From positions 1 through 36,439 of the forward strand of contig JAKITK010000031.1 in NCBI GenBank assembly GCA_021648125.1: a stretch of DNA of 36,439 nt, given 5' to 3'. The notes below the pieces were generated by a model. The model saw only the letters and a list, made by a program, of their open reading frames with translations, searched no databases and was not told the DNA's origin. Both the position numbers and the translations under genes were made by a program. The stretch is from Lysobacterales bacterium (GTDB lineage: Bacteria; Pseudomonadota; Gammaproteobacteria; Xanthomonadales; SZUA-36). Below, piece by piece: positions 1-36,439 of the stretch (its first letter is position 1; each line of letters opens with the position of its first letter).

Positions 1-1309
1 GGGTCAGCCTTCTGGCACGACCGGAAACAATTGTATGCAAAAATACCATTGGTATAGCAACTACCAGACCCAGCACCGTAGTAACCAGAGCGGTTGAAAT
101 ACCACCAGCCATCAGTTTCGGATCACCCGCACCATACAGGGTAATTGCCTGGAAGGTTACGATCATACCGGTAACAGTACCCAGCAGACCTAACAGCGGG
201 GCAACTACTGAAATAATTTTCAGCAATGGCAGCATGGAGTTGAATTTAGGTGTCTCTCTGAGAATAGACTCACCCAGTTTAAGCTCAACTGTTTCAATAT
301 CTATACCGGATGAATCATCAGCAGTCTTCAGAACACGACCCAATGGGTTGTTAACATTTGGCTCGTTGAGGTTTTTGATTTGGCGGTTAACTTTAGAGCT
401 TACCGCAGAGAGTACCAGCAAGCGCCAGATCGCAATAATTAAGCCAATGAAACCAAGCGTAATGATCACATAACCTACAACCTTACCTTGAGCAACTCGC
501 TCCATCAGGCTAGGAGACTGCACCAGCAAGCTGAGCAATTGACCACGGGTAGGATCCAAGCCGATGGCAAACTGACCACCAGTGCCACTTACCAAATCAT
601 CGATACGACCTGTATAGCGGTTAGCAGGCTGGCGTAGCAGCTCAACCAGACGACCGGTTTCAGGTATGAACTCCAAGTATTTACCCTCAGAAACCACATT
701 GAAAGCGCCAATACGAGTAACTTGCTGCTGATTTTCCTCACCGGAAGCATTAACAACATTAGCAGTAAAGGTTGCAACTTTGCCGGTTTCAGTCATTTCC
801 CGTTGTAATTCAAACCACAGGCGTTCGATTTCTTCAATCGATGCAAGTTTATTTGACTGTCCCATTTTCTTGGCAAAACTCAGCAGAAAATCGGTACGAT
901 CAGAAAACTGCACCTGAGTTAGAGAAGATTCAAACTGACCGCGTGCATCACCTGAAGCTTGTTGTAACACACCAAATAATTCTTTTAAACCACCGAGGCG
1001 GTCTTGGAAAGCTCTTTCCAGCTCTATAATACGAGCATCATTAACTTCAAACTCGGCTTCCATACGCACGGAATTTGCTTCTTGACGCTTTTGCTCAGCT
1101 TTTTCGGCATTCAGTTTAGAGACCTGCTGTGAACGGTTAGAACGAAACTGTTTCAATCTAATTTCATTGGCGCGAGCATCGGCAACCCTACCTGACTTAA
1201 CTTGCTTTAGAAGCTCATCAAGTGAAACCGCAGTTGCTGCCTGTGCGGAAAAAGATACAGCCAGTATCAGGCCACCGGCTAAGCTAATTTTTTTAATCAT
1301 GCTAATCAT
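1..1309 (-). CDS. MotA/TolQ/ExbB proton channel family protein, TtpC-like (partial, runs off left edge)
   Basis: Seen: an open frame of 436 codons reads leftwards off the window. It begins with a signal peptide (MISMIKKISLAGGLILAVSF...SAQA). A long charged coiled coil follows (about residues 25-130). Next come a membrane segment (GYVIITLGFIGLIIAIWRLL) and a TolQ/ExbB-type core with the hairpin LLGLLGTVTGMIVTF and a third hydrophobic stretch. Known: TtpC-type proteins are periplasmic coiled-coil extensions of ExbB found in three-component TonB2 systems of Vibrio and relatives. They help couple proton-motive force to outer-membrane uptake. The ATG at 1309 overlaps the TGA of the upstream DUF3450 gene (ATGA), with AGGGG about 8 bases before it, so the two are translationally coupled. 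The exbB, exbD and tonB genes are expected beyond the left edge (inference). Confidence 0.85.
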   Translation of the reverse strand, partial: MISMIKKISLAGGLILAVSFSAQAATAVSLDELLKQVKSGRVADARANEIRLKQFRSNRSQQVSKLNAEKAEQKRQEANSVRMEAEFEVNDARIIELERAFQDRLGGLKELFGVLQQASGDARGQFESSLTQVQFSDRTDFLLSFAKKMGQSNKLASIEEIERLWFELQREMTETGKVATFTANVVNASGEENQQQVTRIGAFNVVSEGKYLEFIPETGRLVELLRQPANRYTGRIDDLVSGTGGQFAIGLDPTRGQLLSLLVQSPSLMERVAQGKVVGYVIITLGFIGLIIAIWRLLVLSAVSSKVNRQIKNLNEPNVNNPLGRVLKTADDSSGIDIETVELKLGESILRETPKFNSMLPLLKIISVVAPLLGLLGTVTGMIVTFQAITLYGAGDPKLMAGGISTALVTTVLGLVVAIPMVFLHTIVSGRARRLT

Positions 1310-2094
1310 TGCACTGCCCCTGTAGGTGCGGCAACCGGGACGATAAGCAGATCCGGTGCGATTTGTTTACGAGCGATCCTGATACCTGCAGCGATCTGTT
1401 TTTTGTAAGTTGCAGGTGGTAATTCAACAAATGAGCCGGCTGTTGCATCCCAGGCACCGGTTGTTCCACCGCCAACTGTTTGATACATCAGCGCTACGCG
1501 ACCTACGCGTAAAAAGTCAACTTCAAGCTCGTTGCCGTTAACATCAGTTGAGCCTTTATAAGCTTCGATGGTACGACCGTAGTCATTTTCGATTTGGTAA
1601 CCCTCGATAACGCGGCGGAATTTTTCTGCTGCGGTGACATCAGAGCGCTCCATCATTTCACGCAAACGGGCAACCCGCTCGGTACGCTCTTTCATCAAGA
1701 ATGGAGTGTCTAGCTTAATAAACTCTTCCAAACCATCAACCATCCGCACCATCAACGGGACAATCTGGCGTTCAATTAATGCGACATTGCCAATAGATGT
1801 AGTTAATGACTGCATTTCTGCATTCTGATTATTTAGCTGGGTCTGCAACAAGGCATTGTAGATTTTCAATCCATCTACAACCTTGGTCACTGACCTGTAG
1901 TCATTAACGATATTATCAGTCTGGTCGGCGACTGAATCAACCTTTTTTTGTGCAGAAGCTCCAGCATCTGCGCGGCGTTCACCTTCTTTAATGACGCTAT
2001 TGATACCTTGCGCGACTGCCTGAGTTGAAAGGCTGGCGAAAGTAACAATAACGACTAAAGACAGTAGACAGGTAATCTTTCTATTATTTAGCAT
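1306..2094 (-). CDS. DUF3450 family periplasmic protein of a TonB2/TtpC module
   Basis: This 262-residue protein has a clear signal peptide (MLNNRKITCLLSLVVIVTFA...AQG) followed by a predicted coiled coil (about residues 30-130). The C-terminal part includes EFIKLDTPFLMKERTERV and ALMYQTVGGGTTGAWD. This organisation and the position directly ahead of a TtpC-like gene match DUF3450 (PF11932), recalled from Shewanella and Alteromonas TonB clusters. Its biochemical role is not known; acting as a periplasmic partner of the TtpC-ExbB-ExbD-TonB complex is inference from context. The frame can be extended to a TTG at 2106, but the ATG at 2094 is preferred because it places the signal peptide normally. 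The last codon overlaps the next start by 4 bases. Confidence 0.8.
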   Translation of the reverse strand: MLNNRKITCLLSLVVIVTFASLSTQAVAQGINSVIKEGERRADAGASAQKKVDSVADQTDNIVNDYRSVTKVVDGLKIYNALLQTQLNNQNAEMQSLTTSIGNVALIERQIVPLMVRMVDGLEEFIKLDTPFLMKERTERVARLREMMERSDVTAAEKFRRVIEGYQIENDYGRTIEAYKGSTDVNGNELEVDFLRVGRVALMYQTVGGGTTGAWDATAGSFVELPPATYKKQIAAGIRIARKQIAPDLLIVPVAAPTGAVQ

Positions 2095-2270
2095 GCGTAG
2101 TCTCAATGGGTTGAAAAATATGTTGATGGAATAGTAGCTCGCACACTCTAATATAAAGTGTGGCTTTCAGTCAATCAGTTCTGTTTGTTTTTTTCTAAAA
2201 AAATTTCTTTAGATTAGAATCTCAAATTAACTAAGGTTTCATATGTTACTAGTTATCACTGTTATTACGC

Positions 2271-2639
2271 CTATTTAGGCGCGCGCTTAAACTTATCCCA
2301 GAAGGTTTTGTGCACAATATCGGTAAACTCACCGGCATCAAGATAAATACCGTGACCGTTGGGGCAACTCTCATAAATAATGTGGGATTGCTCGTGATCA
2401 GATTCTTGAAGCATAGTATCGTTGCAATCAGGACAACTGTAGTCTCTTTGGGTATTGGCTTTTTTACCAGCGGACTTGTCGCCACTGTCGATAACATAGT
2501 CAGCCATCCAGATATCATCCCGTAGCGCACGGAGTTCTTCCGGCTGGAACCACAGGCCACCGCAGTCGGTACAGCGGTCTACTTCAATTTTATCGTAGGA
2601 AACCAGTTCCATACTACCTGAGCATTTAGGGCATTGCAT
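2271..2639 (-). CDS. Zinc-ribbon (TFIIB-type, zf-TFIIB) domain protein
   Basis: The 122-residue product contains two zinc-ribbon-like modules. The first is MQCPKCSGSMELV...VDRCTDCGGLWF near the N-terminus (CxxC...CxxC). The second is YSCPDCNDTMLQ...YESCPNGHGIYLD in the C-terminal half, where the last ligand set is CPNGH rather than CxxC. The start at 2639 is chosen over an upstream in-frame ATG at 2714 because it begins exactly at the ribbon and has an AAGG ribosome site 9 bases before it. Proteins with the zf-TFIIB domain (PF13453) are widespread and mostly uncharacterised. No operon partner is apparent: DUF3450 lies downstream after a 176-base gap and the nitroreductase is divergent. Confidence 0.75.
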   Translation of the reverse strand: MQCPKCSGSMELVSYDKIEVDRCTDCGGLWFQPEELRALRDDIWMADYVIDSGDKSAGKKANTQRDYSCPDCNDTMLQESDHEQSHIIYESCPNGHGIYLDAGEFTDIVHKTFWDKFKRAPK

Positions 2640-2979
2640 ATTGTCACACCTTGGTAAATGTTTATATGAAGGCGTTTGATATTCGCCGTGGATATACACC
2701 CATTGTAGGTGCAAACCTGAAAGGTGGTCAATCCGAAAATCACTCGAATAAAGTAATTTGGCATAGCCTATGACAATTTTAGGCTTTGAATACCACTGTT
2801 AGATCAGTGCATTCCTAGCAAGTTATGCAAAGCTATCTCGCTGATTTTGTGCGAATAAAGCAACTTATGCCTAACTAGCACATTGCTGTGTGTGCGAGTA
2901 TTGTTCTCAGTCGGAAAATTAGATTAAATTCCTGTATTCTTAGTCACTCAATATCATCTAAATTTAAACAGGATCCAGC
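2640..2979. other. Divergent intergenic region, zinc ribbon / nitroreductase
   Basis: This 340-base region holds no convincing gene. It presumably carries both divergent promoters. A 15-base segment CGAATAAAGTAATTT at 2745 recurs at 2852 as CGAATAAAGCAACTT (13 of 15 identical, both changes transitions), forming an imperfect direct repeat 107 bases apart of unknown meaning. A weak -35/-10 pair (TTGTTC, 17 bases, TTAAAT) precedes the nitroreductase. No terminator or RNA gene was recognised. Confidence 0.4.
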
Positions 2980-3642
2980 ATGACAATTGCAGAAATACTC
3001 ACAAAGCGGTCTTCGATACGAGCTTTCACCAATAAAGAAATTCCGGCTAAGAAATTAGAGGCCATGCTTACACTGGCACAGAAAGCGGTATCCAACTGCA
3101 ATGTCCAGCCATGGCAAACCTTGATTGTTTCCGGGAATACCCGAGAAAAACTAAAATCTGCTTTTATGAAAACGCTTATGTCCGGTCAGCAACCCAATCC
3201 GGATTTTGACTGGACACCAAAATATCAGAACGAGCACCGTGAGCGTCAGTTCGGTTCCGCCAACGCCTTATATGGGGCACTGGGGATCGAGCGAACCGAT
3301 AAACAGGCACGCATGCAATCCATGGCCAGGAACTGGGCTTTTTTTGATGCCCCCCATGTGGCGTTTTTCTGCATGCAGAAATATCTGGGCATCATGGGCG
3401 CGGTGGATTTGGGCGTGTATGCACAAAGCCTGTCCATGATTATGCGCGAAGCCGGTATTGATAACTGCATGCAAGGCGCTCTGGGTCAGTTTCCGGACCC
3501 TGTCCGGGAAATACTGGAATTACCCGATGAGCTTGGCATCTTATTCGGCATGTCTTTTGGTTATGCCGACCCAGCAGCCGCAGTTAATCAGGCGCGAACC
3601 ACCCGGGTAGATTTAACCGAGGCGGTTAGCTTTTTCGATTAG
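2980..3642 (+). CDS. Nitroreductase family protein (FMN-dependent)
   Basis: The 220-residue product has the nitroreductase opening IAEILTKRSSIRAFTNKEIPAKKLEAMLTLAQKAVSNCNVQPWQTLIVSG. The R-S/x-x-R and the N-x-Q-PW segments form part of the FMN site. The C-terminal LGILFGMSFGYADP motif completes it. Known: members are homodimeric FMN flavoenzymes that use NAD(P)H to reduce nitro compounds, quinones or related substrates; the physiological substrate cannot be read from sequence. Length is normal for the family. AGGA lies 9 bases before the ATG. The stop codon overlaps the convergent stop of the metalloprotease-like gene by 4 bases, leaving no room for a separate terminator between them. Confidence 0.88.
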   Translation: MTIAEILTKRSSIRAFTNKEIPAKKLEAMLTLAQKAVSNCNVQPWQTLIVSGNTREKLKSAFMKTLMSGQQPNPDFDWTPKYQNEHRERQFGSANALYGALGIERTDKQARMQSMARNWAFFDAPHVAFFCMQKYLGIMGAVDLGVYAQSLSMIMREAGIDNCMQGALGQFPDPVREILELPDELGILFGMSFGYADPAAAVNQARTTRVDLTEAVSFFD

Positions 3643-4418
3643 TCATCTAGAAACCCGACCTCAGTCGCGGTTTCTAATCCCATCATAGTCTGGCCTATAT
3701 TAGCCGGGCTACGCCAGCGACTGGAAGACAACGGAATCCGCGCAGCCATAATTTCGGCGATTTTCTGCGGATAAAGTGGCCTGCGCCGAGGGTCTGCAAG
3801 GCCTTGCGGTGCTAACGGTTGGCCAGTGGTTAGATTATATTTGTCGCTGGCACCGAGCGTATGTAACAACTCGTGGACGATGATAATATTATTTTTAGCA
3901 TTGCTGCTACGACTGGCTCTGGCGTTTACCAGTCCAATATAGCCTTTTCTGAGGGCGGTAGATCTTTCGAGCAAATCTTTTCGAGCTGCTGGATGGTAAC
4001 TGACAAAGATGCGTACATCCCCGGGAACACCCTCTACAGAGCCGGCTGCCCTCCAGGCCCAATAACGCATCTTTAGGCTCCAGATACCGACTGCAACACG
4101 ACCGGCGCCATTTTCAAGCACTGGTGGCTGTGATTGAACCACCGAGTGCAGAGTAACTATCACCGGCTGCTGCTGATTTTTCCCGTAGCGCTTTAGTTCG
4201 CGAACAAAATATTGCTCCACTGGCTTGAAAGTGCGAGGCTTTAACTGCTGTACGAAGCGCCGTGATTCCGCGCTATTGTTGCCAGCCGCCAACAGCGGGT
4301 AAATGCTGACATACAGCGGGCGCTCCCAGTCTGTGGCCCGCGAGTTATCCATGAGTGTATTGACTGCAACTAACAATAGAATTGTCAATAGAACAACTAT
4401 TCGGATTAATTTAAACAC
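3639..4418 (-). CDS. Unknown membrane-anchored protein with a metzincin-like HExxHxxGxxD motif
   Basis: The 259-residue protein begins with a hydrophobic segment (residues 4-22, IRIVVLLTILLLVAV) that should act as a membrane anchor or uncleaved signal, so the rest is probably periplasmic. Near residue 182 it has IIIVHELLHTLGASDKY, which fits HExxHxxGxxD with H182, E183, H186 and D192. This resembles zinc sites of metzincin-like peptidases, where the third ligand may be Asp or His. The family is not one I can name. Upstream lie WSLKMRYWAWRAA and VRIFVSYHP, suggesting a compact folded domain. It starts with GTG and no strong ribosome site is visible. It follows pmbA by 56 bases on the same strand, so co-transcription is possible. 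Zinc binding or peptidase activity is inference from the motif alone. Confidence 0.6.
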   Translation of the reverse strand: MFKLIRIVVLLTILLLVAVNTLMDNSRATDWERPLYVSIYPLLAAGNNSAESRRFVQQLKPRTFKPVEQYFVRELKRYGKNQQQPVIVTLHSVVQSQPPVLENGAGRVAVGIWSLKMRYWAWRAAGSVEGVPGDVRIFVSYHPAARKDLLERSTALRKGYIGLVNARASRSSNAKNNIIIVHELLHTLGASDKYNLTTGQPLAPQGLADPRRRPLYPQKIAEIMAARIPLSSSRWRSPANIGQTMMGLETATEVGFLDD

Positions 4419-4474
4419 AGATTTACCATTGGTTAATTCCTACCTTTTAGTGCTAGATCAGATGAATTGTGTAT

Positions 4475-5836
4475 CTAAGAGCCTGCCACCATCATTTCGC
4501 GGATTAGTATAGAGGGTGTTTGAATTTTGCCGCGATTTTCGATATCGGTGCCTAGCCCAATCAAGTTCATAAACATATCTTCCAGGGAGGCAGCAATTGT
4601 GATTTCATCAACTGCATGAACAATCTCACCATTACGCACCAGAAAACCGGCCGCTCCGCGGGAATAATCACCGGTAACAATATTAACCCCCTGCCCCATC
4701 ACTTCGGTAACCAACAGACCGTCTCCCATTTCGGCTAACAAGTTGCTGCTAGTAATTCCACTAGCTTTGAGTATTAGATTATGCACCCCACCGGCGTGGC
4801 CACTAGTTTTCATGCCTAACTTACGCCCGGCATACGAACCAAGCAGATAAGTATCGAGCATGCCCTTGCGGACAATTTCGCGCTCGCGGGTGGCAACGCC
4901 CTCCGCATCAAAACATGCACTGGCAGCAGCGCCAACTAATAAGGGTTGCTCATGCAAGCTAACGCTGGAGGGGAAAACCTGTGAATTAAGACGCTCCGTG
5001 AGAAAACTTGCATTACGGTAAAGGTTACCGCCAGAAATAGCAGCAACAAAGTGTCCAATTAAACCAGCAGCAACTTCAGCCGAAAAAATGACCGGCATGC
5101 TTGCGGTTTTTATCGGCTTTGACCCCAGTCTGGCGAGGGTTCGTTTTGCCGCGGTTTCTCCGGTGACTTTAGGCGCATCTAATTCCGCCATTGAATGTTT
5201 AGCGTCATACCAATAATCGCGCTGCATGCCCTTTTTATCTTCACCAATATAAGAACAAGACTGACTGTAGCTGGTGTTCCAGCGGCCGCCGCTAAAGCCA
5301 TCGCTATTGGCCAACAATGAAACCCCTTGGCTGACGCTAAAACTGCCACCTTCTGAATTAACAATGCGGGAATCATAGTCAAGCCCGGCGGCTTCTACTG
5401 CTTTGGCGCGTGCAATGACATCATCAATGGCAATATCTTGTTGATGCCAGAGGCCAAGGTCGGGAAACTCAGTTGCCAGGTCTTGTTTATCCGGCAAACC
5501 GGAAAACTCATCTGCTTGGGTAAAGCGGGCGATATCGGCGGCCCGGCTTACACAGTCACGCACCGAGTCGCTGCGTAAACCACCGGTACTGGCAGTGCCT
5601 CGGGCCTTATCGCGATATACGGTCACGGATAAACCCCGATCGCTATGGTATTCCAGGGTCTCAATTTCGCCCAGCCGGGCGTTCACAGACACGCCCTGCT
5701 GCGCGTGCAGATTGACAGCACCGGCTGCACATCCCAAACTCTTCACCTGGGCCAGCACTGTTTCAGCGATGGCATTTAATTTATCCAGCTCAACGCTGGG
5801 GATAAGTGGACTATTTACGGTCGTTACTGATGACAT
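4475..5836 (-). CDS. pmbA: TldE/PmbA, non-catalytic partner of the TldD/TldE metalloprotease
   Basis: The 453-residue product matches PmbA/TldE over its full length. Features include the N-terminal GEIETLEYHSDRGLSVTVYRDKARGTAST region, GGNLYRNASFLTERLNSQVF, and the C-terminal TGDYSRGAAGFLVRNGEIVHAVDEITIA signature. Known: TldD and TldE form a heterodimeric protease that degrades unfolded peptides and matures some peptide natural products such as microcin B17; TldE lacks the HExxxH zinc motif, and none is seen here. The ATG at 5836 is preferred over 5863 because CAGG lies about 8 bases upstream and the protein then starts MSSVTTVNSP. The start overlaps the divergent yjgA start by 7 bases. tldD is only one gene away, so both subunits are encoded together. 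Confidence 0.93.
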   Translation of the reverse strand: MSSVTTVNSPLIPSVELDKLNAIAETVLAQVKSLGCAAGAVNLHAQQGVSVNARLGEIETLEYHSDRGLSVTVYRDKARGTASTGGLRSDSVRDCVSRAADIARFTQADEFSGLPDKQDLATEFPDLGLWHQQDIAIDDVIARAKAVEAAGLDYDSRIVNSEGGSFSVSQGVSLLANSDGFSGGRWNTSYSQSCSYIGEDKKGMQRDYWYDAKHSMAELDAPKVTGETAAKRTLARLGSKPIKTASMPVIFSAEVAAGLIGHFVAAISGGNLYRNASFLTERLNSQVFPSSVSLHEQPLLVGAAASACFDAEGVATREREIVRKGMLDTYLLGSYAGRKLGMKTSGHAGGVHNLILKASGITSSNLLAEMGDGLLVTEVMGQGVNIVTGDYSRGAAGFLVRNGEIVHAVDEITIAASLEDMFMNLIGLGTDIENRGKIQTPSILIREMMVAGS

Positions 5837-6396
5837 TTCAAAAACCTGAAGATACTGGTGCACCCTTGGATGCAGCCGAAGAAATTAGCAAATCACAGCG
5901 TAAGCGTGAAGCGCACGATATATTTTTATTGGCGCGTGAACTGGTCGAGATGAAAGCCAGCACGCTGAAAAAAATACTTTCCAGCGTGGATCTAGACGAA
6001 GACATCATCTTTGAAATCACCAAAGCCCGCAAAATAAAGTCCCATGGTGCGCGTAAGCGGGAAACCATGTTTCTTAGCAAACAATTACGCCAGCTTGATC
6101 TCGATTCTTTACGCATGGCTATTGAACAACCAAAGGAATTTGCCCGCGAAGAAGCCTTGCGCCAGCATCGGCTGGAAATATGGCGTGACAGTTTAATTGC
6201 CACTGGCGACCCGATGGTAAATCACTTGTGCGCTCTAAATCATGATTTTGACCGCCAGCAACTACGCCAACTGGTGCGTAATGCCCGCCGCGAAGCCGCG
6301 CATAAAAAACCGCCAGCAGCCGCTCGCAGCCTGTTTCGGCTGCTCGCCGAATTTGATCTACAAGAGGAATTACCGACCATCCCCGGCGCCAGCTAA
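5830..6396 (+). CDS. yjgA: YjgA/DarP family 50S ribosomal-subunit-associated protein
   Basis: The 188-residue product shows the YjgA (DUF615) layout. An N-terminal SKSQRKREAHDIFLLARELVEM is followed by a basic central part (KIKSHGARKRETMFLSKQLRQLD). A C-terminal DFDRQQLRQLVRNARREAAHKKPPAAARSLFRLL resembles the E. coli ending DRQQLRTLIRNAKKE. Known: DarP binds pre-50S particles and assists a late assembly step. The ATG at 5830 is chosen because homologues begin shortly before SKSxRKR; a GTG at 5806 would add eight residues and is possible. Either way the start lies inside or against the 5' end of pmbA on the other strand. The gene sits alone on the plus strand between pmbA and tldD, and its 3' end faces tldD with a 42-base AT-rich gap. 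Confidence 0.88.
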   Translation: MTFQKPEDTGAPLDAAEEISKSQRKREAHDIFLLARELVEMKASTLKKILSSVDLDEDIIFEITKARKIKSHGARKRETMFLSKQLRQLDLDSLRMAIEQPKEFAREEALRQHRLEIWRDSLIATGDPMVNHLCALNHDFDRQQLRQLVRNARREAAHKKPPAAARSLFRLLAEFDLQEELPTIPGAS

Positions 6397-6438
6397 GAAT
6401 CAATATACATATACATATAAATGCAAATAATATAAGCA

Positions 6439-7878
6439 TTAACCCGTACCACCGACCGTCATAGCATCGATGCGAATAGTGGGCTGGCCAACACCAACCG
6501 GAACACTCTGCCCGGCTTTGCCGCAAACACCTACGCCGTTATCCAGCGCCAAATCGTTACCTACCATGCTCACCAGACCCATAGCCTCCGGACCATTACC
6601 GATAAGGGTTGCGCCTTTTACCGGCTCACAAATCTTACCCTTGCGGATACGGTAGGCCTCAGATGCAGAGAAAACAAATTTTCCTGAAGTAATATCAACC
6701 TGCCCACCGCCAAAATTAACCGCGTAAAGCCCATCCTCAACACTGGCAATAATATCGCCGGGTTCACTTTTCCCAGCCAGCATATAAGTATTGGTCATGC
6801 GTGGCATTGGTAGGCAGGCGAAATTTTCCCGGCGACCATTTCCGGTGCTTTCAACGCCCATTAACCGGCCGTTGAGTTTATCTTGCATATAACCCTTGAG
6901 AACGCCGTTTTCTATCAATGTGTTGTAGCGACTGGCAACGCCCTCATCATCGACAGACAAAGAGCCTCTACGATCGGGCAAGGTACCATCATCCACTATA
7001 GTGACCAATTTCGAGGCAACCTGCTCGCCAATACGACCGCTGAATGCCGAACTGCCCTTGCGGTTAAAGTCACCCTCAAGGCCATGCCCAACGGCTTCGT
7101 GCAACATAACACCTGGCCAACCCGGCCCAAGCACTATCGGCATCATTCCGGCCGGGGCATCCACCGCCTCCAGATTGACTGTTGCCTGACGAACGGCTTC
7201 ATCCGCCTGTTCTTTCCAAGCATCATTCTGCAGCAGTCGTTGGTGTCCAAAGCGTCCGCCACCGCCCGCAGAAGCTGATTCACGCCGACCATTCTCTGCA
7301 ACTATCACACTGACATTGAGGCGAATCATCGGGCGTATATCACCCGCATAAGTACCATCGCTGCCAACGATTAAGATGTTTTCATGGCTGGCTGAAATTG
7401 AAACAGTAACTTCTTTAATTCGAGAATCGAGTGCCCGTGTATAAACATCTATCTCGCGCAACAATTCAACCTTGCTCCGTGCATCAAGGCCCGCATAAGG
7501 ATCGGCTGCTGAATAGAGTGCGGGAACAGTTTGTCGCTGCCAGCTCTGTACTTGTCGATTTTGACCCTGACGAGCAATTGCACGCGCGGTTCCAGCTGCC
7601 TGAATTAATGCCGCAGGTAGTAGTTCATCGGCATAGGCAAAGCCGGTTTTTTCACCGGAGATCGCGCGAATACCTACACCCTGATCTACAGAGTGAGATG
7701 CCGCCTTAACAATGCCGTCTTCCAGCACCCAGCTTTCAGACCAGCTTTTTTGGAAATACAGGTCACCGAAATCAATCGCCGGCCCCATTAACTTTGCTAA
7801 AACCTGCTCCAGGTCCAGCTGCCGAAGCCCAGTAGGCTGAAGCAGTTGTTGTTCTGCTATTTCAATCATTCCACTCAT
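6439..7878 (-). CDS. tldD: TldD, zinc-binding catalytic subunit of the TldD/TldE protease
   Basis: The 479-residue product carries the TldD zinc motif [15 protein letters not shown] (HExxxH, H260-H265). A conserved cysteine lies in the C-terminal [21 protein letters not shown]. Known: TldD with TldE forms a barrel-shaped heterodimer that cleaves unfolded peptides inside a cavity, with the metal held by the HExxxH histidines and a C-terminal cysteine. Length agrees with E. coli TldD (about 480). AGGA is present 11 bases upstream of the ATG. It follows yhdP by about 50 bases on the same strand, the usual yhdP-tldD order in gammaproteobacteria, so a common transcript with yhdP and rng is likely. 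pmbA lies downstream on the same strand beyond the oppositely oriented yjgA. Confidence 0.95.
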
Positions 7879-7929
7879 GGTGTTGTTTTCCTGCTGCGAG
7901 AATTTTTACTGCTTTGATTCTCGGGTTTA

Positions 7930-10900
7930 TTAATTGGATTTATTAGTAGATTTTCTGGGTTTTTTCGGCGCTTTGTCAATTTTAGTTATCTGCGGGTCAT
8001 CCCAACTCCCACTCACTGTATAAACGGCTTCGGTAGCCTCGCCTAAGGCTTTTTTGAATAAGCCCTGCAAAGCAAGCCCGGCAGCTGCACCACCCGGACC
8101 ACCGGCAATTGCACCAATAACCGGCAAGGCCGAGCCAACCCCAGGGCGCACGCGTATCAACTGATCGTATTCACGCGCCTGCATATCGGTTGAACCGGAA
8201 ATTAAAATATCGGCAGCAGGTGACTTTATCTTTACATCATTGGTACTGGCGACACCATTTTCAATCTTAAACGAACCTTTGGCTGAATCGAAGTGAAAGC
8301 CCTCGGTAAAAACATCGCGAAAATCTAACATTAACCGCCGCGGCAAAGCCTGCAGATTTACTAGACTTAACAGCCTCCCGGCACCTGGATTGGCTTGTTT
8401 TAAGCTGCCGCCCTTTAAATCTATTTTTATGCTGCCATTCAGGCTATTAAAGTCAATATCCAGTGGTGTGCCACGCCAGCCTAAATCAAAACTCACCATC
8501 GCCTGACTACCGGTGATACCCGCACTAAAGTCGAACACCTGGAGTATTTCCTCAAAGTTCTCTGCAGTAATATTGACATCCAAACTTGTACTTTGACCCA
8601 CAGCGGTTTCCAGCCAGTCGCCGGAAGCACTCAAGTGAACGCTACCGGAAGTTCCCTCTAGGCGTTCAATGTGCAAACCGTTATCTAAGGGGTAAGTCTC
8701 AATTCGGGTCTCTTTCAATTTTAGGTGACCCCAGGAAAACTTTCGGGCATAAAGATGCATCGGTGGTAAAGAAGCCGGATTCAGCTCCAGCATTTTTTCT
8801 TCTACACCTGCATCTACATCTGTATTTTCCGATTCATCTACAACCGGAAGATATAAATGCTCAAAATCAGCAACTAGTGCTTTGCGCTCGCCACCGGGCA
8901 GATGCAGCCTGCCTTCGATAGCCGGGCCAGAAAAATCTGCAATATAACTATCGCCTAATTTCGTTAGTTCTAACCGTGTATCCGGAATATCGGCATCAAG
9001 AAATCTGAGCTTTAAAGCTTCAAAAGAAAAATCACCCAGCTTTAGTGACATCGTTGATGTGGAGTCTTCCTCACCGGGTAGCAAGACCAACCAGCCATCC
9101 AGATCAAATTTTCTGGCGAGCCCACCAAGGCTGAAAAACCCCCGCCTTGGTTCAGCCACTTTGTCATCGCCCAATAAAACTCTAAAGCCTTCTACCCGGC
9201 TACGGCTATCATCAAGGGTTAGTTTAAATCCAAGCCGGTTTTCCATGCGAATGGCCAGCTGGCGATCTACGCCCTGAATTGGCAAATGAATATGCGTGGG
9301 CCAGATTTCTGCCGCTGCTTTTTCCAGTGGCGCAGGTAAGTTTATGCTCAGGCCTTCAAGTTCTGAACGAATATCCAGGCTCAGAGGCAAAATACCGTCT
9401 TGGTCCTTTTGCTTAATTAGAACGCTGATGTCCCAGTCCGTTTCTCCCTGTAAATACTGGGGGAAAACTAAGTTCTCTGCTAAATCTCCCGGCAACAGGG
9501 TTTTCGCAGGCGCGCTCAGCTTTAAGTTTGCCTCCAGAATATTGCCCTCGGCAAGCTCAGGGCCTGCCCGCAACTGCAATATACCCGGTGCTTCACCCGA
9601 ATTTATTTCAATGTCTTCTGCAATAATCCCATACTCTGACCAGCTGAGAACACCCTGAATATTATCCAGCTTAACTTCCCAGTCGGGTAACTCAAATACA
9701 GCGCCGTCGAAATCAACCTGACCATTAACATCAAACCAGTCTTTGCGACCATCAAAATAAAACTTCAAATGGCCATTGGCATTTACAGGCCCGACCACGG
9801 TGAAGGCATCCAGATCAATGCCCATAATTTCTTCCAATGGCGATGTATGGATGTAGTCAAGTAATTCCTCAGCGTCAATATTTTTGCGGAAATCAGTGGT
9901 TACTTTTAAACGCCCACTCATATCAACCACTGCACTGGCATTGTTTATGGTGATTCCTTCCGTCGTAAGGCTGCCATGTACCAACAAACGTAAATCCTCA
10001 AGGTGTATCACCGCATCGGTATGTTGCAAACCGGGCCAATCAGGGTGAAAATTTACGCTCATATCATGCACTGGCAATCTTGCACTGAAAACTCCACCAC
10101 CTTGCCTAAAGGGGAACCTGTCGAGCTCCCCGAGCAACTGGATTTGACCCTGACGAATTTCACCGGCTGAAAAAGCCTTTTTCAACCAGGCCACTCCCTT
10201 TTTGCGCATTTTTTTCTCCGGCCAGTAGTGCTGCAGGCTAGAGGCCTGAACCTGGTGGAGTATGACTTGTGCATCAATCAGTGGTGAATCATTGCTATCT
10301 GCTGGCTGCAACATACCCAGTTGCAAACCTAGATTAAAATCATTATTTTGCAATTCACACAATTGCGTTTGTAACTGCCATGAGACAATCGCCTGTGTCG
10401 AAAAATCAAGGTGACAATCGAACCGCGACCACCGCTGAGGTGCTGAAAAAATCGTATCCCAAGAAAACTCAATGTCTGTGCCGTGCAGCATAATGGAACC
10501 GTTGCCAGCCTGGAAATTAGCCTCCAGGTTTAGCGGCCCTACTGCGGAAAGCCCGGTGGAATTAGCCAATTGAACACTCTCAGCACTAAGTTCCAACCAA
10601 TCGATGCTACCGGCAGTATCCGTTGTTAACAACAGATGTTTTAATTTACCTTTTAGCTCGCCTGAAAATTTCGCGGCCAAATCAAATTTTCGCAGCAAAG
10701 GCATCAATAAAGATTGGGTAAACCCAAGGTCAAGCTGTTCGGCTTCAAGGTGGAAACCCGTGGTATCATCCGGGTTAAGCAGCATTGTTAAAGAACTACC
10801 AAACATGCTTTCTTCATTGCTAAGGGCTACAACATCCGCCAGCCACAATGACCACTGTTGTTTGTTTACATAGCGTAATCGCCAGTTTGCTGACAGCTCA

Positions 10901-11820
10901 TCAAGTTGCGCCAGCTGATCATCAGATTGCATTTTCCAGCGCAACTGAGAAGCATCCAGCCTTCCTTGTGCCTGTAAAGGCTCCCCCGCTCGCCATTCTA
11001 ACCAGGTTTCCAATTGTATATGGCCACTGGTTGTATTGCGCCATTCTTCAGGCAGTAAAGTCAGCAGTTGCCCAGGATTATTAATGGAAGACTTCGCCCA
11101 AACCCTCAATGACTGCGGTTTACTCTGATTCAAGCGCAGGCTTAAGCGCCCATCAACTTTGTCTGCTTTAGACTCAGCAGGGAATAAACCGGATTGTTCT
11201 AGTTTTTCACCAAGCACAGCGTGCCAGCGGGCCAGAAAAACTTTATCCCGATACTGAATCTCAATACTACTGGCAGTCAACTTATCCCTAAAGCCGCTGA
11301 TTTCATCAACAATCGCCAGGCGGGTATCACTGAGGTGAATTTCCTCAACCGCGGATAACAGCTCAAGTGCCTTACTGAATTCCATCGGTGTTTCTGAGTG
11401 CATTCCAGATATTTTAAGTACTCCGCGCTGGTCCCGAAGCAGTTCCAGCTCAGCACCGACAACCTCAAAGCGGGCAAACGGACGATTTGGCCGTAAATAA
11501 TCCAGCAATGAAAACTTCACCCTTGCCTGATTGATCAACAGCACCGGTTTTGAGGCTTGAGCAGATTGAGGAAACACCCCCAAATTAGTTAGGATAAATT
11601 GCGGGCCGGTGACATCCCAGCTGCCACTAATAGAGTCGAAATGAACCGGTTGACCGACTAATTCACTGAGTTGAGTTTCTATCTCATCTTGATATTTATC
11701 AGTGTAGGGTAGTAATAACTCTGCCAAACCAGCCAGCGTTGCTAACAACACCAGCACAATGGTTGCGGCTGTCCAAAAAATGGACAAACTGCGGCGATAT
11801 AGACGATAGAGGGGTTTCAT
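7930..11820 (-). CDS. yhdP: YhdP family AsmA-like inter-membrane phospholipid transport protein
   Basis: This 1296-residue protein has one N-terminal membrane anchor (residues 12-35, SIFWTAATIVLVLLATLAGLA). A very long beta-rich periplasmic region follows, ending in a low-complexity lysine-rich tail (KAPKKPRKSTNKSN). Recognisable YhdP features are QLSELVGQPVHFDSISGSWD near the N-terminus and the C-terminal PGAGRLLSLVNLQALPRRLMLDFRDVFTEGFHFDSAKGSF, followed by a glycine-rich LPVIGAIAGGPGGAAAG. Known: YhdP, with TamB and YdbH, bridges inner and outer membranes and carries phospholipids outward. Length matches E. coli YhdP (about 1266). It lies between rng and tldD exactly as in E. coli. No strong ribosome site is visible ahead of the ATG. 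Confidence 0.93.
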   Translation of the reverse strand: MKPLYRLYRRSLSIFWTAATIVLVLLATLAGLAELLLPYTDKYQDEIETQLSELVGQPVHFDSISGSWDVTGPQFILTNLGVFPQSAQASKPVLLINQARVKFSLLDYLRPNRPFARFEVVGAELELLRDQRGVLKISGMHSETPMEFSKALELLSAVEEIHLSDTRLAIVDEISGFRDKLTASSIEIQYRDKVFLARWHAVLGEKLEQSGLFPAESKADKVDGRLSLRLNQSKPQSLRVWAKSSINNPGQLLTLLPEEWRNTTSGHIQLETWLEWRAGEPLQAQGRLDASQLRWKMQSDDQLAQLDELSANWRLRYVNKQQWSLWLADVVALSNEESMFGSSLTMLLNPDDTTGFHLEAEQLDLGFTQSLLMPLLRKFDLAAKFSGELKGKLKHLLLTTDTAGSIDWLELSAESVQLANSTGLSAVGPLNLEANFQAGNGSIMLHGTDIEFSWDTIFSAPQRWSRFDCHLDFSTQAIVSWQLQTQLCELQNNDFNLGLQLGMLQPADSNDSPLIDAQVILHQVQASSLQHYWPEKKMRKKGVAWLKKAFSAGEIRQGQIQLLGELDRFPFRQGGGVFSARLPVHDMSVNFHPDWPGLQHTDAVIHLEDLRLLVHGSLTTEGITINNASAVVDMSGRLKVTTDFRKNIDAEELLDYIHTSPLEEIMGIDLDAFTVVGPVNANGHLKFYFDGRKDWFDVNGQVDFDGAVFELPDWEVKLDNIQGVLSWSEYGIIAEDIEINSGEAPGILQLRAGPELAEGNILEANLKLSAPAKTLLPGDLAENLVFPQYLQGETDWDISVLIKQKDQDGILPLSLDIRSELEGLSINLPAPLEKAAAEIWPTHIHLPIQGVDRQLAIRMENRLGFKLTLDDSRSRVEGFRVLLGDDKVAEPRRGFFSLGGLARKFDLDGWLVLLPGEEDSTSTMSLKLGDFSFEALKLRFLDADIPDTRLELTKLGDSYIADFSGPAIEGRLHLPGGERKALVADFEHLYLPVVDESENTDVDAGVEEKMLELNPASLPPMHLYARKFSWGHLKLKETRIETYPLDNGLHIERLEGTSGSVHLSASGDWLETAVGQSTSLDVNITAENFEEILQVFDFSAGITGSQAMVSFDLGWRGTPLDIDFNSLNGSIKIDLKGGSLKQANPGAGRLLSLVNLQALPRRLMLDFRDVFTEGFHFDSAKGSFKIENGVASTNDVKIKSPAADILISGSTDMQAREYDQLIRVRPGVGSALPVIGAIAGGPGGAAAGLALQGLFKKALGEATEAVYTVSGSWDDPQITKIDKAPKKPRKSTNKSN

Positions 11821-11852
11821 CGATAGGATTTCATCAGGCGTTTAATGCAGTT

Positions 11853-13334
11853 TTAGAGCAAAACTACATCGTAGGTTTCCTGACCATACTGGTCTTCACG
11901 CTGAAAATGTATGCTCTTACCCAGAATTTCTTCAAGATCGGCAACAGTGGTTGATTGTTCGTCAAGAATGACATCAACAACGGCTGATGATGCCATTACC
12001 ATAATTTTGCTGGCCTCAAACTGCCGTCCTGAACGCATAATTTCACGGATAATTTCCAAACTGACCGTTTCAGCTGACTTGATCACACCCCGACCCTCAC
12101 AAGTTGGACAAGGCACGCAAAGCCTGTGCTCAAGACTTTCGATGGTGCGTTTGCGAGTCATTTCCACCAGCCCAAGAGGGGTAATGTCGGAAACAGTAAA
12201 CTTGGCATTATCTCGTGACAACGCGCGTTTCAGGGTTGCCAGAACCATATCTCGGTGTTGCTCGGTAAGCATGTCGATGAAGTCTACAATGATAATCCCG
12301 CCCAAATTGCGCAGTCGTAACTGTCTGGCAATCGCTTCAGTCGCTTCAAGATTGGTTTTATAAACTGTTTCTTCAAGATTACGGTGGCCGGTATAAGAGC
12401 CCGTATTGACATCAATGGTGGTCATAGCTTCAGTCTGGTCAATCACCAAATAGCCTCCCGACTTGAGCGAAACCGTGCTGACCAATGCCCGTTCTAATTC
12501 ATCTTCTACCCCATAGAGATCGAAGATGGGTCTTTCATTAGAATAAAACTCCACCCGATCCAGCCAGTCAGGGATGAAACGGTGGATAAAGCGGCGCACC
12601 TGATTAGTTACCTCAAGATCATCGATCCTGACTTTTTCAATATCTACATGCATTAAGTCTCGCATGGCGCGTACCGGCAAGGAAAGATCATCATAAACAC
12701 AATCTCCCGGCACAGCCTGTCGAATGCGCTCTTGAATATCCTGCCACAGGCGACCGAGGAAGACTTTGTCGGTGGCCAGCGCATGGGCTTCGACACCATC
12801 GGCATTGGTGCGCACAATATAACCGTGCTCATGTTCACTACCGCAAAGGTCGACCATCATTGCGCGCAGGCGATCGCGTTCACCTTCTTCGTCAATTCTC
12901 ACCGACACGCCGATAGATTCAGTGCCCGGCAAAAACACCAGATAACGCGAGGGGATTGAAACATTGGTAGTCAGTCGTGCGCCTTTGGTACCAAGCGGGT
13001 CTTTGATAACCTGGACAACCACTTCTTCACCATCTCGAACCAGGTCTGAAATTTGCGGTTCAGGTGTTTCTTCAGCTGCATCGGTGGTTTCTTCAATTTC
13101 CGGGCTCTTACGGATGATATCTGAGACATGCAAAAAAGCCGTGCGCGATAAACCAATCTCTATAAATGCAGCCTGCATCCCCGGCAACACCCGGGAGACT
13201 TTGCCTTTATATATATTTCCCAAATAGCTGTCTTGCGACACCCGCTCTAGGTAAATTTCCTGTAACAAGCCATTTTCAACCAGCGCAACTCTGGCTTCAC
13301 TGGGGGTTACATTGATTAATATCTCATCACTCAT
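11853..13334 (-). CDS. rng: Ribonuclease G
   Basis: The 493-residue product matches RNase G. An S1 domain follows the start (LGNIYKGKVSRVLPGMQAAFIEIGLSRTAFLHVSDI). The catalytic core includes MTTIDVNTGSYTGHRNLEETV and GGIIIVDFIDM, whose aspartates coordinate magnesium. A CPTCEGRG zinc link marks dimerisation. Known: RNase G is an endoribonuclease related to the catalytic half of RNase E that matures the 16S rRNA 5' end and degrades selected mRNAs. The length (E. coli 489) and lack of a long C-terminal arm separate it from RNase E. It sits between maf and yhdP, the standard arrangement. mreBCD, often found upstream of maf, is absent here and replaced by rlmH-rsfS. Confidence 0.96.
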   Translation of the reverse strand: MSDEILINVTPSEARVALVENGLLQEIYLERVSQDSYLGNIYKGKVSRVLPGMQAAFIEIGLSRTAFLHVSDIIRKSPEIEETTDAAEETPEPQISDLVRDGEEVVVQVIKDPLGTKGARLTTNVSIPSRYLVFLPGTESIGVSVRIDEEGERDRLRAMMVDLCGSEHEHGYIVRTNADGVEAHALATDKVFLGRLWQDIQERIRQAVPGDCVYDDLSLPVRAMRDLMHVDIEKVRIDDLEVTNQVRRFIHRFIPDWLDRVEFYSNERPIFDLYGVEDELERALVSTVSLKSGGYLVIDQTEAMTTIDVNTGSYTGHRNLEETVYKTNLEATEAIARQLRLRNLGGIIIVDFIDMLTEQHRDMVLATLKRALSRDNAKFTVSDITPLGLVEMTRKRTIESLEHRLCVPCPTCEGRGVIKSAETVSLEIIREIMRSGRQFEASKIMVMASSAVVDVILDEQSTTVADLEEILGKSIHFQREDQYGQETYDVVLL

Positions 13335-13403
13335 AACTGTTTATATTTCTCGTTTGCCACTGAAGCATTAAATCCGGATGGGCTATGGTCTATTAGTCAC
13401 TCA

Positions 13404-14033
13404 TTAAAATGCGCTAGCACCACTGTCACTCAGCGCATCGTACCATGCGACACCGGCTTGTCGAAGCAAACTCGCGGTTTCATACAAGGGCAACCCCATG
13501 ACCCCGGAGTAACTACCTTCCAAGCGTTCTATAAAGGCAGCGGGTTGTCCCTGGATTGCGTAAGCGCCGGCTTTGTCCATAGCATCACCGCTGGCACAAT
13601 AGCTGCGGATAAAAGCGGACGGCATAAGGGCAAAACTAACCTGGCTGACACTCATGGCCTGTAAATACTCACCCCCCGGCAAAGCTAGCACAACAGCTGT
13701 TGCCACCTGGTGGCTGCGAGCTGACAGCAAGGTCAACATTTTTTCAGCTGACACGCAAGAATCCGGCTTACCCAAAACCTTGTCATCTACTATCACTGAA
13801 GTATCAGCACCGAGAACCGGCACACCAGCGGTACTTATCCCCACACCCGCCCGGGCTTTTTTCAGCGCTATGCGGACAACATAATCCTGCCAGGGCTCAG
13901 CCACAAGCTGTGACTCATCAACATCAACCGCTATTACTTCAGGCATAATTCCTAGCTGCTGTAATAATTCTAGTCTGCGCGGTGAAGTTGAAGCTAAAAT
14001 AAGCTTAGAAACGGTATTTTTAGCTCCGGCCAT
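13404..14033 (-). CDS. Maf family nucleoside triphosphate pyrophosphatase (YhdE type, dTTP/UTP)
   Basis: The 209-residue product has the Maf signature LILASTSPRRLELLQQLG. It also has PVLGADTSVIVDDKVLGKP with the catalytic aspartate, SARSHQVATAVVL, and MDKAGAYAIQGQPAAFIERLEGSYSGVMGLPLYET. The DKAGAY-x-IQG segment and the position upstream of rng agree with the YhdE group, which in E. coli hydrolyses dTTP and UTP to monophosphates as house-cleaning; substrate assignment is inference. The ATG at 14033 gives a start MAGAKNTVSKLILAS; an upstream in-frame start at 14102 would overlap rlmH and is less likely. It starts 7 bases after the rlmH stop. Confidence 0.9.
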   Translation of the reverse strand: MAGAKNTVSKLILASTSPRRLELLQQLGIMPEVIAVDVDESQLVAEPWQDYVVRIALKKARAGVGISTAGVPVLGADTSVIVDDKVLGKPDSCVSAEKMLTLLSARSHQVATAVVLALPGGEYLQAMSVSQVSFALMPSAFIRSYCASGDAMDKAGAYAIQGQPAAFIERLEGSYSGVMGLPLYETASLLRQAGVAWYDALSDSGASAF

Positions 14034-14040
14034 GTTCAAA

Positions 14041-14508
14041 TTACTCACGATGGTAGGGATGGTTGGTCGTAATTGTCCAGGCACGATAAAGCTGTTCAGC
14101 AAGCATTACCCTGACCAATGGATGTGGCATGGTTAACAATCCAAGCGACCATTTTTGTCTACAGCTCTGCAGGCAGTCGCTACTAAGACCGTCCGGACCA
14201 CCAATTAAAAACGCAATGTCTTCACCCTGCATTTGCCAGCCCTCAAGCTGTCCGGCCAGTTTCCGGGTAGTCCATTGTTTGCCATTTTCATCCAGCGCAA
14301 TGCGATAACAACCGGCACTGGCTTTTAATAAGGACTCGGTTTCTTTGTGTTGCAGTCGCTCAAGCGTTTGACCGGTTTGGCGTGAAGGTAGAGGCAGTGC
14401 GCGAATTTTAAAATCAAGATGCCGGGGAAATCGTTTCTGGTACTCCATCACCCCCTGATCTACCCAGGCTGGCATTTTCTGGCCAATTGCAGCTACCAGA
14501 AGGCGCAT
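14041..14508 (-). CDS. rlmH: 23S rRNA pseudouridine-1915 N3-methyltransferase RlmH
   Basis: The 155-residue product is a compact SPOUT methyltransferase starting MRLLVAAIGQKMPAWVDQGVMEYQKRFP. The SAM-binding knot includes IAFLIGGPDGL and the near-invariant ending LTMPHPLVRVMLAEQLYRAWTITTNHPYHRE. Known: RlmH methylates pseudouridine 1915 in helix 69 of 23S rRNA in assembled 70S ribosomes, acting as a dimer. Length equals E. coli RlmH (155). The gene begins 3 bases after rsfS ends, the usual rsfS-rlmH pair, so the two are almost certainly co-transcribed. Confidence 0.96.
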   Translation of the reverse strand: MRLLVAAIGQKMPAWVDQGVMEYQKRFPRHLDFKIRALPLPSRQTGQTLERLQHKETESLLKASAGCYRIALDENGKQWTTRKLAGQLEGWQMQGEDIAFLIGGPDGLSSDCLQSCRQKWSLGLLTMPHPLVRVMLAEQLYRAWTITTNHPYHRE

Positions 14509-14511
14509 AGC

Positions 14512-14886
14512 TCAGCTCTCTTTACGCTGTGCTTCGCTGGCGGACCAAAGTTTTTCAAGATTATAAAATAATCTGGCACGCGGCAGCATTAAATGCACAA
14601 TGACATCATTTAAGTCCACCAATACCCAGTCTGAGCCATTTTTACCTTCAACACCCAGAGGTGGGACACCAGCTTGTTTGGCTTTTTTAACCAAATCATC
14701 CGCTAATGCAGATAAGTGGCGACTGGATGTGCCTGAAGCAATCACCATTTCATCGGTCAGGCTGTTCTTGCCTTTAACATCTATGATGCTGATATCAACG
14801 GCTTTCATGTCTTCAAGCACAGTGATTACCAGGTCGTGAACTTGCTGGGGACTGAGTCCGTCGGTCGAGGGAGTAGCAGTAGTCAA
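14512..14886 (-). CDS. rsfS: Ribosomal silencing factor RsfS
   Basis: The 124-residue product shows the RsfS/DUF143 core. This includes VLEDMKAVDISIIDVKGKNSLTDEMVIASGTSSRHLSALADDLV, GVEGKNGSDWVLVDLNDVIVHLM, and RLFYNLEKLW. Known: RsfS binds ribosomal protein uL14 and blocks 30S-50S joining under nutrient limitation. The only start that keeps the full domain is a TTG at 14886; an ATG 11 bases upstream is in another frame and stops after five codons. GAG about 12 bases before the TTG is a weak ribosome site. nadD, the common upstream neighbour, is missing, so this end of the block is a rearrangement boundary. A TATAAT on the minus strand near 14925 may be part of its promoter. Confidence 0.92.
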   Translation of the reverse strand: MTTATPSTDGLSPQQVHDLVITVLEDMKAVDISIIDVKGKNSLTDEMVIASGTSSRHLSALADDLVKKAKQAGVPPLGVEGKNGSDWVLVDLNDVIVHLMLPRARLFYNLEKLWSASEAQRKES

Positions 14887-15084
14887 AGTATTGTTCTCAT
14901 TTAATTGATTCGATAGGTATATTATAAACTAATTACCGATTCCGGCTGCTGTGATTCGACCCGATGCTTGTCTATCAATACCCTAACAAAGCTCAGCTCC
15001 CTTATTGACATGCGCATATTTTAAAGCTAGACCTTAATTATGACGGATTAAAAAGCGCTTTATAGGGGGAAAATATAATCTCTG

Positions 15085-15393
15085 ATGGGAGTGTTTTCCG
15101 CTGTCGCTGTGTTAGGTCCAAGACAATGTGGAAAATCAACACTGCAAACCAATCTCGACTTTAATTTTTACCGGACAAAAGTTCAATCTGAAATAGACCT
15201 GATTATCGATGGACCATTTGGGTATATTCTAGTAGAAATAAAATTAGGGGCTAAAATCAACAAAAGAATACTAACTGCCTTAAATATTTTTATTGCAGAT
15301 ACTAACTGCAAATTTGGGATTCTAGTCAATAATTCCGAAAGAATCGAAGTTATTGATCACAAGATTATCCAGATACCCGCTATTTATTTTTAA
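15085..15393 (+). pseudogene. Internally deleted AAA_14/DUF4143 ATPase remnant
   Basis: The 102-codon frame joins two distant parts of an AAA_14/DUF4143 ATPase. Residues 1-20 (GVFSAVAVLGPRQCGKSTL) are the Walker A start. Residues 27 onward (FNFYRTKVQSEIDLIIDGPFGYILVEIKLGAKINKRILTALNIFI) are the nuclease-like C-terminal end. Known: complete members are about 380-400 residues, so roughly 270 residues including Walker B and most of DUF4143 are missing, apparently by an in-frame deletion. The family is common, often acquired horizontally, and mostly of unknown function. The base composition is more AT-rich than the neighbours. It stands between the rsfS end of a conserved block and the terminator of the suf operon, a likely insertion hotspot. 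A functional product is unlikely. Confidence 0.75.
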
Positions 15394-15499
15394 TATGAAT
15401 CAGTGCCTGCTTAGGTGTAAGGGAAATGGCTTGGCGTTCACAGACCTAGAGCGAATGACTAAATCGAATAGACAAACCTAACTGGAAAATCTTACAGGC

Positions 15500-15531
15500 A
15501 AAAATAAGGGCAACTGTTTCCAGTTGCCCTT
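15500..15531 (-). terminator. Intrinsic terminator of the suf operon
   Basis: On the minus strand a perfect 11-bp stem AAGGGCAACTG / CAGTTGCCCTT closes a GAAA tetraloop and is followed directly by ATTTTTG. It lies 215 bases beyond the stop of the last suf gene and is the first such signal met by the suf transcript. On the plus strand no T-run follows, so it should act in one direction. Confidence 0.8.
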
Positions 15532-15532
15532 G

Positions 15533-15594
15533 CCCCCTGAGCAGAACCCCCATTGTGCTCATGAGCCTACTACCCCTACAGGCTCCCCCCTGTA
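15533..15594 (-). ncRNA. Candidate structured RNA: hairpins with G-rich loops upstream of the suf terminator
   Basis: Three further stems can be read. TGAGCA/TGCTCA lies at 15538-15561. GAGCCT/AGGCTC lies at 15563-15585. TACAGG/CCTGTA lies at 15577-15594 and is mutually exclusive with the second. In each, the loop on the minus-strand RNA contains a run of four or five G, with another five-G run between hairpins at 15533-15537. With the terminator this makes a compact structured unit that is either the 3' end of the suf mRNA or a small RNA with its own or a processed 5' end. On the plus strand the loops would instead read CCCC. No known RNA family was recognised; strand and status are inference. 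Confidence 0.35.
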
Positions 15595-15745
15595 TGTTTG
15601 ATTGTGTATTAACAATCCCTTCATATACCTACTGTCGGGAATAGCCGAATCCTCTCACTTGATTTTGAAATTAATTTTATTTTCGGTATTTACGCTATCT
15701 TGTTAGTGCTTGGGGAGTGTCAAAGGAATGTCTGAGGTGGGTGAT

Positions 15746-16066
15746 TTAATCCCAGCGATCATCTCGGGTCCAGAGGCTGTCAGCTTCTATTTTTACCGGA
15801 AAAACATCAACCGGCTCATAGGCTGGCGGAGTTAAAGCAGCCCCAGTCTTAAGACAGAAACGCGCGCCATGACGCGGGCAAATAACTTCACAACCTTCGA
15901 CTTTACCACTGGCTAGTTCACCACCGTCATGGGTGCAGATGTCTTCTATTGCGTGGTATTTACCGGCAACATTGAACACTGCAATGAGAACATCTTCCAC
16001 ATCGACAACCTTCCAGCTGCCTTCGGGTAATTCGGAGATACTGCAGACACGGGTCCATTCAGTCAT
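15746..16066 (-). CDS. Rieske [2Fe-2S] ferredoxin-like protein of the suf operon
   Basis: The 106-residue product has both Rieske motifs: ICTHDGGEL (C-x-H) and VICPRHGARFCL (C-x2-H), spaced as in soluble Rieske ferredoxins. A short C-terminal strand PVDVFPVKI follows. Known: such proteins carry one [2Fe-2S] cluster bound by two Cys and two His and pass electrons, for example to non-haem oxygenases. Similar small Rieske genes occur at the end of suf operons next to SufU-like genes; their role there is not established. It starts 30 bases after the sufU-like stop and is the last gene before the terminator. Confidence 0.88.
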   Translation of the reverse strand: MTEWTRVCSISELPEGSWKVVDVEDVLIAVFNVAGKYHAIEDICTHDGGELASGKVEGCEVICPRHGARFCLKTGAALTPPAYEPVDVFPVKIEADSLWTRDDRWD

Positions 16067-16095
16067 TTTATGATTTCCAGGGGATTGGCGTTATA

Positions 16096-16533
16096 TTATT
16101 CGGTTGTGATTTCGTCTACACCATCAAGAGCTGCAATCATGGCGTGCCAACAAAGAGTAGCTGATTTAATTCGGCTGGGGAAAGCTGCCACCGCTTCCAA
16201 CAAGACACCCTCGCCGATAAAATCACGATCAAAAGGCCGGTCAAACAACATATTTTCAAACGCTTCAGCCCCTGCGCGCGCATCTTCAGTTGATCGCCCA
16301 CCGAGCCACTCAGTCATGATGGATGCCGAAGCTGTTGCGATCGCGCAGGCATCACCGTTGAAACTTGCGGATTTAATTTCTTCATCAAGCACATCAAGAT
16401 ATACCTGCAACTCGTCCCCGCAAAGGGCATTGTTACCCAAGGCAGAGTGCGTGGCTGATTTCATCACAAAGGCATTTTTAGGTTCGCGATTATGCGCTAG
16501 AACCGCCTGTTGATAAAGTTGATCAAGAACCAT
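16096..16533 (-). CDS. sufU: SufU/IscU-like Fe-S cluster scaffold or sulfur-transfer protein
   Basis: The 145-residue product has the three conserved cysteines of the U-type family. They lie in NNALCGDELQVYL, SFNGDACAIATASASIM and RIKSATLCWHAM. The spacing fits the SUF-associated NifU-like group (SufU) rather than IscU, whose third region has an H-C pair in another context. Known: SufU in Gram-positive bacteria accepts sulfur from SufS through a zinc-bound Cys site, and GDxC is typical. No sufE is seen in this operon, so SufU probably fills that role here (inference). It lies 16 bases after sufS. Confidence 0.88.
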   Translation of the reverse strand: MVLDQLYQQAVLAHNREPKNAFVMKSATHSALGNNALCGDELQVYLDVLDEEIKSASFNGDACAIATASASIMTEWLGGRSTEDARAGAEAFENMLFDRPFDRDFIGEGVLLEAVAAFPSRIKSATLCWHAMIAALDGVDEITTE

Positions 16534-16549
16534 GTTACTAGTGTAAAAC

Positions 16550-17803
16550 TTATCGCAGCATTACACAGGCTTTTTCAACTGCCGCAACTAAAACATCAAT
16601 TTCTTCGCGAGTGTTATACATGCCCAACGATGCTCTAGCTGTGCCCACCACCCCGAACTGCTTGAGAATGGGCATGGCACAATGATGGCCGGTACGGATT
16701 GCAACCCCAGCATGATCAATAATGGTGCCGATATCGTGCGGGTGAGTGCCTTCGATAATAAACGACATAACACTGGCTTTCTCAGCAGCTGTGCCGATAA
16801 TGCGCAAACCATCAATTTCTTCAAGGCGGCGAGTGCCGTAGTTCAGCAAATCGGCCTCATAAGTCCGAATGTTTTCCCTGCCAATACCCTGGATAAATTG
16901 CGCCGCGGCACCCAGACCAATTCCCCCGGCAATGTTTGGTGTGCCGGCTTCAAACTTACTGGGTAAATCATTCCAGGTACTTTTTTCGAAAGTCACTGTA
17001 CGAATCATTTCACCACCACCGTGATACGGCGGCATTGCTTCCAGTAGATTCTCACGACCGTATAAAACCCCACTACCTGTGGGGCCATACATTTTATGCC
17101 CGGAAACACAGTAAAAATCACAATCGATAGCCTGCACATCCACCTGTAGATGTGGCGTAGCCTGTGCCCCATCTATCAGTACTGGAATGTTATATTCCTT
17201 GGCCATCCGGCACATTTTAGCTACAGGGTTAATGCTGCCAAGGGCATTGGAAACATGCATCACTGCAAGCATCTTCACCTGCTCATCGAGCATCTCAGCA
17301 AAAGCCTCCAACTCCACCTCACCCCGGTTATTAACCGGAATAATTACTAATTCGGCACCCGTCTGCTCACACACCAGTTGCCAGGGCACGATATTAGAAT
17401 GATGTTCCATTGCGGTAATCATGATTTTATCGCCCTGACCAACCCGTGGGCGAACAAAACTCTGGGCCACTAAATTAACCCCTTCAGTCATGCCGCGGGT
17501 GAAGATGATTTCCCGGCAGCTTGCAGCACCGATAAATTCTCGCATGCTTTCCCGGGCATTTTCCCACAGTTCAGTGGCTTCCTGACTGAGGGTGTGCACC
17601 CCGCGATGAACATTGGCATTATGACCGGTATAAAAATTAGTCACGGCATCAATAACCACAGACGGCCGCTGCGCTGATGCTGCAGTGTCCAGATAAACCA
17701 ATGGTTTGCCGTGGACTTTCCGAGAAAGTATAGGAAAGTTTGAACGAATCGCACCGACATCCCAGCCACCAACCGCACTATTGTGTAGATCAGACTGCGG
17801 CAT
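16550..17803 (-). CDS. sufS: Cysteine desulfurase SufS
   Basis: The 417-residue product is a class V aminotransferase-fold PLP enzyme. Key motifs are EHHSNIVPWQ, DGAQATPH, CVSGHKMYGPTGSGVLYG (PLP lysine in SGHK), and RTGHHCAMPILKQFG with the active-site cysteine. The RTGHHCA loop identifies SufS/CsdA group II desulfurases. Known: it removes sulfur from cysteine as a persulfide and passes it to SufE or SufU and then to SufBCD. Length fits the family (about 406). Its ATG shares one base with the sufD stop (TAATG), giving tight coupling. Confidence 0.96.
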   Translation of the reverse strand: MPQSDLHNSAVGGWDVGAIRSNFPILSRKVHGKPLVYLDTAASAQRPSVVIDAVTNFYTGHNANVHRGVHTLSQEATELWENARESMREFIGAASCREIIFTRGMTEGVNLVAQSFVRPRVGQGDKIMITAMEHHSNIVPWQLVCEQTGAELVIIPVNNRGEVELEAFAEMLDEQVKMLAVMHVSNALGSINPVAKMCRMAKEYNIPVLIDGAQATPHLQVDVQAIDCDFYCVSGHKMYGPTGSGVLYGRENLLEAMPPYHGGGEMIRTVTFEKSTWNDLPSKFEAGTPNIAGGIGLGAAAQFIQGIGRENIRTYEADLLNYGTRRLEEIDGLRIIGTAAEKASVMSFIIEGTHPHDIGTIIDHAGVAIRTGHHCAMPILKQFGVVGTARASLGMYNTREEIDVLVAAVEKACVMLR

Positions 17804-19092
17804 TAAGTTATCTCCATTTGCGTAAATACCTGATCCAGTTTGCCAGCCAGCTGCTCGCGGGCTACAGGCGCTTTTACTCGATCAATTACTTCCTGACAAA
17901 AAGCCCGCATTAGCATTTTGCGTCCCAGCGGCACATCAATACCGCGCGTGCGCAGGTAATACAAGGCATCCTCATCCAGCTGACCTACAGTTGCCCCATG
18001 ACTGGCAATAACATCATCTGCAAGAATTTCCAGGTCCGGCTTGGTGTCGATTTCAGCATGCGGTGAGAGCAGTAAGTTTGCGCTTTTCTGGGCGCTATCG
18101 CTTCCATCAGCACCGGGCTGTACCAGTATTTTCCCGTTATATACGCCACGCCCGCGACCATCGGCGATACATTTGAAATTTTCACGGCTGGTACAGTTTT
18201 CTACTTGGTGGTCAATACGGGTATGGAAGTCTGTGTGCTGACGACCGCGTACCAGTACAACACCATCAACTTGAATAAAACCGTGCTCGCCCTGAAGTTC
18301 CACATTAAAATCGTGCCGTATCCACAAACCACCTACATCCAGGTGTGTACAGTGAAGCTGTGCACCTTTCGATAATTGGCAATCTACTCTATCGACCAAC
18401 ATCGACTTGCTGCCCAAGGCCTGAGTACGAGTCCAGTCCATTCGAGCATTTTTTCCGACCAGTATATGCATTTGGGTGTTTAATAAACCACCTGCTGCAA
18501 CGCCTGAAAGATCAACAAAATGTTCGTTCAAACTTAAGCTAGAATCAGCGCCAAGATCGATGATATGTCGGCCATGACTAAGTACATCGCCTACGGATAA
18601 CTGAATCAGGTGAATGGTTTGTTCCACGACCTGGTTATCCTCTAGTTTTATATACAGGCCATCTTCAAAACGACTAGCATTTAACCAGCTAAAACCTGCA
18701 TCAACTGCCTCCGGCAATGGAGTAAAATAAGCACTTAAATTTTGCTGCTTTAGTTCCGTGGCAAGTGAGCTTATTTGAATGTCAACTGGTACCAAGCTCA
18801 ATTGGGCTTGGTACAGGCCATTCACAAATACCATACGGAAGTCATTTTTTTCCAAAGCTACCAGACTGAGTAATTGTTGCTCATCCACGATTACATCTGT
18901 ACTTACAGACAAAGGTTTTCGCAGCAGGCTCCGCAAGGAAGAATAACGCCAGTTCTCACTGCCCTCTGCCGGTAAACCATGTGCCTGCAGAGATTGCTGA
19001 GCCTGAGTCCGCAAGTCGTGTAGCCAGCTTAGAGACTGAGTCTCGGCCGCAAGCTCTGCGTTTACATACTCAGCCAGTGCTAACGCAGCCAT
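17803..19092 (-). CDS. sufD: Fe-S cluster assembly protein SufD
   Basis: The 429-residue product has the SufB/SufD beta-helix core and ending. An N-terminal SENWRYSSLRSLLRKPLSV resembles the usual LP...E-WKYT SufD start. The C-terminal block has SDSAQKSANLLLSPHAEIDTKPDLEILADDVIASHGATVGQLDEDALYYLRTRGI. The histidine in SHGATVG matches the residue of SufD that helps bind the nascent cluster. Known: SufD pairs with SufB in the SufBC2D scaffold. The start overlaps the sufC stop by one base (TGATG) and the end overlaps sufS, confirming operon structure. Confidence 0.96.
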   Translation of the reverse strand: MAALALAEYVNAELAAETQSLSWLHDLRTQAQQSLQAHGLPAEGSENWRYSSLRSLLRKPLSVSTDVIVDEQQLLSLVALEKNDFRMVFVNGLYQAQLSLVPVDIQISSLATELKQQNLSAYFTPLPEAVDAGFSWLNASRFEDGLYIKLEDNQVVEQTIHLIQLSVGDVLSHGRHIIDLGADSSLSLNEHFVDLSGVAAGGLLNTQMHILVGKNARMDWTRTQALGSKSMLVDRVDCQLSKGAQLHCTHLDVGGLWIRHDFNVELQGEHGFIQVDGVVLVRGRQHTDFHTRIDHQVENCTSRENFKCIADGRGRGVYNGKILVQPGADGSDSAQKSANLLLSPHAEIDTKPDLEILADDVIASHGATVGQLDEDALYYLRTRGIDVPLGRKMLMRAFCQEVIDRVKAPVAREQLAGKLDQVFTQMEIT

Positions 19093-19868
19093 CAGGAGCT
19101 CTCCAGCACCTGTTGGTCTTCTTGTTGCAGCCAGGTGTAGCCTTTCTCTTCGAGCTGCAATGCCAGCTCAGCACCACCGCTGCGTACAATTTTTCCATCC
19201 GCCAGCACATGCACAACATCCGGAACAATGTAATCCAGTAGCCTCTGATAATGGGTAATTACCAGCATTGCCCTGCCAGCATCTCTGAGCGCATTCACTC
19301 CGGCCGCTACCGCGCGTAAGGCATCGATATCAAGACCGGAGTCGGTTTCATCAAGTATCGCCAAGGTCGGTTCAAGTACCGCCATCTGAAATATTTCATT
19401 ACGCTTTTTTTCACCGCCGGAAAAACCTACATTAACCGCGCGTTTAAGCAAATCATCTTTGAGGTCTAAGATTTTGAGTTTTTCCCTCACCAAACGCAAA
19501 AATGCGGCAGCATCCATCGGCGCTTCTCCACGGTAAGCCCGCTGAGCATTCAGTGCCGCGCGTAAAAAGTAAGTGTTATTCACACCGGGGATTTCGACCG
19601 GATACTGGAACGCCAAAAATACGCCTTCACAGGCACGCTCTTCGGTATCCAGTTGCAAAAGATCCTTACCTTTGAACAATACTTCACCTGCTGTTACGGT
19701 ATAGCCATCCCTTCCGGCTATGACATTTCCAAGCGTGCTTTTGCCGGCGCCGTTCGGCCCCATAATGGCGTGGATTTCACCAGTGTTAAGGGTCAAATTG
19801 AGGCCTTTAAGGATTTCTGTGCCTTCTACTGATGCGTAAAGGTCTTTGATTTCTAATATCGCGCTCAT
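19092..19868 (-). CDS. sufC: Fe-S cluster assembly ATPase SufC
   Basis: The 258-residue product is an ABC-type ATPase. Walker A is GPNGAGKST, the ABC signature is GFSGGEKKRNEIFQ, and Walker B is LAILDETDSGLDIDALR. The substitution to DETDSGLD in the D-loop region is typical of SufC. Known: two SufC subunits drive conformational change in SufBC2D during cluster assembly; despite the fold it is not a transporter. GAGATG is suitably placed before the ATG. It follows sufB by 33 bases. Confidence 0.97.
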   Translation of the reverse strand: MSAILEIKDLYASVEGTEILKGLNLTLNTGEIHAIMGPNGAGKSTLGNVIAGRDGYTVTAGEVLFKGKDLLQLDTEERACEGVFLAFQYPVEIPGVNNTYFLRAALNAQRAYRGEAPMDAAAFLRLVREKLKILDLKDDLLKRAVNVGFSGGEKKRNEIFQMAVLEPTLAILDETDSGLDIDALRAVAAGVNALRDAGRAMLVITHYQRLLDYIVPDVVHVLADGKIVRSGGAELALQLEEKGYTWLQQEDQQVLESS

Positions 19869-19901
19869 TATTTTTTCATCTCTATTCAGGTATTTCTTAA
19901 G

Positions 19902-21350
19902 TTATCCAACCGCGCCTTCGAGTGATATCTCCAGCAGGGCTTTAGCTTCAACCGCAAATTCCATTGGCAATTCACGAAAAACTTCTTTGCAGAAACCATC
20001 CACGATCATGGAAATCGCATCCTCTTCGCTTATTCCGCGCTGCAAGCAATAAAACAGTTGGTCTTCACCAATTTTTGAAGTGGTGGCTTCATGCTCAACC
20101 TGGGCTGTAGGGTTTTTAACTTCGATGTAGGGGAAAGTATGTGCCCCGCAAGTTTTGCCGATAAGCATGGAATCACACTGGCTGTAATTTCGTGCAGCGG
20201 TCGCGTTTTTACCGACATGCACCAGCCCCCGGTAAGTGTTCTGCCCGTGGCCGGCGGAAATTCCCTTGGTGATGATTTTGCTACGGGTGTTTTTCCCCAA
20301 ATGAATCATCTTGGTACCAGTATCGGCCTGCTGGTAATTATTGGTCAAGGCAACCGAATAAAACTCACCGGTGGTATTGTCACCGCGCAAGACACAGGAT
20401 GGGTATTTCCAGGTTAATGCTGAGCCGGTTTCTACTTGTGTCCAGGAAACCTTAGCCCCGTCTTCACGACAATCAGCGCGTTTGGTTACAAAATTATAAA
20501 TACCACCGACACCGTTTTCATCCCCGGGATACCAGTTTTGCACTGTGGAGTATTTAATATAAGAGTCTTTCAGTGCGATCAGTTCAACTACAGCTGCATG
20601 CAATTGATTTTCATCCCGCATGGGTGCTGTGCAGCCCTCCAGGTAGGAAACCTGACTGCCCTCTTCAGCAATAATAAGCGTGCGTTCAAACTGGCCGGTT
20701 TCTGCCGCATTGATACGAAAATAGGTGGAAAGCTCCATCGGACAACGCACACCTTTGGGGATATAACAAAAACTACCATCAGAAAATACCGCCGAATTAA
20801 GGCAGGCAAAAAAGTTATCGCTTACCGGAACAACACTGCCTAGATACTGACGAACCAGTTCTGGATGCTCTTGCACCGCCTCTGAGAACGAACAAAAAAT
20901 TACTCCGACTTCGGCTAATTCTTTCTTAAAGGTAGTACCCACTGAAACCGAATCAAACACAGCATCTACCGCAACCCCTGCAAGGCGCGCGCGTTCATGT
21001 AATGGCACCCCCAGCTTTTCGTAGGTTTCTAGTAGCTTGGGGTCGACTTCATCCAGTGATTGCGGCCGGTCTTTATCTTGTATGGGCGCTGCATAATAGG
21101 AGACCGCTTGGAAATCTATGGGTAGAATATCCAGCTTTGCCCAATTTGGAGGCGTTAGTGTAAGCCAGTGCTGGAAGGCTGCCAGACGCCATTCCAATAG
21201 CCACTCAGGTTCTTGTTTAAACGCAGAAATCGCTCGCACAGTGCTTTCATCCAGACCCGGGGGCAAACCTTCGGTTTCTATATCGGTGACAAAGCCATAT
21301 TTATATTTGGCTGCGACCAGCTGGTCTATTTGGGAGGCTTGTTTCGACAT
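19902..21350 (-). CDS. sufB: Fe-S cluster assembly protein SufB
   Basis: The 482-residue product is full length for SufB (about 480-495). It has [21 protein letters not shown] at the N-terminus, [40 protein letters not shown] and [21 protein letters not shown]. The C-terminal signature is [31 protein letters not shown]. Conserved cysteines of the scaffold are visible in EGCTAP and QCDSMLIG. The ATG at 21350 is chosen because [12 protein letters not shown] is the normal start; upstream codons overlap the regulator gene. It begins 11 bases after the regulator stop with AGGC ahead of it. Confidence 0.97.
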
Positions 21351-21361
21351 TGCTTTGTTGC

Positions 21362-21823
21362 CTATTGGGTCAGTGTTTGTATGTGTAAATTGGGAATTTT
21401 CCGGGGATCTACCGGACCTGCCATATCGGCCAGACTGACACCAGATAATGCCTCTGCCACCGCCTCTGATATCCGTCGCCAGTTGGCACTCAAACCACAA
21501 ACAGACTGCTGACCACACAGATTATCTTCAATCGAACATTCCGTCATTGCGATTGGACCTTCAATTGCGGCAATGATTTCCGCTACAGAAATTTGCTCGC
21601 CTGAACGCACCAATAGATAGCCGCCATGTGCACCACGGATTGATTGAACCAGTTGTTGCTGGCACAAAAGTTTCATTACCTTACTGGCAGTCGGGGTTTC
21701 TAAATGCACACGATCCGCTAGAACTTGCGTATTTAATAGTGCCCCCGACTCCATTTGATCCGCACGGTATAGACTGACCATCATCTGGATAGCGTAATCG
21801 GTCATTTTTGAGATCCTTAACAT
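21362..21823 (-). CDS. Rrf2 family SUF-system Fe-S cluster regulator
   Basis: The 153-residue product has an Rrf2 winged helix. It starts [18 protein letters not shown], the recognition part is [29 protein letters not shown], and the cluster-ligand triplet is C96-x6-C103-x5-C109. Known: IscR and related suf regulators sense Fe-S status through such cysteines and control suf genes. The [11 protein letters not shown] opening is the one usual in this subgroup (TIGR02944 type), supporting the ATG at 21823. An ATG at 21805 has a better ribosome site (AAGG 9 bases upstream) and could be used instead. An IscR-like site overlaps the promoter region immediately upstream, so autoregulation is likely. 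Confidence 0.9.
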
Positions 21824-21827
21824 CTGC

Positions 21828-21852
21828 ATATAGTACCATTTTAGTCCTGTAT
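21828..21852 (-). promoter_or_regulatory. IscR type-1-like operator ahead of the suf operon
   Basis: Reading the minus strand, a 25-base element begins ATACAG, continues GACTAAAATGGTAC and ends TATAT. Compared with the recalled IscR type-1 consensus (ATA-SYY-GACT-RWWWY-AGTC-RRS-TAT), about 18 of 25 positions agree, including both outer triplets and the central GACTAAAAT. A TACCAT/ATGGTA inverted repeat overlaps it. It lies 5 bases upstream of the regulator ATG. Function is inference. Confidence 0.5.
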
Positions 21853-21986
21853 GGTATAGATTCACTTTTCTGCATAGCTTCGATTTACCGGCAATTTTTC
21901 AGCACAGGCATTGCCAAATACGGTTAAAATCAGAAAGCCTGTTATTGATCAGGCAGAATTTCCTCTAATATGAATTTATAAACCCC

Positions 21987-23273
21987 ATGCAGCAAGCACA
22001 AAAATCATTCTACCAACACCTGCTCACACTGGGCATAAGCCTTTTTGTAGCTGTTGGCCTTGGTTGGTTTCTGGGTCAAATCTTGCTGTTGTTAGCAATT
22101 GCTCTGGCTGCCTGGCTGGCCTGGTATATATCCATTAGCCACAGACTATCTAATTGGCTGATTTCTGATTCCGAGACAAAACCAGCCAAATTTCAATCGC
22201 CCAAATATTTACGAACGGCATTAAATATCAACCAACGGCGTGTAACTACACAATCCACCGAGCAGCAGGAAAAGTTTTCCGCATTACTTGATGCCACTGA
22301 TGCATTTCCCGAACCCTTGGTATTCATTGATGCGGCGTTCAATCTACTAAAATTTAACCCGGCAGCCGTCAACAGCCTCGGCTTTGACCAGCATAATATT
22401 GGCGCTTCGGTATGTGATGCACTTAAACAAGCGGAATTCACCCACTGGCTTGAATCCCGTGGACTGGAGGCCGACCACCTGAAAGTCACATCACCCGTAG
22501 ATAATAATCTAAGCTTCCGCGTGCAGTTACTAAAATACTCCGAAGATCAGTATTTGCTAGCGTTTACTGATATCACAAAAATTCAACTACAAAGCCAGAT
22601 CCGGCATGACTTTGTAGCCAATGTTTCCCACGAATTACGCACCCCCTTAACTGTTCTCAACGGCTATCTGGAAGTACTCAAAGCTGATTTGACAGACCCT
22701 AACCATGAAGTTTTCAAAAACCTGTATAAACAAACTGTTTCCATGAACGACCTAGTGACCGACCTGCTAGAGCTGGCGCGTTTACAAGATGAGTCTGGCA
22801 GCCCCAAAACTATCACTGCCATGGTGGATGTATCCCTGCTACTGAATGAATTGAGCCAGACCGCCACTGAGTTATCGCTTGACCAACACAAAATTGACTA
22901 TAGCATTGATAAAACCCTGATTATTCCGGGCAAAAAACGCGATCTAAAAAGCGCTTTTGGTAACTTAATCGCCAATGCTGTGCGCTATACTCAGGCGGGC
23001 GGTGACATTCACATTTCGTGGGTCAGACAAGCAGGGGCTGCCGTGTTCGAGGTTGTTGATAACGGCCCAGGGATTGATTCCAGTGACATCCCCCGCCTGA
23101 CCGAACGATTTTATCGCGCAGATGCAGGGCGCAACCGCACCCAGGGCGGCACCGGTCTGGGTCTGGCGATCGTTAAGCATGTGGTAGAAAAACATAATGG
23201 CCGACTCGAAATTGAAAGCCAGGCCGGCACCGGCAGTACTTTTCGAATTATCCTGCCTTTGGCCAAAATTTAA
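21987..23273 (+). CDS. phoR: Phosphate regulon sensor histidine kinase PhoR (orphan)
   Basis: The 428-residue product has two N-terminal membrane segments (about 12-46). A PAS-like domain follows (about 90-195, containing LVFIDAAFNLLKFNPAAVNSLGF). The HisKA box is HDFVANVSHELRTPLTVLNGYLEVL with H215. The ATPase domain has an N box NLIANAVRYT, DNGPGIDSSDIPRLTERFYR and GGTGLGLAIVKHVVEKHNG. This HisKA sequence is the PhoR type. Known: PhoR phosphorylates PhoB when phosphate is scarce and is inhibited through PstSCAB and PhoU. phoB, usually immediately upstream, is not here; the upstream neighbour is the divergent suf regulator. No clear ribosome site is visible before the ATG. It could instead be a PhoR-like kinase for another signal. 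Confidence 0.85.
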   Translation: MQQAQKSFYQHLLTLGISLFVAVGLGWFLGQILLLLAIALAAWLAWYISISHRLSNWLISDSETKPAKFQSPKYLRTALNINQRRVTTQSTEQQEKFSALLDATDAFPEPLVFIDAAFNLLKFNPAAVNSLGFDQHNIGASVCDALKQAEFTHWLESRGLEADHLKVTSPVDNNLSFRVQLLKYSEDQYLLAFTDITKIQLQSQIRHDFVANVSHELRTPLTVLNGYLEVLKADLTDPNHEVFKNLYKQTVSMNDLVTDLLELARLQDESGSPKTITAMVDVSLLLNELSQTATELSLDQHKIDYSIDKTLIIPGKKRDLKSAFGNLIANAVRYTQAGGDIHISWVRQAGAAVFEVVDNGPGIDSSDIPRLTERFYRADAGRNRTQGGTGLGLAIVKHVVEKHNGRLEIESQAGTGSTFRIILPLAKI

Positions 23274-23329
23274 AGCTCGCGGGTGGCAATCAAACCCTGT
23301 TCAAGCCTGAATCACGCCGTCAACGCTGC

Positions 23330-24631
23330 CTATTTAAACTTGAAATTTAAGTCCAAATGCAAACGCCTAAAATCTTTGATATCACCGGCAGCAAGACTAT
23401 TTTGTGAATGAATATATGTCATGTTGGCGGACCAGTTTTTGACAATACCATAGCCCCCTCTGAATATATAACCGCGCACATCAGTACCGCCGCCACCAAA
23501 ATCAGAATCCGTGATTAAGCCAAAAGTCGAATCGGCTTCCAAATCCTGATAAGCCAGACGGACATCCCATTCCCCCGGCTTGTTAATTTTACCCAGGCGA
23601 AAACCAACGGCGTAGCCATCATTATTGATCGGAGCTTCAGAGTTGTGGATGATGTCAGCAAAAATCAGCACCGGCAGTTCAAACAAACTAAAACCCAACT
23701 CTGCAAAACCTTGGAATACATTATAGTCATACCGGTATCTTAGGGTCAGCGGGTTAAAGCTATTACCAAAGAAATCATCATCCCCAAAAAAAGATGAATT
23801 CCCAGATGCGGCCATCACGCTATAACCACCACCGATTTTCAGGCGCAGCGCATCGGTTGGTTGCAGGTTGATTCCTGCCTGAACAAAATAACTGGGCTTG
23901 GTGCCTCTATTACTATCACCTTCAAAGTAGTTGAACATTGAATTAACAAACAACTTACTGTTTTCCCAACGCATATTAATCCCCTCCGGCCGCCAGTCAG
24001 AATCCATCATCAGGGCATGGCCCCCGGTTCGATTGATTGGGTTTTTAAATTTACCAGCACCCACAGCGAGCTTATCCGTGGCTTGCCAGTCAAAATACGC
24101 AAGATCCATACTTAGGTTTTTTGTGGTTCCACCAGCACCCAGCGTCTGGTTAGTGGAGACTGGGCTTTCAGATCCGCTTGCCAACCCAATACCAACGATC
24201 AGTTGCGGGGATATTTCTGCAATTATTTCTGCCCTAGCCCGGATTCGATTACGATTACGGGTCTCTCGCCCCTCGGCATCAATATATTCATAGCGTGGCC
24301 TGAAATCGCCCTTCCAGCGAATCCTCTCTGCCCAGGAAACGGCCTCCACGCGTTGGTCAACGCCCGTTAGCTTTTCTTCCATTTGGCTGGATTGCTCAAT
24401 CGCCACTGTATTTGTTTGGCGCAATTCGCTATTGGTCTGTTTGAGGCTGGCGTTTTCCTGTTCCAACTTATCTAGGCGCGAATTCATTTTATTCATCTGC
24501 TCTAGCAATTGCTGAAATTGTTGCTCATTGACCGCAGCCATACTGCCGCTTGAAATAACCAGCATTGCCATAACTGCGATGGGTTTGGCAATAAGTTTAG
24601 CTACCTGTTTTGGAATCTGTTTCATTCTCAT
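23330..24631 (-). CDS. Putative porin with N-terminal coiled coil (PF16930 type)
   Basis: The product of about 433 residues has a signal peptide (KPIAVMAMLVISSGSMA). A coiled coil follows (NEQQFQQLLEQMNKMNSRLDKLEQENASLKQ), likely for trimerisation or peptidoglycan contact. A beta-barrel-like domain begins RIRWKGDFRPRYEYIDAEGRETRNRNRIRARAEI and ends in aromatic-rich strands and FKFK. Charged RxRxR segments resemble putative porins of the Porin_5 group. The substrate is unknown. Several starts are possible (GTG 24661, ATG 24646, 24631, 24625); 24631 gives a compact signal peptide. It converges on phoR with 56 bases between stops. A palindrome and an 11-bp-period direct repeat lie upstream, suggesting regulation, possibly by PhoB. 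Confidence 0.8.
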   Translation of the reverse strand: MRMKQIPKQVAKLIAKPIAVMAMLVISSGSMAAVNEQQFQQLLEQMNKMNSRLDKLEQENASLKQTNSELRQTNTVAIEQSSQMEEKLTGVDQRVEAVSWAERIRWKGDFRPRYEYIDAEGRETRNRNRIRARAEIIAEISPQLIVGIGLASGSESPVSTNQTLGAGGTTKNLSMDLAYFDWQATDKLAVGAGKFKNPINRTGGHALMMDSDWRPEGINMRWENSKLFVNSMFNYFEGDSNRGTKPSYFVQAGINLQPTDALRLKIGGGYSVMAASGNSSFFGDDDFFGNSFNPLTLRYRYDYNVFQGFAELGFSLFELPVLIFADIIHNSEAPINNDGYAVGFRLGKINKPGEWDVRLAYQDLEADSTFGLITDSDFGGGGTDVRGYIFRGGYGIVKNWSANMTYIHSQNSLAAGDIKDFRRLHLDLNFKFK

Positions 24632-24676
24632 CAGTTTTACCCGCATTTCCCCTGGCCACACTCAAACTTACTAGCT

Positions 24677-24691
24677 CTTATTAGTAATAAG
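24677..24691. promoter_or_regulatory. Perfect palindrome CTTATTAGTAATAAG upstream of the porin
   Basis: Two 7-base arms surround a single central base, 46 bases before the chosen porin start. It is a good size for a dimeric repressor or activator half-site pair, but no regulator can be named. Confidence 0.35.
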
Positions 24692-24704
24692 TGTAAATCC
24701 TAAA

Positions 24705-24721
24705 TGTTACGAATGTGTTAC
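24705..24721 (-). promoter_or_regulatory. Direct repeat with 11-bp period, weakly Pho-box-like
   Basis: On the minus strand GTAACA occurs twice with exactly 11 bases between starts. PhoB boxes are 7-base direct repeats (CTGTCAT) with the same 11-base period. Base agreement is weak, about 3-4 of 7 per repeat. The period and the neighbouring phoR are the only support. Confidence 0.25.
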
Positions 24722-24771
24722 TCATGCTAACTGGCTGTACAGGAATACAATAATTTTAATAATTTTTCGGT

Positions 24772-24801
24772 TTGTTATTGCGCTCTGAGAAAGACTGTAA
24801 T
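24772..24801 (+). promoter_or_regulatory. Predicted promoter of the histidine operon
   Basis: A -35-like TTGTTA (24772-24777) and a -10-like TGTAAT (24796-24801) are separated by 18 bases. They match the sigma-70 hexamers at 4/6 and 5/6. Transcription would start around 24807-24809, just at the first CTAG of the operator. An alternative -10, TAACAT, overlaps with a weaker TTGCGC -35. Confidence 0.45.
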
Positions 24802-24807
24802 AACATA

Positions 24808-24835
24808 CTAGCGTATTAGCACGCTAATACATTAA
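24808..24835 (+). promoter_or_regulatory. TrpR-like tandem operator of the his operon
   Basis: Four tetramers CTAG, TTAG, CTAA and TTAA start at 24808, 24816, 24824 and 24832, an exact 8-base period. The middle part is the 18-base palindrome GTATTAGCACGCTAATAC (24813-24830), perfect except for its two central bases. Known: the E. coli trp operator is GTACTAGTTAACTAGTAC, and TrpR dimers bind tandemly at 8-base steps on CTAG half-sites. The first gene of this operon encodes a TrpR-family protein, so it is the likely ligand (inference). Confidence 0.65.
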
Positions 24836-24850
24836 GCGAGATCAAAATCC

Positions 24851-25162
24851 ATGAAACAATACAACCAAATACAAAAAACTAATCTAAAATCAGCCGCGCG
24901 GTCGTTATCAGAGGCGCTGTTAGTATTACAAACACCGAGTGAAATCAAAGATTTCCTAGAAGACCTCTGCACCCCCGCAGAAATTGAGGCCATGGTGGAT
25001 CGCTGGCGTGTAGTGCAGTTGTTAGTTGAAAATAAATCGTATCGGGAAATAAACCAGCTGACTGGAGTAAGTGTAACTACAATCGGTCGCGTTTCCCGTT
25101 TTATGGAAATGGGTGCTGGTGGCTACAAAACCGCACTAGAAAGACTGGAGAAAACAGCATGA
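24851..25162 (+). CDS. TrpR-family (YerC/YecD type) regulator, first gene of the his operon
   Basis: The 103-residue all-helical product matches the YerC/YecD branch of the Trp repressor family: EIKDFLEDLCTPAEIEAMVDRWRVVQLLVENKSYREINQLTGVSVTTIGRVSRFMEMGAGGYKTAL. Aligned with TrpR, the helix-turn-helix LVENKSYREINQLTGVSVTTIGRVSRF corresponds to [22 protein letters not shown], keeping the T-I-x-R core that contacts CTAG. Known: a TrpR-family histidine regulator (HisR) has been proposed in Firmicutes, as I recall. Its ATGA overlap with hisG and the TrpR-like operator in front suggest an autoregulatory repressor of histidine synthesis, with histidine or a pathway intermediate as possible corepressor (inference). 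Confidence 0.85.
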   Translation: MKQYNQIQKTNLKSAARSLSEALLVLQTPSEIKDFLEDLCTPAEIEAMVDRWRVVQLLVENKSYREINQLTGVSVTTIGRVSRFMEMGAGGYKTALERLEKTA

Positions 25163-26040
25163 GCAGACTAAGAATTGCGATTCAAAAATCCGGACGACTT
25201 TCAGACAAGTCGCTGGACTTATTAAAACGCAGCGGGCTTGAATTTTCCCGCAGTAAAGATAAGTTATTCTGGTATGGAAGAGACTTCCCAGTTGACCTAC
25301 TATTGGTGCGAAATGATGACATCCCCAGAATGCTACTTGATGGTGTCTGTGATCTGGGTATTGTCGGCGAAAATATCGCCTATGAAGTTATGCTTGAGCG
25401 CAAAGCAAGCGATGGACTGGAGTGTTTAAAGCTACTCGGTTTCGGTCAATGCCAACTATCCATTGCAGTTCCAGAGTCACTTAGCATCACAAATAGCTCA
25501 GAGTTACAGGGAAAACGCATCGCCACCAGTTATCCTGCCTTAACCCGGCATCTACTGGCTGAAAAAGGCATCAGCATGCAAATTAGTAAATTATCCGGCT
25601 CGGTAGAAATCGCCCCTAGTCTGGGGACTGCTGATGCTATTGCAGACCTAGTCTCAACCGGCACTACTCTTCGTGCAAATCACCTAGTGGAGCTTGAAGT
25701 GCTGTATAAAAGCCAAGCAGCGTTATATCGACAAGCTGTCGAGTTATCGCCTGAAAAACAGCTACTGATGGATCAATTGCTGGCGCGTATTGGTGGTGTA
25801 TTACAGGCCATGAAGAGCAAATATGTGATGCTGCATGCCCCGCGTTCAGCCGTTGCAGAAATCGCTGCCCTGCTTCCCGGTGTTGAAAACCCCTCGATCA
25901 TGCCACTGGAGGGGACGCAAGATCGCGTTGCAGTGCATGCAGTTTGTAGTGAAGGCGTATTCTGGGAACACCTCGAAGCACTTAAAGCTGCGGGTGCATC
26001 TGCGATTCTGGTATTACCGGTTGAGAAGATGTTGGCATGA
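25159..26040 (+). CDS. hisG: ATP phosphoribosyltransferase HisG (long form)
   Basis: The 293-residue product has RLRIAIQKSGRLSDKSLDLLKRSGLEF, LLLVRNDDIPRMLLDGVCDLGIVGENI, and the PRPP-binding SVEIAPSLGTADAIADLVSTGTTLRAN. The C-terminal ACT-like regulatory domain (about 225-293) includes MPLEGTQDRVAVHAVCSEGVFWEHLEALKAAGASAILVLPVEKML. Known: it joins ATP and PRPP in the first step of histidine synthesis and the long form is a hexamer inhibited by histidine, needing no HisZ. Its start overlaps the regulator stop by 4 bases and its stop overlaps hisD in the same way. Confidence 0.97.
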   Translation: MSRLRIAIQKSGRLSDKSLDLLKRSGLEFSRSKDKLFWYGRDFPVDLLLVRNDDIPRMLLDGVCDLGIVGENIAYEVMLERKASDGLECLKLLGFGQCQLSIAVPESLSITNSSELQGKRIATSYPALTRHLLAEKGISMQISKLSGSVEIAPSLGTADAIADLVSTGTTLRANHLVELEVLYKSQAALYRQAVELSPEKQLLMDQLLARIGGVLQAMKSKYVMLHAPRSAVAEIAALLPGVENPSIMPLEGTQDRVAVHAVCSEGVFWEHLEALKAAGASAILVLPVEKMLA

Positions 26041-27371
26041 ATAAATCATTGACACTGAAAACATGGTCAATACTGAACCGAAAACAGCAATGGGAATTAC
26101 TGCAGCGCCCGACAAACACCGATGACGGGCGCAGTCAGTCAGTCACCGAGATTATTACCAAAGTCCGTACGGGCGGTGACCAAGCCATTGCGGAGCTTAC
26201 TTTAGAGCTTGACCAAACCCCGGTAGAATCTTTGTGTATTTCTCAGACGGAAATTACTCAGGCAACACAATCGGTCGATCGGCGAGTATACCCAGCCATT
26301 GAAGATGCCGGTAAGCGTATTCGTTTATTCCATAGCGCTGATATGCCCATAGATACAGAAGTCGAAACCGCGCCGGGTATCCGCTGTGAAGTCCGCTATA
26401 AACCGCTGAGCCCGGTAGGCCTGTATATCCCCGGAGGCAGCGCACCCCTGCTTTCCACCGTATTGATGTTGGCACTACCGGCGAAACTCGCAGGCTGTGC
26501 CCAAGTTGTTATGTGCTCACCGCCGGATGCAAACGGCAAGATTGCTAGTGAGATCCTAGCAGCGGCTAGCTATGCCGGCGTTGATCAGATTTTTTGTGTG
26601 GGTGGTGCGCAAGCCATCGCCGCCATGGCTTATGGTAGCGAAAGCATTCCCCGTTGCAATAAAATATTCGGTCCCGGCAATGCCTGGGTAACCGAAGCTA
26701 AACAGCAAGTATCGCAAGACCCGCAGGGTGCGGCTATTGATATGCCCGCAGGCCCATCTGAAGTATTGGTGATTGCTGATGAATATGCACTCGCTGACAA
26801 CGGTGCGGAATTTATCGCCTGGGACTTACTCTCACAGGCTGAGCATGGGCCGGACTCTCAGGCGCTTTTGCTTACTGAAAGTCGGCCGCTTGCGGTTGCG
26901 GTAATGGCTAAAATTGAAAGCCTGTTGGCAAGATCCCCGCGCGCGGAAATCCTTAAGCAATCATTACAGTCGGCTCAGTTTATTCTGGTTGATGATTTAC
27001 AGCAGGCACTGGAAATTTCCGAAGACTATGCACCTGAGCACCTTATTATTAACACCCGCAACCCGCGTGAGCTGGCAAAGCAGGTCAACAATGCAGGCTC
27101 GGTATTCATCGGCCGTTGGACCCCGGAGTCCCTCGGTGACTACTGCTCTGGAACCAATCATGTGTTACCCACCTATGGTTGGGCACGCTCACATGGTGCC
27201 CTTGGCGTGAGTGATTTCAAGCGTCGCATGACCCTGCAGGAAGCCAGTCGCAGTGGCTTGCAGTTAATTGGCCCTACAGCTGAGATACTGGCTGAAGTTG
27301 AAGGCCTGAACGCGCATAAAATGGCGGTTACATCCCGTCTCAGTATAATTAATAGAACTGCAAAAAGATGA
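26037..27371 (+). CDS. hisD: Histidinol dehydrogenase HisD
   Basis: The 444-residue product contains LSPVGLYIPGGSAPLLSTVLMLALPAKLAGC, FGPGNAWVTEAKQQVSQDPQGAAIDMPAGPSEVLVIAD, SQAEHGPDSQALLLT with the catalytic-site histidine, and GDYCSGTNHVLPTYGWARSHGALGV. Known: HisD is a zinc enzyme that oxidises L-histidinol to L-histidine in two NAD-linked steps, the end of the pathway. Length is slightly above E. coli HisD (434). It overlaps hisG and hisC by 4 bases each (ATGA). Confidence 0.97.
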   Translation: MNKSLTLKTWSILNRKQQWELLQRPTNTDDGRSQSVTEIITKVRTGGDQAIAELTLELDQTPVESLCISQTEITQATQSVDRRVYPAIEDAGKRIRLFHSADMPIDTEVETAPGIRCEVRYKPLSPVGLYIPGGSAPLLSTVLMLALPAKLAGCAQVVMCSPPDANGKIASEILAAASYAGVDQIFCVGGAQAIAAMAYGSESIPRCNKIFGPGNAWVTEAKQQVSQDPQGAAIDMPAGPSEVLVIADEYALADNGAEFIAWDLLSQAEHGPDSQALLLTESRPLAVAVMAKIESLLARSPRAEILKQSLQSAQFILVDDLQQALEISEDYAPEHLIINTRNPRELAKQVNNAGSVFIGRWTPESLGDYCSGTNHVLPTYGWARSHGALGVSDFKRRMTLQEASRSGLQLIGPTAEILAEVEGLNAHKMAVTSRLSIINRTAKR

Positions 27372-28450
27372 GCCCACAAACCAGCATAAGTAAACTTGCG
27401 CGACCGGAAATTGTGGCAATGAAGCCCTATTCCTCTGCCCGCAGCGAAGCGCCGGACGAGGGTGTGTTACTGAATGCGAATGAATCCCCGTGGTCTTTAC
27501 TGCCAGACGCACAATTAAACCGTTACCCCGAGCCTCAGCCGCAACAGTTAGTATCGCGTCTGGCAAGTCTCTACCAGATTGAGCGGGAACAACTCTTAGT
27601 GACCCGTGGTAGTGACGAGGGCATCGACCTGCTGACCCGGGTGTTTTGTCGGGCCGGTGAAGATGCTATATTACAATGCACCCCGGCGTTTGGTATGTAC
27701 CGAATTGCCGCCCAAACTCAGGGTGTGGATGTGGTTTCGATCCCGCGATTGCTAGCAGATAACTTCAGTATGAATACCGACAAACTGCTGGAAACCTTGG
27801 CCGGCGACACACCCATTAAACTGGTTTTTCTAACCACTCCGAATAATCCAACGGGTGACTCGATTGATAAAGCCACCCTGCTAAAAATTCTTCAAACTGC
27901 AAATGGCAGCGCATTGGTTGTAGTTGATGAAGCCTATGCTGAATTTTCAAGCAAAGCCTCTTTTTGCTCGCTGGTTGCTGAATACAATAACCTGGTGGTA
28001 CTGCGTACTTTATCGAAAGCCTGGGCCGGCGCCGGTCTGCGCTGTGGCAGCGTAATCGCCCAGCACGAGGTTATCGACTTACTGGGGCGTATCATTGCAC
28101 CCTACCCGCTGGCAAGCCCAGTGATTGAATTGGCCGAGCGTTTGCTAGCGCCTGAAATTCTGAGCTTGCAACAACAGCAGCTACTAGCACTGGCAAACAA
28201 TAAACAACGCTTAATAAAAATACTGAAAGCACAGAACTATATCACTGATATCTGGCCCGGGGATGCTAATTTCATCCTCATACGCCTCGAGGATGCCAGC
28301 GGCCTGATGCACTATTGCAGAGGTCACAATATCATCCTGCGGGCTTTCAACAACGAACCCATGTTGCAGGGCTGCATCCGTATATCGGTCGGCAGTGACA
28401 GCGACCTTGATAGCCTAGAAACTGCACTAAATACATGGAAAACCACATGA
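27368..28450 (+). CDS. hisC: Histidinol-phosphate aminotransferase HisC
   Basis: The 360-residue product is a class I/II PLP aminotransferase. It starts ISKLARPEIVAMKPYSSARSE and continues LLNANESPW, FLTTPNNPTGD, VVDEAYAEFS, and LRTLSKAWAGAGLRCGSVIA with the PLP-binding lysine in TLSKAW. The C-terminal ILRAFNNEPMLQGCIRISVGS carries the substrate-carboxylate arginine. Known: it transaminates imidazole acetol phosphate to histidinol phosphate using glutamate. Length matches E. coli HisC (356). It overlaps hisD and hisB. Confidence 0.96.
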   Translation: MSPQTSISKLARPEIVAMKPYSSARSEAPDEGVLLNANESPWSLLPDAQLNRYPEPQPQQLVSRLASLYQIEREQLLVTRGSDEGIDLLTRVFCRAGEDAILQCTPAFGMYRIAAQTQGVDVVSIPRLLADNFSMNTDKLLETLAGDTPIKLVFLTTPNNPTGDSIDKATLLKILQTANGSALVVVDEAYAEFSSKASFCSLVAEYNNLVVLRTLSKAWAGAGLRCGSVIAQHEVIDLLGRIIAPYPLASPVIELAERLLAPEILSLQQQQLLALANNKQRLIKILKAQNYITDIWPGDANFILIRLEDASGLMHYCRGHNIILRAFNNEPMLQGCIRISVGSDSDLDSLETALNTWKTT

Positions 28451-29529
28451 ACCAACGAAAACGCAGAATTCTCTTCATCGACCGGGACGGTACCTTAATA
28501 ACTGAACCGGAAGACAAGCAGATCGATAGCCTAGAAAAGCTGGAGTTGTTTGATGGCGTTATTCCTGCACTGTTAAAACTGCAGGAAGCCGGTTATGAGC
28601 TAGTTATGGTTAGCAACCAGGATGGTATGGGAACAGCGGCTTATCCACAGCAGGATTTTGATATACCGCACCAAAAAATGCAGGCTATATTTCGTTCTCA
28701 GGGAATTGTATTTACGGCTGAACATATTGACCCCCACTTCGAGTATGAAAACTCCACCAACCGTAAACCGGGTATTGGCATGCTGCTGGACTACCTTAAA
28801 TCCGGAGAACTTGACCTTAACGACAGCTGGGTTATCGGTGACCGGCAAACCGATTTGCAACTGGCAGAAAATATGGGTATAGACGGACTTTTAATTGGTG
28901 ATGGTAATGATGACAGCCTGAGCTGGGCGGATATCTGCCACCTGCTAATCAACAAACCGCGGCAAGCGGAAACCCATCGCAAGACCAATGAAACTGAAAT
29001 CGAAGTTAAAGTAGACCTCGATGCCAGCGATGGCAGCAAAATAAGTACCGGCATCGGGTTTTTTGACCACATGCTGGATCAACTGGCCAGCCACGGGGGT
29101 TTCCAACTACAGCTCCACTGCCGTGGCGACCTTGAAATTGATGAGCATCACACGGTTGAAGATTGCGCCTTGGCACTTGGACAAACGCTCAATCAGGCTT
29201 TAAGCGACCGCCGTGGTATTGGCCGCTATGGTTTTTCACTGCCGATGGATGAATCACTGGCAGAAGTATCAATAGACCTTTCGGGGCGACCAGCGATTGT
29301 TTTCCAAGCGGCGTTCCCGCGTGATCAGGTGGGTGAATTTTCCACCGAAATGGTGAAACACTTTTTTGCTTCACTCAGCCAGTCCTTGGGGGCTGCCATT
29401 CATATTAAAGTCAGTGGCGAAAACACTCACCACATGATCGAGGCTATTTTCAAAGGTGTTGGTCGGGCGCTACGCCCTGCGCTGGCAAAGCAGGGTTTTG
29501 AGATGCCGAGCACCAAAGGAATTTTATAA
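28447..29529 (+). CDS. hisB: Bifunctional histidinol-phosphatase / imidazoleglycerol-phosphate dehydratase HisB
   Basis: The 360-residue product fuses two enzymes. Residues 1-165 form a HAD phosphatase with LFIDRDGTLITEP (DxDGT nucleophile), MVSNQDGMGT and WVIGDRQTDLQLAENMG. Residues 175-360 are the dehydratase with STGIGFFDHMLDQLASHGGF, DEHHTVEDCALALGQ and HMIEAIFKGVGRALR, whose histidines bind manganese. Known: this fusion is typical of gammaproteobacteria with enterobacterial-type his operons. The ATG at 28447 is preferred because it gives the ATGA overlap seen at the earlier junctions of the operon; an ATG at 28435 would add four residues. Confidence 0.96.
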   Translation: MNQRKRRILFIDRDGTLITEPEDKQIDSLEKLELFDGVIPALLKLQEAGYELVMVSNQDGMGTAAYPQQDFDIPHQKMQAIFRSQGIVFTAEHIDPHFEYENSTNRKPGIGMLLDYLKSGELDLNDSWVIGDRQTDLQLAENMGIDGLLIGDGNDDSLSWADICHLLINKPRQAETHRKTNETEIEVKVDLDASDGSKISTGIGFFDHMLDQLASHGGFQLQLHCRGDLEIDEHHTVEDCALALGQTLNQALSDRRGIGRYGFSLPMDESLAEVSIDLSGRPAIVFQAAFPRDQVGEFSTEMVKHFFASLSQSLGAAIHIKVSGENTHHMIEAIFKGVGRALRPALAKQGFEMPSTKGIL

Positions 29530-30125
29530 TGACTATTGCCGTAGTCGACAGTGGCGGTGCAAATATCGCATCACTGCTACACGCCTTGCAGAGGCTTGGT
29601 ATAGAGCCTGTATTTACTGCAGACCCCCAAGTTATCCAAGCTGCTGACCGGGTTATTCTTCCCGGTGTTGGTGCTGCCGGGCAGGCAATGCTAACCCTCA
29701 ACAAACATGGGTTAATCAAAGTAATCCGCGAACTCAAACAACCGGTGCTTGGCATTTGTCTTGGAATGCAGCTGCTTTTTGAATCCTCCGAAGAGGACGA
29801 TACTGAACTATTGGGTATTATCCCCACCCGCCTGACCCTACTGAAAAAAAAACCGGGGCTGCGGATACCGCAAATAGGATGGAACACTATCGATTGCTTG
29901 AACGCTGACCCTTTTAGTGATGCTCTCAATCGCAAATGGTTTTACTTTGTGCATTCATACGCCGCCCCTGTGGGAGAATGGACACTGGCCAGCAGCAACC
30001 ATGGCCAAGCTTTCAGCGCACTGGTCAGGCAGAGTAATTTCTATGGTGCGCAATTTCACCCGGAACGCTCTGCCAAGGCGGGTGCCAAGCTATTAAAAAA
30101 CTTCATGGAAATAACATGCAAATAA
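29529..30125 (+). CDS. hisH: Imidazole glycerol phosphate synthase glutaminase subunit HisH
   Basis: The 198-residue product is a class I glutamine amidotransferase. It opens IAVVDSGGANIASLLHALQRLG. It then has ILPGVGAAGQAM, LGICLGMQLLFESSEED with the nucleophile cysteine, and FYGAQFHPERSAKAGAKLLKNFM with the catalytic His and Glu. Known: HisH makes ammonia from glutamine and channels it to HisF. It shares one base with the hisB stop (TAATG) and overlaps hisA by 10 bases. Confidence 0.97.
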   Translation: MTIAVVDSGGANIASLLHALQRLGIEPVFTADPQVIQAADRVILPGVGAAGQAMLTLNKHGLIKVIRELKQPVLGICLGMQLLFESSEEDDTELLGIIPTRLTLLKKKPGLRIPQIGWNTIDCLNADPFSDALNRKWFYFVHSYAAPVGEWTLASSNHGQAFSALVRQSNFYGAQFHPERSAKAGAKLLKNFMEITCK

Positions 30126-30850
30126 TTCCCGCTATTGATCTGCTCGACGGGCAGTGTGTGCGCCTACGCTATGGCGATTTCGAGCAATGCACTGTATACC
30201 CCAAAGTACCCTCTCAGTTGGCCATCGAATACGCCAATGCCGGAGCTGAGTGGTTACATATTGTTGATCTGGAAGCCTCCCGCGACGGTAATGCAGCGGA
30301 TAGCGACGCGCTATTCACACTAATGAAAAAACTCACCCAGAAAGTCCAGACCGGCGGCGGTGTTCGCGACCGCGAGGATATACAAAAACGCCTGGATGGC
30401 GGTGCCAATCGGGTCATTGTTGGTACAGTATGTGCTACCCAGCCAAAGCGGTTCATTCACTGGCTGGAAAAATTCGGCCGCGAGTCACTGGTTGCCGGTC
30501 TGGATATCAACTTTGATGAGAAGGGAATCCCCTGGCCACGCAGCCATGGCTGGACCGAAGGCAGTGAGCAAAACTTATGGGAACTACTCGACCTGTATTC
30601 AGAAAACGGGCTAAAGCATCTTTTATGTACTGATATTGGTCGTGATGGCGCCATGCAAGGACCCAATACGGCATTGTATTTCCAAATCGTAAACCGTTAT
30701 CCGCAACTTGTGGTGCAAGCATCGGGTGGGGTTTCCAGCTTGCGCGACCTGAAAAAGTTAAAACAAACCGGTGCAGCTTATGCGATTACCGGAAAAGCCC
30801 TTCTTGAAGGCTCGTTTAGTCTGAATCAAGCTCTGGAAATCCTCGCATGA
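30116..30850 (+). CDS. hisA: ProFAR isomerase HisA
   Basis: The 244-residue (beta/alpha)8-barrel protein begins [26 protein letters not shown]. Its phosphate-binding halves are visible as [29 protein letters not shown] and [33 protein letters not shown]. Catalytic aspartates lie in PAIDLLDG and [14 protein letters not shown]. Known: it isomerises ProFAR to PRFAR by an Amadori rearrangement. Its start lies inside the end of hisH and its stop overlaps hisF (ATGA). Confidence 0.97.
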
Positions 30851-31635
30851 GCCAGATAAGCCAGCGAGTTGCACGCAGAATTGTACCCTGTCTCGATGTC
30901 CGAGACGGTCAGGTAGTCAAAGGCGTACAGTTCCGCAACCATGTGGTTATAGGTGACATAATCGAACTAGCAACCAACTACCGTAATCAGGGTGCCGATG
31001 AATTGGTATTTTACGATATTACCGCCAGCCCTGAAGGTCGCCGGGTAGATATTGATTGGGTGCGCCGGGTGTCTAAAACCATCGACATTCCCTTTTGTGT
31101 TGCCGGAGGAATACGCAGCGTAGCGGATGCCGCCGAGGTGCTCGCGCAGGGCGCTGATAAAATATCTATAAATACACCGGCACTGGAACGCCCCGATTTA
31201 ATCAATGAACTGGTCACTGCCTTTGGCAGTCAGTGCGTGGTCATCGGTGTGGATTCCATTGCATGCGGTGGGCAATATACCGTGCGTTCACATACCGGTA
31301 CACCGGATGCGATGCGTTCACCCGGAAGAAAAACCATGGACTGGTTGGCCGAAGTTGTCGATCGTGGTGCCGGGGAAGTCGTACTCAATTGCATGTCGGC
31401 AGATGGTACCCGTGCAGGCTATGACTTAAAACAACTAACAGCCGCCCGCAATATTTTACCAATTCCATTAGTCGCCTCCGGTGGCGCAGGCACGCTCAAT
31501 CACTTTATCGATGTGTTTGAACAGGCCGATGTGGATGCAGCCCTTGCTGCAAGCGTCTTTCATTGCGGAAAAACACCAATACCCGAACTAAAAAACCAGT
31601 TGGCAACTGCCGGCATTGAGGTTAGACCATGTTAA
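30847..31635 (+). CDS. hisF: Imidazole glycerol phosphate synthase cyclase subunit HisF
   Basis: The 262-residue barrel protein shows [84 protein letters not shown], and [18 protein letters not shown]. The aspartates of CLDV and GVDS are the catalytic pair. Known: with HisH it turns PRFAR and ammonia into imidazole glycerol phosphate and AICAR. Length is close to E. coli HisF (258). It overlaps hisA by 4 and hisI by 7 bases. Confidence 0.97.
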
Positions 31636-32252
31636 TTACAAAACCCGAAGATATTAACAGCCTAGACTGGGAAAAAATGCAGCAGTTGATCCCGGCAATT
31701 GTTCAAGACAGTTTTGATGGTCGCGTGCTAATGCAGGGATATATGAATCCAGCCGCCTTAAAACACACTCTGAAGTGCAATAAAGTAAGCTTCTGGAGCC
31801 GCAGCCGACAAGCACTATGGACCAAAGGAGAAACCTCTGGCAACTACCTCAAGCTAAAATCAATCTATTCAGATTGTGACAATGACTGCCTGTTAGTTCT
31901 AGCAGAACCCGTGGGCCCAAGCTGCCATACTGGAGCTGATACCTGCTTCGATAACAACAGCACTCCGGAGCTGGCCTTTGTTGCCAGCCTAGAGCGCCTG
32001 ATTAATACCCGCAAAAATGACTTACCTGCAGGCAGCTATACCACTGAATTGTTCAACTCAGGAATAAAACGCATTGCCCAAAAAGTTGGTGAAGAAGGTG
32101 TTGAAACCAGCCTTGCTGCAGTCGCGGGTGATGATCAAGAGTTGTTGAATGAAGCCGCTGATCTAATGTTTCATCTTCTAGTGCTACTGCAAGCGCGCGG
32201 ATTGACACTTAAGAAAGCTATGGCAATATTAAAATCACGACATCAGCTATAA
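31629..32252 (+). CDS. hisI: Bifunctional PR-AMP cyclohydrolase / PR-ATP pyrophosphatase HisI(E)
   Basis: The 207-residue product has the cyclohydrolase domain at residues 15-110: [56 protein letters not shown], with cysteines and aspartates for zinc and magnesium. The pyrophosphatase domain follows at 115-205: [21 protein letters not shown] and [16 protein letters not shown]...[14 protein letters not shown] with the EExE/ExxD cluster. Known: it performs steps two and three of the pathway. It is the last his gene; an intrinsic terminator begins 6 bases after its stop. Confidence 0.97.
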
Positions 32253-32257
32253 CTCAA

Positions 32258-32283
32258 GCCCCATTCAGGGGCCATTTTGTTTA
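32258..32283 (+). terminator. Intrinsic terminator of the his operon
   Basis: A 5-bp GC-only stem GCCCC/GGGGC with an ATTCA loop is followed by CATTTTGTTT. The stem is short but all G-C and it directly follows the hisI stop codon. Confidence 0.6.
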
Positions 32284-32340
32284 AATTACAGCCTCTTTTA
32301 ACTGACAATTTGTGATCGCGAACAGTAGAGCTGCTCCCTG

Positions 32341-33924
32341 CTACAGCTCAGAAATTTCCTGTTTAAGCGTAACCTTGTTGACCTTGCCGGTAGCCAGCAG
32401 TGGCAGCGAGGCGCGTAGTAGAAATTTCTTTGGGACCTTGAAATTGACCAAACGCTGCTTGCACCAATCAAGTAGCTCCTGTTCGGTCACCTGTGTACCT
32501 GGCAGGCGCATAACAAAAGCCCAACCTACTTCCTGATAAAGATCATCCGGCACACCAATCACAGCTGCAAAGAGCACGCCTGGGTTACTCTCCAACACCT
32601 CTTCTACTTCCCTCGGGAACACATTTTCGCCGCCGGTCTTGTACATTTCTGATTTCCGCCCACTGATAAAAATGTAGCCCTGCGCATCCTTATACGCCAT
32701 ATCACTGGTGTAAAACCAGCCCTCATCATCAAGCACCTGCGCCGTTTCTGCTGGTTTGTTCAGGTATTCCTTGAACATAAACGCCCCACGCACGGCAATT
32801 TCACCAACTTCCCCATCTGGCAACTGCTGGCGTGTTTCATCAACAATGTTCAGTTCAAAAGGTGTTGCAATTTTGCCGGCAGAATTAACTAAGGTCGACG
32901 GGTCAGTATCAGCTTCGGTATAGGTGACAAAGCCACAGAGTTCTGTACTACCATAGCCGGTAACAAGCGCGGCCCCGGTCTTTGCGCAAATACCTGTCAA
33001 CACATCAACCAGTATCTTCGGCGCTGCCGCACCTGCCCAGATAAAATGTTCAATGCTACTAAAATCTGTTTGCTTAAATTGCGGCTGTTGCATTTGTAGC
33101 AAAAACATAACCGGCACCTGGCCTAACAGGGTGATTTTCTCCTGCTCGATCATTTGCAGGGATTCAAGCGGATGAAAACTATCCATCATCACATTGCAAC
33201 CACCCGCCATGATAGCGGCAAAACCTATCTCTACATCAGCAGCCACATGGTTGATCGGGAAATGCAGCAACGCCCGTGATTGATTATGTAAGCAGAACCT
33301 TATGGCTTCCACTTTAATATTTTCAATGATGCTTTTATGTGTGTGGACAACACCTTTGGGTCGCCCGGTAGAGCCCGATGTATACATCAGCAAAGCACTG
33401 TCGTTGGCGCCTCCCAGCACCAGCCTTGCGTCCAGCAGACTCTGAAAAGGCTGGCGGGGACGGTTAACAAACTCCGTAAAACACTCTGTATCGGGAAGGG
33501 CTTCACCGATGATAAGCACCTTGCTGATAAACGGGAATTCGGCCATCAGGCTGCTAATGTGCTGAGATAAATCGATATCCATAAACGAACGCACTGCAAT
33601 CAGCACTTTCGGTTTGCTGTCACCTATTTGGTAGCGTAGTTCATCTAGGGTAAATTTTGGATTCAAGCCCAGCCAGGCCGCACCCACCTTGTTGGCTGCC
33701 ATATAAGTGCTAAGAAACTCACAGCGTGCCATGGATAGAAAAGCCACCCGGTCGCCTCTTTGCACGCCAATATCCAGAAATGCCAGCGCGATGCGATCCA
33801 TGTCGGACTTGAAAGCCTTCCAGCTTACGCGCTCATCTGCAAACACCATAGCCTCTGCTGTGGGTGTTTCATCTGCCCATTTTTCGATATAGTGCCAGGT
33901 TTGATCCAGTGTCTTCCAACTCAT
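32341..33924 (-). CDS. AMP-dependent acyl-CoA synthetase (class I adenylate-forming)
   Basis: The 527-residue product has the full ANL set. The P-loop is LLMYTSGSTGRPKGVVHTH, then FIWAGAAAP and VTGYGSTELCGFV. The hinge-region motif is DEGWFYTSDMAY...GYIFISGRKSEMYKTGGENVFPREVEEVL. The C-terminal catalytic lysine lies in LLATGKVNKVTLKQ. Known: such enzymes activate carboxylic acids to acyl-AMP and then acyl-CoA. The chain-length or ring-acid preference cannot be read here. It starts 10 bases after the MaoC-like stop, forming a two-gene unit that suggests catabolism of a fatty or steroid/aromatic side-chain acid (inference). Confidence 0.88.
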   Translation of the reverse strand: MSWKTLDQTWHYIEKWADETPTAEAMVFADERVSWKAFKSDMDRIALAFLDIGVQRGDRVAFLSMARCEFLSTYMAANKVGAAWLGLNPKFTLDELRYQIGDSKPKVLIAVRSFMDIDLSQHISSLMAEFPFISKVLIIGEALPDTECFTEFVNRPRQPFQSLLDARLVLGGANDSALLMYTSGSTGRPKGVVHTHKSIIENIKVEAIRFCLHNQSRALLHFPINHVAADVEIGFAAIMAGGCNVMMDSFHPLESLQMIEQEKITLLGQVPVMFLLQMQQPQFKQTDFSSIEHFIWAGAAAPKILVDVLTGICAKTGAALVTGYGSTELCGFVTYTEADTDPSTLVNSAGKIATPFELNIVDETRQQLPDGEVGEIAVRGAFMFKEYLNKPAETAQVLDDEGWFYTSDMAYKDAQGYIFISGRKSEMYKTGGENVFPREVEEVLESNPGVLFAAVIGVPDDLYQEVGWAFVMRLPGTQVTEQELLDWCKQRLVNFKVPKKFLLRASLPLLATGKVNKVTLKQEISEL

Positions 33925-33934
33925 AGTTTGTTCC

Positions 33935-34816
33935 TCATTTTAATACCTTCGCATAGCCATCCTTGATAACAAGCTGGCCCTTATCGCCAACAACACGAAA
34001 AAATAAATCAGAGTGCGGACCATTTTTTACGCAGTTTAAAAGCTGAACCCTGATATCAGTTCCCGGAAAAACCATGCCGGAAAAACGGCAACCAAGCGCG
34101 CACAACCTGCCGGGGTCTCCGTTCGCATTGCGATTGACCAACTCCCGTGCGGCAAATGCCAGAGTGGCTGTACCCTGCAGTAGTATCCCCGGCAACCCCA
34201 TTTTGCGGGCAAATCTCTGCGAGGTATGAATGGGAAAGTGAATATCTGCACAACCGTCATACAGGTGGGCACGCAAGGCATCGATGCTGATCAATTGTTC
34301 CCAACCATTCGAGCTGCTGGCTTTAGGCGCTTTCGGTATAGCCGGCAGTGCCTCAGCACCGGCCCCGCCGTCTACGCATTCAACACCACGCATGATGCCT
34401 GCGAAATATTCTGTGAATACCGGTTGGCCATGCTGATCAAGCGCTGCAAACTTAAAAACGATATAGGTGCCTGCCCGGTGCGGCAATATCGCGGCAATAA
34501 CACCATGAATGGTGAGTTCATCTGCCGGCTTTATCGGTGCATGAAATTCCAGAAACTCACTGCTATGCACCGCAGTGGATAATATTTCAAGCGGGAAACC
34601 TTCTGTTTCAATATATTTTCCCAGGTTCTCGACTATCTGCCAGGTTGCCGCCACGCTAAACATTGGTGGAGCGATAATTCCCTGTTGCTGCTGGTCGTCA
34701 AAATAGCGCGCATTATTGTCGTCAACGGCAGCCGCGTAATTCATCGTATCTCGCCAGCTCACAACTATTCGATGTTGTTTGAATTTCGTGCCTACATACT
34801 TTGAGCTAATTTTCAT
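33935..34816 (-). CDS. MaoC-like double hot-dog dehydratase/hydratase
   Basis: The 293-residue product has two hot-dog halves. The first (1-150) includes AAPPMFSVAATWQ-like IIAPPMFSVAATW and VHSSEFLEFHAPIKPADELTIHG. The second (175-293) includes DIHFPIHTSQRFARKMGLPGILLQGTATLAFAARELV and a C-terminal VFPGTDIRVQLL. Known: tandem hot-dog MaoC proteins hydrate enoyl-CoAs or dehydrate 3-hydroxyacyl-CoAs. The usual D-x-N-P-x-H dyad motif is altered to D191-I-H-F-P-I-H197, so the aspartate lies one residue further away than normal. It is upstream of the acyl-CoA synthetase in the same unit. No strong ribosome site precedes the ATG. Confidence 0.8.
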   Translation of the reverse strand: MKISSKYVGTKFKQHRIVVSWRDTMNYAAAVDDNNARYFDDQQQQGIIAPPMFSVAATWQIVENLGKYIETEGFPLEILSTAVHSSEFLEFHAPIKPADELTIHGVIAAILPHRAGTYIVFKFAALDQHGQPVFTEYFAGIMRGVECVDGGAGAEALPAIPKAPKASSSNGWEQLISIDALRAHLYDGCADIHFPIHTSQRFARKMGLPGILLQGTATLAFAARELVNRNANGDPGRLCALGCRFSGMVFPGTDIRVQLLNCVKNGPHSDLFFRVVGDKGQLVIKDGYAKVLK

Positions 34817-35220
34817 ACGGCTGAATCTACTTCGATTTTGAAGAGTATAATATTAGATGACTTCATGGCAATACTCCCAACGATAATACCCATCACTGCT
34901 ATCAACTATAGCGCATATTCCTATTAATTTGAATATCGTGTATGCGTCCACCACATATTGCAGGTCTGATTCAAGGAACCTCCAATAATTATTGCCTGTA
35001 CACAATTCAAACCGGAATCGTAATAGACCGGAGAATGATTGAAACATCGTAGGAATAGCAGAGAACTTTGGTCAAAATGACCAAAATTTGAGCCATATTC
35101 GAAGACCCTCACACCAACCAAAATCTATCTCATTGTAAATACAGCAAATTATTAAATGGCCTATAAATTGCATATACTAAATATAATACTTATAAACTTT
35201 AACCATTGCTGGGGATAGCC
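34817..35220. other. Divergent intergenic region, MaoC / LiaF-like gene
   Basis: This 404-base AT-rich stretch has no convincing gene; short minus-strand frames at 34853-35121 show no family features or ribosome sites. It holds a perfect palindrome at 35067-35085 (next entry). TATACT and TATAAT hexamers in the last 50 bases before the LiaF-like gene suit a promoter there, without a good -35. Confidence 0.4.
35067..35085. promoter_or_regulatory. Perfect inverted repeat TTTGGTCA-AAA-TGACCAAA
   Basis: Two 8-base arms flank three A residues, the form expected for a dimeric repressor site. It lies 250 bases upstream of the MaoC-like gene and about 135 upstream of the LiaF-like gene. The TGGTC...GACCA arms recall FadR-type sites but the spacing (5 rather than 1) differs, so the regulator is unknown. 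Confidence 0.4.
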
Positions 35221-35868
35221 ATGCCAATAAAAACACAAGACCGCCCAATTAAAAATATTCGAGAAGAAGTTATAGACCAGTTAGTGATGAACTACGCCCA
35301 CCAGGAAATTACACTAGATGCCTTTGAAAGCAGACTTGACCTGGCGATGGATACAGAAGACCGAAATATCTTGCTGGAGCAAGTAGCAGATCTCGACTTG
35401 AACACCGACAATCAATACCAGAAAACCAAGGCAGACAAATTGTCATCAGATAAAAATTATTTTGACGATGATTTCAGCGGCCACGAAAAATTCGTGAAGA
35501 TTCTGTCGTCCGCAGAACAAAGCGGGCGCTGGGTAGTACCTGAAAAAATCAAAGTAACCAGCGTATTAAGCAGCTTCACACTTGATTTTACGGATGCAGT
35601 ATTCAGTTCACCCGTCGTGCATATAAAGATGTTCAACCTGCTCACCGGCAACATCATCTATGTACCTGAAGATGTACGTGTAGTCTGCAAAACCTCAAGT
35701 TATCTTTCCTCACTCAATCAAAGTGTGTTTGGCAGCACCGATGAAAACGCACAAACAATCATTATCCACGGAAACTGTATCCTCAGTAGTATGGATATCG
35801 AAATTCGTATCACTTTAAAGGAAAAATGGTTGAATTTTGCAGATAATGTGAAAAATTTGTTTAACTGA
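35221..35868 (+). CDS. DUF1707/SHOCT-like plus LiaF C-terminal-like protein
   Basis: The 215-residue product has an N-terminal helical segment (residues 8-65): NIREEVIDQLVMNYAHQEITLDAFESRLDLAMDTEDRNILLEQVADL. This fits the DUF1707/SHOCT-like pattern R-x5-L-x2-Y-x3-x-x-L-x-x-FE-x-R-x-x-x-A. A beta-helical C-terminal half (about 110-205) has VTSVLSSFTLDFTDAVFSSPVVHIKMFNLLTGNIIYVPEDVRVV and TIIIHGNCILSSMDIEI, like the LiaF C-terminal domain (PF09922). No membrane segment is seen, so it is probably cytoplasmic. Known: LiaF modulates envelope-stress sensing in Firmicutes; the role of gammaproteobacterial relatives is not established. The ATG at 35221 has GGGGA 7 bases upstream; a TTG at 35206 is also in frame. 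Confidence 0.65.
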   Translation: MPIKTQDRPIKNIREEVIDQLVMNYAHQEITLDAFESRLDLAMDTEDRNILLEQVADLDLNTDNQYQKTKADKLSSDKNYFDDDFSGHEKFVKILSSAEQSGRWVVPEKIKVTSVLSSFTLDFTDAVFSSPVVHIKMFNLLTGNIIYVPEDVRVVCKTSSYLSSLNQSVFGSTDENAQTIIIHGNCILSSMDIEIRITLKEKWLNFADNVKNLFN

Positions 35869-36070
35869 TAAACGAAATGACCCACCTCGGATTTACCGAA
35901 GGCTCCACTAGGTGATATTTACAAACGCCTTATGGCTCCATATCTATCCGCATGTGCTTCTTACAATATTACCTACAACAGTTAACAAGATAGTACATAC
36001 GGATTGTAGATCTAAAACAAAGAAGCCCAAAAACGGAGCCTCCTTACCATAGTAAACAAATCTCTGGAAT

Positions 36071-36098
36071 AATTAGTCGTAATTTGTTCTGTCCCCCT
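36071..36098. repeat. Possible REP-like or element-boundary sequence
   Basis: AATTA-GTCG-TAATT (36071-36084) is a short perfect inverted repeat, followed by TGTTCTGTCCCCC. Strings ending GGGGACAG are familiar to me as edges of RAYT-associated REP elements in marine gammaproteobacteria, but I cannot confirm this. The preceding 35869-36070 shows nothing else recognisable. Confidence 0.2.
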
Positions 36099-36132
36099 CA
36101 ACATTCATACCCTCTTCAGTCTCTGCAAAGAA

Positions 36133-36315
36133 TTGCTTGTTGTTGAAAACATTAAGGTCTCAGAAATAAAAAGTGCATATGCTACATTCGGTTTCCTTCG
36201 TGGTAGCTGGCCTACCAGCTGCTATATTGAAGCAGTTACCAATGAGGGTAAAAAAATAGAGATTGCAGTAGACTCTTCAGGTAAAACAGCCGAGGTATTG
36301 CATGCAAGCAGCTAA
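36133..36315 (+). pseudogene. PepSY-like reading frame cut by a group II intron
   Basis: A short frame reads VENIKVSEIKSAYATFGFL...CYIEAVTNEGKKIEIAVDSSGKTAEVLHASS. The second half resembles the tail of PepSY-like repeats (xVEVxxxDGxxxxVxVDxxTGxV). Its TAA (36313-36315) straddles the intron boundary at about 36314, so the natural C-terminus may lie beyond the intron outside the window. The start is unclear: a TTG at 36133 without a ribosome site, and the frame is open back to 36073. It is most likely a gene fragment. Confidence 0.35.
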
Positions 36316-36439
36316 TCGGATAGCCGGGGGGTTCTCTCCCCCAGCTTCCACAACACCCTGCATGCGGCTCCGCACAGGGCGTTTCATTTAGCATGGTGAA
36401 GTTTAATCCATCCATCACGCAGCGCATAAAGTCCTTGGG
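36314..36439 (-). mobile_element. 3' end of a group II intron (domains V and VI), running off the right edge
   Basis: Read on the minus strand, domain V lies at 36383-36352. A stem starts AACGCCCUG, continues UGCG, has a GAGC loop, then CGCA, a two-base UG bulge and CAGGGUGUU; CGC occupies the catalytic-triad position. Domain VI lies at 36349-36318. GGA pairs with UCC, and AGCUGGGGG pairs with CCCCCCGGCU. A single bulged A at 36321 sits 7 bases from the probable 3' end, as expected for the branch point. G-U pairs in both stems form only in the minus-strand RNA, fixing the strand. The reverse-transcriptase/maturase gene would be to the right, outside the window. Confidence 0.75.

Follow-up and report, generated by a model that had tools for sequence, protein, structure and literature searches.

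MicA, RybB and MicL are sigmaE-dependent small RNAs of enterobacteria, and MicL originates in the 3′ region of a protein-coding gene (PMC8103513, excerpted text). FoxI and FoxJ are sigmaE-dependent small RNAs of Fusobacterium, with FoxJ measuring approximately 156 nt (PMC11005410, excerpted text). A further described system, CASP, is made of Cas7-11, the TPR-CHAT protease Csx29, the inhibitor Csx30 and the sigma factor CASP-sigma, and in it Csx29 cuts the sigma inhibitor; the excerpted text describes no small RNA output (PMC10028731).

We analyzed a stretch of 36,439 nt from a Lysobacterales bacterium (the window), in which a cluster of hairpins lies on the minus strand behind the suf genes. 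We consider it quite likely that the cluster belongs to a stand-alone small RNA gene of approximately 120 nt, which would depend on an ECF sigma factor and act in trans with the assistance of Hfq. Like MicA, RybB and MicL, the RNA is predicted to be the output of an ECF sigma factor from a promoter of its own, and like MicL, it stems from the region at the 3′ end of a protein gene (PMC8103513, excerpted text). It differs from these three in its ECF sigma factor, in its promoter sequence, in the lack of an Rfam match and in being G-rich. As with FoxI and FoxJ, it is predicted to serve an ECF response as a non-coding arm in an organism distant from E. coli; compared by description, the seeds there are C-stretches, whereas the RNA here is G-rich (PMC11005410, excerpted text). 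An ECF-sigma-dependent small RNA, as predicted here, is thus known in kind, and what would be new is the regulator and the sequence of the RNA.

Architecture of the hairpin cluster

The last gene of the suf cluster encodes a Rieske-type protein (minus strand, 15746–16066; the ORF and its name were read from the sequence) and lies directly upstream of the element. Every part that the earlier note had listed, namely the stems, the alternative pair, the G-runs and the terminator, is present on the minus-strand RNA. Hairpin A (TACAGG/CCTGTA, loop GGGGAG) occupies positions 15594–15577, and its alternative, hairpin B (GAGCCT/AGGCTC, with GGGG in the loop), occupies 15585–15563; the two exclude each other. 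Hairpin C (TGAGCA/TGCTCA, with a G-run in the loop) lies at 15561–15538 and is followed by a run of five G (15537–15533). The cluster ends with an intrinsic terminator, made of an 11-pair stem (15531–15506) and a T-run (15504–15500). The feature is larger than the interval 15500–15594. A first hairpin, GATTGT/ACAATC, at 15617–15600, was found in the folds of the predicted mature RNAs, and a promoter-like block begins at approximately 15658. This block consists of GTGAGAG (15658–15652, −35-like), a spacer of 15 nt and GACAGT (15636–15631, −10-like), and we predict it to be an ECF-sigma promoter (15658–15631, minus strand). The predicted small RNA, approximately 120 nt long, spans 15624–15500 on the minus strand; its start is placed 7–11 nt behind GACAGT (15624–15620), and its end lies in the T-run. 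The terminator (15531–15500) is probably the common end of the small RNA and of read-through from suf.

The minus strand folds over 130 nt with an energy of −49.9 kcal mol−1 (z −4.98), and none of 200 shuffled sequences was equally low. By z, the plus strand folds better (z −6.67). A C-rich reading of the plus strand had also been proposed; it is less likely, because the long stem has a T-run behind it on the minus strand only. On the plus strand, a 102-aa ORF (15085–15393) lies between the element and the next gene and resembles, by eye, a remnant of an ATP-binding protein. Elsewhere in the window, the minus strand at 36315–36384 matches a group II intron (RF00029, 44.9 bits, cut-off 40).

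Conservation and structure of the element

Four genomes make up the genus set: that of the window (G000), G001 (60% complete), G002 and G003. The element is present as a single full-length copy in its own genome, where the seven other matches are short pieces; a REP-type repeat element is ruled out by this single copy. BLAST located the element in three of the four genus genomes, including that of the window, and gave no match beyond the genus among 39 family genomes (the three hits in 39 being these same three). A covariance search in relatives had been proposed as a check, and it recovered the element throughout the genus: a model built from the three genomes also matched G003 (E 5.8e-9), for a total of four out of four. 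The same model had no significant match in the 35 other family genomes. Nine weak rows (E 0.03–0.44), five of them in other genera, were set aside; six (L057–L062) share no common blocks as compared by eye on one strand, and two (L063 in G001:C150 and L065 in G000:C7) fall on other sites of the upstream block. A second covariance model, built from all four sequences, found nothing more in 394 other genomes of the order (E 0.05, stricter filters).

The element lies behind the Rieske gene in G000, G001 and G003, and it was also seen behind the same Rieske-type gene in QIKG01000031.1 (L012, MAG Oceanospirillales bacterium SZUA-51). When the window was aligned with G003, the element scored z 11.0, the interval from the Rieske stop codon to the block z 0.0 and the 100 nt downstream z −0.4; the flanks are therefore not conserved between these two genomes. 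In G002, approximately 120 nt separate the element from the start of its contig, and the gene that follows is convergent; we take it to be fusA from its reading. The Rieske gene of this genome closes another contig, and in the 178 nt that remain there, both the block and the core GCCTGTA are missing. There may be an insertion between the two. Inverted copies of a repeat, GGTGCGTTACGC / GCTAACAGCA, were noticed by eye at both of these contig ends (L011 1–60 and near the end of L013), and they are possibly the reason the G002 contigs break there.

The predicted mature RNAs of the four genomes are 120–123 nt long and fold with z values of −5.9 (window), −5.4 (G001), −5.3 (G002) and −5.3 (G003); in each genome, none of 200 shuffles was equally low. 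The window and G001 are nearly identical, so the four homologues amount to three distinct sequences. The terminator stem carries two two-sided (compensatory) changes and one one-sided change. Hairpin B shows one-sided changes only, and its one broken cell is due to G002 being misaligned by one base. Covariation support for the structure is mild, because 50 of 500 shuffles reach the same score, and thin, because only three distinct sequences contribute. The compensatory changes to which the earlier note had looked thus speak mildly for the structure, and both of them are in the terminator stem.

Hairpin B can form in all homologues (as GGGCCU/AGGCUC in G003). In the lowest-energy folds, hairpin A is chosen in the window, G001 and G002, and hairpin B in G003 alone. 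The position of the first hairpin is occupied by AGCAC/GTGCT in G002 and by AAGCA/TGCTT in G003; these are different stems and not column-by-column covariation. A simple terminator scan flags two of the four loci (L077 and L086). The other two fall below the T-count of the scan: at the locus of G001 (L080), the T-run reads ATTTTCG, and at that of G003 (L087), the stem absorbs part of the T-run. The 250 nt that follow the block at each of the four genus loci contain no ORF of at least 60 aa starting from ATG or GTG, and the shorter frames are unmatched between species by eye. A small protein inside the element was rejected on these grounds.

The upstream block and its recurrence

Both halves of the block are identical in all four genus genomes. 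The spacer is constant at 15 nt and differs in sequence. The block is the most constant part of the whole feature, and when the pattern is lengthened to include the AGG that follows, it finds the element alone in each genus genome. Allowing up to one mismatch, the four genomes contain 27 matches to the block and 6 to the reversed pattern. Seventeen of these 27 sites form five groups that recur in two to four genomes. The first group is the small RNA itself (four genomes). The second is an anti-sigma-like ORF right behind an ECF sigma gene (four genomes). A 173-aa ORF or its counterpart forms the third (four genomes; L082, L076, L096 and L083); it adjoins a 392-aa ORF, and the one copy scanned (L082) had no Pfam or NCBIfam match. 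The fourth, in three genomes, is an ORF with a likeness to TolB_N/CadC/FlgO that is below cut-off and was seen in one copy; its frame breaks off at 83 aa in G001. One more group recurs in two genomes. The remaining ten sites include two inside long open frames (L098 and L101), and the others stand before ORFs of a single genome or before nothing obvious.

The recurrence of the block bears on the best-surviving alternative, in which the element does no more than close the suf operon as its 3′ UTR and terminator, with stems that end or protect the transcript, and any short RNA would arise by processing. The element is on the same strand as the Rieske gene and directly behind it in G000, G001 and G003, and no other minus-strand terminator-like site was found between that gene and the element. 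This would fit a plain operon end. However, a conserved block stands between the gene and the RNA and recurs before unrelated genes, and the interval between the gene and the block is not itself conserved. The arrangement in G002, where the element starts a contig other than the one that ends with the Rieske gene and its 178 nt without block or core, also argues against it. We regard this alternative as unlikely. The suggestion that a small RNA arises at the suf 3′ end has therefore come through in part: the sequence supports its existence (an element that is structured and conserved in four of four genomes, with no ORF of at least 60 aa), and its derivation from the 3′ UTR is weakened, because the element has a conserved block of its own that recurs before unrelated genes and adjoins the ECF sigma gene.

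Tie of the block to one ECF sigma subgroup

The gene before the anti-sigma-like ORF in G003 (L079) is an ECF sigma gene by profile (TIGR02937 59.9 bits, cut-off 42.9; PF04542 34 bits). Copies of this sigma factor show identities to the protein of the window genome of 89% (G001), 84% (G002), 69% (G003) and 39% (G107, a genome of another family). A scan of 398 order genomes for the exact block gave 27 matches, spread over 11 genomes, and the reversed control gave 4. An ECF profile at E 1e-15 or better picks out 67 of the 398, and all 11 genomes with the exact block are among them. The probability of this overlap is 1.5e-9 when kinship is ignored and 2e-6 without the genus; counted by genus, it is 0.013, or 0.038 if the genus of G107, a genome that contributed its protein to the profile, is left out. 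Several exact matches in GC-rich genomes overlap open frames, and such sites need not be promoters. In two loci of one genus (L103 in G290 and L118 in G383), the exact block stands before an ATPase frame, presumably an OLD-type nuclease from its looks.

The tie was also examined directly at 30 ECF loci, the best matches from part of the 67 genomes; 28 of them could be anchored. With up to two mismatches, the block is present near the ECF gene in 17 of the 28 loci and absent close by in 11. Of the 17, the block lies within −60 to +250 of the sigma stop codon in 11 loci and 1100–500 upstream of it in 6. When the five loci that had suggested the link are left out, the block is found at 12 of 23. 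Letter-permuted blocks reached a mean of 0.29 and a maximum of 3 loci in 150 trials. Spacers of 12, 14, 16, 17 and 18 gave no loci. The 7 loci with a spacer of 13 probably reflect the repeat in GAGAG, which also matches when shifted by two bases. Several of the loci come from a shared genus, so they are not independent observations. The conservation and structure of the element, the recurrence of the block and this tie to one ECF subgroup are all computed from the genomes.

These counts also weigh on a second alternative, in which the block is the operator of an ordinary transcription factor working with sigma70, and not an ECF promoter. By eye, GTGAGA agrees with TTGACA in four of six letters and GACAGT with TATAAT in three of six. 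Nevertheless, the block is asymmetric with a spacing fixed at 15, its clearest genomic tie, across families, is the ECF sigma gene, and a scan for sigma70-type promoters listed no site at the block (none was convincing by eye either). We therefore find an operator highly improbable. Judged from titles and the beginnings of abstracts, none of the papers listed was about GTGAGAG-N15-GACAGT, and none of them named this subgroup of ECF sigma factors, a promoter for it or a small RNA among its members.

The ECF sigma operon

The operon was read in L152 (G000:C18:1-6500), L153, L154 and L155, and in three genomes the reading went far enough. G002, G003 and G107 share the order of an ECF sigma factor, a protein with one hydrophobic segment and a large TPR-CHAT protein, with one more ORF between in G107; the G000 contig ends within the TPR part. 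The protein with one hydrophobic segment is an anti-sigma-like candidate by position and shape, and the copies scanned from G000, G002 and G107 had no Pfam match. The CHAT domain scores 188 bits in G002 and 178.4 bits in G107. Motifs of the HFATHG/SACDTG type, with His and Cys, occur in the TPR-CHAT proteins of G002, G003 and G107. These proteins also have an N-terminal hydrophobic segment (residues 53–79 in G002, 43–67 in G003 and 5–32 in G107, in the frames as read). In the genus, the longest frame of the anti-sigma-like protein begins 2 nt behind the block, which misfits a transcription start 7 nt behind it. An in-frame ATG lies 38 nt behind the block in all four genus genomes, and it is the more plausible start of this protein if the block is a promoter.

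In its genes for an ECF sigma factor, a candidate inhibitor and a TPR-CHAT protein, the set resembles CASP, where such genes are encoded together (PMC10028731, excerpted text). It differs in that the CHAT protein here carries a hydrophobic segment close to the N-terminus and the candidate inhibitor contains one hydrophobic segment. No CRISPR genes were noticed among the ORFs of L152–L155. Tentatively, and with considerable doubt, the operon may be a membrane-linked relative with the logic of CASP and no obvious CRISPR part. In such a system, an exported or membrane-anchored TPR-CHAT protease would sense damage and cut the membrane anti-sigma factor, which would free an ECF sigma factor with a dedicated small RNA among its output. 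If true, a pathway run by a caspase-like protease would have a non-coding RNA as one of its arms.

A second stretch of this kind was found in G117, a genome of a different family. On the minus strand of L109, from 1501, hairpins come after an exact block, and a strong terminator (GAGCCGGG..CCCGGCTC, with seven T) begins 83 nt behind the block. By eye, the stretch is not similar to the RNA of the window. It may be another small RNA candidate, unrelated to the first and belonging to a regulon of the same type. It may instead be the leader of the next gene, because a 71-aa frame overlaps it and another, long frame starts immediately after the terminator. Should it prove to be a small RNA, output of this type may recur in the regulon.

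G-runs in the loops

The densest G-run spot in the window is the hairpin cluster, with four runs of at least four G within 100 nt. An equal density on either strand was reached in 61 of 200 dinucleotide shuffles of the window, so the clustering as a signal was set aside as within chance. A G-quadruplex was likewise rejected: the minus strand of the window has no motif with runs of at least three G and loops of 1–12 nt, and the gap between the second and third G-run is approximately 21 nt. The G-loop of hairpin C is kept in G002. G003, the most distant homologue, has another hairpin there, with G-runs between the stems, and therefore G-runs in loops are not the conserved property. The emphasis that the earlier note had placed on G-run loops, a G-quadruplex and a protein-binding array is not borne out, given the missing motif, the chance clustering and the G003 loops.

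Although the window and G002 do carry several G-runs in loops, an RNA that sequesters CsrA, a G-quadruplex switch or a protein-binding array of G-loops is hardly tenable: the minus strand of the window lacks a quadruplex motif (loops up to 12), hairpins B and C of G003 have no G-run in their loops, no GGA was seen by eye at a loop position common to the window, G002 and G003 (so that the repeated GGA in conserved hairpin loops of the CsrB/RsmZ type was not found), and the window has no CsrB-type match, with CsrC in L011 reaching just 12.3 bits against a cut-off of 61.

Searched against Rfam 15, the element of the window gave nothing at the gathering score and nothing at E 5 or better. The locus L011 had 20 sub-threshold matches, with a lowest E of 0.015 (MicX, 20.1 bits against 75, on the opposite strand), and the locus L056 had 3.

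Proposed mechanism

In the small RNA reading that we prefer, RNA polymerase with the ECF sigma factor (gene in G000:C18) would recognize GTGAGAG-N15-GACAGT at 15658–15631. Transcription would start near 15622 and stop at the terminator (15531–15500). The structured RNA of approximately 120 nt would probably act in trans with Hfq, its unpaired G-rich segments pairing with C/U-rich stretches of target mRNAs. The RNA would thus be the non-coding arm of the ECF sigma response. The role of the block as the promoter of this sigma factor, together with the transcription, Hfq binding, mode of action and targets of the RNA, is what we infer.

An ECF-type promoter is predicted directly before the RNA, as judged by sequence only (block conserved in four of four genomes and tied to one ECF subgroup). 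An intrinsic terminator with a T-run closes it, as expected of a small RNA, in a set where the simple scan flags two of four loci. The hfq gene is present in three of the four genus genomes and was not found in the 60%-complete G001. Against the small RNA reading, the order genomes searched gave no homologue of the RNA outside the genus, although the block is present in other families. In addition, the preferred stem is A in the window and B in G003. G-rich seeds are unusual for trans-acting small RNAs.

The element is most likely more than the tail of suf and has the look of an RNA arm in an uncharacterised stress response, because the operon of the ECF sigma factor itself also encodes a putative caspase-like protease. 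A cluster of hairpins thereby becomes a testable regulon, made up of an ECF subgroup with its predicted promoter, a partner protease and a small RNA as output, and the block would serve as a promoter motif for finding more members. Small RNA arms have been described for sigmaE; one in an ECF/TPR-CHAT system would link caspase-like proteases to post-transcriptional control.
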